64,000 bases of DNA from Rubripirellula lacrimiformis (GTDB lineage Bacteria; Planctomycetota; Planctomycetia; Pirellulales; Pirellulaceae): assembly GCF_007741535.1 (NCBI RefSeq), contig NZ_CP036525.1:8432001-8496000 (forward strand), given 5' to 3'. Positions 1 to 64,000 of the stretch are shown in pieces (position 1 is the first letter of the stretch; every line of letters starts with the position of its first letter). Position numbers and translations under genes: made by a program. The notes beneath the pieces were generated by a model. It was given only the letters and a program-made list of their open reading frames with translations. It was not told the DNA's origin and ran no database searches.

Positions 1-767
1 TGGATGGAACGCTGAGCATTAGACAAAGAGAGGCCAGGACGAGTGGTAACCATCGGGCAATGCCTCGCATTGCGGGTTTGAGCTTATTGCTAATGTTCGC
101 AACAATTGTTTCCCCCGGCTCTTTGCTAGCAATATGAGTCATGTTTTTTTCGCTAGTGCTTGGGGCCGTATGCGTAAGTGCTTATGCTAAGAACTTCAAT
201 AAATGAAAAGACATAGATCTGTCGAGAAACAAATCCCCACAACATACGCAATGTTTCGATGTCGCTAAACGCATCGTCCAATGTGGTATTGAGAATACGC
301 TAACCAGCTCACACGCTGGGGGGTAATGTAATGTGGCTTCGTGTGGAACGGCATGCTTTACGTCAGTCGCTAGTATTCGCTAACTGCGAATCCGGCTTGT
401 GGTCCCGTTCATTTCGTTCCGTAAGACGGGGTTTCGCTTAGCGGTCCTGCATTATACCGTTCCGCCGGGGGGAGCGGTAATAAATGGCTGGCTAAATTCA
501 TGAAAGGCGAGCCAAGTCATTTCTGCCAATTCTGGAAGTCCAAACGGCGACGATTCCTGGATAACTCTGAGTAATGGGGGCGGGAAGTGCAGGAACGTTC
601 AGTATGAAGCAGGCCGCCCTCTTCATTGAATACCGATCGTAACTTCTGCATCTGCAATGCAACTCAGATACGCTATATCACCGCAGAGCAGCGCCGTAGC
701 GACACCCTCGGTGATGGAGAGGAATGTAGCGAAGTCAGTGATCAACGGTGGGATTGGCAATCTTCAA
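1..767. other. Region without a confident gene
   Basis: No reading frame here has convincing composition, start site or family features. The stretch holds an imperfect GC-rich hairpin at about 455-480 and two similar short stretches near 290 and 373 that contain ATACGCTAAC-like and ATTCGCTAAC-like words. It may be the downstream flank of the exported protein gene at 768-1658 or prophage-terminal DNA. No tRNA, attL site or insertion-sequence end can be recognised. Confidence 0.4.
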
Positions 768-1658
768 TCACTCATCGAACAGAAGGCCGGTCGGCGATAT
801 ATCGAACTCCAACGGTGACTCGCCGTCGGGAACATTCGGAAGATCAACCGTGAATGTCTTTGTTGCCCCAGGTTTCAGATCCGTGATGACCAGAGCCTTG
901 ATCGCCTCGATTCTCCCATCACGCTCCCAGCTGAAATTGAAGTTCCCCATCATCAGATTTTTTGATGTCGGATTTGTGATCTTGCCGGCGAGTTTTGGGT
1001 AGCTTGAATCTACTTCGATCACAGTCATGCCGTCGAAACTGATGCCCTCGACAATTCTGGAATTGGTTCGAAGCCACTTCTTGGCACTCAAAATAGCGCC
1101 GAAATAGTCGCTGAGTTTCGATCCTTTGATACGATCTTGTTGCCCATCGGATTCCAATTTCATCCGCAACAGTTCGACACCCGCATAGATTTCAAAGCAG
1201 GCGTTGTTGAAGTTGGTCGGCGATCGCAGCTCGGCGTTGATCTCGTCTTTGAACTTTTCTGCGGACATGATTCCGAACAGGATTGTTCCAATCGTTGCGA
1301 TCTTGGTTTCGGACGTGGCAGCATCCCACTCTTCGATGGTTGGATCGCCGATTGATCCGAGCAGCATGAATTGCGGGTCTTTTTCGGTTTCCGTTTTTTC
1401 CTCTACGGGCTCAGGCTCCTTCGATGGAACCGCTAGCTTTTTGACTTCTTCGAAAGCCATTTCCTGTGACGCTTCGGTCAACCGATCAAGATCGACTTCC
1501 TTTGGCACCAAGATCGTGACTTTGTTGGTCGCAGCGTTGACGCTGTAGATGATGCCTTTGGCGTTGTGGCCATCCGTGGTTTCCCAGGTCAGTAGCTGTG
1601 GGCGCTGGGCAAACGAAACGGTCGCGAAGAAAATCGTCAGGAAGCACGCGATCCGCAT
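768..1658 (-). CDS. Exported protein with FxLYD-like C-terminal domain
   Basis: A 296-residue protein with a clear Sec signal peptide (MRIACFLTIFFATVSFA, probable cleavage before QRP). After it comes a short beta-rich segment with a T-x-D-G-H pattern like SLA1-homology (SHD1) modules of planctomycete exported proteins, then a Glu-rich linker (about 85-100). The last 80 residues resemble an FxLYD domain: GKITNPTSKNLMMGNF, then an alternating beta pattern, with DLKPGATKTFTVDLP near the end. The product is probably periplasmic or surface-exposed. It begins 5 nt after the stop of the zinc-motif gene 1664-2056 and is probably co-transcribed with it. Host gene or prophage accessory gene cannot be decided. 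The molecular role is unknown. Confidence 0.6.
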   Translation of the reverse strand: MRIACFLTIFFATVSFAQRPQLLTWETTDGHNAKGIIYSVNAATNKVTILVPKEVDLDRLTEASQEMAFEEVKKLAVPSKEPEPVEEKTETEKDPQFMLLGSIGDPTIEEWDAATSETKIATIGTILFGIMSAEKFKDEINAELRSPTNFNNACFEIYAGVELLRMKLESDGQQDRIKGSKLSDYFGAILSAKKWLRTNSRIVEGISFDGMTVIEVDSSYPKLAGKITNPTSKNLMMGNFNFSWERDGRIEAIKALVITDLKPGATKTFTVDLPNVPDGESPLEFDISPTGLLFDE

Positions 1659-1663
1659 TTGAT

Positions 1664-2056
1664 CTAGCCCGATTTTTTGCGTTTGGTGGTCTTCTTTGCT
1701 GGCTTGGCGGCTTCGTCTTTTGCCTTTGCCGCTTCGATTTGGCGATCGAAGTCGGCCTCGTCGCTGTCTGAATCTTTGGCGGCCGGCATCTTGCTGGCGG
1801 TCGTGATCGGGTAGCGGCTCATGATGGCTTCCGCGACATCAGCGAACGGATCGTCAGCTGCGGGTCGGCCCGGTTGCTTCGATGGGGCGAGTAGATCATC
1901 GGCGATCAGCTTCTCTTCAAATGCCTCGGCCTGCTGGCGAGTCATCGACCGTTTGCGGCGGTTGAACTGCGCATAGTGCTTTGTGCAGAGTCCACGAGTT
2001 CGCACCTCGTCTCCGCATATCAAGCACGTTTCGATTCCGTCTCCATGTCTAACCAT
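1664..2056 (-). CDS. Small zinc-motif protein (paralogue of 2269-2556)
   Basis: About 130 residues. The N-terminus has a C-x2-C ... C-x2-H zinc-binding pattern (CLICGDEVRTRGLCTKHYAQ) followed by FNRRKR; the C-terminus is Lys/Ala-rich. The same arrangement (C-x3-C, C-x2-H, then QFN and RRR) occurs in the divergent gene at 2269, so the two are paralogues. The ATG at 2056 is preferred over a GTG nine bases upstream. The size, motif and position beside the early phage promoter region fit a small DNA-binding or regulatory protein, but no exact family is recognised. Confidence 0.55.
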   Translation of the reverse strand: MVRHGDGIETCLICGDEVRTRGLCTKHYAQFNRRKRSMTRQQAEAFEEKLIADDLLAPSKQPGRPAADDPFADVAEAIMSRYPITTASKMPAAKDSDSDEADFDRQIEAAKAKDEAAKPAKKTTKRKKSG

Positions 2057-2167
2057 GCGTAGCACTCTAAGAAACTTTTTTTGTCTTGTCTAACTCTTTC
2101 TGACAAAACAACTTAGGGCCACCAACTGGAACCTTTCTGGAGCCGCTCTGCTACCTTTTGCTTTACA

Positions 2168-2188
2168 TTCTGTAACAGTTCTGTAACA
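2168..2188. promoter_or_regulatory. Direct repeat TTCTGTAACA x2 in divergent promoter region
   Basis: Two identical 10-bp words, TTCTGTAACA, start at 2168 and 2179, so their period is 11 bp (one helical turn). They lie between the divergent genes starting at 2056 (-) and 2269 (+), where early phage transcription should begin. The spacing suits an operator read by a dimeric regulator. The operator role is inferred from position and spacing only. Confidence 0.35.
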
Positions 2189-2268
2189 TCGGTCCGGTTG
2201 GCCAATGGAGGGCTCAAGTTTCCTCCTTGATTGGGATTGGCTCGGTGATCTACGCAAAACGCATTTAC

Positions 2269-2556
2269 ATGCGGACGGTTCAAGTGAAACGCACACGCCA
2301 AAAAGAAATCGAAGCGGCAATCGCCGCCAGCATCTGCATCGTGCCCGGATGTGACTCGCCGATGCATGGACGGGGGTGCTGCAAAAAGCACCTGAACCAG
2401 TTCAACAGCGGCATCCGCCGCCGAAAAAGCGACGACGAAAAGGCGGATTTCGAGCAGCAGATGATCCGCGAGGGAATGGTGCTGGATTCGTACGAACAAC
2501 GCACCCTGCGCACGAGCAATCCATTCGAGGACCTGGCAAAGAAGGCGGCATCGTGA
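2269..2556 (+). CDS. Small zinc-motif protein, first early phage gene
   Basis: About 95 residues starting at the ATG at 2269 (MRTVQVKRTRQKEIE); TTG and GTG codons upstream are possible but less likely. Zinc-motif pattern: CIVPGCDSPMHGRGCCKKHL followed by NQFNSGIRRRK, closely parallel to the protein of the divergent gene 1664-2056. The N-terminus is basic and the C-terminus acidic. It overlaps the next gene by GTGA (2553-2556), so it heads an early operon of overlapping genes. Probably a small nucleic-acid-binding or regulatory protein; function unknown. Confidence 0.55.
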   Translation: MRTVQVKRTRQKEIEAAIAASICIVPGCDSPMHGRGCCKKHLNQFNSGIRRRKSDDEKADFEQQMIREGMVLDSYEQRTLRTSNPFEDLAKKAAS

Positions 2557-2822
2557 GCAGGCAAACCAGGACCAAGGCGGAACGGATTGCGGCGGCGACG
2601 CCGATCAATCAGCGAGCGTTGCTGACGCGGCCGATGGCTTGTGACTACTTGTCGGTGTCGCTGAACACGTTCAAGGGATACGAGTCGGTGAAGGACATCG
2701 TCGGGATCCCCATTGGGACGGGTGTCGAAAAGCGGTACCGCCGATGTGATCTGGATGACTTGATCGAAGCCATGGCGACTCAGTCGACCAAGCTGGATCG
2801 ATTGAAGGTGGGGGCGAAATGA
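2553..2822 (+). CDS. Excisionase-like helix-turn-helix protein
   Basis: 89 residues. The start is taken as the GTG at 2553, which overlaps the previous stop (GTGA), because residues upstream in the frame are low-complexity and out-of-frame-like. The core (LLTRPMACDYLSVSLNTFKG, then RYRRCDLDDLIEAM) has the layout of MerR/Xis-type HTH_17 proteins: a helix-turn-helix with a tyrosine-containing recognition helix followed by a short wing. Such proteins act as recombination directionality factors or small phage regulators. The tyrosine recombinase 1 kb downstream fits an excisionase role. It overlaps the next gene by ATGA. Confidence 0.55.
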   Translation: MSRQTRTKAERIAAATPINQRALLTRPMACDYLSVSLNTFKGYESVKDIVGIPIGTGVEKRYRRCDLDDLIEAMATQSTKLDRLKVGAK

Positions 2823-3493
2823 GCATGGCTATGCGTCCGGACCAAAAGTTTCGCGACCAGCCATCGTTGTTCGATGCCCCTGCGGTCGTCCCCGGGCCTG
2901 CGATTGCCCCCGGTCCGGTGGACGCCAATCGAGGTGTCGACCAGGGCACAAAGTCTCGCAACGAAACCTATCGCGAGATTGCCAGCGAGTTGCCCGGGCG
3001 CTGCCGCATTTGGTTGGGCCGAATCATCGCAGCGGGCGAACGTGGCGTGACGCTGGATGAACTTTCGGCATCGACCGGGTTGCCGGCCAACGAGTTCAGC
3101 GGGCGGATCACCGAACTGAAACGTCGCGGGATGATCCATCACACCGACCAGCGACGTCCCACGCGAAAGGGCAGCACGGCGGCCGTGATTCGAGCGACCG
3201 AAAGGGCAAGGCAACCACACCACCATCCACAGGGATTTGACGACATGACAACCAAGACTTTGCCACCGACCGATTTGCCAGACGCGATCACGAACAACCG
3301 CGTCCCGCGCGACCAGCACGGTGATTTGATCAAGCATGGTGGTCGGTACTTGGTGCCGAACCTTGGACGCGTCGAGATTCACTATGACGTCGATGCGGAC
3401 GAGTACTTCTTCTTTCGCCCTGGGCGTCCGGATCAGCAACAGCCGGTAAGCATGCTGCCACATCAGACGCAATCGTGGGAACTGGTCGGGTAA
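2819..3493 (+). CDS. Phage early protein with winged-helix segment
   Basis: 224 residues, start ATG overlapping the previous stop. Residues 50-115 look like a winged helix ([20 protein letters not shown], then [19 protein letters not shown] and [16 protein letters not shown]), a layout used in DNA-binding or replisome-loading phage proteins. The C-terminal 80 residues contain a compact segment ([20 protein letters not shown]) that could be a separate domain. No family is recognised. Its place ahead of csrA and the integrase suggests a role in early regulation or replication. Confidence 0.5.
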
Positions 3494-3579
3494 GCAGACC
3501 AGACCGCGAAAGCCGGTTCGAATCCGGGCATCGCAATTGGACGTTCTTAGTTTTTGACAATCACACGGAAGGGTACAGG

Positions 3580-3783
3580 ATGTTGGTTTTGTCACGCCAC
3601 AAAGGCGAGAGCATCGTTATCGGCGGTGGTCTCATCGAGATCGTCGTCACAGAGATCCGCGGCGATAAGGTCCGCATCGGCGTCAAGGCGCCGCGTGATG
3701 TGGTGATCGATCGCCGCGAAGTTCACGAGATCAAGGTCGCCCGAGCATCGTCTTCGATCCAGAACCCTGGCGGGGAGGAATGA
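3580..3783 (+). CDS. csrA: Carbon storage regulator CsrA
   Basis: 67 residues. The first ~55 match the CsrA fold: [16 protein letters not shown], then the interrupted strand pattern [20 protein letters not shown] and the conserved RREVHEI segment. CsrA dimers bind GGA motifs in mRNA leaders and block or stabilise translation. The ATG at 3580 follows a purine-rich site (GGAAGGG); the in-frame codons further upstream do not fit the family. The C-terminal tail ([12 protein letters not shown]) is normal in length. The gene ends 3 nt before the integrase start, so both are probably translated from one message. A prophage-encoded copy could reprogram host mRNA use. Confidence 0.92.
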
Positions 3784-3786
3784 CCG

Positions 3787-4488
3787 ATGTCACCTCGATC
3801 CGATGGCCAACGAAATACTGGCCGACGAGCCACGGCGCCGATCCCGCTGGATTTGGTGAAGCCGTTTTACGAAGTCGTTTGGTCGATTGCCGCACGCGGT
3901 TGGTGTCTGGCCCAGGACGGTCACAAGATCGATTGGCAAAGTGCCAGCGGTCGTCGTCAGTGGACAAAACGCCGGCATGCGTTGTCGGTGCTTTGGATGA
4001 CTTCTTGTGCACTGCGGTTTTCAGAGTTTCGGCGGCTGCGCGTCTCGGACGTTTCGCTCGGATCGGCATCGACCTGGGTGTCACGTTCCAAAGGCGGCGA
4101 CAGTGGAGCCGTCGACGTCGCCAGGGCACTGATCACGTTGACGTTTGATTGGAGGTCCCAACGTACGCCGGCGTTCGTATCCCCATGGTTGTTGCCGACG
4201 CGAACGGGCAGCCGAATGGACAACAATTCATTCAACCGCGATGCGTGCGGAATGTTCAGCGACATGTTCGGCATTCGCCTTTCCAGCCACTGTTTTCGTG
4301 ATACCGCGTGCCAGATGGCGATGCGTCAATCGGGCGAACTGCGAGTGGTGCAGCGGCTGCTGGGACATCGTTCGGCCCGCACGACAGAGCATTACCTGCG
4401 AAAGCAACAGGCAAGATCTTTTCAGTTGTCACTGTATGAGCCCGGGCAACTTTCCGAAACCGAAACGGCCGGGGAATTGGCGGGATGA
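3787..4488 (+). CDS. Tyrosine recombinase (phage integrase), short form
   Basis: 233 residues containing a complete catalytic domain: Arg77 in CALRFSEFRRL, Lys102 in SKGG, His168-x-x-Arg171 in SSHCFRDTAC, His194 in LLGHRSARTTEHYL and nucleophile Tyr203. A strong ribosome-binding site (GGGGAGGAA) precedes the ATG. Only about 60 residues lie before the catalytic fold, too few for a normal arm-binding plus core-binding region, so this is a minimal integrase. It is the best candidate for the enzyme that integrated the element at tRNA-Leu (fragment at 42216-42271). It is not a typical integron IntI: no IntI-specific insert is visible near the HxxR region. Confidence 0.85.
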   Translation: MSPRSDGQRNTGRRATAPIPLDLVKPFYEVVWSIAARGWCLAQDGHKIDWQSASGRRQWTKRRHALSVLWMTSCALRFSEFRRLRVSDVSLGSASTWVSRSKGGDSGAVDVARALITLTFDWRSQRTPAFVSPWLLPTRTGSRMDNNSFNRDACGMFSDMFGIRLSSHCFRDTACQMAMRQSGELRVVQRLLGHRSARTTEHYLRKQQARSFQLSLYEPGQLSETETAGELAG

Positions 4489-4634
4489 AAGTGATGACAA
4501 GGGACGGCCGCCAGATCGATGTTCGGTCGGCGGATTTCGAGTCGTTTCAGCTTTGGTTTGGTCGTCTTGTGTGTCGAGGCGACGTTTGGGAATTCACCAC
4601 CGAGGAACATGCAGAACGGGGATCAGGGAAATGA
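4485..4634 (+). CDS. Small early phage protein (49 aa)
   Basis: A 49-residue frame (MKVMTRDGRQIDVRSADFES...) fits exactly between the integrase and the exonuclease. Its ATG overlaps the integrase stop by ATGA, and its own stop overlaps the next ATG in the same way. That chain of overlaps is the main evidence that it is translated. It has no cysteines, no transmembrane segment and no recognised family. Function unknown. Confidence 0.5.
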   Translation: MKVMTRDGRQIDVRSADFESFQLWFGRLVCRGDVWEFTTEEHAERGSGK

Positions 4635-5242
4635 GCAGCATTGTTGTATTAGCGATCGACACCGAGACTCACGACAGCCCGTCGGATTGGCGAGGCGCCT
4701 CAGATAACGTTGAGTGCTGGCCACGAATTGTCGAGATCGGATGGGTGTTGGCGGTGGCCGGCCCGTCGGGCATCGGTGAGGTGCTAGAACGACGATCGCT
4801 GTTGATTCGGCCCAGCGGTTGGAAGATCACGGCCGAGGCGTTCGGTGTCCACGGGATTGCTCAAGAACAGTGCGAGACTAGCGGCGTTTCGATCGACTAC
4901 GCGCTCGACGAACTGCGTGAAGCGATCCAGGAGGCGGACTTGCTGGTCGCCCACAACATCGATTTCGATTGGCCGGTGATCCGATGCGAATCGATTCGTG
5001 ACGGCAATGACCTGGCCGACATCGATCGACCGCACTTCTGCACGATGAAAGCCGGTACCCCGATCTGTGCCATCCCGAGTCACTTCGGTTTGAAGTGGGC
5101 ATCGCTTGGCGAACTACACGGGGTTCTGTTCGGCACGCCCGTTTTTGGTGCCCACCGAGCGCTGGCCGACGCCGACGCATGCTTGCGTTGTTATGCCGAG
5201 ATCGAACGACGGGCAGTCACGGCGGAGGCATCGAAGGCGTGA
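4631..5242 (+). CDS. DnaQ-like 3'-5' exonuclease
   Basis: 203 residues of the DEDDh exonuclease superfamily: Asp10 and Glu12 in LAIDTET (ExoI), Asp113 in LVAHNIDFDWPV (ExoII), and His175/Asp180 in GAHRALADADA (ExoIII). These residues bind two metal ions and hydrolyse DNA or RNA from the 3' end. The ATG at 4631 overlaps the stop of the preceding small gene; the long upstream extension in the same frame is out-of-frame integrase sequence and was discarded. No polymerase domain is present, so it probably acts alone in phage DNA metabolism, or as a proofreading factor with a host polymerase. Confidence 0.85.
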   Translation: MSSIVVLAIDTETHDSPSDWRGASDNVECWPRIVEIGWVLAVAGPSGIGEVLERRSLLIRPSGWKITAEAFGVHGIAQEQCETSGVSIDYALDELREAIQEADLLVAHNIDFDWPVIRCESIRDGNDLADIDRPHFCTMKAGTPICAIPSHFGLKWASLGELHGVLFGTPVFGAHRALADADACLRCYAEIERRAVTAEASKA

Positions 5243-5478
5243 TGAACGGTATAGCCACTGAACCGACGAAGTACCCGCACGTTGGCGACCCGTCGCGGGA
5301 CGCTGAACAGATCGAGCGTGCACGCGTGTTGATGCGGCATCTGCACCTGCAGACGACGATCGCAAGACGCCTTGGCCAGTCGGTCATCGCGATGCAGGTC
5401 GACGATGCTGACGACTTGGTCAGCCTGTTGCATGATGCGGTCACTCGCGCCGATCTGATCATGGGGGACAACCGATGA
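5242..5478 (+). CDS. Small early phage protein (78 aa)
   Basis: 78 residues (MNGIATEPTKYPHVGDP...) starting at an ATG that shares one base with the exonuclease stop (TGATG). The protein is helical and charged, with a LMRHLHLQTTIARRLGQ segment and an acidic VDDADDLVSLLHDAV helix. No family is recognised. It overlaps the next frame by ATGA. Likely an early phage accessory protein. Confidence 0.5.
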   Translation: MNGIATEPTKYPHVGDPSRDAEQIERARVLMRHLHLQTTIARRLGQSVIAMQVDDADDLVSLLHDAVTRADLIMGDNR

Positions 5479-5765
5479 TTCACGCCATGCGTCACACGAT
5501 CGCGGAATCGATGCGTTGCAGTTTCGAGTTGATCGCCATGCTGATCCTGGCGGCAATGTTTGCGTGCGTCGGCGATTGTCAGATGCACAGGCGGCGCGAC
5601 CGTCAACGTGGCCGCAGGCGCCACAACTACCAAAACACACCCGGGCATTCGTACCCGATGCAGTCTCGCCGGCCAGCAAGATCGCAGCGGATCGGACGCA
5701 GCTTGTCCACCGATCAAGTGCATCGATGTTGTGATCGATCACGTTGCCAATGCCGATCGCCGTGA
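5475..5765 (+). CDS. Possible small membrane or secreted protein
   Basis: The ATG at 5475 overlaps the previous stop. One hydrophobic segment (FELIAMLILAAMFACVG) follows at about residues 18-34, then a cysteine and a very Arg-rich tail of doubtful reality. The true gene may be shorter or frameshifted: another open frame with a TTG start runs over 5560-5991 but crosses a strong hairpin at 5811-5848. Either way the coding signal after about 5600 is poor. Confidence 0.3.
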   Translation: MIHAMRHTIAESMRCSFELIAMLILAAMFACVGDCQMHRRRDRQRGRRRHNYQNTPGHSYPMQSRRPARSQRIGRSLSTDQVHRCCDRSRCQCRSP

Positions 5766-5810
5766 CCTGAACGGGGTCGACGGTCGACCTAAACCGCCCA
5801 GCCACTTGGT

Positions 5811-5865
5811 CGGACTGACGGAAGTTTGCACGAACTTCGGTCAGTCCGGATTTGACACCGTTTTT
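5811..5865 (+). terminator. Strong hairpin, possible terminator
   Basis: A 16-bp inverted repeat with one mismatch (arms 5811-5826 and 5833-5848, 6-nt loop) begins CGGACTGAC and ends GTCAGTCCG. It is followed 12 nt later by five thymines (5861-5865). The T-run is a little far for a textbook intrinsic terminator. It lies between two early gene groups and could separate their transcription, or serve as a protein-binding palindrome. Confidence 0.45.
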
Positions 5866-5995
5866 AGGAAGCGTTCGCTATCGGTACGCGCTCTTCGAAC
5901 GGACCCCAGCGATGACATTGATCCGACATCTTCCAGCGGCGGCAAAGACATGAAAGCGATCACCAACCCCAATCAATCGAAGGGGGCATGATTCG

Positions 5996-6787
5996 ATGGG
6001 CAAGACATACGAAAAGGCACCTGCGTTGTGCCGGCGATTGGTCGGCGAACTGTTGACCCAATTTCACCAACCGCTGGCCGACTTCAAAACGGTCATCGAC
6101 ATCCTGTTGGTACGTGCTTCGCGGGATGCCGACGGGCAACCGATCGGACCGGCACTGCAGGGCAGGAGCGGCTATCCGGCCGCGGCTTCGGTCAGCGTCA
6201 CGAAGTTGAAAGACCGAGTGATGGGACGTGGCGACGCCGAGATCCTGATCGATGGCGACCGATACACGAATTGGACCGAGAAGACGCTGCGGGCAATCTT
6301 GGACCACGAACTGGAACACTTGGAGTTCACCGGCAACGTAGACGACTTGGGGCGACCGAAGTTTCGATTGCGTCCGCACGATGTCGAGTTTGGTTGGTTC
6401 GATTCGATCGCACGACGTCACGGAGATGACTCGGGCGAAGTGCTGCAAGCGAAACGGTTCTTCGGTGCTCAACCGATCCGCCAGCTGTATTTGCCGGGCT
6501 GGGAAGATGGCCCGCCGGCGGTTGATCCTGATGCGATCAAGCCATCGCTATCGCGGACCAAGGCCGCGGCGCACTTTCGCGACCTGTTTGATGAAGTCGA
6601 CCCCAAGACGTTGATGTATGCGGCGGTCCCTTATGAGTCAGGCGGCGAAACGTCGATCGTCGAAGCATGGGTCGACAAGACAGACCGGGCCGTGATCTTC
6701 ACCGCCGGCAAAGTCATCGACATCACGCCGCACCTGCAACTGTCGGCTCGTTGGGCCAAACGGGAAGGCGGGAACGATGGCCGTTAG
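5996..6787 (+). CDS. Putative phage metallopeptidase-domain protein
   Basis: 263 residues. A zinc-peptidase-like motif H104-E-x-x-H108 (ILDHELEHLEFTG) sits in the layout of the putative phage metallopeptidase family: an N-terminal helix with Leu/His pattern, a central ILLVRASRD strand, an EILIDGDRYTNW strand, then the HExxH helix and a DVEFGWFD segment. The C-terminal 100 residues are an unassigned domain. The start at 5996 follows GAAGGGGG. The gene overlaps the next by 11 nt. Targets are unknown; relatives sit in phage early operons and may cleave host proteins or be DNA-linked factors. Confidence 0.6.
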   Translation: MGKTYEKAPALCRRLVGELLTQFHQPLADFKTVIDILLVRASRDADGQPIGPALQGRSGYPAAASVSVTKLKDRVMGRGDAEILIDGDRYTNWTEKTLRAILDHELEHLEFTGNVDDLGRPKFRLRPHDVEFGWFDSIARRHGDDSGEVLQAKRFFGAQPIRQLYLPGWEDGPPAVDPDAIKPSLSRTKAAAHFRDLFDEVDPKTLMYAAVPYESGGETSIVEAWVDKTDRAVIFTAGKVIDITPHLQLSARWAKREGGNDGR

Positions 6788-7913
6788 CGTGACCCAGTAT
6801 GGATTGGGATTCGAATCGATCGACGCCGAGACCGTCGCCGGGCAGAAGGCGCGTCGGGCGTGGCGCCGTCTGATCGCACGCGCGGCGGCGTCGATCGGTT
6901 TGGACCGATCCCAAGCTGAGTTCGTCATGCTTCGACGCTTGGCCCGGTTGCGCCACCACGAAGGCCCAGTGACCGCGTTGGCGCCGCGTCATGGTGCCAG
7001 CCGAGCCCGTTCGGCGTTTCGTCGCCTTGAATCACTGGGGCTGGTCGATCGCACCGTCACCGTCGCACCAGGCGGGCGTGGCCGGATCTCTCGCACCGTG
7101 ATCGATCCCGGCGCCGTGGTCCGATGGTCTGACCTGACCAGCGAACGGGATGCTGTTTGCCAGTTGATGAACCGAAAGCCATCCAGTGGCCCCAATGCCC
7201 GAACGCTTGCCAACCCAACGGCGCAACCAACGGCGCATCCAACGGCGCATCCAACGGCGCATCCAACGGCGCATCCAACGGCGCATCCAACGGCGCAACC
7301 ACCGGCGCATCCAACGGCGCAACCACCGGCGCCATGCCGTACCTCTTTATCCATGGATACTAAGGATTACATGGTCCATGGTTCCGGAGGCGACGAGGGA
7401 CGTGGACACGCGGACCAGAAAAATGTGATTGGCAAAGCGAAGCCATCGATCATTGCAGGCCCAGCGAATGCCCAATCGATCGTGACACCTGTGATCGTGA
7501 CCAGCGACCAGGCATCGACCATCGCGGCGTCGATCTTCGAACGGTTGAACTATCACGGGGCCGAGGGGCAAACGTTGTGGAAGGCAGCTGCGGCCCAACA
7601 CGCCGGCATCATCAGCGAGGCGGCGGTCAGTTCGGCCGTGATGGGCTGCCAGGCGTGTCGTCCGCGTAATCCGCCGGCCTACTTCCGAACGACGTTGGCG
7701 AACGTCCTGGGCGTGTCCAAGGGCGACCTGTCCAAAATTCTAAGCCGTGTTCGAATCGGGCCTCATTTACCAGGCGGTCCACCACGTCAGATCCAGCCGG
7801 CCAAGCGATCGGTACCGGTCAGACGCAACCCCAACAACGATGGCGTGATGAACGATCGCCGAAACGATGTCGCCAACCAACTGGCCGCGATCATGCGAGC
7901 CGAAACCCGCTAA
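6777..7913 (+). CDS. Replication-initiator-like protein with repeat linker
   Basis: 378 residues in three parts. Residues 40-115 form a winged helix (AEFVMLRRLARLRHHEGPV, then SRARSAFRRLESLGLVDR with a basic wing). Residues 146-185 are a T-A-H/Q-P repeat encoded by ten 12-bp tandem units. The C-terminal half has a conserved-looking helical domain (EAAVSSAVMGCQACRPRNPP, AYFRTTLANVLGVSKGDL). DNA-binding N-domain, repeats inside the gene, and a C-terminal interaction domain resemble lambda O in organisation, though sequence identity is not claimed. It is the most likely replication initiator of the prophage. Confidence 0.5.
   Translation: MAVSVTQYGLGFESIDAETVAGQKARRAWRRLIARAAASIGLDRSQAEFVMLRRLARLRHHEGPVTALAPRHGASRARSAFRRLESLGLVDRTVTVAPGGRGRISRTVIDPGAVVRWSDLTSERDAVCQLMNRKPSSGPNARTLANPTAQPTAHPTAHPTAHPTAHPTAHPTAQPPAHPTAQPPAPCRTSLSMDTKDYMVHGSGGDEGRGHADQKNVIGKAKPSIIAGPANAQSIVTPVIVTSDQASTIAASIFERLNYHGAEGQTLWKAAAAQHAGIISEAAVSSAVMGCQACRPRNPPAYFRTTLANVLGVSKGDLSKILSRVRIGPHLPGGPPRQIQPAKRSVPVRRNPNNDGVMNDRRNDVANQLAAIMRAETR
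7211..7330 (+). repeat. Ten tandem 12-bp repeats, candidate origin iterons
   Basis: Ten uninterrupted 12-bp units from 7211 to 7330; the main form is GCATCCAACGGC. The first unit reads CAACCCAACGGC, and GCAACC-type variants occur at units 2, 8 and 10. The repeats lie in frame in the middle of the putative initiator gene and encode (T/P)A(H/Q)P. Direct repeats of about one helical turn inside an initiator gene are typical phage origins, as in lambda O. A purely protein-level repeat expansion is the alternative. Confidence 0.5.
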
Positions 7914-7985
7914 CGGATTGGTCGCCGGCGTTGGCGACCGATCATTTTCAATCCGTCTAAATTGGACAAACCAAAGGAATCGAAG

Positions 7986-8642
7986 ATGACATTCGAAATG
8001 GAAATCAAACAACTGCCAGCAATCTCGAAGGACGAACGAGCCGAGTTCCACTCGTTCTTTGAGACGGTGCTTGGAGACATCGATGCGTTGGCGTCGAATC
8101 CGTCGGGCGTTGATAAGTTGATCGCAACTTTCGCACGGAATCCCGCACTGCCACAGGAAGCTCGCGATCGGTACGCGAAACTTGCCGCCGATCGGACAGA
8201 GGCGAGAAACACGAAGGTCGCCTTGCTGAAAAGCGTGGTCCAGAAGATCACGCCACTGATTGATGCGTGCGTCCCGGCCAACGATGGCACGAAGCCGAAT
8301 GGGGCGTTTTGCCAGGAAACGACGAATTCCCAAGCGAGTCCCGACGCGGATCCCCAGGCGACGTCCGAGCGTACGAAGGAGGAAGTCTACGACGAGCAAA
8401 TCAGTCCGTTGATGTGTCAGATCATTGAGATCTGCAAGGAACACAAAATCGCCAACCTGCTGACGTTCTCGTTGGACCGCGATGCGGACCTGGCGTGCAC
8501 GACGGCGATGTTGACGGACGAGTTTGAACCGCCCGCCGAGTTTCTAAAAGCGTTGGATGTGGTTCGTCCACCCACGCCAAAGCCGTTGATGATGACCCTC
8601 GACAAGGGTGACGGCAGCAAGGAGTTCGTGGCGGTTCTGTAG
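7986..8642 (+). CDS. Early phage protein of unknown function
   Basis: 218 residues from the ATG at 7986, with AAGGAA about 10 nt upstream. The protein is mostly helical and charged (MTFEMEIKQLPAISKDERAE...). A low-complexity Q/S/A/D stretch lies near 105-125 and a helix EEVYDEQISPLMCQIIEICK near 135-155. The C-terminus (FLKALDVVRPPTPKPLMMTL) is compact. No family is recognised. It follows the initiator-like gene by 72 nt and may belong to the replication module. Confidence 0.5.
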   Translation: MTFEMEIKQLPAISKDERAEFHSFFETVLGDIDALASNPSGVDKLIATFARNPALPQEARDRYAKLAADRTEARNTKVALLKSVVQKITPLIDACVPANDGTKPNGAFCQETTNSQASPDADPQATSERTKEEVYDEQISPLMCQIIEICKEHKIANLLTFSLDRDADLACTTAMLTDEFEPPAEFLKALDVVRPPTPKPLMMTLDKGDGSKEFVAVL

Positions 8643-8697
8643 CGTCATCGGGCGATCGGCCTGCAGTCCGGCGTCATTCCCCAAGCAAGAGTTCACC

Positions 8698-8955
8698 ATG
8701 CCACGAAACATCAGCTTTGCTCTGACGACCCAGCAGATCCGTGACAAAACCAAAACGGTCACGCGTCGAAAGGGATGGAAATTCTTGAAGCCTGGCGACA
8801 TCCTGAACGGATGCGTCAAGTGTATGGGATTGAGGCCAGGCGAGAAGATCGAACGTCTAGGGCAGATCTACGTCACCGACGTTCGACGCGAGCCGCTGAA
8901 CTTGATCCAGGACGGAGCGGCCAAAGAAGGGTTCCCCGAAATGTCTGCAGATTAG
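8698..8955 (+). pseudogene. ASCH-domain protein with premature stop
   Basis: 85 residues from the ATG at 8698. The N-terminus fits a phage ASCH/PUA-like protein: ISFALTTQQIRDKTKTVTRR, then GWKFLKPGD, CMGLRPGEKIERLG and IYVTDVRREPL. Relatives normally continue past EGFPEMS with an (E)F-x-x-M-F-C-x-H-M segment. Here an in-frame TAG follows MSAD (8953-8955), and translation beyond it gives FCVMFCEHMGGRPDQP, exactly the expected continuation. The gene therefore appears broken by a single nonsense codon. ASCH domains bind RNA or modified nucleotides. Confidence 0.6.
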
Positions 8956-9078
8956 TTTTGCGTCATGTTCTGCGAGCACATGGGAGGGCGCCCCGACCAA
9001 CCGACACGACTCGTGTCCTCAGTGGTCAGCATCAGCCGTAGTACTGACGAGTCCGAGTTTGTTACTGGAAGCAGTGGC

Positions 9079-9118
9079 GTCAGTCGAAGACTCGACTGAC
9101 GAAACTGATTTTATTGGG
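9079..9118 (+). terminator. Hairpin at end of early operon
   Basis: An 8-bp perfect stem (GTCAGTCG / CGACTGAC, 9079-9086 and 9093-9100) with a 6-nt loop is followed by GAAACTGATTTTATT. It lies after the last + strand early gene and before the convergent - strand array, so it is a plausible end for early transcription. The rest of 8956-9275 contains the dead 3' end of the ASCH gene and no other supported gene. Confidence 0.4.
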
Positions 9119-9275
9119 CGTCTCGTACCGTGTCGCTCGTGGCTTTGCGATGAGCGGCAAGGGGGCCTGGCGTCTTTCCATGACGTCAGGCGTCCAGCGA
9201 GCTTGTCCATCGAAGTACTTACAGCCGAGGGCTTGTTTAGCCTTGAAGAGCGTTGGAGGTCGCTTGCATCCTTGC

Positions 9276-9366
9276 GACGAAACGCCTAGTGCGGACCCGC
9301 ATGCTAGGTGTTGTGGGAGGGGTCCGCAGAAATGCGGCCCCTATCCCGATTGCGATGGTCACCCGC
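9276..9366 (-). other. attC-like site at 3' end of ATPase cassette (degenerate)
   Basis: The - strand stretch after the ATPase stop contains an imperfect palindrome. Arms GCGGACCC (9291-9298) and GGGTCCGC (9320-9327) are framed by AAC at 9281-9283 and by GATGGTCACCCG ending near 9366. The latter matches the ATGGTTAYCCG word at the other cassette 3' borders with one change. The site is less regular than those at 13.5-15 kb and is assigned mainly by position and the border word. Confidence 0.4.
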
Positions 9367-9370
9367 TTGA

Positions 9371-10657
9371 TCAAGTACGCGCAAGTGAGTCCAGTTTTTT
9401 TGACCAACGCAAATAGAATAGCAAGTATGGATCAACAATATCCAAGACATTCTCGTCGGAATCCCACTCCACGACGCGTTGTTCTGGATACATATCCACT
9501 GCGATTCTCGCAATTTGACTGCATGCTTGGTAAAGACTTGAGTTGAACGGCGTGCCTCCGGCACATGCGACTTTGACGCGTTCGGATAGGACGTGTTGAT
9601 TCAGTGAGAGCGCTGGCGGGTCTGCGGCCATCGCCAAGAGCACGGTTCGGTAAACATCGCCGGATGATCCATCGCTAAGGCAATATTCCTTTCGTTCTGT
9701 CCCGCGAGTATTAGGCCCTTTGTGGCACTTGGCGACTAAAGAACTGAAGTCTGTACGTGTTGAAGTCTCCTCGAGAATTTCGTCGCGAACCGTTTGGTCC
9801 AGAGTCAAGGTTTTGTGCTCGCCTTGGAAGTCGCGAATGTTCATGGTGAAGCAGACTTGTAAGCAGAGAGCCTGCATCAACTGCGGAGATCCGGACGCTT
9901 CAGTTGCGAAGAAGTTCAGCGACGCAGGGTCGAGCGTTACGTTAAGTAGCGGAAACCCAATGTCACCAATAGCCACAAGATGTGGAATATCCCAATAGTC
10001 CGAGTCAATCGCACGTATTCGCCCCCGCAGCTCAGGATTACCTCGAACAACGTCGTCAGATCGATGCGGAACGGACGCGGTGCAAATCTTGACTTGCAGA
10101 CGCGCCGCCTCCTTTATTTCACGCGCGACTTGAGATTGAATTTCTCTCGGCATGTAGTGAAAATCATCGACAAGCAGCACGAAATCGCTTCCAGCAATCT
10201 CGGACGCGACTTGCTGAAGCCCGCCACGTACGTTACTCGTAGATTTTCCTGTTGTCTTTGACGCGTTGCCTTTGAGTTCCGTTGACGCCTCTCCCTGGGC
10301 GACAAGCGGGATACCTGCCTTTCCTCCGGCGCTCGCGGAGATGGATCCGCCAAAACTAGCTGACGCCTGTTCGGATGATTCGGCGGGAATTCCGATCCAG
10401 TTCAGCACACGGTCCCAAAGCATTGCGCCACTTTCAAGACCGGCGCCTGTGATAACGATCAACTCGTCTTCACCAACAACACGTTGAATGAGTACGGTCT
10501 TTCCCGATTTCGACGGCCCCGAAAGAGAGACAATCTCACCTGGTGTTGCGAGCGCATCACGCAGGCGGTTCTCAAGACGCTCGTCGTCACGCGCGATGTA
10601 AGTTTGGATTGGATAGTCACTTGGCGTGAAGACATCCGTTGCGCGTATCGTTGTCAT
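9371..10657 (-). CDS. P-loop ATPase (AAA/STAND-like), cassette gene
   Basis: 428 residues. Walker A GPSKSGKT at 47-54, Walker B FVLLVDDFHYM near 159-169, and a downstream arginine-rich helix; between the Walker motifs lies a Gly/Ser/Ala-rich insert (about 98-145). The C-terminal half has no clear enzyme motif and may be a winged-helix or sensor region (WDIPHLVAIGDIGFPLLNVT, ...YLLFYLRWSKK at the end). Similar NTPases serve as signal-sensing ATPases in defence and regulation. The ATG at 10657 lies 20 nt after a cassette border word (GTTATCCGAC), so the gene is read as a mobile cassette. Its function is not known. Confidence 0.65.
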   Translation of the reverse strand: MTTIRATDVFTPSDYPIQTYIARDDERLENRLRDALATPGEIVSLSGPSKSGKTVLIQRVVGEDELIVITGAGLESGAMLWDRVLNWIGIPAESSEQASASFGGSISASAGGKAGIPLVAQGEASTELKGNASKTTGKSTSNVRGGLQQVASEIAGSDFVLLVDDFHYMPREIQSQVAREIKEAARLQVKICTASVPHRSDDVVRGNPELRGRIRAIDSDYWDIPHLVAIGDIGFPLLNVTLDPASLNFFATEASGSPQLMQALCLQVCFTMNIRDFQGEHKTLTLDQTVRDEILEETSTRTDFSSLVAKCHKGPNTRGTERKEYCLSDGSSGDVYRTVLLAMAADPPALSLNQHVLSERVKVACAGGTPFNSSLYQACSQIARIAVDMYPEQRVVEWDSDENVLDIVDPYLLFYLRWSKKLDSLART

Positions 10658-10670
10658 AATTCTCTTTAGT

Positions 10671-10770
10671 CGGATAACGAATTGCGATCTATCCTTCGGC
10701 CAGGCGTGAAAGACCCAAGTGTTGCATTTTGGGGTTGCCGCCTGGCTGACGGATAGATCGTGCGTTGAAC
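10671..10770 (-). other. attC-like palindrome 5' of the ATPase
   Basis: A 21-bp imperfect inverted repeat (GATCTATCC... / ...GGATAGATC) with a loop of about 30 nt. It is framed on the - strand by GTTCAAC and GTTATCCGAC. GTTCAAC fits the integron R'' consensus RYYYAAC, and GTTATCC is the border word seen at other cassettes. Because it adjoins a truncated IS91-like gene, an IS terminal hairpin is an alternative reading. Confidence 0.5.
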
Positions 10771-10824
10771 TTTGTCGCCGCACTGGGGGCAGCGCAGCGG
10801 ACGTAGGCCGAGACGACCGGCCCG

Positions 10825-11247
10825 TCAGAATGAGTCTACCAGATACGACTGGGGGTAGCCGAGATCGCCCGTAAATCCTGCCAGCGGCAACTGAACCATG
10901 GCGATTGGCTCCCGCTCGATTCCCTCTGCACTTTCTACCTGGGTTTCCACGTACCAATCGTAAAAATCGGTACCGTAGCTGGCCGTCCAGAGACGACGAT
11001 GCGACTCCCTTTGCCGGTCGGCGTACCACCCCGGGCAGCGATCGTCCTCTCGCCAGAAGATCTCTGCCCATGAAGGCTTCGGCGTATCTTGGACCAGTTC
11101 TATCCGGTCGCTGCCGCAGTGCTCGCGGCAACGATCTTGGTAGTCGCCTCGGCGATTGTTGCTCCATCCACCTAGGTAGCGAGTCTTCGTTAGCTGGTCC
11201 GGCTGAATGTGAAGGCACCAGCGGCGCACGAATTCGCTGGAGCTCAT
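10825..11247 (-). pseudogene. IS91-family transposase fragment (C-terminal part)
   Basis: 140 residues (MSSSEFVRRWCLHI...) matching the C-terminal end of IS91-type transposases as I recall them: the EFVRRWCLHIQP segment, then TRYLGGWSNNRRGDYQDRC, and a PSWAEIFW region. The catalytic Y2/HUH core that should precede this is missing: upstream lies only a half attC-like site and the nuclease gene. It is read as a 5'-truncated remnant, not an active transposase. A free-standing small protein is possible. Confidence 0.45.
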
Positions 11248-11279
11248 CGTCACTGACGCTTGACAAGCAAGCGTAAAGC

Positions 11280-11298
11280 GATCACATGGTTACGTGTC
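11280..11298 (-). other. Half attC-like site at 3' end of nuclease cassette
   Basis: The word ATGGTTACG (11286-11294) matches the 3' border of the other cassettes, and the nuclease stop codon TAA (11290-11292) lies inside it, as the lipoprotein stop does in its own site. No matching second half (AAC side) is found leftwards; the sequence runs straight into the IS91-like fragment. The attC appears to have been cut by that insertion or deletion. Confidence 0.4.
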
Positions 11299-12099
11299 TC
11301 GATCGCCCACGATAAAGGAGTGCTTTGGTATCTCATTCTTGGCAAATTCCAAAATTGAAATGAAGGAAGAATGCATATCGCTCGCAAATGCGTCGACAGA
11401 ATCCCGACGAACGATAGAGATGCAATTCAGGAGATTGTGCATTACAGGGTTGCGCCAAATCAGAATCCCAGAGTCAACCGTCGAGACAACCATCTCTCCG
11501 GCGTCATTGAGAAATGCTTCGACAAGGGGCGCGTCAATCACAATCACCGGAAACGCGACCAATGCGTAACGCTCCCCCATCGACGTGTGCCTGTCAGCGT
11601 CAGCAAGCATCGCACCGGCGGCTTTAGAAACAGACATCGCGGCACTGTACGCAACATCCTGGCCGGTTGTAAACGCTTGTGTGACGCTATACGCAGTACG
11701 TTCCGGAACCTGGAACGCCGGAAGGTTCTGCATGGATTTGTTGTGAGCCATGCTATTCAGAAAACTCTTGGCGAGCTTTGAATAGCCACGTTGTGCGACG
11801 CGTGCAGGGTCAGCGATACGGCTGGGATTAGTGAAGAGAATCCAGGGCTTCCCAGGGGTGGACTTGCATTCAATTGCGAGCGACACGCGAAGGAACATCT
11901 CGCCAAACGTGGCCTGGACCGACGCCCGTAGATCCAGCTCTCGTGAATCTCCCGTTACGGGGTCCTCAAAGTAGTCGGATTGGATCACATTAAATCCAGC
12001 TCGGTCGAAAGACCGTGACGCAAACATCTCCAGCGGGTAGCCCTGAGACGAAAGCCATTCGTGAATCTTTGTTTCCATGTTTGAGTGCGTGTGACTCAT
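11290..12099 (-). CDS. PD-(D/E)XK-type nuclease-like protein, cassette gene
   Basis: 269 residues. The N-terminal 90 fit a restriction-endonuclease-like fold: FDRAGFNVIQSDYFEDP, then the motif Asp56 in RELDLRAS and Glu77-Cys-Lys79 in LAIECKSTPGKPW (D-x20-E-x-K). A hydrophilic middle follows, then a strand-rich stretch (YALVAFPVIVIDAPLVEAF). Proteins of this layout cut DNA or RNA, often in restriction or anti-phage systems. The ATG at 12099 lies 13 nt after GTTACGTGAACTAA, a variant of the cassette border. It shares the array with the ATPase but is separated from it by a transposase remnant, so a joint system is unproven. Confidence 0.6.
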   Translation of the reverse strand: MSHTHSNMETKIHEWLSSQGYPLEMFASRSFDRAGFNVIQSDYFEDPVTGDSRELDLRASVQATFGEMFLRVSLAIECKSTPGKPWILFTNPSRIADPARVAQRGYSKLAKSFLNSMAHNKSMQNLPAFQVPERTAYSVTQAFTTGQDVAYSAAMSVSKAAGAMLADADRHTSMGERYALVAFPVIVIDAPLVEAFLNDAGEMVVSTVDSGILIWRNPVMHNLLNCISIVRRDSVDAFASDMHSSFISILEFAKNEIPKHSFIVGDRDT

Positions 12100-12106
12100 C
12101 TTAGTT

Positions 12107-12180
12107 CACGTAACTTGTTTCGCACCCATTACAGCGGGTGATGACAGGGTTTTTTTGGCTTATTATCACCGGTTGGTGCC
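12107..12180 (-). other. attC-like palindrome at the end of repeat copy 1
   Basis: Nested inverted repeats between AAC (12112-12114) and GTT (12172-12174): outer arms GCACC / GGTGC (12122, 12175) and inner arms CGGGTGAT / ATCACCGG around a T-rich loop. On the - strand it reads CCAAC ... GTTACG, the same polarity as the cassette attC-like sites. It sits at the 3' end of a phage-late-end segment. Confidence 0.45.
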
Positions 12181-12545
12181 GATGGGCTTCACGGCCGAGA
12201 CCTTACTATGGCCGTTCCAGACGGGGGATGCAATCGCGGTACGATAGCATTTGGGTAAGTCGACTCGTTTCGTGCATTCTCCGAAGTTTTGTGGGCCACA
12301 CGGTTGCGGCACCGCCGGGGTTGCCGGCTGTCTTGCCGGATTCCATCAAATTGAACATGCCGCTGTTGACCGGCACACTTCCGACACGGTTTTGATCCAG
12401 GTACGAGAGACTGCCGACCAGCTGCACGGCCACGTTGCCGGCATCGATCTTGTCCAAGGACGGGGATAGCCATTCGGGATCGGCAATCACCATGTCGTGG
12501 TCCCGTCAACCGAAGTACTTCACGCCGGCGGGAGTGTCCCGTAGT
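12112..12545. repeat. 434-bp direct repeat, copy 1 (duplicated phage late end)
   Basis: This segment recurs at 15476-15909 with roughly 95% identity by eye and one indel (7 versus 6 thymines in the T-run). Both copies start exactly at the AAC of a cassette border and end in a gene whose last residues are RDTPAGVKYFG. Copy 2 is the true end of the prophage late operon; copy 1 is a second, isolated version carrying a 95-aa gene. Together they flank four cassettes. Confidence 0.85.
12206..12493 (-). CDS. Duplicate of the last phage late gene (95 aa)
   Basis: 95 residues (MVIADPEWLSPSLDKIDAGN...), about 90% identical to the protein of 15569-15856. The frame is intact and most differences are conservative, so it may still be expressed, but it lies in a remnant without the rest of the late operon. 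Function unknown; a virion or late accessory protein is likely by context. Confidence 0.5.
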   Translation of the reverse strand: MVIADPEWLSPSLDKIDAGNVAVQLVGSLSYLDQNRVGSVPVNSGMFNLMESGKTAGNPGGAATVWPTKLRRMHETSRLTQMLSYRDCIPRLERP

Positions 12546-12718
12546 GCCCGGTTTGAGATCGCCTCCTTTTGCCACAACCAGTGTTTGGCCCGCTGGCCAC
12601 AGCTTACGCTCGAGCCCGGGATTTCGGGTTCGTCGTCGTCGAAAACGAGTTCATAGCAGCGGAGGCGATCGGCCAGAGGCCCGACGGTGGGCAGCCATTC
12701 GAAATAGGTTCGCTGCAC
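12506..12718 (-). pseudogene. Remnant phage late gene (shares C-terminus with 15869-16180)
   Basis: About 70 residues open from a GTG at 12718 (QRTYFEWLPTVGPLADRL...) and ending RALRDTPAGVKYFG, the same last twelve residues as the zinc-motif gene 15869-16180. The upstream part is unrelated to that gene. The frame upstream of the GTG is closed by a stop and no good ribosome-binding site is visible. Read as a divergent or hybrid copy from a related phage. Confidence 0.4.
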
Positions 12719-12889
12719 TCGTTCGTATCACATCGGGTTGAAGTGGAACGCGACCAACGACACCTGGTCGGCGCGATCGAACGGCGGGGTTGGCCGGGGA
12801 CGAGCGAAAGATCAACCACTTCAAACGAACGCCTTCGAGGCCTCCGAGCCCAACCCATTGGTCATCCCAATTCGTCCGATGGTCTGGAG
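12719..12889 (-). other. Phage gene remnant
   Basis: On the - strand a short frame ending at 12728 reads PPFDRADQVSLVAFHFNPM and stop. It looks like the natural C-terminus of a structural or tail protein, but only about 27 codons are open and there is no start. This supports 12.1-12.9 kb being a leftover of a second related phage late end. Confidence 0.35.
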
Positions 12890-13381
12890 CTATTCACGTT
12901 TCATCAAAGCGTATCCGCACTTTGAGTCGCTTGAATACGGAAATCTTGTGGGCCGATCTTCCCCAGCCTTGCCCTGCAGATGCTCGATCTTATCACCTAC
13001 CCATCGGATGATCCCAAGACTGACACTGTCGGACGCGTCTGCAGTATCGACATACTCGTCGAATGTAGAATGATTCCCGTCTGTGGAGATCACTAAGCGT
13101 CCAGCTGCAAACGGCCGGTCACCCATGAATTTGGTGAAACGGTCTCCTTCGACGACAAGTCGAGCCTTCATTCGCCGAGCGATGAAAAAAGGAGCCTTTC
13201 CGCCATTCTGGCCAAACGACACGACTCTCCACTTCCCATGAAGGTCCGCCAACGTGATCGCGCGTGGTTCGCGATTCGCTGTCGCCTTTTTCGCTTTTCC
13301 TCGTATTACCTGCCAATAGATAAGCAGGGCGCAAAAAGCAGCGCCCATTACGTATGAAACAATCGATGGACCTTCATCCAT
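12890..13381 (-). CDS. TIGR03067-like lipocalin-type protein, cassette gene
   Basis: 163 residues from the ATG at 13381, with GGAG 12 nt upstream. A transmembrane helix (IVSYVMGAAFCALLIYW) anchors the protein; then comes a domain with the planctomycete TIGR03067 pattern: LHGKWRVVSFGQNGGKAP near the start, EGDRFTKFMGD, and GEDRPTRFPYSSDS near the end. Codons further upstream (MATVIPL) overlap the attC-like border and are rejected as the start. The family is common in planctomycetes and of unknown function; a beta-barrel ligand-binding fold is likely. Confidence 0.6.
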   Translation of the reverse strand: MDEGPSIVSYVMGAAFCALLIYWQVIRGKAKKATANREPRAITLADLHGKWRVVSFGQNGGKAPFFIARRMKARLVVEGDRFTKFMGDRPFAAGRLVISTDGNHSTFDEYVDTADASDSVSLGIIRWVGDKIEHLQGKAGEDRPTRFPYSSDSKCGYALMKRE

Positions 13382-13426
13382 AGAAGCTATTTCTCCTTCA
13401 ATTCTCGATGTAATAGTCCGCAATGG

Positions 13427-13516
13427 GATAACGGTGGCCATCAGCGGGTGGCGACGAGCGATTCAACCATCCTCAAGCAGCCTGACACGCCACTCCGTTG
13501 CACAGGATGGTTATCA
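13427..13516 (-). other. attC-like site between DinB and TIGR03067 cassettes
   Basis: Imperfect palindrome framed by AAC (13430-13432) and GTT (13510-13512). Arms include GGGTGGCG / CGCCACTCC, and the 3' border reads GCACAGGATGGTTATC. The border words match those of the sites at 14230 and 14895. Confidence 0.55.
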
Positions 13517-13603
13517 AACTTACAACGCTGCGCTTCGGGGTGGCCGGGAAGGAACGCTTGCCCGCCCTCGTCACTCCCCCTAGTTTGCCGCAATCCGCCC
13601 CGC

Positions 13604-14221
13604 TCATGGGTGGAGAGTGGGTGTTGTTCCTGGAGATCCGGTATTGTCAGCTTCATTACGGCGGTCTGAGAACACCGAGCGACTTGACGATGTACCCCAT
13701 GTCTCTTGGTTGTGCTTAGAGGAGAGCCCAGGGGCAATTGTCAGCCATCGCCAATCTCCCTTGTGGACGGAACGCGAGATCATTGCAATTTGACCGGCGT
13801 GGTAGCACACATGAGTTAGAGAGCGCCATACGGCGTCGGCGATGGAGTGAGGTTCCCCGCGAATCAATACGATCTGGCGCGGGTCAACGTCGTTGAGTAG
13901 ATCGAGCGAAGTGCGCAGGCATTGCCATCCGGCATCGAAGTAAGACATCAGTGAATCACGATCACCATCCCAGTCCGTGAATTCAGCGTCACGATTACGG
14001 TCGGGCTTTTCCCCGTCCGTAGCAAGAAAGTCGGTCCAGCGACTCTGCAAATTACCACCAAGGTGCCGTAGAATCACCCCGACTGAGTTTAAACCCGGCG
14101 ATGGTGGTTGGAACAATTCCTGATCGGTGAGTTGCTCAACGCATGCGTCGATCATTCGCCGATATGACGCGACAGTCGCACTCGCGGATTCGAGCCAAGG
14201 GTCAGGATTGGTATCAGTCAT
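13604..14221 (-). CDS. DinB-superfamily protein, cassette gene
   Basis: 205 residues. The DinB four-helix metal-binding fold is recognisable: LESASATVASYRRMIDACV, then SPGLNSVGVILRHLGGNLQS with the first His, and LTHVCYHAGQIAMISR with a further pair of histidines (H-x3-H). Such proteins bind a metal and often act as thiol-dependent transferases. The ATG lies directly after a cassette border (GTTACCCGACTGAC). The C-terminal ~30 residues (after WLTIAPG) are longer than usual and of odd composition, so part of the tail may be fused cassette sequence. Confidence 0.7.
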   Translation of the reverse strand: MTDTNPDPWLESASATVASYRRMIDACVEQLTDQELFQPPSPGLNSVGVILRHLGGNLQSRWTDFLATDGEKPDRNRDAEFTDWDGDRDSLMSYFDAGWQCLRTSLDLLNDVDPRQIVLIRGEPHSIADAVWRSLTHVCYHAGQIAMISRSVHKGDWRWLTIAPGLSSKHNQETWGTSSSRSVFSDRRNEADNTGSPGTTPTLHP

Positions 14222-14229
14222 ATGTCAGT

Positions 14230-14321
14230 CGGGTAACGGTACCCGTCACCGGGCCGGGAAAGTTGATCGTCCATTTGCGAAACCGCGCAAGCCCGGCTCC
14301 GGTGCACGGGATGGTTACCCG
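14230..14321 (-). other. attC-like site between lipoprotein and DinB cassettes
   Basis: Framed by GGGTAAC (14231-14237) and GTTACCC (14314-14320), perfect complements. Inner arms ACCCGTCACCGG / CCGGTGCACGGG pair with one extra base (the C in GTGCACC), like the extrahelical base of true attC sites. The lipoprotein stop codon TAA lies inside the 3' box. This is the clearest site of the array. Confidence 0.7.
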
Positions 14322-14884
14322 CCGTCTCGGGTCGTCGGGTTCGTTGTGTCGCTTTCACGCAGTGCATCGGTGAAATCGTCAAGAGGAAAGTCGTCGAACA
14401 GCTCTGGTTCGGTCTCGCTCAGTTCTTCAATTTTGGTGGCCATCGTGTTCGGATCGACAAATCGAACATAGATCGCCATGTACGAATCCTCGTCGTCGTC
14501 GTCACTGAGTTGGATCGTAAACCCAGCGTCGTCCATGCGCCAGATACCCATCGTTGGATCGTCAGCAAAAGTCGGTTGTTCGTGTTTGCCGAATCGCGTA
14601 TTGATTGCAGAGCGAAGTACCTCAAAAGACTGCGACCGATCGTAATGAACCATCGCACCGTAGCAAGCACCGTCTTTGTAGTCGAGAACGACCTGTCGTG
14701 GAGACCAGTATGCGTTTGCGGAAGTCAAGAGCATCGGAATGGCGTCGGTCGGTGAGGAACCGAGAACCGCTTCGTTGAAAAGTTGGACACGCGTTTCAGA
14801 TGAAGGGTTGTTCGTGGCCATTGGGTCCGAGTCCCCGCAGCCTAGCGTGAGCGAAAGAACAATGAGGGCGAGAAGACGATTCAT
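14315..14884 (-). CDS. Lipoprotein of unknown function, cassette gene
   Basis: 189 residues from the ATG at 14884. Lipoprotein signal peptide MNRLLALIVLSLTLGC with a good lipobox (TLGC) and acidic +2 region (GDSD). The mature part is acidic with alternating strands (YWSPRQVVLDYKDGACYGAM, FGKHEQPTFADDPTMGIWRM). No family is recognised. Its start follows the border GTTACCCGACTGAG and its stop lies in the next attC-like site, so it is a complete single-gene cassette. Confidence 0.65.
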   Translation of the reverse strand: MNRLLALIVLSLTLGCGDSDPMATNNPSSETRVQLFNEAVLGSSPTDAIPMLLTSANAYWSPRQVVLDYKDGACYGAMVHYDRSQSFEVLRSAINTRFGKHEQPTFADDPTMGIWRMDDAGFTIQLSDDDDEDSYMAIYVRFVDPNTMATKIEELSETEPELFDDFPLDDFTDALRESDTTNPTTRDGG

Positions 14885-14894
14885 GGATCTCAGT

Positions 14895-14988
14895 CGGGTA
14901 ACGTCACGCGTCACCGGGAACGCGAGGAAATGTCTCTAGCAGGGAAATCGCTTGGATCACGTTCTCCGGTGCACGCGATGGTTCCCCG
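14895..14988 (-). other. attC-like site between DUF4279 and lipoprotein cassettes
   Basis: Framed by GGGTAAC (14896-14902) and GTTCCCC (14981-14987). Inner arms CGCGTCACCGG / CCGGTGCACGCG again pair with a single extra base, as in the 14230 site. Between arms is a ~40-nt spacer. Confidence 0.65.
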
Positions 14989-14999
14989 CCGATGTCGTT

Positions 15000-15428
15000 T
15001 CACGGAGTGGGCGGCGAACGGTCAGGGCCGTAATAGTCTAAGCGCAATCCGAGGCTCAGGGACGCAAGATTCGCAAGCAACGTCGGCGGCATTTCAAAAT
15101 CGCAACAGCGATCAGCGAATAGTCCGATGAAGATCTCGGCACGGCCACCCGTATCCGCTAGCTCCGTCAGTAAAGCACGCGAGCTATCAAGTCGTTCAAA
15201 GACCATGCTCAGAAATTCAGCTACGTCGCCATCAGCCGGTGTTTGAAGTTTAACACTCCAATGTGTGCGATCGTAAAATCCTTCACGCGGCGTTCGCTTT
15301 GGGTCACCAATACGGCAAATACGGTCGGGTTTGATTGGCATGCCGCGAGTGATTGCATCAGGGTCAACCGTGGGATGGTCGATGTACAGGGATGCAACGT
15401 AGCGGTAGTCGTTTAGGCCCGTTGTCAC
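15000..15428 (-). CDS. DUF4279-family protein, cassette gene
   Basis: About 142 residues. The pattern YVASLYIDHPTVDPDAITRG, then THWSVKLQTPADGDVAEFLS and EIFIGLFADRCCDFEMPPTL, then LASLSLGLRLDYYG fits DUF4279, a small family often found in integron cassettes and toxin-immunity neighbourhoods. The start may be the GTG at 15428 or the TTG at 15437; both follow a border GTTCCCCGACTGA. No signal peptide is seen. Function unknown. Confidence 0.65.
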   Translation of the reverse strand: MTTGLNDYRYVASLYIDHPTVDPDAITRGMPIKPDRICRIGDPKRTPREGFYDRTHWSVKLQTPADGDVAEFLSMVFERLDSSRALLTELADTGGRAEIFIGLFADRCCDFEMPPTLLANLASLSLGLRLDYYGPDRSPPTP

Positions 15429-15470
15429 ACGAGTCAAATCAGGCGATTCCGAGAGTTAGAGATTTTCAGT

Positions 15471-15545
15471 CGGGGAACTTGTTTCGCACCCATTACAGCG
15501 GGTGATGACAGGGTTTTTTGGCTTATTATCACCGGTTGGTGCCGA
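15471..15545 (-). other. attC-like palindrome at the end of repeat copy 2
   Basis: Same structure as 12107-12180: AAC at 15476-15478, GTT at 15535-15537, outer arms GCACC / GGTGC and inner arms CGGGTGAT / ATCACCGG around a T-rich loop. It lies about 25 nt after the last late phage gene and could also act as the late-operon transcription stop. Confidence 0.45.
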
Positions 15546-15909
15546 TGGGCTTCACGGCCGGGACCTTACTATGGCCGGTCCAGACGGGGGATGCAATCGC
15601 GATACGATAGCATTTGGGTAAGTCGACCCGTTTCGTGCATTTTCCGAAGTTTTGTGGGCCGGACGGTTGCAGCACCGCCGGGGTTGCCGGCGGTCTTGCC
15701 GGATTCCATTAAATTGAACATGCCGCTGTTGACCGACACACTTCCGACACGGTTTTGATCCAGGTACGAGAGACTGCCGACCAGCTGCACGGCGACGCTG
15801 CCGGCATCGATCTTGGCCACCGACCTGGTTAGCCAGTCCGGATCGGCGATCACCATGTCGTGGTCCCGTCAACCGAAGTACTTCACGCCGGCGGGCGTGT
15901 CCCGCAGTG
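15476..15909. repeat. 434-bp direct repeat, copy 2 (true phage late end)
   Basis: Partner of 12112-12545. This copy is continuous with the late operon: it covers the attC-like palindrome, the complete 95-aa gene and the last codons of the zinc-motif gene. Its left border is exactly the AAC of the DUF4279 cassette border. Confidence 0.85.
15569..15856 (-). CDS. Last late phage gene (95 aa), unknown function
   Basis: 95 residues (MVIADPDWLTRSVAKIDAGS...), no cysteine and no transmembrane segment. A Gly/Asn-rich middle (NSGMFNLMESGKTAGNPGGA) is followed by a basic end. ATG at 15856, 12 nt after the stop of the zinc-motif gene. Near-identical copy at 12206-12493. Position at the end of the tail-tip genes suggests a minor virion or accessory protein. 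Confidence 0.55.
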   Translation of the reverse strand: MVIADPDWLTRSVAKIDAGSVAVQLVGSLSYLDQNRVGSVSVNSGMFNLMESGKTAGNPGGAATVRPTKLRKMHETGRLTQMLSYRDCIPRLDRP

Positions 15910-16180
15910 TGACGCTGTTCGTTGAAGGCATCGGGGCGAACAGCGGTTCGGCGGCCAGGCAACCGCCACCGTCCAACAGATGCTTGTCGTGTCGGCATGG
16001 TCCGGACGGTTGCAGATCGCAGCCGTGGCCGGAGCGACACTTGACCCAGTGGCCACATCGATTGGTCGCACAGATCGGCCGAGTTTGTGACAAGTGGATC
16101 GCCGATGGTCGGCATACGGGGCAGCGGCCCGATGCGCTCGAGATCGTTCGCCGGCAACGGATGCAAGAGAAGTCGGTCAC
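15869..16180 (-). CDS. Zinc-ribbon-like phage late protein
   Basis: 103 residues from a GTG at 16180 that overlaps the stop of the upstream tail gene (GTGA). Two C-x2-C pairs near the start (SCIRCRRTISSASGRCPVC) and further Cys/His pairs (CGHWVKCRSGHGC, CRHDK) indicate zinc binding. The end, RDTPAGVKYFG, is shared with the remnant at 12506. Probably a small tail-associated or regulatory late protein. Confidence 0.55.
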   Translation of the reverse strand: MTDFSCIRCRRTISSASGRCPVCRPSAIHLSQTRPICATNRCGHWVKCRSGHGCDLQPSGPCRHDKHLLDGGGCLAAEPLFAPMPSTNSVTLRDTPAGVKYFG

Positions 16181-17577
16181 GGGTGCGGGATCCCGGTTAG
16201 AGTTTCGGCGGCGATCGTCAGCGAAATGCCGGCTGTACTGTGAGTCTCTTTCGTTCCATCGCCGATCATTCTCCACACGCCAGGTGACACTTCGACCATG
16301 TCGACTGAATACGACGTGACTCGGTCAAACGATACTGGGTCGATGACATCCGCTGACCCGAACGATACCGTTGGTGGTGCACCCGACCATCGCGGAACTG
16401 TCTTCTCGAACCACACGGTCACAGTGCCCAACCCGACCCCATCGTAGTTCGCGACTAAGTTCGCCTTTCCGGTGTCTGTCCGGTAGGGCAGCGTCACCGG
16501 GTAGTCAGGCCCCTGCAGAATTTGCATCTGCAACAATGCCCGCACCTTCCAGAGGCACGGGTCATCAGTCGCCATGACTGTCGCACCTGCACTGTAACCG
16601 ATGCCCGTCGGGTAAAGAAACGTGTCATCTGCGACCCTATCAAAGACGGGTGACGGCCCAGGCTCGAAGTTGAATGCGTGATACGATTCAACGTAGGACA
16701 TATCTTCGTGGTTGGGGGGCACGGGTCCGTAGATCTCGCTCGGCCACACGGGCTGCTGGGCTCTAGTCCAGCTGGAAGCACATTCTTGGAATAGCCTTTG
16801 ATGCGGCGTCGTGCTGCTAAATGTGAAGCCCGTGATTCCTATTGAACTCTCAGCCCACCTCGGCGTCGCGTAGCTGGGCCAGGTGACGGGGCATACGGTG
16901 GGGCTGTCGCAGGTCGGGTTCTTGCCGGCCTGGGGATCGCAATAGTATTCCTCTTCGTCGCCGGCGATCGCTTCGACCAGCGTTTTGTACCCGGTGACGT
17001 TGACGGATAGGTCGGATTCCGATCCCGACCATCCGGTCACCATTTTGACGCCGACACGCAGCGGCCCAAGTTCGGCCAGGTCGGTGCCGTCGAAACCGAT
17101 CGGGAACCCGGTCTCGATATGCCATGGTTCCGTTCCGCCGATGTCTTCGATGCGACGTTCAAAAGTGCCCGACACCGCACGCATCACGATCCGGTCGAAT
17201 ACCAAGCGTTGGCCGTCGGGATAGGTGACACCGGTTTCCAGGTCGCTGATTGTGTCCCGTGCCCAGTACCCGACGGTGGGCACGTAGGTGATCGATTGGG
17301 CATCGTAATCGAACGCAAACTCTTTGAGTTTGTGCGTCCACGTCATCACCGGCGTATCGGTGGCATCGATCAGTTGGAACGCAAGTTCATAAACGGCGGG
17401 GACCTGGCCGTCGAACGTGACATCGATCTCGATCGCATAGTCGCCGGCGGCGGGAAGTACTTTGCCGACGACCCGGTAGCCGCCGATCGTCGAAACGCCC
17501 TCGGCCTCGCTGTCCAGGACATTGGCGATCGCGAACAGTTCGCAACCCTGGCAGCATCGTGATGCTCGATCGCCCAT
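16177..17577 (-). CDS. Tail-tip or minor tail protein
   Basis: 466 residues with an N-terminal cysteine group (SRCCQGCELF) and long stretches of beta pattern with many W, Y and G (VGYWARDTISDLETGVTYPD, WHIETGFPIGFDGTDLAELG). No enzyme motif is visible. It follows the hub-like gene and the 105-aa gene in a tight - strand run, at the place where phages encode tail-tip and minor tail proteins. Assigned by context and composition; exact role unknown. Confidence 0.5.
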   Translation of the reverse strand: MGDRASRCCQGCELFAIANVLDSEAEGVSTIGGYRVVGKVLPAAGDYAIEIDVTFDGQVPAVYELAFQLIDATDTPVMTWTHKLKEFAFDYDAQSITYVPTVGYWARDTISDLETGVTYPDGQRLVFDRIVMRAVSGTFERRIEDIGGTEPWHIETGFPIGFDGTDLAELGPLRVGVKMVTGWSGSESDLSVNVTGYKTLVEAIAGDEEEYYCDPQAGKNPTCDSPTVCPVTWPSYATPRWAESSIGITGFTFSSTTPHQRLFQECASSWTRAQQPVWPSEIYGPVPPNHEDMSYVESYHAFNFEPGPSPVFDRVADDTFLYPTGIGYSAGATVMATDDPCLWKVRALLQMQILQGPDYPVTLPYRTDTGKANLVANYDGVGLGTVTVWFEKTVPRWSGAPPTVSFGSADVIDPVSFDRVTSYSVDMVEVSPGVWRMIGDGTKETHSTAGISLTIAAETLTGIPHP

Positions 17578-17583
17578 GGTGGT

Positions 17584-17901
17584 TTACTCGCAGAACCAGG
17601 AAACGATGGTCCATTTCAGATCGGGCCGTTGACCGATCACGATGTCTTCGCCGATCGGCATCGCTTCGTTGGATTTGTTGAACACGTCCACCACTTCGCC
17701 GGTGCTGATCAGATCCTCGGTGTTGGCGTTGACCTCGATCGAGTCCACAATCTCGGCCTGGAACGTGGTGCAGCGTCGTTTGCGGGGTTCGCCACCACCG
17801 GCCGGTGTGACGACCGAGGCGGGCGTGGTCGTCTTGCTGACCGCATCGACGATCCGGGTGTAGGGTGCGAGCGATGGGTTGGGTGAATTGCGTCTGGTCA
17901 T
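17584..17901 (-). CDS. Small phage tail-region protein (105 aa)
   Basis: 105 residues (MTRRNSPNPSLAPYTRIVDA...). A disordered N-terminus is followed by a strand-rich part (TFQAEIVDSIEVNANTEDL, GEDIVIGQRPDLKWTIVSW). Its ATG overlaps the stop of the hub-like gene by ATGA. No family is recognised; a minor tail or tail-assembly role is inferred from position. Confidence 0.45.
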   Translation of the reverse strand: MTRRNSPNPSLAPYTRIVDAVSKTTTPASVVTPAGGGEPRKRRCTTFQAEIVDSIEVNANTEDLISTGEVVDVFNKSNEAMPIGEDIVIGQRPDLKWTIVSWFCE

Positions 17902-20045
17902 GATGGATCCGCCAACAATCGAATGATGTCCACCGTCGTGCCGGCGGCCGTGATGGTCAGCCGCGCGGCGTCCGGCAGCTGGTTGTCTTGGGCGATTGGG
18001 GCGTCAATTTTGATCTGCAGCACCGTGCTGCTGGTTTGCTGGCCATCGACACCGGCGATCACGTCACCCACCCACACGCCATCGATCAGGCGGGACGTGG
18101 TCAGTTCGACCCGCTTGGTACCCGTCACCTGCGACTTGGCGGCCAGGATGCACAACGCACGCAGGACCTCGGTCGGATCGCGCAAGACGCCACCGTCGGA
18201 GGTTAGCTTATCGCCGGCGGAATCGAGACCAACAACGGTGGCGGCGGCGATGTGCACGTGCGTCGTCGATGGATGTTCGACCCGGATCACGCGGCGTCGG
18301 ACGATGTCCAGGTCGCCCAGGTCGGCGTCGGTCGGCATCGCGTAGAACGGACGACGATCGCCCATGATGGCAGTGGTGACGATGATGTCCGAATACCCGT
18401 ATCCGCCGAAAGACGCCTGCCGGACGTCGGCAGGGTTGCCCACGAAGCCAGGTCCGGCGATCGCGTGGGGCGGGCCGCCGGCAATGGACAAGCGGAACCC
18501 GGCGCCTTCCCGGTTGTCGGGGTCGCCGGACACGGTGTGGTTGATGCCGGCGGACTTGGCGGCCGAGCCGCTGGACAGGACGCCAAGCTTTTCGAGAGGT
18601 TCGAAGGTGGCGTCCGGACGCTGGATCATGAACTCGATCGACCGAAACCGTTTCCCCGCCGATTCATCGACGGTCGTCGGGTCGCCTTCGTAGTCGACGC
18701 CTTCGTAAAGGTGCAGCGATTCGAGCAGCTGGATCGTGCGGACGTTGGGCTGGTGATCGGTTTTCGTGCCTTCGGAGTCTTCGTCCTGGATGAACACACG
18801 GTCGCTGGTGTCGGCGTTGCCGTCCCAATCATCGGGCAGTTTCAGGGACCGAAAGACATCGTTGTAGGTTGACTTTTCGCGGACGCGTTCGTTGGCGGTC
18901 CGCTGTTCGTACTGTTTCAGGTCCGTCCATCCGGATTCTAGCCGTGCACCGTCGCTGTATGCGTCTTCGTCGGTCGATTCCCATCCCTTTTCGAGGTCGT
19001 CATAGGTCAACGTGCAGATGCCGATCTCGCGGGGGCCCTCGACAATGATCTGGTTGACGAGGGACGCGGCATCGGATGTGACATCGATGATGGTCAGCGG
19101 ATCGGCCGCACCGGTGATGGTGTGGGTGCGTGGATTGGCGGGCAGGTTGCCAACGCCCTGCAGATCGATTGCCACGTCGGTGCGTGTGACGGGGGTGATC
19201 TGCAAGTCGGTGATGGTTGGGGTTTCGCCGCTGCCGATCGTGGGGCGAATGGTCCAGCCTAGCAATCGATCGGCCGACAATACTTCGGATAGCAGATCGA
19301 AGACGGTCCGGTTGTCGGTTTCGATGCGTGGGGCGTCCCAATCGGGGACGGCGGTCAGGGAGCCGACGGACCACGGCAGCAGGGTCCCATCACCGTTGGG
19401 TTGGGGCAGATGGTAGGCGGCCAGGTGCCCGACGATGTCGCGGCTGGACCATGTATCGACATCGTCGCTGCGGACCGGGGCGAATGTGTCGGCATCGCCC
19501 AGGGTGCTGCGATTGCCGGCCAGGGTGTCGTTGAAGATCGATCCGGTTGGGAATCGTTTGGGATCGTTGGCGGTGTCCGGGGCGCCGCCTTCGCCAGGCG
19601 TGATGCCACCGTCGACGATCGACGATCGAACCAGCGACAATTGCAACGCCCGTTCCAGGCCAAAGCAGGGGATCGTTTGGGTGCCGGCGGCGGGGATGCC
19701 ATCGCGGGCACCGCGGATGGGTGTGGTGACGGGTGGATCGGATGAACCGAGCCACCATCGGCTGTGGGGCGTTCCGTCGATGACGATCCACCAATGGACC
19801 AGAACGTAGAACCCCCAGTCGGTGATCACCGGATAATCGACGTACTGGGGTGAACCGGGGATCGAAACGCGTCCGTATTGGTAGTGCAGGGTGGCGGTGG
19901 GCAGATCCGGAGCCAGCGAGTCGACGGTTTGGGTGGCGATCAGATCGGGACGCAGGACGAACGGATCCGACCAATTCGATTTGACCCACACGGCCTGCGC
20001 GGGCGTCTCGATGATTCGCGGCAATGCGGTCAGGTCGATGTTCAT
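17898..20045 (-). CDS. Tail hub / baseplate-like protein
   Basis: 715 residues, the largest tail-end protein after the tape measure. N-terminal part beta-rich with a HWWIVIDGTPHSRWWLGSS segment; middle with RTVFDLLSEVLSADRLLGW, the sort of helix found in phage hub proteins that use a gp27-like fold; C-terminal part with a KRVELTTSRLIDGVWVGDVI segment typical of late-control/hub domains. It sits just after the tape measure and one small gene, where siphovirus tail hubs occur. Confidence 0.55.
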   Translation of the reverse strand: MNIDLTALPRIIETPAQAVWVKSNWSDPFVLRPDLIATQTVDSLAPDLPTATLHYQYGRVSIPGSPQYVDYPVITDWGFYVLVHWWIVIDGTPHSRWWLGSSDPPVTTPIRGARDGIPAAGTQTIPCFGLERALQLSLVRSSIVDGGITPGEGGAPDTANDPKRFPTGSIFNDTLAGNRSTLGDADTFAPVRSDDVDTWSSRDIVGHLAAYHLPQPNGDGTLLPWSVGSLTAVPDWDAPRIETDNRTVFDLLSEVLSADRLLGWTIRPTIGSGETPTITDLQITPVTRTDVAIDLQGVGNLPANPRTHTITGAADPLTIIDVTSDAASLVNQIIVEGPREIGICTLTYDDLEKGWESTDEDAYSDGARLESGWTDLKQYEQRTANERVREKSTYNDVFRSLKLPDDWDGNADTSDRVFIQDEDSEGTKTDHQPNVRTIQLLESLHLYEGVDYEGDPTTVDESAGKRFRSIEFMIQRPDATFEPLEKLGVLSSGSAAKSAGINHTVSGDPDNREGAGFRLSIAGGPPHAIAGPGFVGNPADVRQASFGGYGYSDIIVTTAIMGDRRPFYAMPTDADLGDLDIVRRRVIRVEHPSTTHVHIAAATVVGLDSAGDKLTSDGGVLRDPTEVLRALCILAAKSQVTGTKRVELTTSRLIDGVWVGDVIAGVDGQQTSSTVLQIKIDAPIAQDNQLPDAARLTITAAGTTVDIIRLLADPS

Positions 20046-20054
20046 GGGGGAACG

Positions 20055-20474
20055 CTAGTAGGCCGGTTGGGCGTTGATCGTGATTTTGGCGACGATTCGG
20101 CAGGCAGGGTTGTAGATGCGGGCTAGGCCGTGGCGAGACGTCATCACGTAGGGGATCTTGTCCGCCACTTCGATCGCGATGTCCAGGATCGCGAACCGCA
20201 ATTGATAGGGCGGCATCAGGTATTGGATGTTGCCATCGATCAGCGTGGCGATGTTACCCTCTCGGGCGATCAGGTCCCGTTTGATCAGGTCCAGGTTTGC
20301 GGCGTGGTCGTATCGTCGCACGTTGATGACGGACGGCTCGGCGCGTCCGGACAGCAGTTGCAGCCCGACGTGTGGGGACGTCGGCGTGCGATACGCTTTG
20401 ACCTCTTTGTGCGGCAGGTTGATCACGCCTTGGACGGTATCGAACGTGAATCCGTCGAGTGTGAAATCGCTCAT
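20055..20474 (-). CDS. Distal tail-region protein (139 aa)
   Basis: 139 residues (MSDFTLDGFTFDTVQGVINL...). ATG overlaps the tape-measure stop by ATGA. It is strand-rich without disorder, as expected for a compact virion protein. The place between tape measure and hub is that of distal tail or tail-tip adaptor proteins. No motif gives a firmer call. Confidence 0.5.
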   Translation of the reverse strand: MSDFTLDGFTFDTVQGVINLPHKEVKAYRTPTSPHVGLQLLSGRAEPSVINVRRYDHAANLDLIKRDLIAREGNIATLIDGNIQYLMPPYQLRFAILDIAIEVADKIPYVMTSRHGLARIYNPACRIVAKITINAQPAY

Positions 20475-22981
20475 CGGGGGGCCCTCGCGTCGGAAGCGGC
20501 AACGGCGGCGCGTTGGATCGCCGATGGATCTTTGGCCGTGGGCCGTGGTCGTGTGTTGTCAGCCGTCACTTGGGCGACTTCGTTCTGTTTGTCCAACCGG
20601 TCGCGGACTTCGCGATTGACTCGCAAATTGTCTTCGGCCAGTTGGTTCGCACGTCGTTGCTGTTCCAGGATCTCGCGATTGGTTTGATCACGCTCGGATG
20701 CAGGTTCGGATTCGGTGGCCGTGGCGATTTGCGGCGGCGTGATCGCATCGGCCGGGACGATCTGGGACGCGTCTTCGGCGTTGGCTCGTTCCCATTCTTC
20801 CGCCTGGGATCTCAATGACTGCATGTCAAACCCAGCAGGGACCTGGTCGACGGATTCGGCGGCAACCGCCGAATCGGGATCCTCGATCAGGGTTCGTTGC
20901 CGCGCCTCGCGTTCGCCAAACATATCCATGAAGTCGACGACGTTGGCCAGCACGCCCATTCGCCCCGTCTTGGATGCGGCCTCGTCGATTTCGGTGGTCG
21001 CTTGTTGTTGTTTCTCGGGCGTGATCGTCGACGGATCGACGAATTCGCCGGTTTGGGTCTGCAGATAGGTTTGGGTTTCGCCGGGCGTCAGTAGCGGTTG
21101 CTCGGCATTGCGTTGGTGATTGTCCAGTCGCGTCGACCCGTAGTTCAGCGCGGCGAACTTGCGGCGTTCTTCCTCGGTGAACGTTTCGTTGGCCATCGCG
21201 TCCGAGGCGTCTGATGCCAGGGATCGGTATTGGCCCGTTCCGAACACACCATCCGACACTGCCGATGCGGTGTTGGCGACGCCTTGCATGGCACCTTTCG
21301 ATTCGGCGACCAGGGCGGAATCGCCGCGTGCATAGCTTTCGGCTCGTACGGTGGAACGTGTCGTCTGGCGATTGGCTTCGCCGACTGATTCGGCCTTTTC
21401 CAACTCGATCTCGGCTCGGTTGTCGGCCGCCTGCTTCCGCCGCAGCGCGGCCAAACGTGGGTCGGCATCGGCGATGGCTCGTTTGCGATTGACCGGTGCT
21501 GCTTCGGTACCGGAATCGTCGCGGGCCTGGCGGATCACGACGCGCCGTTGTTCGATCGTTTCCAGCGATGTCGCCATCGCGTTGTAGGCTTCGTTGAGTT
21601 CCTTTGAATCGCCCAGGAAGTTGCGACGCGATTCCTCGGGCATGTCCATCAGCTGGCGGACGGCTTCTATCAGTCCTTTTCCGGCTAGGGATTCGCGGCC
21701 CTCGCTGGTTTCGATCGTGCGTCGATCCAGCTTGGTTTGGTCGAACTCGTTGACGGCGCGCGATGCTCGATCGACCCGCGTTTGGCGATCGGCAATCGTG
21801 GATTCGTCGGCGTCGTCGTCCTTTGCCCGTTGCAGCGATGTCTCGGCATCGGATTGACGTTCCTGCAGCGCTCGCAGTTTGCGTTGTTCATCGGCAACGC
21901 GTTGATCTTCGGCCTTTGTCTTTTCGGCAAGCATTTCGGGCGTCGTGGCCTCTTCGCCCTGGTCCAGCCCGACCTTGCCGGCGAATGCCGCGATGCGATC
22001 CGACGCGGTTTCGCCGGATTTGAATTTGTCGGCCAGAACGGCCAACGTCGCGAGGGTCTCGTCAGCGGTCGCGCCGGTGGGGGCTGCGGATGCGGCTGCC
22101 GATGGCAACGCGGATGCGATCTGTTCAAAGTTCAACCGGGACGTCTCGGCCGCGGCCAGGGTGGCGTTGATCGACTCTTCGCCAGTGATCGGGTCGTTTT
22201 CGAACAGTTTGGGAATCTGGCCGGCGACGGTCGACTGAGCGTCGATCCCCAGCACTTGCGAGTTCTCGGCGATGAAGTCGGCCGAGTCCAGGAAGTTGGA
22301 CGAGTCGGCATTGAAGATCAATTCGCGGGACTCTTGCCGCGTGATGCCGTGGGTTGCGGCCAATGAATCGGCTTGCCCGCGACGTTCATCGAATTCGGCC
22401 GCGTTGTCGCTGACCTGCAACAGACGCGCGTTACCGTCTTGGGTGCCCTCGAGCGAATTGACCGCGTCCTGCTGGGCCTGTTTCATGCTGTCGATCCGGC
22501 TGGTGACCAGACCAACGGCTTTTTGTACCCCCGCCCATCCCAGGGCAAACTGTCTCAGTTGCTGGACCGCTCCGGGTCCGAACGCCTCTTTGCCCTTGTC
22601 GCCGACCTTGCCGAGGTCGTCCGATGCGTTGCGGGCTACCTTGGCGGCCTCGTCATCGAATTCGCCCAGTTCGTCGATGATCTCCTGCATCGATCGACGA
22701 CCGGCCTTTCCGGTCTGTTGCAAGTACTTCTCGATTTGGGCAGCCTGCTTGCGTCCCTCGGGACCCTGTTTGCGGAGCTCCTTCAAGACGACGTTGTAGG
22801 ACTCGGCACCTTTGTTGGCTGCGGCTTCATTGGCGGCGGCAATCTGGCGTGATGAATCCTGCGACACCTTGGCGGTCGACTTGAACCCCTCCTCCTGCTT
22901 TTGCTGCTTCTGTTCGATCTTGTCGAACGTCGCCTCTAGATCACGCGCGTCGCCAGAGATTTCGATCGTCGTATCGGACAT
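20471..22981 (-). CDS. Tape measure protein
   Basis: 836 residues, nearly all helical and charged, with coiled-coil stretches (DLEATFDKIEQKQQKQEEGF at the start, ATTIDEAASKTGRMG late) and Ala/Glu/Gln-rich central blocks. A TMP-like core (FALGWAGVQKAVGLVTSRID) and a GATADETLATLAVLADKFKSG segment match phage tape measure proteins, which set tail length and help eject DNA. Gene order (tail tube, frameshifted chaperone, this gene) agrees. No transmembrane segments are obvious, unlike many tape measures. Confidence 0.8.
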   Translation of the reverse strand: MSDTTIEISGDARDLEATFDKIEQKQQKQEEGFKSTAKVSQDSSRQIAAANEAAANKGAESYNVVLKELRKQGPEGRKQAAQIEKYLQQTGKAGRRSMQEIIDELGEFDDEAAKVARNASDDLGKVGDKGKEAFGPGAVQQLRQFALGWAGVQKAVGLVTSRIDSMKQAQQDAVNSLEGTQDGNARLLQVSDNAAEFDERRGQADSLAATHGITRQESRELIFNADSSNFLDSADFIAENSQVLGIDAQSTVAGQIPKLFENDPITGEESINATLAAAETSRLNFEQIASALPSAAASAAPTGATADETLATLAVLADKFKSGETASDRIAAFAGKVGLDQGEEATTPEMLAEKTKAEDQRVADEQRKLRALQERQSDAETSLQRAKDDDADESTIADRQTRVDRASRAVNEFDQTKLDRRTIETSEGRESLAGKGLIEAVRQLMDMPEESRRNFLGDSKELNEAYNAMATSLETIEQRRVVIRQARDDSGTEAAPVNRKRAIADADPRLAALRRKQAADNRAEIELEKAESVGEANRQTTRSTVRAESYARGDSALVAESKGAMQGVANTASAVSDGVFGTGQYRSLASDASDAMANETFTEEERRKFAALNYGSTRLDNHQRNAEQPLLTPGETQTYLQTQTGEFVDPSTITPEKQQQATTEIDEAASKTGRMGVLANVVDFMDMFGEREARQRTLIEDPDSAVAAESVDQVPAGFDMQSLRSQAEEWERANAEDASQIVPADAITPPQIATATESEPASERDQTNREILEQQRRANQLAEDNLRVNREVRDRLDKQNEVAQVTADNTRPRPTAKDPSAIQRAAVAASDARAPR

Positions 22982-23047
22982 GGCGGGATAGGCTCGCTGG
23001 ATTAGATGCCGGGGGATCGAAAGTCGCCGGGGCTTTCGGCGATGGCG

Positions 23048-23196
23048 CTAGTCATCGAAGCCAACGCCCCACGCCCACAGGTCGGTCAGTGTTGGGGCGT
23101 AACCGTTTTCGCGTCCTGCGTTGATGGATCGGCACCATCGCAGGAAGTCCCACCATCGGCGATCAAGCCCGCCGCTAGCGTGGCAGCTTTTTTTTT
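23048..23196 (-). other. Programmed -1 frameshift site and extension
   Basis: A run of nine adenines on the - strand (23196-23188) encodes Ile-Lys-Lys-Lys near residue 240 of the upstream tail gene. Slipping back one base (A-AAA-AAA heptamer) opens a frame to 23048 with a protein-like end (LDRRWWDFLRWCRSIN, PTLTDLWAWGVGFDD); the zero frame stops at 23086 with a less convincing tail. A CGGCG / CGCCG hairpin lies just downstream. Phage tail chaperones before the tape measure commonly use such a shift. Confidence 0.65.
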
Positions 23197-23907
23197 GATC
23201 CACGCCTCTTTCGTTGCATCGTCTTTCAATGTCGCGATGATCGCGGAGCGGACGGTCTGGTCGTACACGCCACAGATCTCGACCTCGTCGGCCGACACGC
23301 GGTAGTTGGCCGTGATGGCAGCAATCGCCAGTTCGTTGATCTCGGGATAGTTGAAATAGACCGGGGCACCTGGTTCGACATCGGCCGTGCGAACGGCAGT
23401 CTCGGATGCGTCGATGTACCCGCACAACAGGTTCCACAGTCGACGGTACCGAACGATGACGTCCTTTGGCACCCATTCGCCGCTCTCGTTGCGTCCCAAC
23501 GTTTGGGGTAGCGCCACGGACCACAGCAACCGCTCGGCCACGTCGGACCACTGGCGAGCGATCGGAACGTGGATCCGCGATCCATCGGCCAGCGTGATGT
23601 CTTGGCCATGCAGCAGATTGGATCGCCGCAGCGCCGCCAATTTCGGTGGACGATCCTTGGCATACCCGATCCAGACGCGATCGTCGCCGACGCGTCGGAC
23701 CCAAGTTTGGTTCTGCGGATCGTACTTGATCGACTTGGTGGTCGACTTGTCGGCCACGATCCAGCCGTGTTTGCCGCTGGGGCTGTTGCCCTCGCGTGCG
23801 GGGATCTGCAGGATTGGGCCATCGATCGCGTAGTCGATTCCCGCCTCGGCGACTTCCGCGGGGCCGAAGTGGTTGTCCGGATGTTCGACGAAGTAGAGGA
23901 AGTTCAC
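23086..23907 (-). CDS. Tail assembly chaperone (G/GT-like), zero-frame product
   Basis: 273 residues in the zero frame, about 286 when the -1 shift at the A9 run is used. N-terminus NFLYFVEHPDNHFGPAEVAE; middle WVRRVGDDRVWIGYAKDRPP; then a helical domain (VAERLLWSVALPQTLGR, RYRRLWNLLCGYIDAS). No clear enzyme motif. Its place directly before the tape measure, plus the slippery run, points to the lambda G/GT-type chaperone that coats the tape measure during tail assembly. It is longer than lambda G (about 140 aa), so an extra N-terminal domain is present. Confidence 0.55.
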   Translation of the reverse strand: MNFLYFVEHPDNHFGPAEVAEAGIDYAIDGPILQIPAREGNSPSGKHGWIVADKSTTKSIKYDPQNQTWVRRVGDDRVWIGYAKDRPPKLAALRRSNLLHGQDITLADGSRIHVPIARQWSDVAERLLWSVALPQTLGRNESGEWVPKDVIVRYRRLWNLLCGYIDASETAVRTADVEPGAPVYFNYPEINELAIAAITANYRVSADEVEICGVYDQTVRSAIIATLKDDATKEAWIKKKAATLAAGLIADGGTSCDGADPSTQDAKTVTPQH

Positions 23908-24182
23908 GATTTGGGCGACTCTGGATCAGCTTTGGTCGGGGTGGCTTTGCCGATCACGCCACGAATCGCGTCGGCTTTGTCTTTTCGTTTGCCGTTGTAG
24001 ATCGCTTCGATTTGCCCGCACGCATCCGGGCCGATCAACGTCGCGGTCTGCTGGGCACCGACAATCCCGACACCGCAGACTCGCGTGATGATCTGGGCGG
24101 CTGACGGATCGGCCGGCTTTGCGGGAGCGGGCGATTTCGCGGGCGGATTGTCGGCGGTTTTGTCGGCGGTCGTTTTGGCCAT
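23904..24182 (-). CDS. Small tail-region protein (92 aa)
   Basis: 92 residues: a Lys/Pro/Ala-rich N-terminus (MAKTTADKTADNPPAKSPAP) followed by a compact helical part with two cysteines (TRVCGVGIVGAQQTATLIGP, then ACGQIEAIYNGKRKDKADAI). Its stop overlaps the chaperone ATG by ATGA. It lies between the tail tube and chaperone genes. The role is unknown; a chaperone partner is possible. Confidence 0.5.
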   Translation of the reverse strand: MAKTTADKTADNPPAKSPAPAKPADPSAAQIITRVCGVGIVGAQQTATLIGPDACGQIEAIYNGKRKDKADAIRGVIGKATPTKADPESPKS

Positions 24183-24229
24183 GGGTCTCTGCGTGTTGAC
24201 GGAAGTGGAATCAGCGACTCGGGTGACGT

Positions 24230-25168
24230 TTAGACGGTCATCGCCGCGCCGGTGGCGACGACCAGCGGGACGTTGGTTCCGTCGTGCCGGCAATCGATCT
24301 GCAGTTCACTTTCGACGCGGTTGTTGTTCTGGGCGTCGTGGTAGTTGGCCCAGTGGGCGAGCCCGTCGGCCGTGAACTTGATGTGGGTGCTGCCGGTCGA
24401 TACCTCGAAGCCAGCGGAATCATCCAATCGCTGACGAAGGAAAATCTCGGTGTTGGCGTGCGTACATGCTTTGCCGTCGGCGGGGATGGATGCGGACGCG
24501 AACTTCTTGATGTCTTTTCCACGGATGCGAATCATCGGGGTGATTTCGGCGATCACAATGGTGCCGTCGAAGATGTCCGATTTGCAACCTTCGGTGGTCA
24601 GGTTGATACCGAAGTCGATCGAGACGTTTAGCGGGCAATCGAACGTGATGCCGGCGATCTTGGTGTCGGCCAACGTCCAACGCTTGTCGCCTGCCAGGCC
24701 GGTCGGTAGTGCCACACTGTCGGTGGCCACAATCGGATACGTAGCCTTGTCGGTTTGATCGAACGTGGCCGGGTCGATCAACGCGTGCGTCAGCATTTCC
24801 AGTTCGGCGTCGCGTTGATGATCGCAGCTGAGCCGGACGGGAATTGTCTTGCCGCGTGCGATCTTCAAACTGCGGTGGGACGCGGTCGTCTTGGGCAGGC
24901 CGGTCTGGTCATCGAGTTCAAGTTGGTACAGGATGACGCCGGTACCGCTGACGGCCGCGCCTTCGCTGCCTAGCAATCCCAGGGCGACGGCCAGGTCCAA
25001 CGTCGACATGGTCGCCTGGTTGGTCTGTGCGGTGATTTGGGTCGTCTTGGGATACGGCGATCCGGCGTTGACTTCCTTGGTGACCGTGGACTGAGGGGCA
25101 ACGTTTTGCCGTGTAACGGCCGAGATCATCGTTCCGTTGACGGAAACGGCATAGGGTTGGTGAGTCAT
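24230..25168 (-). CDS. Major tail (tube) protein
   Basis: 312 residues, beta-rich, with hydrophobic strands and regular turns (QPYAVSVNGTMISAVTRQNV, ATYPIVATDSVALPTGLAGD). It sits where siphoviruses encode the tail tube, between connector/neck genes and the chaperone/tape-measure genes. Length fits tail tubes with an extra C-terminal domain. A regulatory-like motif (TGTCCCGG on +, at 25232-25239) lies 64 nt before its start. Confidence 0.6.
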   Translation of the reverse strand: MTHQPYAVSVNGTMISAVTRQNVAPQSTVTKEVNAGSPYPKTTQITAQTNQATMSTLDLAVALGLLGSEGAAVSGTGVILYQLELDDQTGLPKTTASHRSLKIARGKTIPVRLSCDHQRDAELEMLTHALIDPATFDQTDKATYPIVATDSVALPTGLAGDKRWTLADTKIAGITFDCPLNVSIDFGINLTTEGCKSDIFDGTIVIAEITPMIRIRGKDIKKFASASIPADGKACTHANTEIFLRQRLDDSAGFEVSTGSTHIKFTADGLAHWANYHDAQNNNRVESELQIDCRHDGTNVPLVVATGAAMTV

Positions 25169-25231
25169 GGCGGCGCCCGGACGTGGTCACGAATGAAAGA
25201 TTCGTGTTCAAGTTGGTGCCGAATCGGTCCA

Positions 25232-25239
25232 TGTCCCGG
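25232..25239 (-). promoter_or_regulatory. Phage late motif CCGGGACA, before tail tube gene
   Basis: CCGGGACA on the - strand (AGCCGGGACATGG in context), 64 nt upstream of the tail tube ATG. One of six occurrences in the gaps of the late region, five exact and one with a single mismatch. Function is inferred (late promoter or activator site). Confidence 0.4.
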
Positions 25240-25240
25240 C

Positions 25241-25750
25241 TTAGGCGATCTTCCGGACGCTTGTGAAGTCGTTGCTGTCTAGCAGTTCATCGAGTCGCCG
25301 GTCGTAGACCTGGCCAAGCTGGACCTCTTCCTCGGGCAGCAGTGTGCGGAACTCTTCCTGCATCCGGATCTGGCTTTTGGGATGCCGGTAGGAAAACTTG
25401 CGGGCCTGTGGATAGCGGACGCGAGCACGGTTCTTGGTGCTGCTGATCCGGCCGCCGCTTTCCAGGGCTTTGCGAGTCTTGCCGGTAAATTCGAGTGGAC
25501 GATTGTGCTTGAACTCACGTTCTTTTCGTCCAGTGTACGAACGCCGACGGGCCCGGCCGGTCTGGTTCTCGCCCTTTCGCTTCTTGTAGCCTGCTGCCCG
25601 AGCGTGGGCTTCGGTGAAACGGCGGTCCCGCAGGTGATCATCGAAGAATTGGGCCGCTGCGGCATAGGCCTCTTTCGATGCATTGCCCCAGATGCGACGC
25701 ATCCCACGCGGTGTGGGACCACGCTGGCGAATTTGAATCGGACCGATCAT
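25241..25750 (-). CDS. Phage tail-completion-like protein
   Basis: 169 residues, very basic in the middle (AAGYKKRKGENQTGRARRRS, GRKEREFKHNRP) and helical at both ends. The layout, size and position between the tail fibre and tail tube genes resemble gp10-like or tail-terminator proteins, which often carry Lys/Arg-rich stretches. No specific motif allows a closer call. Confidence 0.4.
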   Translation of the reverse strand: MIGPIQIRQRGPTPRGMRRIWGNASKEAYAAAAQFFDDHLRDRRFTEAHARAAGYKKRKGENQTGRARRRSYTGRKEREFKHNRPLEFTGKTRKALESGGRISSTKNRARVRYPQARKFSYRHPKSQIRMQEEFRTLLPEEEVQLGQVYDRRLDELLDSNDFTSVRKIA

Positions 25751-25762
25751 CGCGGGTTTTCC

Positions 25763-27823
25763 CTAGGTAAGTTCGGTCCAGGACGGTTCTAGCTGCAGCG
25801 TGCCTCCATCGAGCGTTCGGACATCGCCGTCGCTATCGACCACTTCGGCGTCCCATCGATACTCCGTCGGGGCGACTTCCTTGGTGTCGTTTCGGTCGAA
25901 CTCTAATCTCAGCTTGCACGACCCAACGGCCTTTTCCAACAAGGTCGCGCTGCCATTGATTAACGGGACGCCAGGCGTGTTGCCAGCACCGAATCGGGCA
26001 GTCAATCCTTCTGCGGTGAAATCGAATCCGGCCAACTCGATTGTTTTCTCCCAGGCTGTTGACTTGGCTGCCAGATAGGTGTCGCCCTGACGCAATCGGA
26101 TCTCGCTGTTGTTGACGAAGTTCGCCAGCGGTGTCAGCAGGATCTGGCTGGACGTGAAACCGGCCTTCACACCGGCCACCAATTCGTCGGTGACGACAGT
26201 GAACTCCGCACTAGGTGCGTTGACTAGCGCAGGTGCAACGAATGTCGGCGTGTCGCCCGATTCGTCGATCATCAGCCTTAGGTTTGCGATGATCGACGCC
26301 TGCGCGTCCACGTCTGCCCCAACTTCGGCAACATCGGCTAGGGACGCAGCCCGGCCCGATTCGGGGAATTTATCGAGGAGAACCGATAGGATCGCGGCCT
26401 TTGCTTCGGCTACAGAGATGGCGGTGTCGACGTTGAACGATTCACGCAGCGATTGCATTTTCTTCACGGCGTCACGCCCCCACACGGTGACGGCTTCCCA
26501 GTCCATGTGCACGTGATCGACTCGGCTGTAACCAACTTGTGTAACGAGTACCGCCAGTGGGTCTGCGGCCGCTACTGCGGCTTTTGCGTCAACTACGTCG
26601 CCCAAGTAAGTGCCGTAGTTTCCGATCGCGGTTGCGTCGTTCCAGTCGCTGGCGATTGCAAAAATCATGTTGTCATTGCCGACCAAGTCGCGAGACTCGG
26701 ACATTAGCGTCGTCAAGTTCGCCCCATAAAGCGGAGCCCGCGTTTCGGTCGCGTCACCAGATCCCTGTAGCCAAACGAAGTAATCGAAAGCAGGCACTAG
26801 GCCAAGCGATACTAGATCATTTTTCGTACGAAGGACGCGAGTTTCCAACGCCGACCAGTAGGGGCCTGGCGCAATGGGGTCCCAGTCCTCATCCAGGTTC
26901 GATCCGGACACGCCGTGCACCACGATCCCGTCGCTGGGGGTTGCCTGCAGCATTCCCATAATTGGCCCGATACCGATAACGGAACGGCCCGCATAGTGCC
27001 ACCGCGTCAGGTTCACGTTAGTATTCTGCGTCGACGACACAGCCACGCTATCTCGCTCGAATGCTTCGGTGCCCGATGGCGTGCCGGCGGACTGGCCCGA
27101 CACCAGTGATTGCCCGGCAAGGATAGTCAAGTGAAACCGTTCCCCCAATTGCCATCGCAAGGGCGGAATAAACAGGTCGTCGGCTAGTTCCGTGCGTTCT
27201 CCCAGCGTCAACGCCCGAGACCACACCATCAGGTTCTTGATTCCGCCGTCCGTCGTTTGGGTTGACGAATTTGAACCGGTGTACCGTCCAAACTGCAGTG
27301 GCACGTCCGTCAGTGCACGCAGGTTAAACGCGGCCGCTGCCGACACTTCGACCCCGTCCACTCGCACGATAATGGTGTCGTCTGCTTTGACGATAACAAC
27401 CCGATTCCAGGTGTCCGCCGTGGCGGTTGCCGTCACACTGGCCGACGATGCATCGCCCGTCAGCAATAGCTGCAATGTCATGCCCGTTCGCATAAGGCGA
27501 AACGATCGCTTGACATTTGGCGATGCAAGTGGCGCATCTTTCGACATAATGCAACCGGTATCAGCACCCGATATATACAGGTCGAATGCGATCGACCATT
27601 CAGGCCCAAGTGCATCGAAATCTAGCGGCGAATCGGTTAGCGTGTCTTTGATGTTTTCGGAAAGCGACCCGACGAAGTTGAACCCGCCCTCTGCGTGCAA
27701 TGGGAACGTGCCCGACAATCCATCTGACTGCAGGTGGCGGGAACCAATGTGATCGAGTGCTGCAAGTCTCTGTCCCATCGCGTTGAGCGGATAGAACGAC
27801 CGTAGGTTTTTCATCAGCGACAT
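25763..27823 (-). CDS. Tail fibre with LamG-like and SGNH esterase-like domains
   Basis: 686 residues. N-terminal part is a laminin-G/concanavalin-like beta sandwich (EWSIAFDLYISGADTGCIMS, TWNRVVIVKADDTIIVRVDG). Residues about 230-470 resemble a sialate O-acetylesterase/SGNH hydrolase: AGQSLVSGQSAG (nucleophile Ser in GQSxxxGQ), WLQGSGDATETRAP, and a late DHVHMDW block supplying Asp and His. The C-terminal part is a beta-rich fold (LTPLANFVNNSEIRLRQGDT). Such proteins bind and deacetylate cell-surface sugars, so it is the probable receptor-binding fibre. A regulatory-like motif lies 97 nt before its start. Confidence 0.65.
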   Translation of the reverse strand: MSLMKNLRSFYPLNAMGQRLAALDHIGSRHLQSDGLSGTFPLHAEGGFNFVGSLSENIKDTLTDSPLDFDALGPEWSIAFDLYISGADTGCIMSKDAPLASPNVKRSFRLMRTGMTLQLLLTGDASSASVTATATADTWNRVVIVKADDTIIVRVDGVEVSAAAAFNLRALTDVPLQFGRYTGSNSSTQTTDGGIKNLMVWSRALTLGERTELADDLFIPPLRWQLGERFHLTILAGQSLVSGQSAGTPSGTEAFERDSVAVSSTQNTNVNLTRWHYAGRSVIGIGPIMGMLQATPSDGIVVHGVSGSNLDEDWDPIAPGPYWSALETRVLRTKNDLVSLGLVPAFDYFVWLQGSGDATETRAPLYGANLTTLMSESRDLVGNDNMIFAIASDWNDATAIGNYGTYLGDVVDAKAAVAAADPLAVLVTQVGYSRVDHVHMDWEAVTVWGRDAVKKMQSLRESFNVDTAISVAEAKAAILSVLLDKFPESGRAASLADVAEVGADVDAQASIIANLRLMIDESGDTPTFVAPALVNAPSAEFTVVTDELVAGVKAGFTSSQILLTPLANFVNNSEIRLRQGDTYLAAKSTAWEKTIELAGFDFTAEGLTARFGAGNTPGVPLINGSATLLEKAVGSCKLRLEFDRNDTKEVAPTEYRWDAEVVDSDGDVRTLDGGTLQLEPSWTELT

Positions 27824-27919
27824 TGTATTTTCTCTGCGTAAAGTCGCGTTAGGTTAAGAGTGTAGTGGCCAACGTGGAATTTTCCTTGCTCGCTGGCAAG
27901 ATAACGATTTGGCGGTCAG

Positions 27920-27927
27920 TGTCCCGT
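27920..27927 (-). promoter_or_regulatory. Phage late motif (ACGGGACA), before fibre gene
   Basis: On + TGTCCCGT, one mismatch from the TGTCCCGG seen at the five other sites. It lies 97 nt before the tail-fibre ATG, in a gap between that gene and the DUF3800 gene. Confidence 0.3.
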
Positions 27928-27979
27928 TCAACTTTGTCGTGAGCGATTGAGGCAGCTCAGTTTCGGCAAGACTAAGACG

Positions 27980-28759
27980 CTATGGCTTAAACACTACCGA
28001 AGAGGCGGGCCCTTGGTAGTCATTCCAATTCAATGGTGACCCCAGCATCGCCTTAATCATTGATTCCCCATCTTGCTGTTCCGAAAAATATCGTCTAAAC
28101 GCGAAGGCACACGCATCAGCGAGTTGCAGCATTGGGGCCTCGTCTTTCTTTACGAAATGAGCGGTGTCAATAATCCGGTCAATTGGCCCAGCGTTGGTTT
28201 GTGTGATTTGTCCGGTACGTCGTTCTTGATCGGTAAGTCGCATGTATTCTGGAGTCAACGGAAGGTCGCAAGTTGCTTTCATGGCCCGTCGCATGTATTC
28301 CTTTTTCTTCCCAACGTCCTCCGCAATGATCGCAGCTAGGCTTTTTGCACTGACTTCTCTCACCCACTTATTTGCTCTTTCGATACAATAGTGAAATGCG
28401 TCGATGTGCTGATATTCTTCTGGTCTCACTTTGTTTTGAAGCGGAGTTTCGGAACTCCTTAGCACCCTACCCAGAGCAATTGGGATCTTTAACGCGCGAG
28501 GAATTCCCAGGACGTCATTCATTAATTGCATTCGCTCCCGACGAGTCCATATCTCATCATGGCTGCGATTTGAATAAACGTCTTTCGCATGAAAGAGGAA
28601 GTTCTCTCGCAATTCTTCCGGCACTCTTGCGTTGAATGCATCTGCCAGCATGGACTTGGCGGGAAGCCACTGAGATTCCGAATCTACGATGAGCCCCACA
28701 ACAACAGTAACCGGCTCTTTTGCCGAGATGCCGGCTTCGTCAACATAGATTAGATACAT
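27980..28759 (-). CDS. DUF3800-domain protein, accessory gene in tail region
   Basis: 259 residues opening with MYLIYVDEAGISAKEPVTVV: the DUF3800 family starts with an aspartate-bearing strand of this type and has an RNase-H-like fold. Further acidic residues (AIIAEDVG, QLADACAFAFRRYF near the end) could complete a metal site. It sits between structural genes with gaps on both sides and its composition is less GC-rich than its neighbours. DUF3800 proteins occur in phages and defence islands, so a moron with an anti-host or exclusion role is possible, but no activity is established. Confidence 0.7.
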   Translation of the reverse strand: MYLIYVDEAGISAKEPVTVVVGLIVDSESQWLPAKSMLADAFNARVPEELRENFLFHAKDVYSNRSHDEIWTRRERMQLMNDVLGIPRALKIPIALGRVLRSSETPLQNKVRPEEYQHIDAFHYCIERANKWVREVSAKSLAAIIAEDVGKKKEYMRRAMKATCDLPLTPEYMRLTDQERRTGQITQTNAGPIDRIIDTAHFVKKDEAPMLQLADACAFAFRRYFSEQQDGESMIKAMLGSPLNWNDYQGPASSVVFKP

Positions 28760-28924
28760 TTCATGCTCGTTTTGGTCGAATGGAATTGTTTGATTACTCT
28801 CCTGGAACTTTCGTCAGATAGCAATACACGAGCCAGAGGTTTTGACTTCTTGGTCATTTCTTGCGGCGAACTTCTTCGAGTTTGTTGGTGTTTGCGTTCG
28901 CCTGTCAAACTGCCCGTGTTATCG

Positions 28925-29446
28925 CTACTTGGTCGACCACTGCACTAGCAGGAACGCGCGTTGGGCGTCGCCAATGGATTCGCGTTTGCTTCGGTCGGTG
29001 CGGGAGTGATCTAGTAGCAGCAGCCGGGTGATCGGCAGGTATCGAGCATCGCCCGCTAAGTCCATCAGTCCCGGGTTGTCGGCGTTTCCTTTGCACAATC
29101 GACCGATCAGGTTCTCGAAGTCTCGGTCGGCTTCGTTGGCGGCCAGGCCCTCGGGCGTGTTGCGCTCGAGGTGGATGATCAGTTCGCCCATTGATGACGT
29201 GCACGCTCCGCCTCGGGTCGTGTCGCGTGTCCACTCGATGCCGTCGTCCGTGGTCCAGATCTTCGCGAACGGACGCTGGGCGACCAATTCGGCCAGGGTG
29301 TGCGGTTCGCCGCCTGGCTTCTCGGGCAATGCGTTGTGGTGGACCGTGGCCCCGGTCAATGACGACCAGGCCGCGGTGGCGGCGAGCGTGGTTTCCAGAC
29401 GCTCGGCGATCAGGGAGATCGGGCCGGCGGCGGCGGGCATGGCCAT
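28925..29446 (-). CDS. Phage neck/minor tail protein
   Basis: 173 residues from the ATG at 29446. Helical N-terminus (LIAERLETTLAATAAWSSLT), then a strand-rich part (AKIWTTDDGIEWTRDTTRGG, GELIIHLERNTPEG). Located among the connector genes downstream of the capsid genes. Tail-terminator or gpZ-like functions occur at this place in lambda. Assigned by position. Confidence 0.45.
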   Translation of the reverse strand: MAMPAAAGPISLIAERLETTLAATAAWSSLTGATVHHNALPEKPGGEPHTLAELVAQRPFAKIWTTDDGIEWTRDTTRGGACTSSMGELIIHLERNTPEGLAANEADRDFENLIGRLCKGNADNPGLMDLAGDARYLPITRLLLLDHSRTDRSKRESIGDAQRAFLLVQWSTK

Positions 29447-29450
29447 GGTG

Positions 29451-29807
29451 TTAGCTCCATCCGTCGCTGCGGGAATTCGAGACGCCGCCGTGTCGTTCGC
29501 CGTATAGCACGATGGCCGTGGATGCCTTGGCATCGCCGAGGCGGACTACGGTGTAGTTGTAGGCGCCAACGGTGAAGGTGCTGCCGACGCCTACGGGGTC
29601 GACGCCAGGTGCTAGGTGCACTTCGCGGGTGCGGACTTCGGTGCGTTCGTTTCGGTTGCCACGTCGCCACTCGACCTGTTCGCTGTACACGACGGCCTGG
29701 GTCGGCGTGGGAGCCGAGCCGATACGTGTCAGGGTGATCGCGCCCTCGTCGCCAAAGAATCGCTGGCTCGCGCGGGCGACCGATCGGAACGCGGAACGCA
29801 ATCGCAT
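29451..29807 (-). CDS. Head-tail connector-like protein (118 aa)
   Basis: 118 residues (MRLRSAFRSVARASQRFFGD...). After a basic helix comes a beta-barrel-like pattern (GAITLTRIGSAPTP, VGVGSTFTVGAYNYTVVRLG), the type of small barrel seen in lambda FII-like connectors. It starts 2 nt after the preceding gene. Function inferred from size, fold pattern and place. Confidence 0.45.
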   Translation of the reverse strand: MRLRSAFRSVARASQRFFGDEGAITLTRIGSAPTPTQAVVYSEQVEWRRGNRNERTEVRTREVHLAPGVDPVGVGSTFTVGAYNYTVVRLGDAKASTAIVLYGERHGGVSNSRSDGWS

Positions 29808-29809
29808 GG

Positions 29810-30220
29810 TTACAGCAACTCGCAGACGATCTTGCCGGCCACGTTGCCGCGTTTGGTGCCCGAGCTAGTCGTGGACGTTTCGCGAATCAATCGCGACGTC
29901 AACTGCAGCGTCTTCTCGTCGACGGGCAGCGGTTTGGCCTTGGTCACTTCCTTGGTCGCAGCGACCAAGGCGTTGACGACCTGGACACGCTTTCGCGGCC
30001 CCAGCTGGTCAAGCAACCAGGCGATCAATTGTTCCGAATTGAATGCACTGGTAGACGATGCGGGCTGGCGATCGCCGACCGTCAATTCGCCGCGAAACAT
30101 CGCCGTGAATTCGGGACGATGATTCCCGACCGTTAGCTCGTCACGCACCTTCGATGCCCCTTTGGCAACTTGGGCGATCGCGTGCAGCTGGACGGGGCTA
30201 AGCAGAGTGGTCGCGGTCAT
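29810..30220 (-). CDS. Phage head-region protein (136 aa)
   Basis: 136 residues from the ATG at 30220 (MTATTLLSPVQLHAIAQVAK...), mostly helical, with a leucine-rich segment LIAWLLDQLGPRKRVQVVNA and a basic end. It lies between the decoration-protein gene and the connector gene. No motif is recognised; a connector or adaptor role is inferred from position. Confidence 0.45.
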   Translation of the reverse strand: MTATTLLSPVQLHAIAQVAKGASKVRDELTVGNHRPEFTAMFRGELTVGDRQPASSTSAFNSEQLIAWLLDQLGPRKRVQVVNALVAATKEVTKAKPLPVDEKTLQLTSRLIRETSTTSSGTKRGNVAGKIVCELL

Positions 30221-30293
30221 GTCGGCTCGCAAAATGGCAACGAGGTAGCGCAGCGAGCCGTGACACACGGCTCGCGAATCATTCGGATCGGGC

Positions 30294-30626
30294 CTATGCG
30301 CCGACGACCACATCGACATGCAACATGCCGGAGGTTTTGGCAATCAATGCCTTGCCAGCGACAACGCCACCGGAGGTGACCGCCAGGCCGGCGTCGTAAT
30401 TGACCGCAGCATTGGCGGCAAACGTAGTCGCGGATGCGGATGCGATCCGGACGGTCGGGCCTTTGCTGTGCCTAACGGACAGTGGTTGTCCGATGGCGGT
30501 GGGCGTTCGAAGCCCCTGCACAACACACGACCCCAGGACCGCGTGGACGATCACATCGCCGCTTTTGAGAGAGGCGGAAGGAGCCGGGATTTCGGCTTCG
30601 TTTGCGTTATAGAGATTTTCGGTCAT
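30294..30626 (-). CDS. DUF2190-like capsid decoration protein
   Basis: 110 residues with the small beta-rich pattern of DUF2190 proteins: SGDVIVHAVLGSCVVQGLRT near the start, then the Ala/Gly-rich NAAVNYDAGLAVTSGGVVAG and a VDVVVG end. Such proteins decorate or stabilise capsids in phages with HK97-like heads. The ATG is 74 nt downstream of a late regulatory-like motif at 30700, which suggests a transcription start in this gap. Confidence 0.55.
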   Translation of the reverse strand: MTENLYNANEAEIPAPSASLKSGDVIVHAVLGSCVVQGLRTPTAIGQPLSVRHSKGPTVRIASASATTFAANAAVNYDAGLAVTSGGVVAGKALIAKTSGMLHVDVVVGA

Positions 30627-30699
30627 CGGGAACCAGTCGCGTCAGAATTCGGTGGCAAGGAAACCAAGGGACCGTCAACAATCGCGGAAACGGTGGTCG

Positions 30700-30707
30700 T
30701 GTCCCGG
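30700..30707 (-). promoter_or_regulatory. Phage late motif CCGGGACA, before decoration gene
   Basis: Context on the - strand is AAACCGGGACACGACC. Distance to the decoration-gene ATG is 74 nt, almost the same as at the capsid gene (77 nt). Confidence 0.4.
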
Positions 30708-30756
30708 TTTGTTGCTTTGTCTTCTGACGCAACTGGCTACCGATGACCGAGTACGC

Positions 30757-30832
30757 AAAAGGGCCCGGTCCGCGGCGATTGTCATGGATTGGGGAATGAG
30801 CCCGTCATGCGCATCACGCAGACGGACCGGGC
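30757..30832 (-). terminator. Long-loop inverted repeat after the acidic protein gene
   Basis: Ten-bp perfect arms GCCCGGTCCG (30763-30772) and CGGACCGGGC (30823-30832) separated by 50 nt. On the - strand the second arm is followed by CCTTTTGC. It lies just after the stop at 30847 and could end that transcript. The large loop makes it a weaker case than 31449-31487. Confidence 0.4.
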
Positions 30833-30846
30833 TTATTCGCAGTGGC

Positions 30847-31410
30847 TTACAGGCCCAGGATTTCCGCAATCTTCAATGCCGACTTGGGACCGATCCCATT
30901 CGGCGTGGTCAGTTTGTTGCCGTTCGCCAACCATTCGACCAATTCGCCGCGTGTCTCGACGTTCTCTTCCGCGTACTTCTCCGCGAAATCGGATTCCAGG
31001 ACGGTGTCGAGCCGCGTGTCGTCGGATAGGCCTTGCGGTGACGGATCATCGGGGACCTCGGCTTCGGTTTCGTCGGTGGAGTCGGCGTTGGCGTCCGATT
31101 CGGATTCGGTGTTTGCCTCGGCTTCGGCTTGGGCTTCGTCAGCCTCCGATCCCGGTGCAGACTGTGTTTCGATGTCGGATCCCGATTCGCTGTTAGGATC
31201 GTCCGCGTCCGGGGCGTCGTCTTCAACTTCGCCATCGTCGTCGAAACATTCGATCTGTAATCGATCGCAGGTTGACAGCAGGCTTCGCAGCGTGCCGATG
31301 TCAACACCGCCAAAGGTGTGGATGGCGGCGACAACGGAGCCGACCTCGATCGAGTTGCCTTCGACGTTAAATGGACGAGCGGCTTTCACCGCGTACGTGA
31401 GGGACTTCAT
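30847..31410 (-). CDS. Acidic phage head-region protein with helix-hairpin-helix end
   Basis: 187 residues from the ATG at 31410 (MKSLTYAVKAARPFNVEGNS...). An extremely acidic middle (CFDDDGEVEDDAPDADD, then a D/E/S/A-rich run of about 80 residues) connects an N-terminal strand-rich part and a C-terminal segment NGIGPKSALKIAEILGL that looks like a helix-hairpin-helix. It sits downstream of the major capsid gene and is bounded by two terminator-like hairpins. Acidic linkers of this kind occur in capsid accessory proteins; the role is not known. Confidence 0.45.
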   Translation of the reverse strand: MKSLTYAVKAARPFNVEGNSIEVGSVVAAIHTFGGVDIGTLRSLLSTCDRLQIECFDDDGEVEDDAPDADDPNSESGSDIETQSAPGSEADEAQAEAEANTESESDANADSTDETEAEVPDDPSPQGLSDDTRLDTVLESDFAEKYAEENVETRGELVEWLANGNKLTTPNGIGPKSALKIAEILGL

Positions 31411-31440
31411 TGTTGGCACCTGTTATGTGATTGGAGGATC

Positions 31441-31487
31441 GGGAAAACAAAAGCGACCGGCAACCAAGATGGCCACCGGTCGCTTTT
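31441..31487 (-). terminator. Intrinsic terminator after the major capsid gene
   Basis: Perfect 12-bp stem: AAAAGCGACCGG (31449-31460) and CCGGTCGCTTTT (31476-31487) around a 15-nt loop. Transcription on the - strand ends CGCTTTTGTTTTCCC. It lies 37 nt after the capsid stop at 31524 and would limit read-through so that capsid mRNA exceeds downstream mRNA. The stem also works in the opposite direction. Confidence 0.75.
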
Positions 31488-31523
31488 CGCTGCTTCAAAA
31501 AAGTGTGCGTTACCGGGTGACGC

Positions 31524-33266
31524 TTACGCGACGTTCTTGATCAGGCCACGCCAATCGATCGCCTTGACGCCGATGTCCAGGTTGCCTTTCCATCCCATGC
31601 CGTAGGCGTCGTCGCCCGACAAGCGGAAGGATTCCATTCGCGGAGCCCGGCCGGTGCCACGTCGGTAGCCGACCTCGATGCCGTTTCGCCCGTTCTCGGC
31701 CGCTCCGTACCAAGTGGAGGAGCTACCGGCGTATGCGGTGCCGGTGTCCGGATCAGTGACGCCGGTGTCCAAACGTGGGTCGAAGTGAGGATCGGCGGTA
31801 CCGCGGTGCGGGTTGGCCGTTCCTTGCAAGCTTCCGTCGCCGCCGCCATCGCGTCGCAGTTCGACCGATGCCAGCAGCTGGCTGACGGCGAAGTTCAGTT
31901 CTTCCGGGGCGATAACGTGACGCAGCGAGTTGCGGATGTTTCGTCCGTTCTCGGTTTGCGTGACCATCTTCTTTTTGGCGGCTCGGTAGGTGTCCGATCC
32001 CCACGCCGAACTGGCGGTCAAGTTTCCGTGGTCGGCGTGGAACAAAGCCACACCGTCACGCATCGTTGGGTTGCTAAGCAGCAACGCGTAGATCAGGTTC
32101 GGTCGGATCTCGGCGAGCAGTTCGCCCAGTTCGCGGGTCGTGTGATCGCTGGTCGCACCGAAAGTGTCGTCGATGATGTCTTGTTCATCGATGATGAACT
32201 TACCGGCATAGCGAGCGATCGCGTATTCTTCGGTCTCGTCGCTAAACGTGATGTCGGTCGGCTTCCCACCGCGGGCAAGCTTCTTGACGCCGCTGCCCTT
32301 GGTCAATCGGCCGCGTTCGTTCTTCTTGAAGTTCGCGACGTCGGTTTCGAAACACCAGCCTTTCGTGGTGTCCTCGATGCCCATGTAGGCCTGCAGAATC
32401 AGCATGTTGACAGACGTGCTGAACACGGCTTCCAACTGAGCGGTCGACAGGGCCGATCGGATCAGGTCGTCGCGATCCTCGGGCATGCGACGGCCGGCCA
32501 GCGTCAGGGCTTCGCGGCAGAAGTCGAACATCGAGAAGTTGGCGTAGCGGTGCGATTCATCGCGAGCCCGCTCGAAGTTGTCCAACTCGGTTCCCTCGCT
32601 GCGTCGCACGTTCGTGCCGGCAGCGTTCAATCGGGTCAACCAGGTCGCACCGACGTTTTCGCGGCGAAGCATTGCCGAGGCACCGGCGTTGCGGAAGATC
32701 TGGTTATCCAGATCGATGCCTTGGCGAAGCAACATACCACCCTGCAAAGCCTGCAGCGTGTTGTGCGTCGCGGCGGATCGGGTGTGACCGGCGGGTGCAC
32801 GGTCAACGGCGGCAGGTCGCTGCGATCTGCTCGACTCTAAGAATTCGCGGGCGATGCGTTCGACGGGCCAGTCTTCGCGATAGGCTCGTTCGATCACGTC
32901 ACGCGAAACATCGTCGCCCTGCAAACGTGCGATCGCGTCATGGCGTGCCTGGCGATCGGTGGTCCGCTGTTGTTCGATGCGAGCCAGTTCGGCCCGGGTG
33001 ATCGGTTGATCGTCTTCGGGGCTAGGCGTCGGATCACGCTGAATCGGTGCTGGACCGTTCGGTTCGTCGTCGATTTCGTCTCGCACGATCGGATCGTCGG
33101 ACGGGGTGGATTGTGGAGACGGGGCAACCGGGTCGCTGACGCGTTCAAACTCGGCCCGCTCGAAGTCATTCATCCCACGGACGAAGACATCGCACTGGGT
33201 TTCATCGGCATCATTGGGCAACCCGAGGTCGACCATGTAGGAGACTTGGTGGTCGGTATACGGCAT
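31524..33266 (-). CDS. Major capsid protein
   Basis: 580 residues. The first ~170 are charged, proline-rich and helical (ERAEFERVSDPVAPSP, QPITRAELARIEQQRTTDRQ), like a scaffolding or delta domain removed by the prohead protease. The remainder is an HK97-type coat pattern: YANFSMFDFCREALTLAGRR, then DITFSDETEEYAIARYAGKF, IYALLLSNPTMRDGVALFHA, and a GIEVGYRRGTGRAPRMESFR end. The FHADHGNL block is characteristic of one group of phage coat proteins. The start at 33266 is the best ATG but lacks a clear ribosome-binding site. It follows the protease gene by 91 nt, where a late regulatory-like motif occurs. Confidence 0.8.
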   Translation of the reverse strand: MPYTDHQVSYMVDLGLPNDADETQCDVFVRGMNDFERAEFERVSDPVAPSPQSTPSDDPIVRDEIDDEPNGPAPIQRDPTPSPEDDQPITRAELARIEQQRTTDRQARHDAIARLQGDDVSRDVIERAYREDWPVERIAREFLESSRSQRPAAVDRAPAGHTRSAATHNTLQALQGGMLLRQGIDLDNQIFRNAGASAMLRRENVGATWLTRLNAAGTNVRRSEGTELDNFERARDESHRYANFSMFDFCREALTLAGRRMPEDRDDLIRSALSTAQLEAVFSTSVNMLILQAYMGIEDTTKGWCFETDVANFKKNERGRLTKGSGVKKLARGGKPTDITFSDETEEYAIARYAGKFIIDEQDIIDDTFGATSDHTTRELGELLAEIRPNLIYALLLSNPTMRDGVALFHADHGNLTASSAWGSDTYRAAKKKMVTQTENGRNIRNSLRHVIAPEELNFAVSQLLASVELRRDGGGDGSLQGTANPHRGTADPHFDPRLDTGVTDPDTGTAYAGSSSTWYGAAENGRNGIEVGYRRGTGRAPRMESFRLSGDDAYGMGWKGNLDIGVKAIDWRGLIKNVA

Positions 33267-33342
33267 CGTTTGGGCCCGGCGTGGAATCTGGTTCGCGAGT
33301 GTTTCAAAAACAACTCGCCCAGATTCGCGGGCTTTCGTGCCG

Positions 33343-33350
33343 TGTCCCGG
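33343..33350 (-). promoter_or_regulatory. Phage late motif CCGGGACA, before capsid gene
   Basis: Context on the - strand is CAAACCGGGACACGGC, 77 nt upstream of the capsid ATG. An A-A-C/A-C-CGGGACAC core is shared with the sites at 30700 and 35848. Confidence 0.4.
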
Positions 33351-33357
33351 TTTGCGT

Positions 33358-33975
33358 CTAGCTGTTCGTGCCTGCCGTTGGGTCGGCGCCGAAGATGACA
33401 ATGGAGGCTTCCCGCTGGACCCACGATGTGGTCACGCGAAGCGGGTAGGATCGACCGGCCCGCCACTTCCGGCCGTCGATCACGGCGGATGCGCCGGGTT
33501 CGATGTCGGTGAACGTGAGCCGGCGACCGCCTACGCTGACGGCTCGCAGATGCCCGTCCCGGACTCGCACCCACACTTTGTCGACGTCGGGATCTTCACG
33601 GACGAACGACAATTGACCGCGGGCCGTTTTGCCAACTCGTTTGGTGTCCAGGACGCTGCCCAGTGTGGAACCGACGATGTCCCAACGTTCATGCGATCGC
33701 AGCATCGGTGTCCAGGGTGGGAAGATGCCGCCGGCCATGACCAGGACTTCCTGCATATACCGGTGGCTCGACGAATCGTAGATCATCACCGGCGTTTCGC
33801 TGGCGATGGTGGCGGACACTGTCCGGGCGCTTTCGTCGACCGAATCGACCGCGATCATTTCGCCGCGCCGAAACCATCGGCCCTGGGCGATCGCGTCGGA
33901 TCGTTCGAACATCAGTTCGGTCAGCGAACGTACTTCTAGTTCGATGCCGGGGATCTTTGGCAGTTGTGGTTTCAT
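33358..33975 (-). CDS. Prohead serine protease
   Basis: 205 residues with the HK97-type prohead protease pattern: catalytic His95 in PMLRSHERWDIVGSTLGSV, and Ser147 in VRDGHLRAVSVGGRRL, preceded by the strand GQLSFVREDPDVDKVWVRV. The enzyme cleaves the scaffolding part of the coat protein during head maturation. The ATG lies 3 nt after the portal stop. A short N-terminal domain (about 40 residues) precedes the fold. Confidence 0.8.
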   Translation of the reverse strand: MKPQLPKIPGIELEVRSLTELMFERSDAIAQGRWFRRGEMIAVDSVDESARTVSATIASETPVMIYDSSSHRYMQEVLVMAGGIFPPWTPMLRSHERWDIVGSTLGSVLDTKRVGKTARGQLSFVREDPDVDKVWVRVRDGHLRAVSVGGRRLTFTDIEPGASAVIDGRKWRAGRSYPLRVTTSWVQREASIVIFGADPTAGTNS

Positions 33976-33978
33976 GGA

Positions 33979-35556
33979 TCAGGCTTGGTTGTTGCGGGCT
34001 GCGTTGGGGATGCCGGTGGCTCCGCCGGTTCCACGTCCAGTCGATGGGCCGGCGGTTCCCTTGCCACCCATCCAACTGTTGACGAACATGGCGGCCTGTT
34101 CATCGGATAGACCCGACGCTTTTAGCTTGTTGAACGTACGGACCCAGGACGCGATCACATCGTCTTCTTGCTGGTTGTTGCGGCGGCAGGCTTCGGCGAA
34201 GGTCAACGTCTTGTTGGCCAGGCCGATCTTTTCCTCGCCTCGCCATTTGGTCGGATCGACTTGCGGCGGTGGTTTGAAGTTGAACGCGTACCGGACGCCG
34301 CCGGCGGGCGGTCGCTGCAATGCACCGGACCGATGCAGTTCGGTGGCCAGCGTTTTGATCATGGGCGTCAGGAATCGACGAGCCATCCAGGATTGCCACA
34401 TCTGCAGGTGGCGGATGTAGTACTCGTGATCGAATCGAGCGCTGCTGTAGTTGTGGCCGCTGGAATCCAATCGGATCAGCATCAGCGGAATCGAAGCTGC
34501 TCGGCCGATCTCGGCCATGCGTTCCTTGCGAAACCCCACGTATTCCGCCATCGGATGCGTGGCTTCGTTGTTTCGACGATCCCAGCCGGGAGGTGCGGCC
34601 CGCGTGGTCATGCGTTTGTGCTTGACCTCGAACGACCCTTGATCCTCACCGGTTACGGGATCGACGTTTGCGAACTTCGGCCCGTCGGGGTTCAGGTTAA
34701 TGAACCATCCGGACTCATCAGCCGCCATCCGTGCGGCGTCCAGAACGGATCGATCAAAGTCTCGCAGTTCGCCGATCATCGGCAGTGCGGATGACAGCAG
34801 CGGATAGCCACAGGTTTGATCGGGGAAGTGTTTCAGGAACCCGTGGTAGATGTTTCGGGCGGGGATGCGTGCAAACTCGCCCGTCTCGATCTGCCACGCG
34901 CCGTGATTTCGTGGCTGTGAGATGTAGTACTCTTCGGCCCGGCCGCTGCGGGTGCGTTTGACGCCGAACGCGATGTTCGGGTTGCCGTGCATGTGCCAGG
35001 GCGTTTCCAGGCGATCGCTGCTGATCGCGTGAATCCGGAACTTGGCGGGGAAGTCGTAGCCCGGGGTGTCGGGATCTGCGGTGGCGTCCTGGCCCAGCAA
35101 TGAACCGTGGGTCCAGATTTGGCGGGTCCACAGGGCCATGATTTCGGGCAGGCCCATTTCGCAGTTGTAGTCGCACAGTTCGGTCCATTCACGCCACAAC
35201 GATTCCTGGCGATCGTTGTAAGCATCGTTGTCGCTGCGGACTTCCAGCTGCGGTCCGTCGGGGCCAACGAGGTCAACGGCGTGCGTGCCGACGACGCCTT
35301 CGACGTTGGGATTGTTCTCGTATTCGTGGACGCTGCGGGCTCGTAGCGTCGGCAAGTCGAAGGCCAGGTCGTGGTCAATGGGATCGCCGTTGGCGCCTTT
35401 CCAGTGGTCGGCGTTGACGCGATCGGTGCGAGCAGCTTCCCATCCACGCGTCACGGTCAGCCCGTCGGGCGTGACCTCGGGCTGGCGAACGTCGACCGGT
35501 GCACTGGGCACCGACGATGAACAGTCGATCGACCAGGATAGCGACGCATTAGCCAC
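33979..35556 (-). CDS. Portal protein (lambda gpB-like)
   Basis: 525 residues, close to lambda gpB in length. Lambda-type portal features: VHEYENNPNVEGVVGTHAVD, RQESLWREWTELCDYN, then GYPLLSSALPMIGELRDFDR and FRKERMAEIGRAASIPLML with a YSSARFDHEYYIRHLQMWQS segment. The portal ring forms the DNA entry vertex. The GTG at 35556 overlaps the W-like gene by 8 nt. The C-terminal 40 residues are Gly/Ala-rich. Confidence 0.85.
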   Translation of the reverse strand: MANASLSWSIDCSSSVPSAPVDVRQPEVTPDGLTVTRGWEAARTDRVNADHWKGANGDPIDHDLAFDLPTLRARSVHEYENNPNVEGVVGTHAVDLVGPDGPQLEVRSDNDAYNDRQESLWREWTELCDYNCEMGLPEIMALWTRQIWTHGSLLGQDATADPDTPGYDFPAKFRIHAISSDRLETPWHMHGNPNIAFGVKRTRSGRAEEYYISQPRNHGAWQIETGEFARIPARNIYHGFLKHFPDQTCGYPLLSSALPMIGELRDFDRSVLDAARMAADESGWFINLNPDGPKFANVDPVTGEDQGSFEVKHKRMTTRAAPPGWDRRNNEATHPMAEYVGFRKERMAEIGRAASIPLMLIRLDSSGHNYSSARFDHEYYIRHLQMWQSWMARRFLTPMIKTLATELHRSGALQRPPAGGVRYAFNFKPPPQVDPTKWRGEEKIGLANKTLTFAEACRRNNQQEDDVIASWVRTFNKLKASGLSDEQAAMFVNSWMGGKGTAGPSTGRGTGGATGIPNAARNNQA

Positions 35557-35818
35557 GGCAGGGCCTCGATAGCACTTGGACGATACCGCTGGACGCTTCG
35601 TTGTCCCGGCGACGAATGTTGACGATGGCCCGTTCGATCGATTCGCGGTCGAACGTGAATTGCTCTTTCTCGACGATGCCGTCGGGAATCACGGACAACA
35701 ACATTTGGGCTTCCAGAAGCTTTGACAGCGCAGTCTTGGTATCACCCGCCCCGGTGGCTTCAATCGCCGCCAGGACTGTGTCTTCAAGTTTTTCGACTAG
35801 ATCGGTACCATTGGCCAT
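35549..35818 (-). CDS. gpW-like head-completion protein
   Basis: 89 residues from the ATG at 35818 (MANGTDLVEKLEDTVLAAIE...). Helical N-terminus, then two short strands (LLSVIPDGIVEKEQFTFDRE) and a helix (SIERAIVNIRRRDNEAS). The gene lies between TerL and portal genes, the place of gpW in lambda, and overlaps the portal gene. Lambda W is 68 residues, so the identification rests on order, size and helix-strand-helix layout. Confidence 0.55.
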   Translation of the reverse strand: MANGTDLVEKLEDTVLAAIEATGAGDTKTALSKLLEAQMLLSVIPDGIVEKEQFTFDRESIERAIVNIRRRDNEASSGIVQVLSRPCRG

Positions 35819-35847
35819 GCGGGCAATCGTGTGGCGGCCCGTGGCGG

Positions 35848-35855
35848 TGTCCCGG
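35848..35855 (-). promoter_or_regulatory. Phage late motif CCGGGACA, before gpW-like gene
   Basis: Context on the - strand is CGAACCGGGACACCGCC, 30 nt upstream of the W-like ATG. The sequence just before the ATG (CACGATTGCCCGC) is similar to that before TerL (CACGATTGCCGCC), where the motif also lies 30 nt upstream. Confidence 0.45.
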
Positions 35856-35929
35856 TTCGTCGAGCGGTTGCCGAACAGATCAACCGGAGTGTCGCAGTTG
35901 TATCTAGCCAAGAAAATGGAGGGGAAAGC

Positions 35930-36382
35930 ATGGTCGCAACAGACGACAGTAGCGTTGATCATGGTTGCTCGAAGATCTTCGCCGATCGAGACGCCGCATT
36001 GCATATGCTTGGATTTGATTGCTATTCGGATTATTTGACGTCCGATTTGTGGATCTGGGTTCGCAGTAACCTAAAAGACCCCAAAGTCTGCATTAGCTGT
36101 ACATCTTCGTCCGGGCTTGCATGGCATCACCGGCGTTACGATCTACCCACGCTCGTTGGAAACTTCTCCACTGATGACAGCTCGATTGTGAGAGTTTGCA
36201 ACAGGTGCCACTCGACGATCCATCGCGAAGAAGAAACTTGGTTCGATTTAGACCAAGTTGACGCGAGACTGTCGGCGTTAATGGAGCACTGCATGAACGG
36301 AGCAACCGGTGAACCGCACTTGCCGGGCATTCCAGAGAATCCGTTCGAAGGCCTTGCGGAGTTCGATCCTAGCGGCACTTAG
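35930..36382 (+). CDS. HNH-like zinc protein inserted in the late operon
   Basis: 150 residues read against the late operon. ATG at 35930 with a strong GGAGGGGA 8 nt upstream. Two C-x2-C pairs and histidines (VCISCTSSSGLAWHHRRYD, VRVCNRCHSTIHREEE) give the layout of HNH/zinc-finger-associated nucleases: C-x2-C, W-H-H, C-x2-C-H. The N-terminal third is unassigned. It has lower GC than its neighbours and ends 4 nt into the TerL gene. Probably a moron or homing-type endonuclease; near the terminase genes a packaging-associated HNH nuclease is also possible. Confidence 0.6.
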   Translation: MVATDDSSVDHGCSKIFADRDAALHMLGFDCYSDYLTSDLWIWVRSNLKDPKVCISCTSSSGLAWHHRRYDLPTLVGNFSTDDSSIVRVCNRCHSTIHREEETWFDLDQVDARLSALMEHCMNGATGEPHLPGIPENPFEGLAEFDPSGT

Positions 36383-38454
36383 CCTTGGTCCTGGAACCAC
36401 GAATTGATCTTCTTTCGGTTCGGGCTGATGGGTGCTTGATCGACCGTGGGCTGCGGATCCGGCGCCGGTGTTTCCTGCGTCGCGAGCTGCTCGTCCAGAT
36501 CCGCCATCTGTTTGGGCAACGCTGGGGGCTGATAGCCCATTCGGCAAAGTCCGACGTAGGCTTCCGCCAAACAGTCGAACCAGTGGTTGTTCCCGAATCG
36601 ATGCCAACGGCCGCGTGGCTTTTGGCCAGGCACGTGCTCGAACACCAGACGTTCGTTCGTGACGTGTCGGGCCAGTTTGGAGTGGACGTTCTTGGTTCCG
36701 GCGTGCAGTGAGATTGCACCTGGCGTTCCGACTGGCAGGCAAAGCCCCTGCTGGACTCGGAACTTGAACTTGTCGCTGTCCCAGTGCATTTCGAATGCGT
36801 TCGCCTTTTTGACCCATTCGATGTACCACAGTCGATCCGGATCGATCATCCGAATCATCGACCCGGTGTTCTTGGGGCAAACGTACTTCCGCGATTCCAT
36901 CTGGGTTTCGCCTCGACCACGCATCGGCATCACCCACTGATCCAGCGACTGGGTCGGGTTGACGGCGCGATCCTTGGCGAAGTTCCAGCCAGCGGTCTGT
37001 TCGTGTCCGACGTCGACGCCGACGAAGTGGGGACGCAGCGACCCACCCGCGGCTTTGGCGATGCCGGCACGAAGGAACGGCAGCTGCTCTTTCATCGCCG
37101 ATAAGATGGCGATGTCTGGGCGGGCTCGATCGCTGTGAATGTCGAATTGCCCGTATACGGGAACGTGCAGCGATCCGTTGACGCGACTGCACAACACGGC
37201 GAACCAGCCGACGTGGTCGCCGAGGTCATACCCGACGGACACCAGGCCCACGTCATTGGGCAAGATTCCATGGGCTAGTTCGATCGCTCGAGCGGCGACG
37301 CCGGTCCGATCGATTCGCAGTTCGCCGTCGAGTGCCGGCGGGCGGTACGTGCGGGCCCATCGGAACTGGGCACGCTCTTTCTCGGCACTGATGCGTTCTT
37401 CGGTGTCCTCGGGAATCTGTTCGCATGACCATTCTTCCGCACCGATGTCAGCCGGTTCCAGCAGCAAGTTTGCCCAGGGTTTGGCGTGGTACCATAGACG
37501 CGTCGTCTCTGGCCTCGGACCGGTTACCTTGCCGCGTTTGTCGATCTTTTGCCCGCGGTGCAGCAGGACGGCATCCAGCAGCGATTTCAGGCGTTGCTTC
37601 TCGGTGATCTTCTTTTCGCACTGGGGGCAGATCCAATGGGATAGCCTGGCCGCCTCGATCTCGCTGCGAGCGTTCTGCCATCCGACTAGTTGGTCCCAAT
37701 CCGGGGCGATGAACCCGCACCCGTGCGGGCAGGGGGACACGATCTCGGATTGTGTCGAGTCCTCCCGCAACAGCCAGGGCAGGGCATCGTCTTCGGTCAA
37801 AGTGCCTTCGACATACAGACGACGCATTCGGCGTTTGTATGCGCGAGCTCGCGCACGGACTTGTCGCAGCGGGTCACCCTCTTTGCTCTTGCCTCCGGAT
37901 CTCGAGAAGGCGTTGGCCTCGGTCACGGCCCCGATCGGCGACGTGAATCCGCCCTTGCCTGAATCGCTCTCGCCGACCGACTGGACGTGCAAGATTGAAC
38001 CGTTGGCCAGCATCAAGTCATCTTTGACCGAACCGTTGCGACTGCCGGATCCACTTCTCGGCATCAGCTTTCGCAGTGTCGGCGATGCTTCCAGCACGGG
38101 CCGAAAGTCCTGCTGCCACTTCGTGTTGGCCATGTCGGCGTTGGGCAGGCCCCAGGTGACGGATTGGCCGAGTTCGCACGCGTGGTACAGGATCGGGAAC
38201 ACGTGGGCCAGCAGCGATTTGCCGAACTGGGTGACGGCCGTGAACACTAGGTCCTGCCATTCCGGATCGTCGACCTGGTCAATCCACAGGCCATGGACCG
38301 GTTGGCGTTCGATGCGGAAGGCTTCTCCGACGTAGGGTCCGTCGGGAATGATGATTTCTTGTTCGATCCAATGGCGAAACGAACGCGGCGGGTGCGATTG
38401 ACTCGCCCGCAGCGCTGACGCGAATTCTTGTTGCAATACGGACGTCGATGGCAT
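36379..38454 (-). CDS. Terminase large subunit (GpA-like)
   Basis: 691 residues of the lambda GpA type. N-terminal ATPase: FRHWIEQEIIIPDGPYVGEA, ATP-binding variant VTQFGKS near 74-80, and QSVTWGLPNADMANTKWQQD. A zinc segment typical of this family follows (CPHGCGFIAPDW ... WICPQCEKK). C-terminal nuclease half: VSVGYDLGDHVGWFAVL, then VGVDVGHEQTAGWNFAKDRA. The enzyme cuts and packages DNA at the portal. The ATG at 38454 is chosen; residues before it are out-of-frame-like. It follows TerS by 43 nt and has a late motif 30 nt upstream. Confidence 0.88.
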   Translation of the reverse strand: MPSTSVLQQEFASALRASQSHPPRSFRHWIEQEIIIPDGPYVGEAFRIERQPVHGLWIDQVDDPEWQDLVFTAVTQFGKSLLAHVFPILYHACELGQSVTWGLPNADMANTKWQQDFRPVLEASPTLRKLMPRSGSGSRNGSVKDDLMLANGSILHVQSVGESDSGKGGFTSPIGAVTEANAFSRSGGKSKEGDPLRQVRARARAYKRRMRRLYVEGTLTEDDALPWLLREDSTQSEIVSPCPHGCGFIAPDWDQLVGWQNARSEIEAARLSHWICPQCEKKITEKQRLKSLLDAVLLHRGQKIDKRGKVTGPRPETTRLWYHAKPWANLLLEPADIGAEEWSCEQIPEDTEERISAEKERAQFRWARTYRPPALDGELRIDRTGVAARAIELAHGILPNDVGLVSVGYDLGDHVGWFAVLCSRVNGSLHVPVYGQFDIHSDRARPDIAILSAMKEQLPFLRAGIAKAAGGSLRPHFVGVDVGHEQTAGWNFAKDRAVNPTQSLDQWVMPMRGRGETQMESRKYVCPKNTGSMIRMIDPDRLWYIEWVKKANAFEMHWDSDKFKFRVQQGLCLPVGTPGAISLHAGTKNVHSKLARHVTNERLVFEHVPGQKPRGRWHRFGNNHWFDCLAEAYVGLCRMGYQPPALPKQMADLDEQLATQETPAPDPQPTVDQAPISPNRKKINSWFQDQG

Positions 38455-38483
38455 GGCGGCAATCGTGGTCGCGCATGCTTCGA

Positions 38484-38491
38484 TGTCCCGG
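38484..38491 (-). promoter_or_regulatory. Phage late motif CCGGGACA, before TerL
   Basis: Context on the - strand is TCAGGCCGGGACATCGAAG, 30 nt upstream of the TerL ATG and inside the 43-nt gap after TerS. Confidence 0.4.
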
Positions 38492-38497
38492 CCTGAA

Positions 38498-39169
38498 TCA
38501 GACTCGCAAGTCGCCCTCTTCGACCTCTTTAGCCAGCATCGACAAGAATTCGTTGCATGCCTTCTGGGCCTCTTGCCCATTCGATGCACGGCGCAACTGT
38601 TGCCCGAACGCACGCAGTTTGACGATCAACACTTGCAGCAATCGTCGCAACTCTTGACGGTCGATCGAGTCCCCGCGGTCATGGGTCAACGAGATATTCT
38701 GTCGCTCGTTGTGGACCTGCAGCTTGCGAACCTTTTCCTGCAGTTCGGCCAGTTTCAGCTTGTAGACCATTTCCTCGTCGTCGGCACCGTCGGTGTCGAT
38801 GGCGTGAACCGGAATAATGCTGCGGGAGTTGTCCGCGATCACGGTGTGCAGGGATTCGATCGCGTCGAAGAGATCGATTGTCGCGCCGCCGATCGGTAAC
38901 CCGAAACGCTCGGCCGCATCGTCAATGACTTTGTGTTGTCGGCCGGCCAGTTGGCAATACAGTCCCTTGGGGATCGAGACCAACGCATCAGACACGATCG
39001 ATTCCCGCTGCGACTTCTCCCACCACGCCAGGTCGCGACTATCGGATTGACTCAGCTTCTCGCCGCGGTGCTTCTTGATTGCCGCCTGCATCGCACGCTC
39101 TGTGCGGTCAGGCTTCTTGGCAGCAGGCTTCGCGGCGGTCTTTCGGGTGGAAGTCTTTTTCTTGGCCAT
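38498..39169 (-). CDS. Terminase small subunit-like protein
   Basis: 223 residues. Basic Lys/Ala N-terminus (MAKKKTSTRKTAAKPAAKKP), a helical segment with DLAWWEKSQRESIVSDAL, then a coiled-coil block (EEMVYKLKLAELQEKVRKLQ) and a helical end. The layout (basic DNA-binding part, oligomerisation coiled coil) and the place directly before TerL agree with a small terminase that recognises the packaging site. Sequence identity with lambda Nu1 is not obvious. Confidence 0.65.
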   Translation of the reverse strand: MAKKKTSTRKTAAKPAAKKPDRTERAMQAAIKKHRGEKLSQSDSRDLAWWEKSQRESIVSDALVSIPKGLYCQLAGRQHKVIDDAAERFGLPIGGATIDLFDAIESLHTVIADNSRSIIPVHAIDTDGADDEEMVYKLKLAELQEKVRKLQVHNERQNISLTHDRGDSIDRQELRRLLQVLIVKLRAFGQQLRRASNGQEAQKACNEFLSMLAKEVEEGDLRV

Positions 39170-39172
39170 CGT

Positions 39173-39358
39173 TCATCGCGGTGCCCCTGCAGCTGCTGCT
39201 GCAAAGATGACCGCTAGCATCCAATACATGGGCCAAAGAAAAACGATCGATGCGATCGTTTCGATTTCAGTCGGTCCGCCAACGAGTTCGAAGATCGCAG
39301 CGGTCGCCAATCCAATCAGCAGGTACGCCGAGGCCAAGTACGCAAAGAACACCCTCAT
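39173..39358 (-). CDS. Two-helix membrane protein, holin-like
   Basis: 61 residues (MRVFFAYLASAYLLIGLATA...). Two hydrophobic stretches (residues 4-24 and 37-57) separated by a short polar link, and an ATGA overlap with the 37-aa gene upstream. Small two-helix membrane proteins next to lysis-type genes are frequently holins or spanin-associated proteins. No conserved motif; assigned by topology and position. Confidence 0.45.
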   Translation of the reverse strand: MRVFFAYLASAYLLIGLATAAIFELVGGPTEIETIASIVFLWPMYWMLAVIFAAAAAGAPR

Positions 39359-39468
39359 TTGCGGAAGTACTTGACGACCCGATCCACCAATTGTCCAAGC
39401 TTCTCGGGCTGCTGGGTGAAGTTCCAAGCAACCACCATACCGGCGAAAAAACAAAACAAGTGCGTCAC
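39355..39468 (-). CDS. Very small membrane-anchored protein (37 aa)
   Basis: A 37-residue frame from a GTG at 39468 (MTHLFCFFAGMVVAWNFTQQ...): one short hydrophobic helix followed by a polar tail. It fits between the 103-aa gene and the holin-like gene, which it overlaps by ATGA. The coupling is the main support. Confidence 0.4.
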   Translation of the reverse strand: MTHLFCFFAGMVVAWNFTQQPEKLGQLVDRVVKYFRK

Positions 39469-39477
39469 GGATGCCCC

Positions 39478-39789
39478 TTAGGACTTGGCGGGTGTCTTGC
39501 CGGCGAACAATGCAGACGCCGTCTTGGCCAGGTCGGCCCGATAGACTTCGTTCGCACGGTCCCGGTACATTTCGGAAAGCGCGGCGGACTCCTCGTCGAG
39601 CTGCATCTCTCGCATCGACTTGGCGACCAGCGTCTCGAATTGCTGGACCATCGGCATCGGTTCCAACTGATGGACCATCGGTTGGGCGGCCTGGATTTGT
39701 GACTCGACCGCAGGTTGCGGTGTGGGTTTCTTGGGCAGCATTGCGACAACAATCAGAACTGCAACGGCGATCAGGGCGATCGAAAACAT
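39478..39789 (-). CDS. Membrane-anchored late protein (103 aa)
   Basis: 103 residues. N-terminal transmembrane helix (MFSIALIAVAVLIVVAMLP), then a Pro/Gln linker and a helical C-terminal part (VQQFETLVAKSMREMQLDEE). The ATG shares one base with the upstream stop (TAATG). The layout (anchor, linker, coiled helix) resembles an inner-membrane spanin or membrane-linked virion-release protein. Function unproven. Confidence 0.45.
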   Translation of the reverse strand: MFSIALIAVAVLIVVAMLPKKPTPQPAVESQIQAAQPMVHQLEPMPMVQQFETLVAKSMREMQLDEESAALSEMYRDRANEVYRADLAKTASALFAGKTPAKS

Positions 39790-40811
39790 TAGCTGCCTCG
39801 CTTGTGGATGATGTAGAGAACCAGGACGCCGGCAATCACGATCAACGCGATCGTGGATAGCTCGCCGCTGTTGGCCCAAAGGAACGCATTCCGAACTCCG
39901 GAACCGTCGAACAGGTCGTCAGTGCGATCACGAAGGCGATCGCCTGGTCGCCAAGATGCGTCGGGCGTTGGGCATTGGCCGCCAGGACAGTCAGTCGAAG
40001 TGGCCAACTGCATCGTTGGATTAATCGACGCGTCCCATGAATAGCCTTTGGTTTTGACAGCGCCAGTCTGCCGGACGTCGCCTTGCTTCGCCTGCTTGTA
40101 CAGCGTGTAGCCGGTCTGCAGATCGTCGAACAATGCCGCCGGCGACGATGGGATCATGGTCCCGCCTGCAGCGTGAATGTGGCCGCCGGTAGCGTCCTGA
40201 AATAGCACGACCGGAAATTGTGAAACCGGAACGATCTCGGCGAACCGCTGTTGGTAAAGCACACTGCTAGGAGTGTAAATCTGGAACTCGCATTTGCCGC
40301 GAAGTTCCCGCAGTTTGGGATCGCCTTCGAACCAGTCCTGCAGTCGATGGGCCTTCTCGGATCCGTCAATGAACAGGGCAAGCTGATAGGATTTCTTCGG
40401 CGGCGGGGTGTCGTACTTCGCCACGGGTGCAGCCATCGACGACGGTCTGGTCGCCGGCATGATCGGAACCGATACGTTTGGAACTACCCGCGACGGGCCG
40501 ATAGCGATCACTCGTTCGCCGTTGATGTACAGGGGCCGGCCGGGTTGCGTTTGCTGGCACGGCAGGCATGGGGCCTGTTGCTTGATCTCGCCCTGCGCCG
40601 CCATGTTGACGTTGGCAGGTTGCGGCAGCGTTTCGATGGTTCGCCCGCTGGGGCTCTGTTCAAAGCCAACCGCAGGTAGCGTCCAGTCGCTCGACCGAGT
40701 CGCGTTTTGATTGTTTGTTTGCTGAGCAATGAATCCCGTTGCGACTGCGTGAATCAACACGACAGCCAACAGTCCCCAGCTAAGCCGGATTCGGATTTGA
40801 TCGTTGGGCAT
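39789..40811 (-). CDS. Thioredoxin-fold membrane protein
   Basis: 340 residues with a transmembrane helix at each end (LSWGLLAVVLIHAVATGFIA; ELSTIALIVIAGVLVLYIIH). A periplasmic C-x2-C pair (APCLPCQQ) lies near 83. The central segment KSYQLALFIDGSEKAHRLQD, then VSQFPVVLFQDATGGHIHA, is thioredoxin-like, but the canonical CxxC is not at the helix start there. Its ATG shares a base with the stop of the peptidase-like lipoprotein. A role in disulfide or cell-wall processing at lysis, or exclusion of other phages, is possible. Confidence 0.5.
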   Translation of the reverse strand: MPNDQIRIRLSWGLLAVVLIHAVATGFIAQQTNNQNATRSSDWTLPAVGFEQSPSGRTIETLPQPANVNMAAQGEIKQQAPCLPCQQTQPGRPLYINGERVIAIGPSRVVPNVSVPIMPATRPSSMAAPVAKYDTPPPKKSYQLALFIDGSEKAHRLQDWFEGDPKLRELRGKCEFQIYTPSSVLYQQRFAEIVPVSQFPVVLFQDATGGHIHAAGGTMIPSSPAALFDDLQTGYTLYKQAKQGDVRQTGAVKTKGYSWDASINPTMQLATSTDCPGGQCPTPDASWRPGDRLRDRTDDLFDGSGVRNAFLWANSGELSTIALIVIAGVLVLYIIHKRGS

Positions 40812-41425
40812 TAGATAATCTCATAGCTTTTGTAGGGCATCGAACTGGCTGGATCCCCGTGTACAGATAGAGCGAAACCGCCATAGCCGGCCCAAAGACG
40901 GACGAACTGCTGGCGTTCGGTAAACTCCCAATAGCCGGGCCGGTTGTTGTCCAGGATGGCGGCGTATTGCCGACCGTCCGCACCTTCGACCCATCCCATG
41001 AACGTGCAGCAGTGTCCGGGCTTCCACCACAGAATCGCACCACGTCTGGTATCGCTGGCCCAGTCAAGAAACCTAGGGTCGGCTTTCAGCGTGTACGAAT
41101 AGTCCAGGCCGGCGGCGTCCAGTCGCTGACGGATCCTGGATTCCCATTCACCATCCCCGTACGTCGCACGCCAACGCTCGCCCATGTCGAAAAGGTTTAG
41201 CCATCGCAAGTGGCTGACAAGCGAAGCGTGCGCGCAACTGCCCTGGCCAAGTTCGCCACGCCAATTGCGTTGGTGCAGCTGGGCGGGCAGGTTAGCGGGC
41301 GGCTGCTCGATCTCCGGCATCGGCAACGGCCGTGCGGTTTTCGGAACCAGATCGCATCCGCAAACCAAGGCAAGCGCGATAGCGAAGATCAGTCGAATAG
41401 CCTTCGCGCGATTTGATGTAGCCAT
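40811..41425 (-). CDS. Lipoprotein with papain-like cysteine peptidase fold
   Basis: 204 residues from the ATG at 41425. Lipoprotein-type signal (RLIFAIALALVCGCDLVPK, possible lipobox VCGC). Catalytic-triad pattern of papain-like/C39-like peptidases: Cys in GELGQGSCAHASLVSHLRW, His in WWKPGHCCTFMGW, Asn in AAILDNNRPG. A membrane-attached peptidase or amidase could act on peptidoglycan peptides or on proteins at lysis. The position at the proximal end of the late run makes a lysis-related or entry-exclusion role likely. Confidence 0.55.
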   Translation of the reverse strand: MATSNRAKAIRLIFAIALALVCGCDLVPKTARPLPMPEIEQPPANLPAQLHQRNWRGELGQGSCAHASLVSHLRWLNLFDMGERWRATYGDGEWESRIRQRLDAAGLDYSYTLKADPRFLDWASDTRRGAILWWKPGHCCTFMGWVEGADGRQYAAILDNNRPGYWEFTERQQFVRLWAGYGGFALSVHGDPASSMPYKSYEII

Positions 41426-41513
41426 GGACCTGGTCGGTTTCAAGGGACTGCCAAAGACGATTGGCAATCCTAGATCCGGACCGAGGAAGTGTCCCAGCTT
41501 CACCTCATGGGAA

Positions 41514-41933
41514 TCACGCTTTGCGACCACGTTGCAGCAGGAACAGCTTGCGTCGCTTCTCACCCTCGCAAGCAACGCACGGCCAGAGCCGAACCAATCC
41601 ATGCTCGGGGCATCGCTTCGGCCGCCGCAAATTCCGAGGCGAAACATGTGTCCCGCCGGTGTCGACTACGCGGCTGAACTGAGATTGGACGCACCGCCCA
41701 ATCTTCGACTTTGGCAATCCCATCGCGGCCGCGATCTGTCGAATGGATCGGCCATCGATAATCCGCTGCCGATTCACTTCCGCCTTTTCAGCCGCCGTCA
41801 GATGCTTGCCGGAATAGCGGATTCCAGATTCAATCGCGATCGCGTGAACTGTTCCGTACGTGACACCGAGCGTATTCGCGATGTCGCCAAGCCGTTCACC
41901 ATCTTGCAAACGGCCTAAAATATTCGATCGCAT
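41514..41933 (-). CDS. Helix-turn-helix protein with C-terminal zinc motif
   Basis: 139 residues (MRSNILGRLQDGERLGDIAN...). Two HTH-like repeats: DGERLGDIANTLGVTYGTVH and DGRSIRQIAAAMGLPKSKIG, each in the style of homeodomain-like or resolvase HTHs. The end carries a Cys/His group (RCPEHGLVRLWPCVACEGEK). First gene on the late side, next to the right prophage end. A regulator of late transcription, or an att-end DNA-binding protein, is possible. Confidence 0.55.
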   Translation of the reverse strand: MRSNILGRLQDGERLGDIANTLGVTYGTVHAIAIESGIRYSGKHLTAAEKAEVNRQRIIDGRSIRQIAAAMGLPKSKIGRCVQSQFSRVVDTGGTHVSPRNLRRPKRCPEHGLVRLWPCVACEGEKRRKLFLLQRGRKA

Positions 41934-42215
41934 AAGGTTCCCTGCATGAGTCGATCCGCTTCCGCCAACTCATTGTCCACCTTGGGTTAGATCGAGCAAG
42001 CCTCACGCACGCGCTTACTTACCGACGCAGAAATCGCAGCGTGCACGAAAAAGTCAGCCGATAACCGGGCGAAGCCCCGGAGGGCCCCCACCCCCGGAAG
42101 GACCCGCTCGCCATTCGCCGTCACAGCCTGTGATTGGCGGTCGGTCGCGACTGGCGGATCCGCTGGCGGATCGTGGCGACCGTCTGTTTTGCGGGCATCG
42201 ACGAACATCGAAACA
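41934..42215. other. Prophage right terminal region (arm-like repeats)
   Basis: No gene. It contains a GC hairpin (CCGGG / CCCGG, about 42067-42082), a 10-bp direct repeat CTGGCGGATC at 42151-42160 and 42163-42172, and an enclosing inverted pair CGGTCGC (42142) / GCGACCG (42176). Such clusters next to an attachment core often bind integrase arm or excisionase domains. Function is inferred. Confidence 0.4.
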
Positions 42216-42271
42216 GATTTAAAATCCCCCGACCGGTTACGGTCTTGCGGGTTCGAGTCCCGCCCTGGGTA
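42216..42271 (+). pseudogene. tRNA-Leu(UAA) 3' fragment, right attachment site (attR)
   Basis: The 3' part of a type II tRNA: anticodon loop TTTAAAA (anticodon TAA, 42220-42222), 3' anticodon stem TCCCC, long variable arm GACCG-GTTA-CGGTC, perfect T-arm GCGGG-TTCGAGT-CCCGC, acceptor CCTGGGT and discriminator A (42271). The matching 5' half is absent: upstream bases do not pair with the stem beyond two positions. The fragment thus starts at the anticodon loop, a standard integrase crossover place, and marks the prophage-host junction. Confidence 0.8.
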
Positions 42272-42529
42272 CTTCTTCGTTCGATGTTTCGCGGTCCTCC
42301 TAGCGACAGCAGTCGAATCACTTCGTAGTGGGATTCGCCAGAATTCCCTCTCATGAAGTCCCCCCTTCTGAACTTCCCCCCCTCCTGAATTCGCCTACTC
42401 CGAACTCGCGAGGGCCGAGCTTGTTGCAATCTCAAAATCAAGAACCTACGTTTTCACCACGGAGGCCACCACGAGTTTCAATAACGAATGGGACATCCCC
42501 TGGGCTCGCGTTTGGGGGACATCGCAACT

Positions 42530-42883
42530 ATGAATCCCTACGAGCCTCCGATGTCCGGCCCCGCGATTTTAAGCCGCACTGCACCCGCTGCCGTTTCTCT
42601 TCGGCATTGGATGGCCTTCGTTGCCATCGTGATCGTGAAAGCGACGTGTTTCGGCGCATTCGTTTTCTTCGCGATGATTGAGTTCTTGGGGGTGGGCGTC
42701 AACTGGCCGAATGTGATTCCACTTCTGGGTGCTGCTGCGCTGGTCCTTGCCATTGCCCACAAGACACAAACAACTCTGCTTCACAACTCGTTGAACCAGT
42801 GGCCGCAATCGTCATTTCCCTATTTGCTTGGAGCCGTTCTTGGCGTCATCGCTTCCGCCTGTGCTCGCGCGGGCTTGATTTGA
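42530..42883 (+). CDS. MNPYEPP-type small membrane protein
   Basis: 117 residues from the ATG at 42530. N-terminus MNPYEPPMSGP is a signature of a planctomycete family of small membrane proteins. Three or four transmembrane stretches follow (WMAFVAIVIVKATCFGAFVF, VIPLLGAAALVLAIA, YLLGAVLGVIASACA). First host gene right of the prophage. Function unknown. Confidence 0.6.
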   Translation: MNPYEPPMSGPAILSRTAPAAVSLRHWMAFVAIVIVKATCFGAFVFFAMIEFLGVGVNWPNVIPLLGAAALVLAIAHKTQTTLLHNSLNQWPQSSFPYLLGAVLGVIASACARAGLI

Positions 42884-43061
42884 TAGGTTGGTTGCCAGTC
42901 GGCACCGTCGTGTTTGACGTTCGTTGGCATTGCAATGGCATCAGCCATGCGATTCACCCTGCTGAAGGGGACTTCTGGCGAAGTTCACTACCTCAGAAAC
43001 CAAATCGACGTTTTGAGATTCGTCAGATGCGGTCGTTTCGCTACTGAATCACTGAAGTCGA

Positions 43062-43550
43062 ATGGGAACACAACGCAATCGCAAAGCACACAGCTATGTA
43101 GTTCGCAACAACCGGAAACGTTTGCGACATCTGCTCGGAAAGCATCCGGAGCTGCGAACTTCCTGCGAAGCATGGATTGTCGCGGCAGCCGTGCTTAACA
43201 ATCCCGGCATCCTCACCTGGCTTTTTCAACGTGGCGTTTCCCCCGATTCACGCTTGAGTGCCAACGGCGATACACCGCTCATGCTCGCTGTCAGCCTCGG
43301 TGATTTGCCTGTCATGCGAACGCTGCTAGAACACGGTGCCGACCCGAATGCCGAAAACTCGGATGGCGACAACGCGTTCTTGAGAGCCATCCGTGAAAAG
43401 CAAGCGGACGCCATGCGACTGCTGGCCGAATTCGGCGCGGACTTCAATCATCTTGACGACAGCGAACTCTGGTACATTCGAGACACGAACTGGTCCGAGG
43501 GCTTGGCCGTGCTTAGCGAGCTTCAAATCACGCTCCCAACATCTCCGTAA
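43062..43550 (+). CDS. Ankyrin-repeat protein
   Basis: 162 residues with two clear ankyrin repeats: NGDTPLMLAVSLGDLPVMRT, then LLEHGADPNAENSDGDNAFL with AIREKQADAMRLLAEFGADF. The N-terminus is basic and helical. Ankyrin repeats mediate protein contacts. No enzymatic domain is visible. The ATG at 43062 is the only plausible start. Confidence 0.7.
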   Translation: MGTQRNRKAHSYVVRNNRKRLRHLLGKHPELRTSCEAWIVAAAVLNNPGILTWLFQRGVSPDSRLSANGDTPLMLAVSLGDLPVMRTLLEHGADPNAENSDGDNAFLRAIREKQADAMRLLAEFGADFNHLDDSELWYIRDTNWSEGLAVLSELQITLPTSP

Positions 43551-43612
43551 GCACCCCGCATTCACTGACGTTGGAGTGGCGAGATTCTTGACCATCGCAA
43601 AATCGTCATTTG

Positions 43613-44146
43613 GTGCTCGGTGAATTCTACCGCCCTAGCCATCAAGATTCACTTTTGATTCAGTATCGCATTTCAACGATTCTACTCTTAATGGCTAGCT
43701 TTGCTGTTGGCTGGTGGTTTCGCGGATTCACTTTTGACACGTCTGCCGAACTGAAATCAAAACGAGATCAGAATGCCAAGCAAGTTGACTACGTTCTCGC
43801 TTCATCGGTCTGGATCAACAAACTGATCGAAGAATCTCGGGGGGATTCCGAAGAGCGTGAAATTAGTTTCCGCAGACACCTCGTTCTGCAAATCTATGAT
43901 CTTGCTAGAGTCGAACAGTTCCACACCGGAAACGCCCAGGACGTTTTCGTGATGCACGGCTCAAACTCGCTTCAGCATCTGAAGGTTTCAACATTCGAGG
44001 ACCTTCAGGAGCGGGTGCGTGATGCGAGATTGGTGGACTCAGCAAAACTGCCTTATACTGACGAGACCCACGAAGACCATGTTCGCGTTCGAGATTTCGT
44101 CGTGCGATGCCTAGCGTACGACCATAGCTCCCTAGCTGGTCAATAG
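43613..44146 (+). CDS. Membrane-anchored protein of unknown function
   Basis: About 177 residues. A transmembrane helix near the start (YRISTILLLMASFAVGWWFR) fits the R-x-S-x-x-T-x-L-L-L pattern of many planctomycete anchored proteins; the remaining ~140 residues are soluble and charged (NAKQVDYVLASSVWINKLIE, VRVRDFVVRCLAYDHSS). The start is uncertain: GTG at 43613 and a TTG around 43655 are alternatives without a good ribosome-binding site. Confidence 0.45.
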   Translation: MLGEFYRPSHQDSLLIQYRISTILLLMASFAVGWWFRGFTFDTSAELKSKRDQNAKQVDYVLASSVWINKLIEESRGDSEEREISFRRHLVLQIYDLARVEQFHTGNAQDVFVMHGSNSLQHLKVSTFEDLQERVRDARLVDSAKLPYTDETHEDHVRVRDFVVRCLAYDHSSLAGQ

Positions 44147-44263
44147 AAGAGCAGAACTATCCCATGCGCCGAAGCCCGACTTGCGAGGTTTTGCGATTGG
44201 AACAGCGTTCTGCCACCGACTGGTGACTGTGAATCTGAAAACAAGCACACCCCTAGGAAAACG

Positions 44264-44722
44264 ATGCATCGCGTTACGCCGCTGCTGATCGCTATGGTTG
44301 CGTGTTTTGCGTTGCTTTGGCCAGTTCGCAACATTCTGCGTGAACTATTCTTTCCCGAGAATGCATACTTCACCGCGACCACCGCAACGGATCTACCTGA
44401 ACGATTCCGTAGATACGTTCCGGAAGATGCCACCGCGATACGACTGCGGACCTACCAGAGCGCGTGGTGGGTCACAGTCGAGTCTCACTGTAGCGAGTCA
44501 GAAGCGGCAGGCTGGGCCGAGTCTATCGATCACTCACTCGACTCGAAGGGAGCCGTACCAGAGCTACCGGATCATTCGCTGCCTGCGCATCAGCTTGGCT
44601 TCTTTCCTGTCGCCAACGACCAACAGCGATTTGTTTGGCATTCGGGCTCCCACGGGCGCGTCAGCAACGTCATTTACGATCGCGAGACCGAAACGCTGTA
44701 TTTCTTGCAATCTCGAATCTAG
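44264..44722 (+). CDS. Exported or membrane-anchored protein of unknown function
   Basis: 152 residues from the ATG at 44264. N-terminal hydrophobic segment TPLLIAMVACFALLWPV acts as signal or anchor. The soluble part is strand-rich (RLRTYQSAWWVTVESHCSES, HGRVSNVIYDRETETLYFLQ). No family is recognised. Confidence 0.5.
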   Translation: MHRVTPLLIAMVACFALLWPVRNILRELFFPENAYFTATTATDLPERFRRYVPEDATAIRLRTYQSAWWVTVESHCSESEAAGWAESIDHSLDSKGAVPELPDHSLPAHQLGFFPVANDQQRFVWHSGSHGRVSNVIYDRETETLYFLQSRI

Positions 44723-45008
44723 ACCAAGGACAGCAATCAGCAACCCCCGTTTGCACCAGAGCCTCGGTGGTAGTCTTTTTGCCGATGCTTGAGGAAAAAC
44801 GGGGCAAGTCTCTTTCTGCGGGGAGGAGGAAAAGAGTCCTGACACCTTTTCCGACGCTCGCTTCTGACTCGACAAATCCTGCCATCCTGAATGCTTGGTC
44901 CACGCGTGGTTACCGAGACGTCGGGCCACGCGAGTGACGACGGAGTATCACGAATGAAAGAAGTCGTACGACGGATGATTCGATAAGACTTTCGGTCACC
45001 CCGCGTTC

Positions 45009-45139
45009 TAGGCCGAAACTCTTGGCGAGTTTCGCTACGGGGAGTTCAGTCGCCCCGCATCCTTGGCCGAAACTCTTGGCGAGTTTCGCTACGGGGAGCA
45101 TCCTTGGCCGAAACTCTTGGCGAGTTTCGCTACGGGGAG
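45009..45139. repeat. Three hairpin repeats (REP-like)
   Basis: Three copies of a 36-bp unit at 45009-45044, 45063-45098 and 45104-45139. Each contains the palindrome CGAAACTC-TTGGC-GAGTTTCG and ends CTACGGGGAG; the second and third copies are identical, the first differs in one or two bases. They lie after the 3' end of the nitrate operon (stop at 45197), in a 474-bp stretch with no gene. They look like dispersed repetitive extragenic palindromes and may also stop transcription in both directions. Confidence 0.75.
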
Positions 45140-45196
45140 TTGGCCAAAACGTGAGGAATGAACGCACCGCTTAGGTCGGATTGACTGGTGGGCCGT

Positions 45197-46870
45197 TCAG
45201 TACACGTCGCGGACGTAGCGTTGGTCGGACTTCATCTGGTCTAAGTACGACTTTGCTTGGTCAGGTTCTAGGTTGCCATATTCTTGGATGACGGCCAGCA
45301 GCGATTTTTCGACGTCGGCGGCCATTCGCGAGGCATCGCCACAGACGTAGAAACAGGCTCCTGATTGCAGCCAATCCCATAGTTCGGCACCGCTTTGACG
45401 CATGCGGTCTTGAACGTAGACCTTGGCGTCTCCATCACGGCTGAATGCGGTATCCAGACGGGCTAGCAGTCCATTTTCGACATAGCTGCGCAGTTCGTCT
45501 TCGTACAGAAAATCAGTCGATTCGTGTTGGTCGCCGAAGAACAGCCAGTTGTTGCCGGCCGCTTGGCTATGCTGACGTTCTTGCAGAAACGCGATGAAGG
45601 GGGCGATGCCGGTGCCAGGGCCGACCATCACGATCGGAGTTTCAGCATTGGCGGGTACCGTGAACCCGCCGTGATTGGGTTGCACAAAGACTCGCACCGT
45701 CGTCCCCGGTTCGACTCGATCGGCAAGCATCGTGCTGGCGACACCTTTGCGGACACGTCCTTCGCGTTCGTAGACGACTTTGCCGATCGTCAGGTGCACT
45801 TGGTCTCCGACGCACTTCATGCTGCTGGCAATCGAATACAGTCGCGGGTTCAGTGGATCTAGACAGTCCAGAAACTCGGTCGCTGTGATCGAACGACAAT
45901 CGGTCAAATCCAACACGTCCAGCACATCCACGCCGTCCGGGACGCCGTCTTCCAACATGGCGGTCAGTGCCTCTTTGATCTCGGGATCCGTCGCCTTCTC
46001 TAGCACGGCCTCTAGCAGTTCATCCGAAGGCTCTTTCAAACAGTAATCCTGGCTCAGCACCGTCTGCAACGACTTGCTTCCCGATGGCCCCGAAACCGGC
46101 AGGTCCTGATCGGCGCCGATTCGATCGATCACCTGGGTTACAAGATCGTCACAGTTCGACGGATAGATTCCCAGCGCGTCACCGACTTCGTACTTCAATC
46201 CCGATCCGGCCAAGTCGATGGCGACGTGGCGAGTGTCTTTGGCGGAACCAGGTTGGTTCAGGGGGCGTGATTCGATCAGCTTGGCAACAAACGGGTTGGT
46301 ACGGCTGTAGACCGCCCGGCCATTGGTTGCGGCCCCATGAGTGGCCGATCCGTTGGCAGAAGCCCCGTTGGTGGCCGCCCCATTGCGATTGGTTCGGTCT
46401 GCTACCACCGAAGCAGTGGGCGCTGCATCGGTCGGTGCCCCGTTGCCGGTTGCATCGTCGCCGCTTTCCTTCAGGATTCGCTTGACCATCTGCTTGGTTT
46501 CTTTCCCGCCAGGGCTACACAGCGTCAGGTTGGTTTCTTCGCCCGACGCGATTGCCTCGGCATAGGTCTGACAAACGTAGCCACAGGATCCACAATCCAG
46601 TTGAGCCATCGCGGCCATCAATCGACGTGGGACCGGTTTGCCTTCGGCCAACTCCATCCGATCGACGATGGGCAGGCTGTCGTCGTGCCAAGGAAACTCT
46701 TCCTCGGCTGGTTCCGGAATCGGCAAAGACGTTCCGGACAGACCGGCGGCGGACAAAACCGATTCGGGTTGGGCATTCTCTTGAATTCCCATCAGCCCGG
46801 AAAAGAAGCCATTGAGCCAAGCGCGTTGTTCATCGTTAAACGGCGCTGTCGTTGGAATCATGCTAGACAT
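45197..46870 (-). CDS. NADPH-flavoprotein reductase with Fe-S domain (CysJ-like), nitrite reductase partner
   Basis: 557 residues from the ATG at 46870. N-terminal motif PFNDEQRAWLNGFFSG is shared with the nitrite reductase next door. A CGSCGY-x-C ... LCSPGG segment (near 100-130) is a [4Fe-4S]-binding domain. After a low-complexity Asn/Ala/Gly linker comes a sulfite-reductase-flavoprotein-type FAD/NADPH module: GDALGIYPSNCDDLV, FAD motif RLYSIASS, VGPGTGIAPFIAFLQER, CGDASRMAADV and a terminal aromatic. No N-terminal flavodoxin domain is present. It probably passes electrons from NADPH to the nitrite reductase. Confidence 0.75.
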   Translation of the reverse strand: MSSMIPTTAPFNDEQRAWLNGFFSGLMGIQENAQPESVLSAAGLSGTSLPIPEPAEEEFPWHDDSLPIVDRMELAEGKPVPRRLMAAMAQLDCGSCGYVCQTYAEAIASGEETNLTLCSPGGKETKQMVKRILKESGDDATGNGAPTDAAPTASVVADRTNRNGAATNGASANGSATHGAATNGRAVYSRTNPFVAKLIESRPLNQPGSAKDTRHVAIDLAGSGLKYEVGDALGIYPSNCDDLVTQVIDRIGADQDLPVSGPSGSKSLQTVLSQDYCLKEPSDELLEAVLEKATDPEIKEALTAMLEDGVPDGVDVLDVLDLTDCRSITATEFLDCLDPLNPRLYSIASSMKCVGDQVHLTIGKVVYEREGRVRKGVASTMLADRVEPGTTVRVFVQPNHGGFTVPANAETPIVMVGPGTGIAPFIAFLQERQHSQAAGNNWLFFGDQHESTDFLYEDELRSYVENGLLARLDTAFSRDGDAKVYVQDRMRQSGAELWDWLQSGACFYVCGDASRMAADVEKSLLAVIQEYGNLEPDQAKSYLDQMKSDQRYVRDVY

Positions 46871-46942
46871 GGCGAACAAATGATGGAAAGAGGAAACTAG
46901 CGTGGTAGATTTTTACGTTTGGAAACATGTCGCAGCCCGACA

Positions 46943-48793
46943 TCAGGTCGCAACGGTCTGTTGGTCGGCGGGGGACATTCCAGCGGCTGCTAATGATCGA
47001 AGTTCGTCGTCGCTACTGCGCCGCGAAAATTCAGCGAACGTTTCGCTATCCTGTCGGCGTTCCAAGTATCCGCCGACGATGGACACGATGGTCGCAACGA
47101 TTTGTTCAGTGGGCATCGGTGGAAACAAGGATCGACCGATCGCTTGGTTGGATCCCCAACCACCACCGAGGTGCAGTTCATAGCCTTCGACCATGTCATC
47201 GTCGACTTCGACTTGAGCCCCTTTGAGTCCGATGTCGCCGATGTAATGTTGAGCACAACTGTTGTGGCATCCGGTGACATGGATGTTGATCGGTTGGTCC
47301 AGCACGAACTTCGCTTCGAGCGCCGCGGCGATCACCATCGCATCGCGTTTGGTGTTGCTGGCGGCAAACTTGCAGCCCGCACTGCCAGTGCATGCGACCA
47401 AACCAGCGCGGAACGACGTCGATTGATCATCCAGGCCCATCGCAACGATGGCTTGATGCACGGCGTCGATGTCTTCGTTTCGGATGTGGGGAATGATCAG
47501 GTTTTGCCAAACGGTCAGACGAATTTCACCGTTGCCATACTGGTCGGCGATGTCCGCAATGCGGCGTGCTTGGTCGGTCGTCATTCGCCCGACGGGCAGG
47601 ACCACGCCAACGTAGCTTCGGCCCGTTTGCCGCTGGGGGTGCCAGCCGACGTGCGCCAATCGGTCTTCTTGATTGGGAACCACGATGCGATCTTCGTCGA
47701 CACGGCGCAGAGTGCGGCCCAAGTCGGCCTGGACCGCTTCGATAAACTTGTCGAATCCCCAATCGTCCAGAACGTACTTCAGCCGCGCCTTTTTGCGATC
47801 CGTGCGGTCCCCACTGCTGACAAACACTCGCACGATCGCGCCGGCGACGTCGACGCATTCGTCGGGTCGCAACAGGACTCCCGTCGGTCGTGCAAAATCC
47901 TTGTGCCCGGTGATCCCGCCCAAGGTCAGTTGAAAATAGACGCCGGCGGGCAAATCGTCCGATGCCTTGGACGAATCCACCGTGACGGCATGAAATCCGA
48001 TGTCGTTGGTATCGTCCAGCGCGCTGATTCGGCCACCTCCATCGAACGCGATGTTGAATTTCCGTGGCAGTCCATACATTTCGCGATGGTTCAGAATGGA
48101 GTGGTGCATTCGTTTGGCCAGCGGAATCGTCTCGATCAATTCGCAATCATCGATGCCCGATAGCGAGCTGGCGGTACAGTTGCGGATGTTGTCGCCACCG
48201 CTTCCCAGCGGGATCACATCCAGTTCCCGCAGCCCGTACAGAATCTCCATCGCTTGATCGGCGGGAATCTCGCGGTACTGCAAATTGGCTCGCGTGGTGA
48301 CGTCCAAATAGGGTCCCGCACTTCGGTCAGCCAGATCGGCCAACCCGCGGAACTGCCATCCATGAATCAAGCCGCCCGGCAAGCGCATCCGGCACATAAA
48401 ACTGTCTTGCGCCGGTGCGACATAGAACAGTCCGTGAAACTTCGTCAGAAATGCATCGTTGCCTTTGGGGAACTGACCAGCGTCGCTTCGAGCCTTGATT
48501 TCGTCCCACATATCCAGCGGGTTCTTCGACTGTTTGGCCAATTCTTCCTTGACCAGTTTGCCACCCTTGGCGACGGTTTCTCTTTGCGCGATCAAGGCCA
48601 GCCGATCCGGTCCTGATGCAGCAGCGTCGGCCTCTGGTTCGGGCAACTTGGTGGATGCTGTTCCGCCGACGGTAGCGCTAGCGGAGCTGCCGCTGATGAT
48701 CGGCAACCCCGAAACGGCGCGTGCGACATCCGCGCCGAAGGTGAATCCGGATAGGAATTGTTTCTGTTCGTCACTAAAGGGTTCGTTAGCCAT
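46943..48793 (-). CDS. nirA: Assimilatory nitrite reductase (sirohaem/[4Fe-4S], NirA-like)
   Basis: 616 residues. Ferredoxin-type nitrite/sulfite reductase half domains: FMCRMRLPGGLIHGWQFRGL, RANLQYREIPADQAMEILYG, then NIRNCTASSLSGIDDCELIE and NLIIPHIRNEDIDAVHQAIV. The sirohaem/[4Fe-4S] cysteines are in ACTGSAGCKFAAS and VTGCHNSCAQHYIG. The enzyme reduces nitrite to ammonium with six electrons. The N-terminal 100 residues contain PFSDEQKQFLSGFTFG, a motif repeated in the flavoprotein downstream. Part of the nitrate operon. Confidence 0.88.
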   Translation of the reverse strand: MANEPFSDEQKQFLSGFTFGADVARAVSGLPIISGSSASATVGGTASTKLPEPEADAAASGPDRLALIAQRETVAKGGKLVKEELAKQSKNPLDMWDEIKARSDAGQFPKGNDAFLTKFHGLFYVAPAQDSFMCRMRLPGGLIHGWQFRGLADLADRSAGPYLDVTTRANLQYREIPADQAMEILYGLRELDVIPLGSGGDNIRNCTASSLSGIDDCELIETIPLAKRMHHSILNHREMYGLPRKFNIAFDGGGRISALDDTNDIGFHAVTVDSSKASDDLPAGVYFQLTLGGITGHKDFARPTGVLLRPDECVDVAGAIVRVFVSSGDRTDRKKARLKYVLDDWGFDKFIEAVQADLGRTLRRVDEDRIVVPNQEDRLAHVGWHPQRQTGRSYVGVVLPVGRMTTDQARRIADIADQYGNGEIRLTVWQNLIIPHIRNEDIDAVHQAIVAMGLDDQSTSFRAGLVACTGSAGCKFAASNTKRDAMVIAAALEAKFVLDQPINIHVTGCHNSCAQHYIGDIGLKGAQVEVDDDMVEGYELHLGGGWGSNQAIGRSLFPPMPTEQIVATIVSIVGGYLERRQDSETFAEFSRRSSDDELRSLAAAGMSPADQQTVAT

Positions 48794-48817
48794 GATCGTT
48801 TCCTAAGCGGTCGCCTT

Positions 48818-51091
48818 TCAAGCTTTCAAAATCTTGACGGCGCAGTCCTTGTAGCTGGGTTGTCGGCTGTGAGGATCGAAGTGAGCGAGGGTTAGCCGGT
48901 TGGTTGATTCGTAGTGCATCGGCATGAACGCTTGCCCCGGCCGAACGGTGGGGACCACCATTGCCGCAGCAGTCGCTTCCCCGCGGCGGGACTGGACAGT
49001 CACCCGTTCGCCGTTGGATACACCGATCCGCGCCGCGTCCTCGGGGTGCAGTTCCACGTAGGGTTGGTTCGGATACAGTTTGCGAAGCACGGGACTTTTG
49101 CTGGTCCGAGTCTGGGTGTGCCATTGGCTGACCGTCCCACGTCCGGTCAACAACCAAGTCGGATAGTCCGCACACGGTGGCTCGGGCGGCGGCGTGACAT
49201 CGTCGACGATCAATCGGGCGCGTCCGTCGGGATGCGCAAAATTGCCGTCTTCGAACAGTCGCCGCTGGGGTGCTGGATCACCGCTGCTTCCTTCGCCGTG
49301 GCTGGCTTGGGCCGACGCCTGGGACCATGGCCACTGGATGCCACCACAACGGTCCAGCTGTGCGTACCCATCGATGCCGCTGATGTCGGACCATTTGCCT
49401 CGATTGAGTCGCTGCATGATTCGGAACACCGCTTCGGGGTCCGTCCAATCGCGGAACTGATCGCCCACGCCCCAGTAGTGCGCGATGGCCTGGAAGATCC
49501 GAAAGTCGGCGAGCGCCTCCCCGGGTGCCTTGCGAACCTTCTTCAGCAGTCCGTAGCGTCGTTCGCTATTGATGAACGTGCCGTCTTTTTCGCCCCAACC
49601 GGCAGCCGGCAGAATCATGTCGGCGTGACGGGCGGTATCGGTGGAATCGTACATGTCTTGGACGACCAAGAAGTCCAGTTGGTCCAACAGCGCTCTGGCA
49701 TCGTCTTGATGAATCCACGAATGCGCGGGGTTGGTGGCGATCACCCACAACCCTTTGATCTTGCCGCTTCGTACGCCTTCCATGATGCGGTCATAGGACC
49801 AACCGGTATCGGTGGGGATGTTTTCAACAGGGATGTCCAGTTCCGCGGCCACCTTGGCACGGTCGTCTGCCGATCCAAAATCGTGATGCCCGATCAGGTT
49901 GGTCGTGTTGCTCCACAAACGCGACCCCATGGCGTTGCATTGTCCGGTGATGCTGTTGGCGCCGGTACCAGGCCGGCCGATGTTGCCGGTGATCAGCGAA
50001 AGGTTGATGATCGCCTGGGCGACTCGCGTGCCCTCGTAACTTTGGTTGACCCCCATCGTCCACCAGAACGACACGGCTTTCCCTTGTCCGATCAAATCGA
50101 CGACTGAGTGGATTTGATCGACACTGACACCGGCGATCGATGAAACGACGTCGGGAGCGAACGCCTGAACGTGCTGGGCCAGTTGTTCGAAACCATTGGT
50201 ATGGGCGTCGACGAATCCATGATCGACGTAACCACGCTGAATCACTTCGTGCGTGATCGCATACAACAGCGCCAGGTCACTTTTGGGACTCAGTTGCAAA
50301 TGTTCCTTGGCCGCCATCGCCGTCTCGGTGCGCCGCGGATCGACGACGATGATCGCCGGATCGTTGGGATTGCGAAGCACGCGTTCCCACATGATGGGGT
50401 GAGCGATGCAGGGGTTCGAACCGACGAATACCAACACATCGCTTTGTTCGAAATCATCGTAGGTGTAGGGAGGTGCGTCATACCCGAACGATTCCTTGTA
50501 GGCCGTTACGGCGGTTGCCATGCACTGACGCGTGTTGCCGTCGCCGTGTCGGAACCCCATGCCGAACTTGGCAAGTGCGCCCAAGAAAGCCATCTCTTCC
50601 GATGCGATCTGGCCGGTGCTTAGGAACGCGACCGAATCGGGCCCGTAAGTGGACTGTATTTCTTTGAAGCGATCACAGAACGACGTCAGCGCCGCATCCC
50701 ACGACACCTTGTTGAACTTGCCATCGGCGTCACGCACCATTGGCGACGTAGCGCGATCGTCACTGTCCAGCACACGCAGGGCTTCCCAACCCTTGGGGCA
50801 GGCCATGCCCAGGTTGACTGGATAACCGGTTTCCGGAGTCAACCCGATCGCTTCGTCATCACGCAGATGCAGACGCAGTCCGCAGCCGGTGCTGCAGTAC
50901 CCGCATACGGCGGTGGTTGTCGTATCGGCGCGCATCGGGTCGGGGGTCATTCCCAGCCCATGATCCCCAGGCTTCAACAACAATTCACGAGTCATTTCGC
51001 CGGTGCGTGCGTGCAGCAACTGGGGCAGTTGAAACCGACGCTTCTGATCGTTTGCGGTTAGCGATTTGAATTCTGGTGGTACCGTACTCAT
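48818..51091 (-). CDS. nasA: Assimilatory nitrate reductase catalytic subunit (Mo-bisMGD)
   Basis: 757 residues from the ATG at 51091. N-terminal [4Fe-4S] cysteines in VCGYCSTGCGLRL and MACPKGWEAL, then a molybdopterin domain with STGQIASEEMAFLGALAKFG, GDGNTRQCMATAVTAYK (Cys as Mo ligand), VGSNPCIAHPIMWER and PAAGWGEKDGTFINSERRYG. The C-terminal molydopterin-dinucleotide-binding domain ends LTGRGTVSQWHTQTRTSKSP. Reduces nitrate to nitrite in the cytoplasm. It ends 25 nt before the nitrite reductase start and begins 5 nt after the Fe-S/NrfD fusion stop. Confidence 0.9.
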   Translation of the reverse strand: MSTVPPEFKSLTANDQKRRFQLPQLLHARTGEMTRELLLKPGDHGLGMTPDPMRADTTTTAVCGYCSTGCGLRLHLRDDEAIGLTPETGYPVNLGMACPKGWEALRVLDSDDRATSPMVRDADGKFNKVSWDAALTSFCDRFKEIQSTYGPDSVAFLSTGQIASEEMAFLGALAKFGMGFRHGDGNTRQCMATAVTAYKESFGYDAPPYTYDDFEQSDVLVFVGSNPCIAHPIMWERVLRNPNDPAIIVVDPRRTETAMAAKEHLQLSPKSDLALLYAITHEVIQRGYVDHGFVDAHTNGFEQLAQHVQAFAPDVVSSIAGVSVDQIHSVVDLIGQGKAVSFWWTMGVNQSYEGTRVAQAIINLSLITGNIGRPGTGANSITGQCNAMGSRLWSNTTNLIGHHDFGSADDRAKVAAELDIPVENIPTDTGWSYDRIMEGVRSGKIKGLWVIATNPAHSWIHQDDARALLDQLDFLVVQDMYDSTDTARHADMILPAAGWGEKDGTFINSERRYGLLKKVRKAPGEALADFRIFQAIAHYWGVGDQFRDWTDPEAVFRIMQRLNRGKWSDISGIDGYAQLDRCGGIQWPWSQASAQASHGEGSSGDPAPQRRLFEDGNFAHPDGRARLIVDDVTPPPEPPCADYPTWLLTGRGTVSQWHTQTRTSKSPVLRKLYPNQPYVELHPEDAARIGVSNGERVTVQSRRGEATAAAMVVPTVRPGQAFMPMHYESTNRLTLAHFDPHSRQPSYKDCAVKILKA

Positions 51092-51095
51092 GGGT

Positions 51096-52892
51096 CTACC
51101 CGAGCGTTCCTGGCATGCGGTCATAAACAACGCTGGAAAAGTACAGCAGCCGTTCGGCAAGTTCACCGGCCGCGATCAGCAAGGCCGCAGCCACCATCAA
51201 CCCAGCCCCCACCTGCGGTGACACAAACGCGATCGCCGCGGCCGCTAGGATCAGGACGCCACCGGCGATCCCGGTTCCCCACCGCAGCTTTGCGAGCGCT
51301 GGAAGATCGCGATGCACCAAGCGTTTCGAACGAATGTCCAATCGGGTCAACCGATCACTGCTGGTCCGTGGTGGAACCGGCGAGAGCAAGATCTGGTATT
51401 CGTAAACCAGTTTGGCAATCAGAAAAGCGCCAGCAACCGCCGCCATCCATGCGGCGGCTACTGGAACTCCTCCGGCTGCGAATGGCGCTGCCGCCAGCGC
51501 AATTCCCGTGACTGCCATCGTGCCGAAAAACCGGACAAAGGTGCGTGTGGGACGCCAAAGTTCACGTTTCGTTGCGATGTAGATCATCGCGCTGCAGTAC
51601 AGACCAAGCAGACCAACGGGGATGGCAGCCCATAGAGTCAACGAAGCGGCCCATCCGGGGATCACCAACAGAATCGACTCGGGCACATAGTCCGAAAACT
51701 GGGGCAACCACAGCAAGCCAACAGCGACCAAGAGCAGCCCGACGTATTTGCCCAGGACGACGGCTTCGCGGCTCAACCAACTGGTCCGCAGTCCCAAGAA
51801 CACCCGCCATGCTCGCAGCGGTTTCCCCAGGTGCAGGGGTGCCAAGTTCATTCCAACGATTCCCACCACCAACGCGATGGTCGCATTGGAACGTGTGATA
51901 GATTCGTCCACCGGTGCCCCAAACAGCCCCGCCATCCCGCTGATCAGTCGTTCGGTCAACAACATGCCGACGGATACTTGGGTGGCGACCAGCAACACGG
52001 CCAGCGGCCAATGATTCTCGGCGATCTGATCGACCCCTTCGTCCTGCGGCACCAGCACGGCACCTTCGCGGTGCCCCTGATGTTGGCCGTCGGTCTTCGA
52101 TCCGACATAGCGAGTGGTGGGTTTGGTGATCGTCGAAAGCGGTGCTCCGGGCGCGATTCGATCCGATTTTGAAAAGGACTGATTGCGGGCCACGGTGTGG
52201 ATCGCGATCGCTTCGTTGGGACAGGCTTGCACGCACGCAGGCGCCTCGCCGACACTTAGCCGTTGATGGCACATGTCGCATTTGCGGACGATGCCCAAAC
52301 GTTCGCTGTACTTGGGCACTTCGTACGGACACATCATCATGCAATACTTGCACCCGATGCATTGGTCATCCAAGTGCCGGACGATGCCCGTCACGGGATC
52401 CTTTTCGTATGCTTTGACCGGGCAACCGTTGAGACAGCCGGGATCTTCACAGTGGTGGCACGCCGTGGTGACGTGCTGAATCATCGGCAAACTGGTGACC
52501 GATGCTGAGGGGGATTCCACTGGGGAAACCGGGGCGGGTTCGCCGATCGTCAGGGTACCGACGCGCCGCCACGATTCGTCTTCTTCCAATCCGTTCATCG
52601 TGTGGCAGGCGACCACGCATGCCTTGCAGCCGCTGCACTTGTCCAGGTTCACTTCGAACGCAAACTGTTCGTCAGGTCCAGGTGCGGATGCCGGCAACAG
52701 GTCGCGATAGTAACGTTCTTGAGCCGGAGCCAATCCGGATAGCGAGCGATCGGAAACCTTCGCTTCATCCAGTTGGCCATTTTCATGAAGCGTGCTGAAA
52801 CGCTCGACCGCTGACAACGACTGTTGATCATCGATAAGACCGGAGATGAAATCCGGCGATGGTTGATGATGGGGTGAGTCGGCGATGGACAT
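51096..52892 (-). CDS. Fe-S / NrfD-DmsC fusion electron-transfer subunit
   Basis: 598 residues. N-terminal half (about 75-250) is a four-cluster ferredoxin of the NrfC/DmsB type: CSGCKACVVACH, CHHCEDPGCLNGCP, CIGCKYCMMMCP and CDMCHQRL with a later PACVQACP. C-terminal half is a DmsC/NrfD-like membrane anchor with about eight helices (WPLAVLLVATQVSVGMLLTE, FLIAKLVYEYQILLSPVP). It probably takes electrons from the quinone pool and hands them to the nitrate reductase encoded 5 nt downstream. One polypeptide replaces the usual two subunits. Confidence 0.8.
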   Translation of the reverse strand: MSIADSPHHQPSPDFISGLIDDQQSLSAVERFSTLHENGQLDEAKVSDRSLSGLAPAQERYYRDLLPASAPGPDEQFAFEVNLDKCSGCKACVVACHTMNGLEEDESWRRVGTLTIGEPAPVSPVESPSASVTSLPMIQHVTTACHHCEDPGCLNGCPVKAYEKDPVTGIVRHLDDQCIGCKYCMMMCPYEVPKYSERLGIVRKCDMCHQRLSVGEAPACVQACPNEAIAIHTVARNQSFSKSDRIAPGAPLSTITKPTTRYVGSKTDGQHQGHREGAVLVPQDEGVDQIAENHWPLAVLLVATQVSVGMLLTERLISGMAGLFGAPVDESITRSNATIALVVGIVGMNLAPLHLGKPLRAWRVFLGLRTSWLSREAVVLGKYVGLLLVAVGLLWLPQFSDYVPESILLVIPGWAASLTLWAAIPVGLLGLYCSAMIYIATKRELWRPTRTFVRFFGTMAVTGIALAAAPFAAGGVPVAAAWMAAVAGAFLIAKLVYEYQILLSPVPPRTSSDRLTRLDIRSKRLVHRDLPALAKLRWGTGIAGGVLILAAAAIAFVSPQVGAGLMVAAALLIAAGELAERLLYFSSVVYDRMPGTLG

Positions 52893-52972
52893 GATTTCAA
52901 TCGTGAAAACTTAAAAGATTCCGGCATCGACTGATGGCCGTGAACAGGGTGGTCCGCTTGATGTGAATGGGG

Positions 52973-53833
52973 TCAAGGAACCGCGACCTGCCCCTTTGTT
53001 TCGGACTGGCTTGCCGCTTGATCTCGCTGTCGCTTCTCTGCATCGGCTTTCAGTTTTTTGTGATCCTGATCCTCTAGGAACCCGATCATCTCGCCGCGCA
53101 GTTGGTAGTACTCGGGGTGTTCCAGCACATCGGACCGGACGCGGGGTTTATCAAAGGGAATGTGCGAGATCATGCCCACTTTCGCTCGCGGGCCGTTGGT
53201 CATGATCACAACGCGATCGCTCATGAACAGGGCTTCGTCCACGTCGTGAGTGATCATCAGCGTGGTGACCTGATCGCGCACTAGGATCTCTAGCAGGATT
53301 TCCTGTAGTTCCATCCGAGTCAGCGAATCCAGCATGCCGAACGGTTCGTCCAGCAACAGCATCTTGGGCTTCAGCGCGAACGCACGAGCGATCCCGACTC
53401 GCTGTTGCATCCCTTGGGACAGATCCGAGGCTCGCTTGTGCAGCGAATTGCCGAGTCCAACCAAAGTTAGATAGTAAGCGGCGATGTCATGACGTTGGGA
53501 CTTCGTACCGTGCGGGTAAACTTGGTTGACGCCCAACATCACGTTGTCCAGTGCCGTCATCCAGGGCATCAGACACGGCGACTGAAACACGACTCCGCGG
53601 TCAGGTCCGGGGCCGTCGATTTCATGGTTGGCGACCACGATGCCACCATCGGTGATCGAGTTCAGACCGGCGACCATCGACAGCACCGTCGACTTGCCAC
53701 AGCCCGAATGCCCAAGCAGACAAACGTATTCGCCCTTCTTCATGTTCAGGTTAAAGTCTTCGACGATAACCGCGGGCCCATTGGGCGTATCGTAGGTTTT
53801 TCCTAAGCGATACATTTCGACGTAGCCGGCCAT
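52973..53833 (-). CDS. nrtD: Nitrate ABC transporter ATPase 1
   Basis: 286 residues. ABC signature set: Walker [13 protein letters not shown]-loop [10 protein letters not shown], signature [16 protein letters not shown], Walker [16 protein letters not shown], and H-loop MITHDVDEA. The length and [12 protein letters not shown] wording fit NrtC/NrtD of nitrate/nitrite/cyanate importers; there is no C-terminal solute-binding domain. ATP hydrolysis powers the NrtB channel. C/D naming is tentative. Between the second ATPase gene and the Fe-S fusion gene. Confidence 0.88.
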
Positions 53834-53897
53834 GAAAGTACTTTGGTTGGGGTGGTTCAGAACGCGAGTGCAAACGACAAACAGATCGACGGTGCGT

Positions 53898-54845
53898 TTA
53901 CGAACTGCTATTCAAGATCGATTTGTGCGGCAACTTCATACTTTGTGGCTGTAAATCGGGAAGTTCGATGTGGGGTGTCGCCATCGTTGCGGCCTCTTGT
54001 TCGCGATGCTTTTTGCGTACCTCGATCAAGTAGTTTGTCACCGAGTTGCGCAGTCCCTTGAAGACGGGACTGTGATTCAGTTCCGACGATTTGCGGGGTC
54101 GGTCCAGTTCAACCGTGAATGCTGGTCCAAGCGACGCACACGGTCCGGGATTCAGCGGAACGATTCGGTCGGCCACCAAGATTGCTTCGTCGACATCGTT
54201 GGTGATCATGACGCAGGTTTGACGTTCTTCTTCCCAGATCTTCAGGATCTCTTCTTGCAGCACACTGCGGGTCATCGCATCGAGTGCCGAAAGAGGTTCG
54301 TCCAACAGCAGCACCTTGGGCTTCATCGCCAACGTCCGCGCCAGCGACACCCGCTGCCGCATGCCACCGGAAAGTTCATGGGGACGACGGTGGGCAGCGT
54401 GCGTCAGTCCCACCATTTCGATGAATCGTTCGACGTGATCGGCTCGTTCGCCTCTGCCCCATGTGCGAAAGACGCTGTTGACCGACAACGCAATGTTTCC
54501 GCGGACGGTCAGCCAAGGAAGCAGCGAATAGTTTTGGAACACCAAACCGCGATCAGGATTCGGACCGGTGATCGGTTGCCCTTCCATCGTCAACGATCCT
54601 TGGTCGATCGTTTCCAATCCGGCCAACAGTTTCATGAAGGTGCTTTTGCCGCTGCCGGAGAAGCCAACAATCGCCAAAAATTCGCCTTCCCGAACATTCA
54701 GGTTGATGTTGTCGAGCACTTCGACTCGGGTCACGCCGCTGCCAAATCCTTTGCAGACACCCCGCATCTGGATCATCGGTTCCGGTGCGGATGACCGAGC
54801 GATGCTGGGCCGAACGCTAGGATCGTTGAGGGCTACGATGCTCAT
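53898..54845 (-). CDS. nrtC: Nitrate ABC transporter ATPase 2
   Basis: 315 residues from the ATG at 54845. Walker [12 protein letters not shown], signature [18 protein letters not shown], Walker [21 protein letters not shown]-loop [11 protein letters not shown], where Asn replaces the usual His in the H-loop. The first 25 residues are an extra stretch. The protein pairs with the ATPase at 52973 as an unequal heterodimer; the H-loop change suggests one degenerate site. C/D naming is tentative, since the long NrtC form with a solute-binding domain is absent. Confidence 0.85.
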
Positions 54846-54939
54846 GATGATCACTTCGGTAAGGGAAATGGACTGGGGCGGACGCGAACACGGATCGAAC
54901 GTGGGCGGACACAGAAAACTGCATCCAAAGGGCGATTCA

Positions 54940-56055
54940 TTAGGATGGCGCGGTGTCTCCGAAACTGACTAGGTTTCGCAGGCAGATCATGACCCGATCA
55001 AAGACCAACCCGATGACTCCGATCACCACCACACTGAACGTGATGCGGGCGTAGGAAACCGAAGATCCATTTTGGTAGGTATCCCACACGAATTTTCCGA
55101 GTCCCGGGTTCTGAGCCAACATGTCGGCCGCGATCAGAACCATCCAACCGACACCCAAACTGATCCGCAAACCGGCGAACATCAGCGGCAGTGAGGCCGG
55201 CAGAATGATCTTGAACAACTTTTGCGACCAAGACAGTTTCAGCACGCGAGCGACGTTCAAGTAATCCTTGTCGACACTGGCAACACCGAAGGTCGTATTG
55301 ACCAGGGTCGGCCACAAAGAGCAAAGACTGACGGTTGCAGCCGAGGTCAAAAATGCTTTGCTGAAAAACGCGTCGTTGGGGTCGGTATCCGAATACGCCC
55401 AAATGATGACGACGGCTGCGATCGGCAACCACGCCAGCGGGCTAACCGGTTTGAACACTTGGATGAACGGCGTCATCGCCGCGTTGAACCAGGGGCTCAT
55501 CCCACACATCACACCCAGGGGAATGGCAACCGCGGTGGCGAGCAAGAATCCGAAGGCAACGGTCACCAAACTGTTCAGAATCTGGTCCACGAACGTCGGT
55601 GCGCTGGTGGGCGTGAAGTTGGCTGCAAGCAGGGCCGACTTTCGATGCAAAACCGCCGCGGCGGTATAGCGATCGGAAAGGTCCCCGCCGGACTGTGCCG
55701 CCAAAGTTTCGAACCCACGCGCCTTGGCGAGGTCGTCAATGGCCTCGGCGGTCTTGGCCTGTTTGGCTTGCCGGTCGGCTATTCGCTGATCCGTGTGCAT
55801 CGCGAACAGCTCGACACCCGCAGTCCACGTCGCCATCGGTCCCGGCAATTGGACGCTATCGCTGACGATCGTTCGTGCCGCCGCGGACCACATGCCGATG
55901 AACGCCAACATCGCGATCACAGGCAAGACGACGAATTTGGCAATGCCAATCATCTGTTCCTTGACGTCTTCGCCGGCAGCCAACCGGACAAACGGTTCCA
56001 GCATCGGCATCCCGGTGACACTGCAAAACTTCAGAAGACTTCCACGCCAATTCAT
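54940..56055 (-). CDS. nrtB: Nitrate ABC transporter permease
   Basis: 371 residues, longer than typical NrtB (about 270-280). A first helix (FVVLPVIAMLAFIGMWSAAA) is followed by a ~90-residue soluble insert rich in Ala/Gln/Asp (TDQRIADRQAKQAKTAEAID). The conserved binding-protein-dependent permease part follows (SLVTVAFGFLLATAVAIPLG, PLAWLPIAAVVIIWAYSDTD, LKLSWSQKLFKIILPASLPL with the EAA-like loop). The insert is an oddity; it may project into the periplasm and contact the binding protein. Confidence 0.85.
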   Translation of the reverse strand: MNWRGSLLKFCSVTGMPMLEPFVRLAAGEDVKEQMIGIAKFVVLPVIAMLAFIGMWSAAARTIVSDSVQLPGPMATWTAGVELFAMHTDQRIADRQAKQAKTAEAIDDLAKARGFETLAAQSGGDLSDRYTAAAVLHRKSALLAANFTPTSAPTFVDQILNSLVTVAFGFLLATAVAIPLGVMCGMSPWFNAAMTPFIQVFKPVSPLAWLPIAAVVIIWAYSDTDPNDAFFSKAFLTSAATVSLCSLWPTLVNTTFGVASVDKDYLNVARVLKLSWSQKLFKIILPASLPLMFAGLRISLGVGWMVLIAADMLAQNPGLGKFVWDTYQNGSSVSYARITFSVVVIGVIGLVFDRVMICLRNLVSFGDTAPS

Positions 56056-56204
56056 TTCGAAACTCGATCGTTGTGTTGATAAGGATCGTGCGAGACAAAA
56101 AGTGTCCGCCCTCTATTGCCGGGAACCGGCCCTGCGGGTGCTTTGCACAAAAGGCGTCGGACACTTCCTTTCCGCTCAGTGTTACGGTTGATCCGCGATG
56201 ATCA

Positions 56205-57671
56205 CTATTGACCTGGATTGCCAATTTCAAAGCTGTTGATGTACGCGATCGGATCTTTTGCGTCGTAGGTTTTGCCATCGATAAAATCGGACGTTGGCGA
56301 CCGATAGCCGTCGTAGTCGTCGGCCGGGACTTCATCGGCACTCAAGTAGCCTTCGTCGATCAACAACCGGGCCGCCTGCTGATAGATCGCTGGCTGATAG
56401 ATCTTGCGAGCCGTTTCGGCGTACCACTGGGCGGGCTTGGGTTCAGTGATTTGGCCCCATCGACGCATCTGAGTCAGGAACCAAATGCAGTCGCTGTAGT
56501 GCGGATAGGTGGCGTGGTATTTGAAGAACACGTTGAAATCGGGCATCTCGCGAACGTCGTCGGACTGGAAGACGAACGTGCCGGTCATGGACCTTTCGAT
56601 CACGCTGACGTCGGCGCCGACATAGTTGGGACTGCTTAGAATTTGGCAGGCTTCTTGGCGGTTCAGAAAGACGCCGTTTTGGTCAACTGCGTCCAACCAT
56701 TTGCCAGCCCGGATCAGTGCTTTGACAACGGCCAGGTGAGTGTTGGGATACTTTTCGTCCCACTGTTTCGTCACACCGAACACCTTTTCCGGGTTGTTCT
56801 TCCAGACGTCGTAGTTCGTGGTTACCGGCACACCAATTCCAGCCACAACGGCCTTCTGGTTCCACGGTTCGCCAACGCAGTAACCCAGAATGGTGCCCTG
56901 TTCCATCGTGGCAGGCATCTGAGGCGGTGGCGTCACCGACAACAGCACGTCGGCGTCTCGGGTGCCATCCAGGTACCGCTGGTCATAGAAACCGGGACTG
57001 ATCCCGGCCGCTGCCAACCAGTATCGAATTTCGTAGTTGTGGGTGCTGACGGGGAACACCATCCCCATGTTGAAATCTTTGCCCTGTTGCTTGTACTGGT
57101 CGACAATCGGTTTCAACGCGTCCGCGGTGATCGGATGTTTCGGATGGTCCGTTTTCAGATTGGGATCATTCTCTTGCATCCGAGACCAGATGTCGTTGGA
57201 AACCGTGATCGCGTTTCCGTTGTAATCCAGACTGTAGGCGGTGATCACATCGGCCTTGGTCCCGATGCCGATCGTCGCACCGATCGGTTGACCGGCCAAC
57301 ATATGGGCACCGTCTAGTGAGTGATTGATGACCGCGTCTAGCAAGTCTTTCCAGTTCGATTGGGCAGCCAGTTCGACGCTAAGGCCCTCGTCATCGAAGA
57401 AGCCTTTCTCTTTGGCGATCACCAACGGCGCACAGTCAGTCAACTTGATGAACCCGAGTTTCAGGTTGGGCTTTTCGACTTCCAAGCGGACGGTTTTCGA
57501 TGCTGTTTCGTCCTGCAGGCTGTTGGCGAGCGCATCGATGTCAATGTCGACCTTCGCCGCCGCTCGCTCGAGTTCTTCCCAATTGACCGTGCTGCCAGCA
57601 CAGCCACCGATCATTGCCACCCAACAGCACACCATGCTCTGCAGTAGACGTTTGGGTGAACGATTCAACAT
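56205..57671 (-). CDS. nrtA: Nitrate-binding lipoprotein (NrtA-like)
   Basis: 488 residues from the ATG at 57671. Lipoprotein signal with lipobox IGGC ([15 protein letters not shown]). Then the NrtA/CmpA/TauA fold: [80 protein letters not shown]. These residues form the nitrate (or nitrite) pocket in the cyanobacterial relatives. The protein captures substrate in the periplasm and delivers it to NrtB. First gene of the operon, divergent from the porin. Confidence 0.87.
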
Positions 57672-58441
57672 GGCTGCAGATTCACAGTAGGTTGGAAGAA
57701 AAGGGGCGTCTGTGGATGCCGGCTGGGGTGCAAAAATTGTCACCGCCTAGCGAACCTGCTGAGACGCAATCGATCGAACTGCCATGCAAGCGCGGTGCCC
57801 AAACTCGCATCCCCCAGCCGGCAATCGCGATTGCAACGGATCGACCAACACAAGCAATCGGTGTGGTGAGAAAGGAAACCCTTGTCGTGAAACTAAAGTT
57901 TTGGCGTCCAGCGAGCCGCCGCCGCCATGATTTCGGGGATGCTTGAATCACAGGCACTGTAAACCTAGATGCCCAAAAATCGCGCGATGGGGGTGCGGTC
58001 ACGGATCCGTGTGTGCGCAAACCCGCATTCCGAGGACGGATCGCCGCCAAAAACGACGCGTTTCGGCTGCTTAGATTGCGGACCAACGCGGGCCAACCGT
58101 GGCTCGATCCGGTGTATTTGCGGTCGGTTCCCAAGCGGCCCAACCGGACAGGCTGCACCGACCGAATGCGGTACCGACGAACGCCGCTTGACCGCCTGTA
58201 CCGATTACCCGGCTGTATCGATTGCCCGCCTGTGCGGCTTCTAAGGGATCTGGCGGTGAAGGTGCGGTCGGAGGTCGAAGTGGTCGAACAACGATGTATG
58301 GCGGCGATCTGAATTTGTCCCGGTAGATCGGATTCTACGCAGTGCAATGGACGATTTCGCTTTGGTGGATCCCACTTGGGCGAACGTCTATCAACATCAA
58401 CAAACACCGTCATTGATCTCGCTAGGAAGGCAAAATCAGAC
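57672..58441. promoter_or_regulatory. Intergenic region between divergent nitrate operon and porin
   Basis: 770 bp with no supported gene; the longer frames here have odd composition. It must hold the promoters of nrtA (-) and the porin (+). A 17-bp tandem pair, CTGTACCGATTACCCGG at 58196 and CTGTATCGATTGCCCGC at 58213, is a candidate regulator site. GGAAGG lies about 13 nt before the porin ATG. No clear sigma-54 element could be found. Confidence 0.4.
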
Positions 58442-60124
58442 ATGTCCAATTCAAAACGTAGGTTCACAGGGCTGCTAATCGCGGCCATGGCTGCTGCAGG
58501 AATGCAGCACTCGGCGCCACTGATGGCCCAGGTCACCAGCGCGATCAACGCCGACACAGTGCTGTCAGATCCCGACGCGGTTGGATCGCAGATAGCGGTC
58601 ACCGAGGTCGCTGATCCCCATCAGGTCACGTCGCTGGTGATGGACAGCGAAGTGGCGCCCGTTGGCTTTGATTCCTGCCTGTTGCCCAACCGTGCCAGCG
58701 CATGCGATCAGGCCGGTGACGGTTGCAGTTGCCTAGCGGGATGCGACGAAATCGGCGGCTGTGATGCCTGTGGTTGTGCCTCGGCGACCGCGAAACCAGC
58801 CGCGACGAAAGCAGGCTGTGCTGATTCGCATAAGGGTGTGTTCTATGCAAACGATTTCAGCTATCTGAAAGACCCGTGCAATCAAAGCGAGTGTTTCGGC
58901 GACTGCTTGAAGTTGATGCCCGTTGCCGGTGGCAAGCTTGGCACGCTTGATGTTGGCGGCCAACTGCGGCTGCGATATCACCACGAAGCGGGCATGGGCC
59001 GACAGGCTGGCCGGTCAGGATTCCAGGACACGAAAAACGACTTTTTGTTGTCGCGTTTACGGGTCTACAACAACTGGAAGATCAACAATGACGTGCGGGT
59101 CTATGCCGAAGGTATCTTCGCGGACGCTACCGCCAACAGCGCCTACATCCCTCGCCCGATCGATCGCAACTCTGCCGATATCCTGAACCTATTCGTCGAT
59201 CTGCAATTGACCGACAACGCCTCGGTTCGCATCGGTCGGCAAGAGTTGTTGTTTGGATCGCAGCGTGTTGTGTCGCCGCTGGATTGGGCCAACACTCGGC
59301 GTACCTTCGAAGGCGTCCGAGGAACCATCCAAGTCGGCGACTGGACCATCGACCCGTTCTTTACCAACCTGGTCCCCGTCACCGCTTTTGATTTTGATGA
59401 AGCCGACTATGACCAGTCGTTCTACGGAGTCTATGCATCGGGCAAAGGTTTCGGCGGACACAACACCGACTTGTATTACCTCGGATACGACAACGACATC
59501 CAAGGTGCTCCGGTCACCACCAATTTCGAGTTGCACACCTTTGGCGGCCGAGTGAACGGCAAACTAGCCAATGGACCGCTAATGTTCGATGTCGAAGGAG
59601 CCTATCAGACGGGCAAACAACAGGGCCTTGGTCTTGACCATCGGGCCGGATTCTTTACCGCCGGTCTGGGATACCAATTCAAGGACGTCGCCTGGAAACC
59701 CACGTTGTGGACGTACTACGATTACGCTTCGGGCAATGATGCCGGTGGTTCATTCAACCGATACAACCAACTGTTCCCGTTGGCTCACAAGTATCTCGGC
59801 TTCATCGATGCCGCCGCGCGTTCGAACATCTCGTCGCCAAACGCTCTGTTGACGATGTCGCCTTCGAAGAAGATGAAACTTCTGGCTTGGTACTACTACC
59901 TAGGCGCCGACGAAAAAGGGGACGTGATCCCAGGCGTGGCCGTTCCATCCAACCAGAATCTGGTCGACGACGACTTCGGCAACGAATTGGACTTGGTCGC
60001 CAGTTACACGATTGGACCGCGGTCAGATATCCTGTTCGGCTACTCGCACCTTTGGCGTGGCGACAAGATCATCGGCACCAACGATGCTGATTTCTTCTAT
60101 TCGCAGTACACGCTGAATTTCTAA
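58442..60124 (+). CDS. Cys-rich alginate-export-type outer-membrane porin
   Basis: 560 residues from the ATG at 58442. Signal peptide (RRFTGLLIAAMAAAGMQHSAP), then a cysteine-rich segment (residues about 80-150: CSCLAGCDEIGGCDACGCAS, CNQSECFGDCLK). From about 160 on, a beta-barrel of the alginate-export/AlgE type: GGQLRLRYHHEAGM, then RVYNNWKINNDVRVYAEGIF, VRIGRQELLFGSQRVVSPLD, YSQYTLNF at the end with terminal Phe. Lying divergent from nrtA, it is a candidate outer-membrane entry for nitrate, though the true substrate is unknown. Confidence 0.75.
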   Translation: MSNSKRRFTGLLIAAMAAAGMQHSAPLMAQVTSAINADTVLSDPDAVGSQIAVTEVADPHQVTSLVMDSEVAPVGFDSCLLPNRASACDQAGDGCSCLAGCDEIGGCDACGCASATAKPAATKAGCADSHKGVFYANDFSYLKDPCNQSECFGDCLKLMPVAGGKLGTLDVGGQLRLRYHHEAGMGRQAGRSGFQDTKNDFLLSRLRVYNNWKINNDVRVYAEGIFADATANSAYIPRPIDRNSADILNLFVDLQLTDNASVRIGRQELLFGSQRVVSPLDWANTRRTFEGVRGTIQVGDWTIDPFFTNLVPVTAFDFDEADYDQSFYGVYASGKGFGGHNTDLYYLGYDNDIQGAPVTTNFELHTFGGRVNGKLANGPLMFDVEGAYQTGKQQGLGLDHRAGFFTAGLGYQFKDVAWKPTLWTYYDYASGNDAGGSFNRYNQLFPLAHKYLGFIDAAARSNISSPNALLTMSPSKKMKLLAWYYYLGADEKGDVIPGVAVPSNQNLVDDDFGNELDLVASYTIGPRSDILFGYSHLWRGDKIIGTNDADFFYSQYTLNF

Positions 60125-60230
60125 GCGATCAGCGAGATAGCGATCAGCGACATCCTGTACCCGATCGGCGGCAAAGCATAGGATCTGGCTTTCCTGTGCC
60201 TAGCCGGGTCGGGGTTTTGGTGACCATCGG

Positions 60231-61553
60231 ATGAAGACAATCGACGCCACACGTTCACTGATCGAAAGGCCGTTTGCCCGTGTCTGGGCCGTGTTCGCGT
60301 TGTTGCTGATCGCGTCGACTTGGCGACTGTGGTTTCCATCACAATCCCTGATGACGGGATCCCCGCCGGCCTATCCGTCGGCCCCGCTGTTCCCGCTGGT
60401 CCAGAGCATCGCTGCGGCCAGATTGCCGATGGCGGAGATCGTCACCAGCAGTCTTGTCGTCATCGGTTTGGTGGCGGCCGTCTTGGGCACCCGTCGGTGG
60501 TGCTGGTGGTTGGTCGTCGCCGGCTTGCTGATTTCGTTCATGCTGGACCAACATCGGCTGCAACCGTGGGCCTACCAGTTGGCGATCTATGGGATGATGT
60601 TCGCCACGTTGAACCAACGATCGCTGCGGCGTTGGTTGATCCCGATGGCGGCTAGCGTGTACTTCTATAGCGCCCTGGGAAAGTTTGATTTCCAGTTCAC
60701 TCATACGGTGGGCCAAGATTTTCTGCAGACGTTGACCGCGGCCCTGGGCGGGTTCGCCGAACGGATGGATATCGAACAACGATCCAAGCTGGCATTGTTG
60801 TTTCCAGGTCTAGAGATGTTGTTGGCCATCGGAATCCTGTTTCGCCGCACGCGGCCCGCGGCGGGGCTAGGGGTGATGGCGATGCACACATCCCTGATCT
60901 TCGTGCTTGGTCCTTGGCGACTGGATCACAGCCTGGGCGTTTTGGTTTGGAACGTGGCCTTGCTGTTCCAAGCCTATCGGTGGTTTTGGATCGATGCGCG
61001 GTCGATCCGGCCAACGGACGACAAGGTGCCCAGCAAGAACCAGCTGGACGAATCGGAGTCCCATCCGACTCCGACCGACGTCCATTCCGTGCTGCCGAAT
61101 TCGGTTGCCGCACCGTTTGTGATCGGGGTCGTGATCTTTGCCTTGATCGCGCCGTTGGGGGAACGATCAGGATGGTGGGACCATTGGTTGTCATGGTCGC
61201 TGTATTCACCCCACACCAGCCGAGTGGATATTCAAGTCCATCGCACAGCCGTGTCCGAATTCGATGATTCGGTCGCAGCCCTGTTTGATCCCGACAACGA
61301 TGGCGACGGTTGGCAGACTCTGGCGATGGATCGATGGTCGCTGCAATCCCGCAAGGTTCCAATCTATCCGCAGGCCAGATACCAATTGGCGATCGCATCG
61401 ATGTTTGCTGATCGTCATGATTTGGGCAGCGAGATCCGCGGCCGGTTCCAAGGCGTTTCGGATCGGTGGACCGGCCAACGATCCGAAAACTTTCTATTCA
61501 ATGCTGCCGACATCGATCGAGCCAGAAGACAATACTGGCTGTCACGACCGTGA
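60231..61553 (+). CDS. Polytopic membrane protein (DoxX/HTTM-like), unknown function
   Basis: 440 residues. About six or seven membrane helices: VWAVFALLLIASTWRLWFPS, MAEIVTSSLVVIGLVAAVLG, WWLVVAGLLISFMLD, LIPMAASVYFYSALGKFDFQ, PGLEMLLAIGILFRRTRPAA, GVLVWNVALLFQAYRWFWID. The ALGKFDFQFTH and GLEMLLAIGILF segments recall HTTM/DoxX-like proteins. C-terminal ~150 residues soluble. It starts 107 nt after the porin and could be in one transcript. Confidence 0.55.
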   Translation: MKTIDATRSLIERPFARVWAVFALLLIASTWRLWFPSQSLMTGSPPAYPSAPLFPLVQSIAAARLPMAEIVTSSLVVIGLVAAVLGTRRWCWWLVVAGLLISFMLDQHRLQPWAYQLAIYGMMFATLNQRSLRRWLIPMAASVYFYSALGKFDFQFTHTVGQDFLQTLTAALGGFAERMDIEQRSKLALLFPGLEMLLAIGILFRRTRPAAGLGVMAMHTSLIFVLGPWRLDHSLGVLVWNVALLFQAYRWFWIDARSIRPTDDKVPSKNQLDESESHPTPTDVHSVLPNSVAAPFVIGVVIFALIAPLGERSGWWDHWLSWSLYSPHTSRVDIQVHRTAVSEFDDSVAALFDPDNDGDGWQTLAMDRWSLQSRKVPIYPQARYQLAIASMFADRHDLGSEIRGRFQGVSDRWTGQRSENFLFNAADIDRARRQYWLSRP

Positions 61554-61627
61554 CCGGGCCGATGATTTGCGATTCCCGACGACGGATCGTTCCCACCGCG
61601 ATCTTCCAATCAAGGTCAGCCACAAGG

Positions 61628-62956
61628 CTACAACGACTGAGTGTCGGCGATGTTTTGTTCGCGGGTCGCTGCGTCAAAGAATCCGTTTTCGCGTAGCACT
61701 TCCGAACGTTGCCGGTGCAGCAGCGGGTTGGCGGGCAGCACCTTGGTTGCCGTTTCCAGCCAGTCTCTGGCTTTCACCCAATCAAACTGGCGATACGTCG
61801 ATGCGACGGAGGCTAGTTTTTCCGGATCGGCTTGGCGGATCACTTCCGAGCGCGCGTAACGCAACGTATCGACGACGGAATTGGCGCGATAGAACCGATC
61901 CATCGCTTCGCCGGCACGATCATGCTGCGATTTTTGGGTCAGCGCGTCTGCCAGCAAATAGTTCAAACTAGCGTCCTCGGGAAAGAACTTTAACATCGGC
62001 GTCAACGTCGAAATCACGTCATCGGGTTGATGCTGCAAACTGTAGTACTGGGCCAGTCGACGGCCAGCCGGATAGACGGATGCATCGCTGCGAGCGATCG
62101 GTTCTAGAATGCGAACGGCATCGGATTGCCGCTGCATTCGCCACAACGTTTCCGCCATCTGGATCCGAATGTCCCACCGCTCGGGCGCCGATTCCAATGC
62201 ATCTTGATAGGCCACCAATGCAGCGCCATCTTGCGATCGATTGGATAGGATTTGTGCCTTGCCAAGGTGGCTTTCTACCAACGCGTGATCGCGTCTGGCC
62301 GATTCGGTAAACATCGTGAGCGCTGAATCTTCATCGTCACTGCGAAGGTCGATAAACCCTTTCCAGTAGTACGGGCGACCGTCGCTTGGGAACTGTTCGA
62401 TCCATCGATCTAGCAAATCGATTGCCGAAGACGTCTGACCTAAACCCGCGTGCCCCAACGCGTAGGCTTCGTAGATCGCGGGCCGATCGTCAGGCGCCTG
62501 ATCCAAATGGATTTCTAGTTTCTGCAACAGTGCAGGGTTCAGGTCCCCGTTCTGTACATCCAAAAGATCTCGTTCACGTTGGACAGCTTGGCGATCGAAA
62601 CCGCCTGACGTCGCGGTGCGAAGATGTTCCTGGGCCAGCGCGTATCCGTCTTGTTGGCGGGCCACCCGGGCCAGCAAATAATAGACTCGTCCGCGGTCCA
62701 TCCCCCACGCCGGATAGTCGGCCAGGTGCTGTTGCGCTTTCTGGAATCGCCACTGCCCAATGGCCTGTTCGGCATGCTGGATGTGTCGCCCCGGTATCCA
62801 CCAAAGCATCCCAGCGATCACCACCAACGTGGCCAGGACGGCCGCAACGAGCGTGCGAACACTTCTTCGTTTACGATCATTCTGGACTTCGCCGGGCGGT
62901 TGGCGCCGATCGACATGCTCCTTTCCAGAACCGTTCTTCCTGTGTCGTTTTGCCAT
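61628..62956 (-). CDS. TPR-repeat membrane protein
   Basis: 442 residues: basic N-terminus, one transmembrane helix (VRTLVAAVLATLVVIAGMLW), then about ten tetratricopeptide-like helix pairs (RVYYLLARVARQQDGYALAQ, AIYEAYALGHAGLGQTSSAI, RPYYWKGFIDLRSDDEDSAL, LNYLLADALTQKSQHDRAGE). Probably a periplasmic scaffold. It lies 2 nt downstream of the FG-GAP gene on the same strand and is likely co-expressed with it. Confidence 0.7.
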   Translation of the reverse strand: MAKRHRKNGSGKEHVDRRQPPGEVQNDRKRRSVRTLVAAVLATLVVIAGMLWWIPGRHIQHAEQAIGQWRFQKAQQHLADYPAWGMDRGRVYYLLARVARQQDGYALAQEHLRTATSGGFDRQAVQRERDLLDVQNGDLNPALLQKLEIHLDQAPDDRPAIYEAYALGHAGLGQTSSAIDLLDRWIEQFPSDGRPYYWKGFIDLRSDDEDSALTMFTESARRDHALVESHLGKAQILSNRSQDGAALVAYQDALESAPERWDIRIQMAETLWRMQRQSDAVRILEPIARSDASVYPAGRRLAQYYSLQHQPDDVISTLTPMLKFFPEDASLNYLLADALTQKSQHDRAGEAMDRFYRANSVVDTLRYARSEVIRQADPEKLASVASTYRQFDWVKARDWLETATKVLPANPLLHRQRSEVLRENGFFDAATREQNIADTQSL

Positions 62957-62958
62957 CG

Positions 62959-63999
62959 CTAGGGATTCGTCCGATTGCGAAAATAGACCACCGGATCCGA
63001 CATGCGGGTGTCTTGGTCGTAACGCCCTAGCAGCAGATCCAGATCATCGTCGCCATCAAGATCCATCAATTCACAGGATGCCCAATCGCATTGGCCCGAC
63101 AGTAGACGATGGCGGGCAAATTCACCGGGGGCGGTCTGTTCCAACCAGATCGCACCATCGAATCGATCATCCGCGGATCGATCGGAATCCGATGCGTCGA
63201 ACGAGGCAGATCGACTGATCAAGGCCACCGCAGCGATGTCCAAATCACCATCCAGATCGATATCACCAACGACCGCGCGGTAGACGCCTGGCATCGAAGT
63301 CAATCGGTGATGCGTGAAGGGAAACTCGCCTTCGTTTTCAAGCCAAGCGATGCCATGAAATGGCTTGGCCGTATGGTCGTCGAACGTGTCCCCGTTGGTG
63401 TACAAGATATCCAGGTCACCGTCCTGATCCAAATCCGTGACCTCGATGCCGCTGGACGCATAAGCCGGATCGGCGGCTGCAAAAATTCGGCGGGTATCGA
63501 ATTGGCCGTTGCCAAGGTTCAGATGAACATCCATGGTTTCATGTTGCTGTGACACCAACGTGACAATGTCCATCCGTCCGTCCCCGTTGATGTCGACCGG
63601 TGGAACGTGGATGGCTCCGTTGCGATCATCGATCACACGCGACTGGAATTGTGGAATGCCGTCGACCAGTCCGGTGTTGGTCAGCAGATGGATCGCCCCT
63701 TCGAATCGAAACCCAAACTCGGCAACGACAATGTCTTGGTCACCGTCTTGGTCATAATCGATTGGCCTGGCGTCACATACTCGGGACAGCCCCGTCTGCA
63801 GAAGTTCGGTTTTCCATCGCTGGTTCGCCGCGTCGGTGGCTTGCGGCGCCGCATCGCGGCCCTGCACATTCGAATGGATCCAGCATAGCGTGCCATAGCG
63901 TTGGTCGGCCGGAACGATGCTGCCCATGTCGGCAACCAGATAGTCGATTTCACCATCCCCGTCTAAGTCGGTCGGTTCTGAATGGACCGGATCGGCCAC
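62959..63999 (-). CDS. FG-GAP/VCBS repeat protein (5' end outside window)
   Basis: At least 346 residues, open at the window edge, so the N-terminus is missing. Repeated calcium-binding D-x-D-x-D-G motifs: DLDGDGEIDYLVADMG, DYDQDGDQDIVVAEFG, DINGDGRMDIVTL, DLDQDGDLDILYTNG, DIDLDGDLDIAAVAL and DLDGDDDLDLLLGRYD. They form a beta-propeller of the integrin-like type, common in exported planctomycete proteins. Function unknown. Confidence 0.75.
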   Translation of the reverse strand: MADPVHSEPTDLDGDGEIDYLVADMGSIVPADQRYGTLCWIHSNVQGRDAAPQATDAANQRWKTELLQTGLSRVCDARPIDYDQDGDQDIVVAEFGFRFEGAIHLLTNTGLVDGIPQFQSRVIDDRNGAIHVPPVDINGDGRMDIVTLVSQQHETMDVHLNLGNGQFDTRRIFAAADPAYASSGIEVTDLDQDGDLDILYTNGDTFDDHTAKPFHGIAWLENEGEFPFTHHRLTSMPGVYRAVVGDIDLDGDLDIAAVALISRSASFDASDSDRSADDRFDGAIWLEQTAPGEFARHRLLSGQCDWASCELMDLDGDDDLDLLLGRYDQDTRMSDPVVYFRNRTNP

Positions 64000-64000
64000 C

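Follow-up and report, generated by a model that had tools for sequence, protein, structure and literature searches.

The window analysed here, a 64,000-nucleotide stretch of the Rubripirellula lacrimiformis genome, carried a putative ATPase gene and a putative nuclease gene on the same strand, 632 nt apart. According to an ORF check, both reading frames were intact, began with ATG and ended with TGA (ATPase) and TAA (nuclease). These genes, an IS91-like element between them and the surrounding attC-like sites are listed in Table 1.

Table 1. Features of the locus (window coordinates)
Feature	Position	Strand	Basis
Repeated stretch directly after ATPase gene, starting in half attC-like motif	9046..9359	-	five other genome copies
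ATPase gene, 428 aa, PDC-S59 family, predicted STAND/ORC-like AAA+ with winged helix	9371..10657	-	PADLOC match and AF2 model
Walker B strand and Asp164-Asp165	10163..10180	-	VLLVDDFH, residues 160-167; D164, D165 invariant in 27 rows
Insert modelled with low confidence (residues 94-143), after helix 77-88 and before the Walker B strand	10229..10378	-	AF2 pLDDT < 50
Putative beta-hairpin (residues 104-131): conserved amphipathic stretch, dyad-alternating, hydrophobic at its tip	10265..10348	-	family-mean hydrophobicity
Walker A G47-T54	10496..10519	-	GPSKSGKT, residues 47-54
Repeated element carrying a C-terminal piece of an IS91-family transposase (ORF 10825-11253)	10664..11255	-	NCBIfam, Pfam, genome copies
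Complete attC-like site just upstream of ATPase	10672..10770	-	GTTCAAC ... 22-bp imperfect inverted repeat ... GTTATCC
Half attC-like stretch, 3' end of nuclease gene, running into IS91-like element	11246..11292	-	fold z -1.9
Putative PD-(D/E)XK nuclease gene without partner, 269 aa	11290..12099	-	AF2 model and structural matches
Catalytic motif D56 ... E77-x-K79	11863..11934	-	20 residues between D and E
attC-like site 1	13417..13520	-	repeats; no significant fold, z -0.18
attC-like site 2	14222..14324	-	fold z -3.9; 28 own-genome matches (itself included), several beside integron integrases
attC-like site 3	14887..14991	-	repeats and genome matches; fold z -3.4

The IS91-like remnant reported between the genes in an initial annotation was found as a transposase C-terminal fragment (NCBIfam 5.2e-7, below cut-off; Pfam Y2_Tnp 21.1, cut-off 20.9), and copies of the element occurred elsewhere in the genome with up to 98% identity. 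The half attC-like site assigned to the nuclease was also present, with three other genome copies at 87-96%. The initial annotation needed one correction, as a complete attC-like site preceded the ATPase gene, which thus begins like a cassette too. The GTT of this site was 18 nt from the ATPase start codon, and its single-strand fold had a z of -5.2. Further genome copies of the site were seen alongside the IS91-like element and, in four cases, in its absence (query 524-628 to 524-636, 90-94%). The attC-like sites were common to the window and the resident integrons, the ATPase having a complete site upstream and a half motif only downstream. Some copies of the repeat that contains this half motif were located near other integron arrays, and no known intron or riboswitch explained it since Rfam had no match in the window. 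Searching the window with a strict attC-like pattern returned 0 matches, and a looser half-site pattern gave 19 where 12.5 were expected (3/100 shuffles had as many); the attC reading therefore relied on repeats, genome matches and folds. No tRNA was found in the window. The two genes are apparently cassettes of an integron array that has no integrase and lies within a planctomycete prophage.

No integron integrase matched in the window, beside the array or elsewhere in it, and, assuming a circular chromosome, the nearest match over cut-off was at a distance of ~290 kb. Together with the IS91-like debris in the array, this would fit both genes being silent passengers of a decayed array that have no present function. 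We considered it unlikely, as both ORFs were intact and their motifs were conserved family-wide.

The Walker A and B motifs that had been noted in the ATPase were near-invariant: G47, G52, K53, D164 and D165 did not vary in 27 aligned rows, and T54 hardly did. The earlier impression that neither protein had an obvious housekeeping domain also held, since no Pfam or NCBIfam family scored over its curated cut-off for the ATPase or for the nuclease. PADLOC matched the ATPase to its single-gene phage defence candidate PDC-S59 over nearly the full length of the model (2e-31, residues 7-419 on 6-403 of 428), and a weaker match was to the phage protein family phrog_6841 of unknown function (3.4e-7). 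PDC-S59 is itself no more than a candidate family, and the window copy was in an array without an integrase; both observations count against the overall explanation preferred below.

The AF2 model of the ATPase, built from a shallow input alignment, had a pLDDT of 84.8. Its best structural match was 2qen (Z 19.2, rmsd 5.2, 307 aligned residues, 16% identity), and 2fna was also matched (Z 16.5, rmsd 5.7, 302 aligned residues, 10% identity). Both alignments were near full-length, with a winged helix predicted after the ATPase domain. Further structural matches were ORC, MuB, TnsC and RuvB, and a Foldseek search against viral models returned mostly clamp loaders and generic ATPases; useful sequence relatives among solved structures were found for neither protein. 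DNA binding would be equally compatible with the winged helix and with the matches to ORC, MuB and TnsC, which speaks against the pore discussed below. With its Walker motifs and the modelled winged helix following the ATPase domain, the protein is predicted to be an archaeal STAND-type/ORC-like ATPase. A C-terminal repeat sensor of the Avs/NLR kind was not found, there being no Pfam repeat family in the 428 aa and the model matching 2qen up to residue 418, and we did not place the protein among the Avs/NLR STAND members.

The D-x20-E-x-K pattern of the second protein was also as described, and its loss among homologues would have argued against a nuclease. Instead, D56 and E77 were kept in 9/9 aligned proteins from different phyla and K79 in 8/9, while E24 (12028-12030) was invariant as well; L056 (a fragment), L128 and L129 were left out of these alignments. 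The AF2 model (pLDDT 83.1, pTM 0.85) had mostly PD-(D/E)XK nucleases among its top structural rows, the best being 6hz4 (Z 8.1, rmsd 3.5, 134 aligned). Nearly all VIA-align rows had Z < 8, a range where common arrangements can score, and included phage-nucleus shell proteins; Foldseek alone gave nothing at 0.001. A long insert seemed to split the core in the model. Weak evidence alone, the D/E/K motif is more than chance because it was conserved across phyla and agreed with the predicted fold. The protein can be classed as a PD-(D/E)XK member, with putative DNA cleavage. Two of its relatives were near predicted defence genes, namely a PDC-M68 pair (L090) and an OLD-like ATPase-TOPRIM (L054), and the nuclease is probably defence-related. 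It had no match in the plasmids, phages and viral contigs searched.

The initial annotation had combined the two genes into one nuclease-ATPase system. Such pairs exist, e.g., DUF4297-HerA as presented in the part of PMC11291478 consulted, and the two genes were close together on one strand. However, the predicted adjacency was not found at a sample size of 57 loci: the nuclease was in 0/47 ATPase loci and the ATPase in 0/10 nuclease loci. In the planctomycete sample, the genome of the window was the only one with both genes, and PDC-S59 was absent from the genomes of nuclease relatives (0/4 searched). The two genes also had separate attC boundaries with the IS91-like element between them. The two-gene defence system was rejected on the locus counts and is very improbable. 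The ATPase and the nuclease are two unrelated cassettes side by side, and the suggestion of mobile, independent cassettes, also made in the initial annotation, agreed with the attC-like sites and the absence of pairing.

Relatives of the ATPase were confirmed in 34 IMG/VR viral loci among 89 pattern matches when an alignment was used as the query. A viral scan with the single ATPase sequence confirmed nothing; such scan failures mean little because the alignment query recovered these 34 loci. Nine plasmid records and one phage record also contained relatives. A P2-type portal gene was 33-41 bp from the relative in 7/34 viral loci (L041-L045, L048, L052), and in six others (L029, L031-L035) the relative was directly between gpV- and gpS-like genes. 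In two E. coli genomes that we inspected, it had the replication endonuclease region on one side and the portal gene on the other. The gpA-gpQ region of P2-like prophages is an antiviral hotspot according to the consulted part of PMC9122126, which also reports defence by a DUF4238 domain; a DUF4238 gene adjoined one relative (L096). In several prophages, the relative was a plus-strand gene among opposite-strand genes. We read the ATPase as mobile cargo because of its PDC-S59 and phrog_6841 matches, its viral, plasmid and phage loci and the portal-gene and gpV-gpS sites. Prophage exclusion, as the initial annotation had suggested for the prophage genes, was a good reading for the ATPase, since some of its prophage relatives occupied a site known for antiviral cargo.

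Alternatively, the ATPase might serve phage or plasmid biology, i.e., copy control, replication or the lysis-lysogeny choice. Carriage by phages and plasmids and the ORC/Cdc6- and MuB-like fold with a winged helix would suit such a role. On the other hand, the family was patchy (7/398, 5/396 and 7/296 sampled genomes, 0/14 controls), its members occupied cargo sites and some of them carried TIR domains, all of which makes this role quite improbable. A defence role for the ATPase is fairly likely.

New here is an insert before Walker B with a hairpin-like, family-wide alternation of hydrophobicity. AF2 did not model the insert confidently. The family-mean hydrophobicity alternated at 104-116 and 120-131 (~12 residues each) around a hydrophobic tip, I116-A120, and the polar face mixed Lys and Glu; columns with < 18 letters, P117 among them, were left out of the averaging. 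This segment ranked first of 406 in the 27 rows and first of 407 in 14 rows thinned to <=50% identity, and in each case 0/3000 permutations reached its score. Clade by clade, the score was reached by 0/2000 permutations in clade A, 0/2000 in clade B (which had no row within the 27-row set) and 4/2000 in clade D. Thus, an amphipathic pattern of membrane-spanning length was found in clades A, B and D and not in clade C (114/2000; 3 rows, badly aligned). In single sequences, with near-copies at 0.9 similarity left out, the shuffle p was <= 0.05 in 25/45 measured members. Of the 20 above it, three were without the insert; the best segment of L029 was out of register, and scores were poor in L015, L016, L030, L049, L050, L116 and L117. 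The beta moment of the insert, tested in individual sequences before the family averaging of columns, gave a weak result (3/27 under 0.05). L052, with its ATPase in two frames, was used neither in the alignment of 27 rows nor in the tree or the hairpin tests; the tree also left out L018 and L060 as well as matches that were partial or very distant (L119, L122, L124, L126, L127 and L136).

All six TIR-fused relatives lacked the insert and had the TIR domain at the C-terminus; one of them, L005, also matched PDC-S59 (1.6e-18). The spacing from Walker A to Walker B was 40-41 residues in the TIR-bearing relatives versus 79-111 in 43 rows with the insert, which were labelled by insert length and not by the hairpin test, near-copies at 0.85 similarity being left out. 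The TIR-bearing members formed one clade and therefore the effector swap would represent only one event in evolution. Neither insert nor TIR was present in three relatives (L002, L006, L014).

Other AAA+ rings use beta-hairpins to contact DNA or proteins, and in some AAA+ clades a substrate-contacting hairpin follows a helix and precedes the Walker B strand. The insert had the same position, and the ORC, MuB, TnsC and RuvB matches would also suit an exclusion factor whose hairpin is a loop contacting a substrate or partner, with no membrane pore. However, two alternating stretches and a hydrophobic tip appear longer than a DNA-probing loop needs, its polar face was mixed in charge and the absence of the insert from TIR-bearing members would fit an effector better. 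We regard the contacting loop as a plausible alternative, though less likely than not. The beta-barrel pore is our working hypothesis from the sequence pattern, likewise plausible but less likely than not, and we did not file the ATPase as a beta-barrel pore-forming protein.

The best explanation overall, to which we give a probability of about 0.6, is that the array contains two stranded, neighbouring integron cassettes that are independent of each other, one encoding a PDC-S59 family protein that excludes phages as a single gene and the other a separate nuclease. For the defence activity, trigger, ring, pore and DNA target, we infer the following course. The STAND/ORC-like ATPase would be held inactive until it recognises an incoming phage by one of the phage's products, probably via the C-terminal winged-helix part of the ATPase. 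It would then exchange its nucleotide and form a ring in which each subunit contributes a ~28-residue amphipathic beta-hairpin. Jointly, the hairpins would perforate the inner membrane, and the infected cell would stop before phage release. In the clade without the insert, the C-terminal TIR domain would be the effector instead. The nuclease would be a separate PD-(D/E)XK enzyme, most likely cutting invading DNA by itself.

More tentatively, these ATPases might be a widespread prophage- and plasmid-borne STAND/ORC-like family in which a membrane-inserting beta-hairpin is the killing device. A single protein of ~430 aa might then be sensor, switch and beta-barrel pore in one, a bacterial one-protein 'resistosome' based on strands rather than helices, with TIR as an interchangeable effector. 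If true, a sensor with its own ATP-gated strand pore would add an effector type to the antiviral STAND proteins, explain how a short prophage gene can act alone and give a catalogue-only candidate family a mechanism with a precise residue range (104-131). Without a pore, some other account would be needed of why an ATPase carried by phages has a conserved amphipathic module. We found no description of this ATPase family in the literature on STAND or AAA+ proteins with a pore or hairpin that was covered, including parts of PMC7159879 and PMC13092281, nor a paper on PDC-S59 by name or protein accession; most subscription papers and all preprints were outside the scope of these searches.

The nuclease has its motif and predicted core in common with the PD-(D/E)XK nucleases McrC, Can2 and Hjc. 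In contrast to them, no named family was found for it, no conserved partner was seen and its core has a suggested long insert; it adds an unnamed PD-(D/E)XK family whose motif is conserved. Integrons are also described with defence cassettes (Darracq et al.; Kieffer et al. 2025; via the consulted parts of PMC12409362 and PMC13092281), which are likewise small, one-gene and likely anti-phage, whereas the present array is in a planctomycete prophage, has no integrase and its anti-phage function is only predicted. Antiviral STAND proteins that use TIR, SIR2 or nuclease effectors (Avs; the TIR-NLR of PMC9122126) resemble our family in the STAND-like ATPase, the TIR of one clade and the prophage sites. 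They differ in that Pfam scans of the window ATPase and 11 relatives had no repeat sensor domain, most members seen were without a fused enzyme and the TIR was C-terminal. The two inspected E. coli members share their site with P2 old/tin and the other gpA-gpQ hotspot systems, although the hotspot section of PMC9122126, as far as consulted, does not name this ATPase. The archaeal STAND-type ATPases 2qen and 2fna have the same layout of an ATPase plus a winged helix. To the catalogue entry of PDC-S59 itself, which has no description, the present analysis adds the hairpin-like alternation and TIR as its alternative.

Both open reading frames of the initial annotation, a predicted nuclease of 269 aa and an ATPase of 428 aa, were present with ATG starts and proper stops; the antiphage pair that it proposed for them was not borne out. 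Profiles of both families were compared with all ORFs of the window and of 57 loci holding relatives of either gene. These loci were not dereplicated (L055 and L091 were the same place, and several viral loci were near-copies) and their flanks reached up to 6-10 kb, several ending at contig ends. The ATPase profile was found in 47 loci and the nuclease profile in 10, but no locus among the 57 had both, so that the window alone combined the two families. In this set homologues thus never lay near each other, the outcome that the initial annotation had named as refuting its pair. Moreover, in a sample of 294 planctomycete genomes the ATPase occurred in five and the nuclease in four, and the only genome in common was the window's own.

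The two genes were separately bounded, since each had its own site or motif at its edge. On the minus strand, the nuclease gene was followed by an IS91-like element and then by the ATPase gene. The nuclease start codon was preceded by a GTTACGT motif and the end of the gene ran into a half site. A complete attC-like site lay 18 nt ahead of the ATPase start codon, and contained a 22-bp imperfect inverted repeat (fold z -5.2); the site recurred within further copies of the IS91-like element and, at four places, in the absence of that element. The ATPase frame was also open upstream across this element; a read-through fusion was possible, but the internal ATG fits the family start.

Three repeats of about 100 nt were read as attC sites of resident integrons. 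They separated small same-strand genes (TIGR03067-like under the cut-off, DUF1572/DinB-like, one without a family, and DUF4279), and as single strands two of the repeats folded much more stably than shuffled sequences (z -3.9 and -3.4), whereas the third did not (z -0.2). One of these repeats had 28 matches in its own genome (a single contig of 8.54 Mb, with the window at 8,432,001-8,496,000), itself counted, several of them within a few kb of the two matches to the integron-integrase model that exceeded its curated cut-off (192,198 and 2,970,738). The same planctomycete genome had 34 further matches to integron integrase that were weaker or partial, and no integrase of the array itself was found with this model in the window. 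A stretch of about 340 nt was duplicated, with 44 identical nt followed by 300 nt at 95% identity, and both copies adjoined a cassette start; a cassette, or the end of one, had probably been copied inside the array. Another repeat, 3' of the ATPase gene, had five other genome copies (75-78%), some near other integron arrays, and matched no Rfam family.

The region around the cassettes looked like a prophage. Early-type phage genes were located to the left of the array on the plus strand (tyrosine recombinase, exonuclease, CsrA and a putative phage metallopeptidase) and late genes to the right on the minus strand (a weakly tail fibre-like gene, head protease, portal and terminase). Therefore, the cassettes were at a convergent junction.

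Coordinates of the features in the window
Feature	Position	Strand	Remark
CsrA gene	3475-3783	plus	prophage early region
Protein with PT-rich repeat	6777-7913		prophage early region
Repeat	9046-9359		3' of ATPase
ATPase gene	9371-10657	minus	428 aa
Extended ATPase frame	9371-11266	minus	631-aa ORF
IS91-like element	10664-11255	minus
Complete attC-like site	10672-10770		ahead of ATPase
Nuclease gene	11290-12099	minus	269 aa
Duplication, first copy	12112-12447
attC-like repeat	13417-13520
attC-like repeat	14222-14324
attC-like repeat	14887-14991
Duplication, second copy	15476-15810

The nuclease reached the curated cut-off of no Pfam or NCBIfam family and matched none in PADLOC. A single restrictive pattern, applied to a collection of 84,980 species, found relatives in seven loci. 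Relatives were also found in three genomes of the planctomycete sample beyond the window's (one of them a locus already among the seven) and in 2 of 299 sampled genomes from the phylum of its Moraxellaceae relative, one being that relative. The motif noted initially was conserved in a nine-sequence alignment: D56 and E77 were invariant, as were G20, Y21, E24, D46, R53, E54 and C78 among the columns inspected, and K79 was kept in 8 of 9. Foldseek itself returned nothing at 0.001 for the AlphaFold2 model (seven sequences, pLDDT 83, pTM 0.85). After re-alignment of the best Foldseek chains, PD-(D/E)XK nucleases filled most top rows, among them McrC (Z 8.1), Cdn1, Can2, Hjc, FokI and BpuSI; nearly all Z scores were below 8. 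Among the neighbours of the relatives were a PDC-M68-type pair of HNH and DUF2326 in L090, an OLD-like ATPase-TOPRIM in L054, a NERD protein in L058 and, judged by eye, an integrase-like gene in L055. We read the predicted nuclease as a stand-alone, defence-type protein.

The ATPase matched PDC-S59, a PADLOC candidate single-gene defence family, over almost its full length (2e-31), and the phage family phrog_6841 of unknown function (3.4e-7). Relatives were present in 34 IMG/VR loci (28-51% identity), nine plasmid records and one phage record. The gene occurred in 7 of 398, 5 of 396 and 7 of 296 sampled genomes from the phyla of a Moraxellaceae, a Nocardia and a Tenacibaculum genome, respectively, and in none of 14 control genomes. 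In seven of the 34 viral loci it faced a P2-type portal gene at 33-41 bp, in six it was directly flanked by gpV- and gpS-like genes, and in L040 and L023 it adjoined a gpV-like gene; the remaining 19 had no such P2 gene within the available stretch. DNA like one of these members was found in 15 of 5,426 E. coli genomes; the match covered 80% or more of the query in ten of them and just 45 nt in the other five. Two of the ten were inspected and had a replication endonuclease, small genes and the ATPase, then portal and terminase. The stretch from endonuclease to portal is the gpA-gpQ hotspot, a source of antiviral systems that Rousset and colleagues identified and assayed (PMC9122126); the hotspot section of that article does not name this ATPase. 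Another relative (L096) adjoined a gene with DUF4238, a domain for which the same article reports T7 resistance. At a P2 portal site in L052 (5974-7258), a prophage ATPase gene was split across two frames. Positions 3342-5273 of viral contig L021, near its ATPase gene, coded for a nucleotide cyclase domain joined to TPR repeats and gave a weak match to a Pycsar cyclase.

The AlphaFold2 model of the ATPase (27 sequences, pLDDT 84.8, pTM 0.80) was closest to the archaeal ATPase 2qen (Z 19.2, rmsd 5.2, 307 residues), followed by ORC/Cdc6 proteins and 2fna. According to this model, the protein is a STAND/ORC-type ATPase that carries a winged helix but no additional domain. An insert (residues 94-143, pLDDT below 50) lay between helix 77-88 and the Walker B strand. 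Its family-mean hydrophobicity, calculated without the mostly gapped P column of the tip, alternated residue by residue over 104-116, was high over 116-120 (I-P-L-V-A in the window protein) and alternated again to 131. When all twelve-column stretches were scanned (406 for 27 rows, 407 for 14 rows thinned to 50% identity), those in segment 104-131, read as a beta-hairpin, ranked first in both row sets; the best one outside scored 0.79 versus 0.92 and 0.90, and none of 3000 permutations of the insert columns in either set reached the hairpin score. Each clade was also aligned separately and permuted 2000 times. The score was reached 0 times both in the window clade (19 rows) and in clade B, whose six rows came from three sampled groups and were all absent from the 27. 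It was reached 4 times in clade D, with 12 rows of plasmid, viral-contig or genome origin, and 114 times in clade C (three badly aligned rows). Individually, 25 of 45 measured members had a shuffle p of at most 0.05. Between clades residue identities varied while the alternation was kept, as expected if the pattern itself was under selection. The segments that beta-barrel pore-forming proteins insert into membranes are strands about 12 residues long, apolar on one face and at the tip, and the hairpin might act similarly; the main rival explanation is that it contacts DNA or a protein instead.

A C-terminal TIR domain was present in six relatives, each from a different genome (L005, L121 and L132-L135); it was detected as Pfam TIR_2 in L005 and L121 and by the same sequence motif in the others, giving a compact STAND-TIR architecture. 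All six lacked the insert, with 40-41 residues between Walker A and Walker B versus 79-111 in 43 rows labelled insert-bearing by length. The TIR group formed a single clade (100/100) in a 52-row tree, and thus the hairpin/TIR swap was one event; the insert label required three changes, and three rows had neither insert nor TIR. An effector swap is therefore suggestive and no more. A role in phage housekeeping was less likely, given that the family is patchily distributed, occurs at cargo sites and includes relatives carrying TIR.

The simplest reading that joins these facts is that the ATPase is a one-gene exclusion factor. Phage would activate the sensor ATPase, which would assemble into a ring, and the hairpin would be the effector acting at the membrane; in one clade the effector would be TIR instead. 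The window's copy may be silent. Among the open-access papers searched, we found none that described the hairpin or its alternation with TIR. The gene itself is not new, since its family is already catalogued as a candidate, and defence genes in integron cassettes were already known from Darracq et al. and Kieffer et al., as described in PMC12409362.
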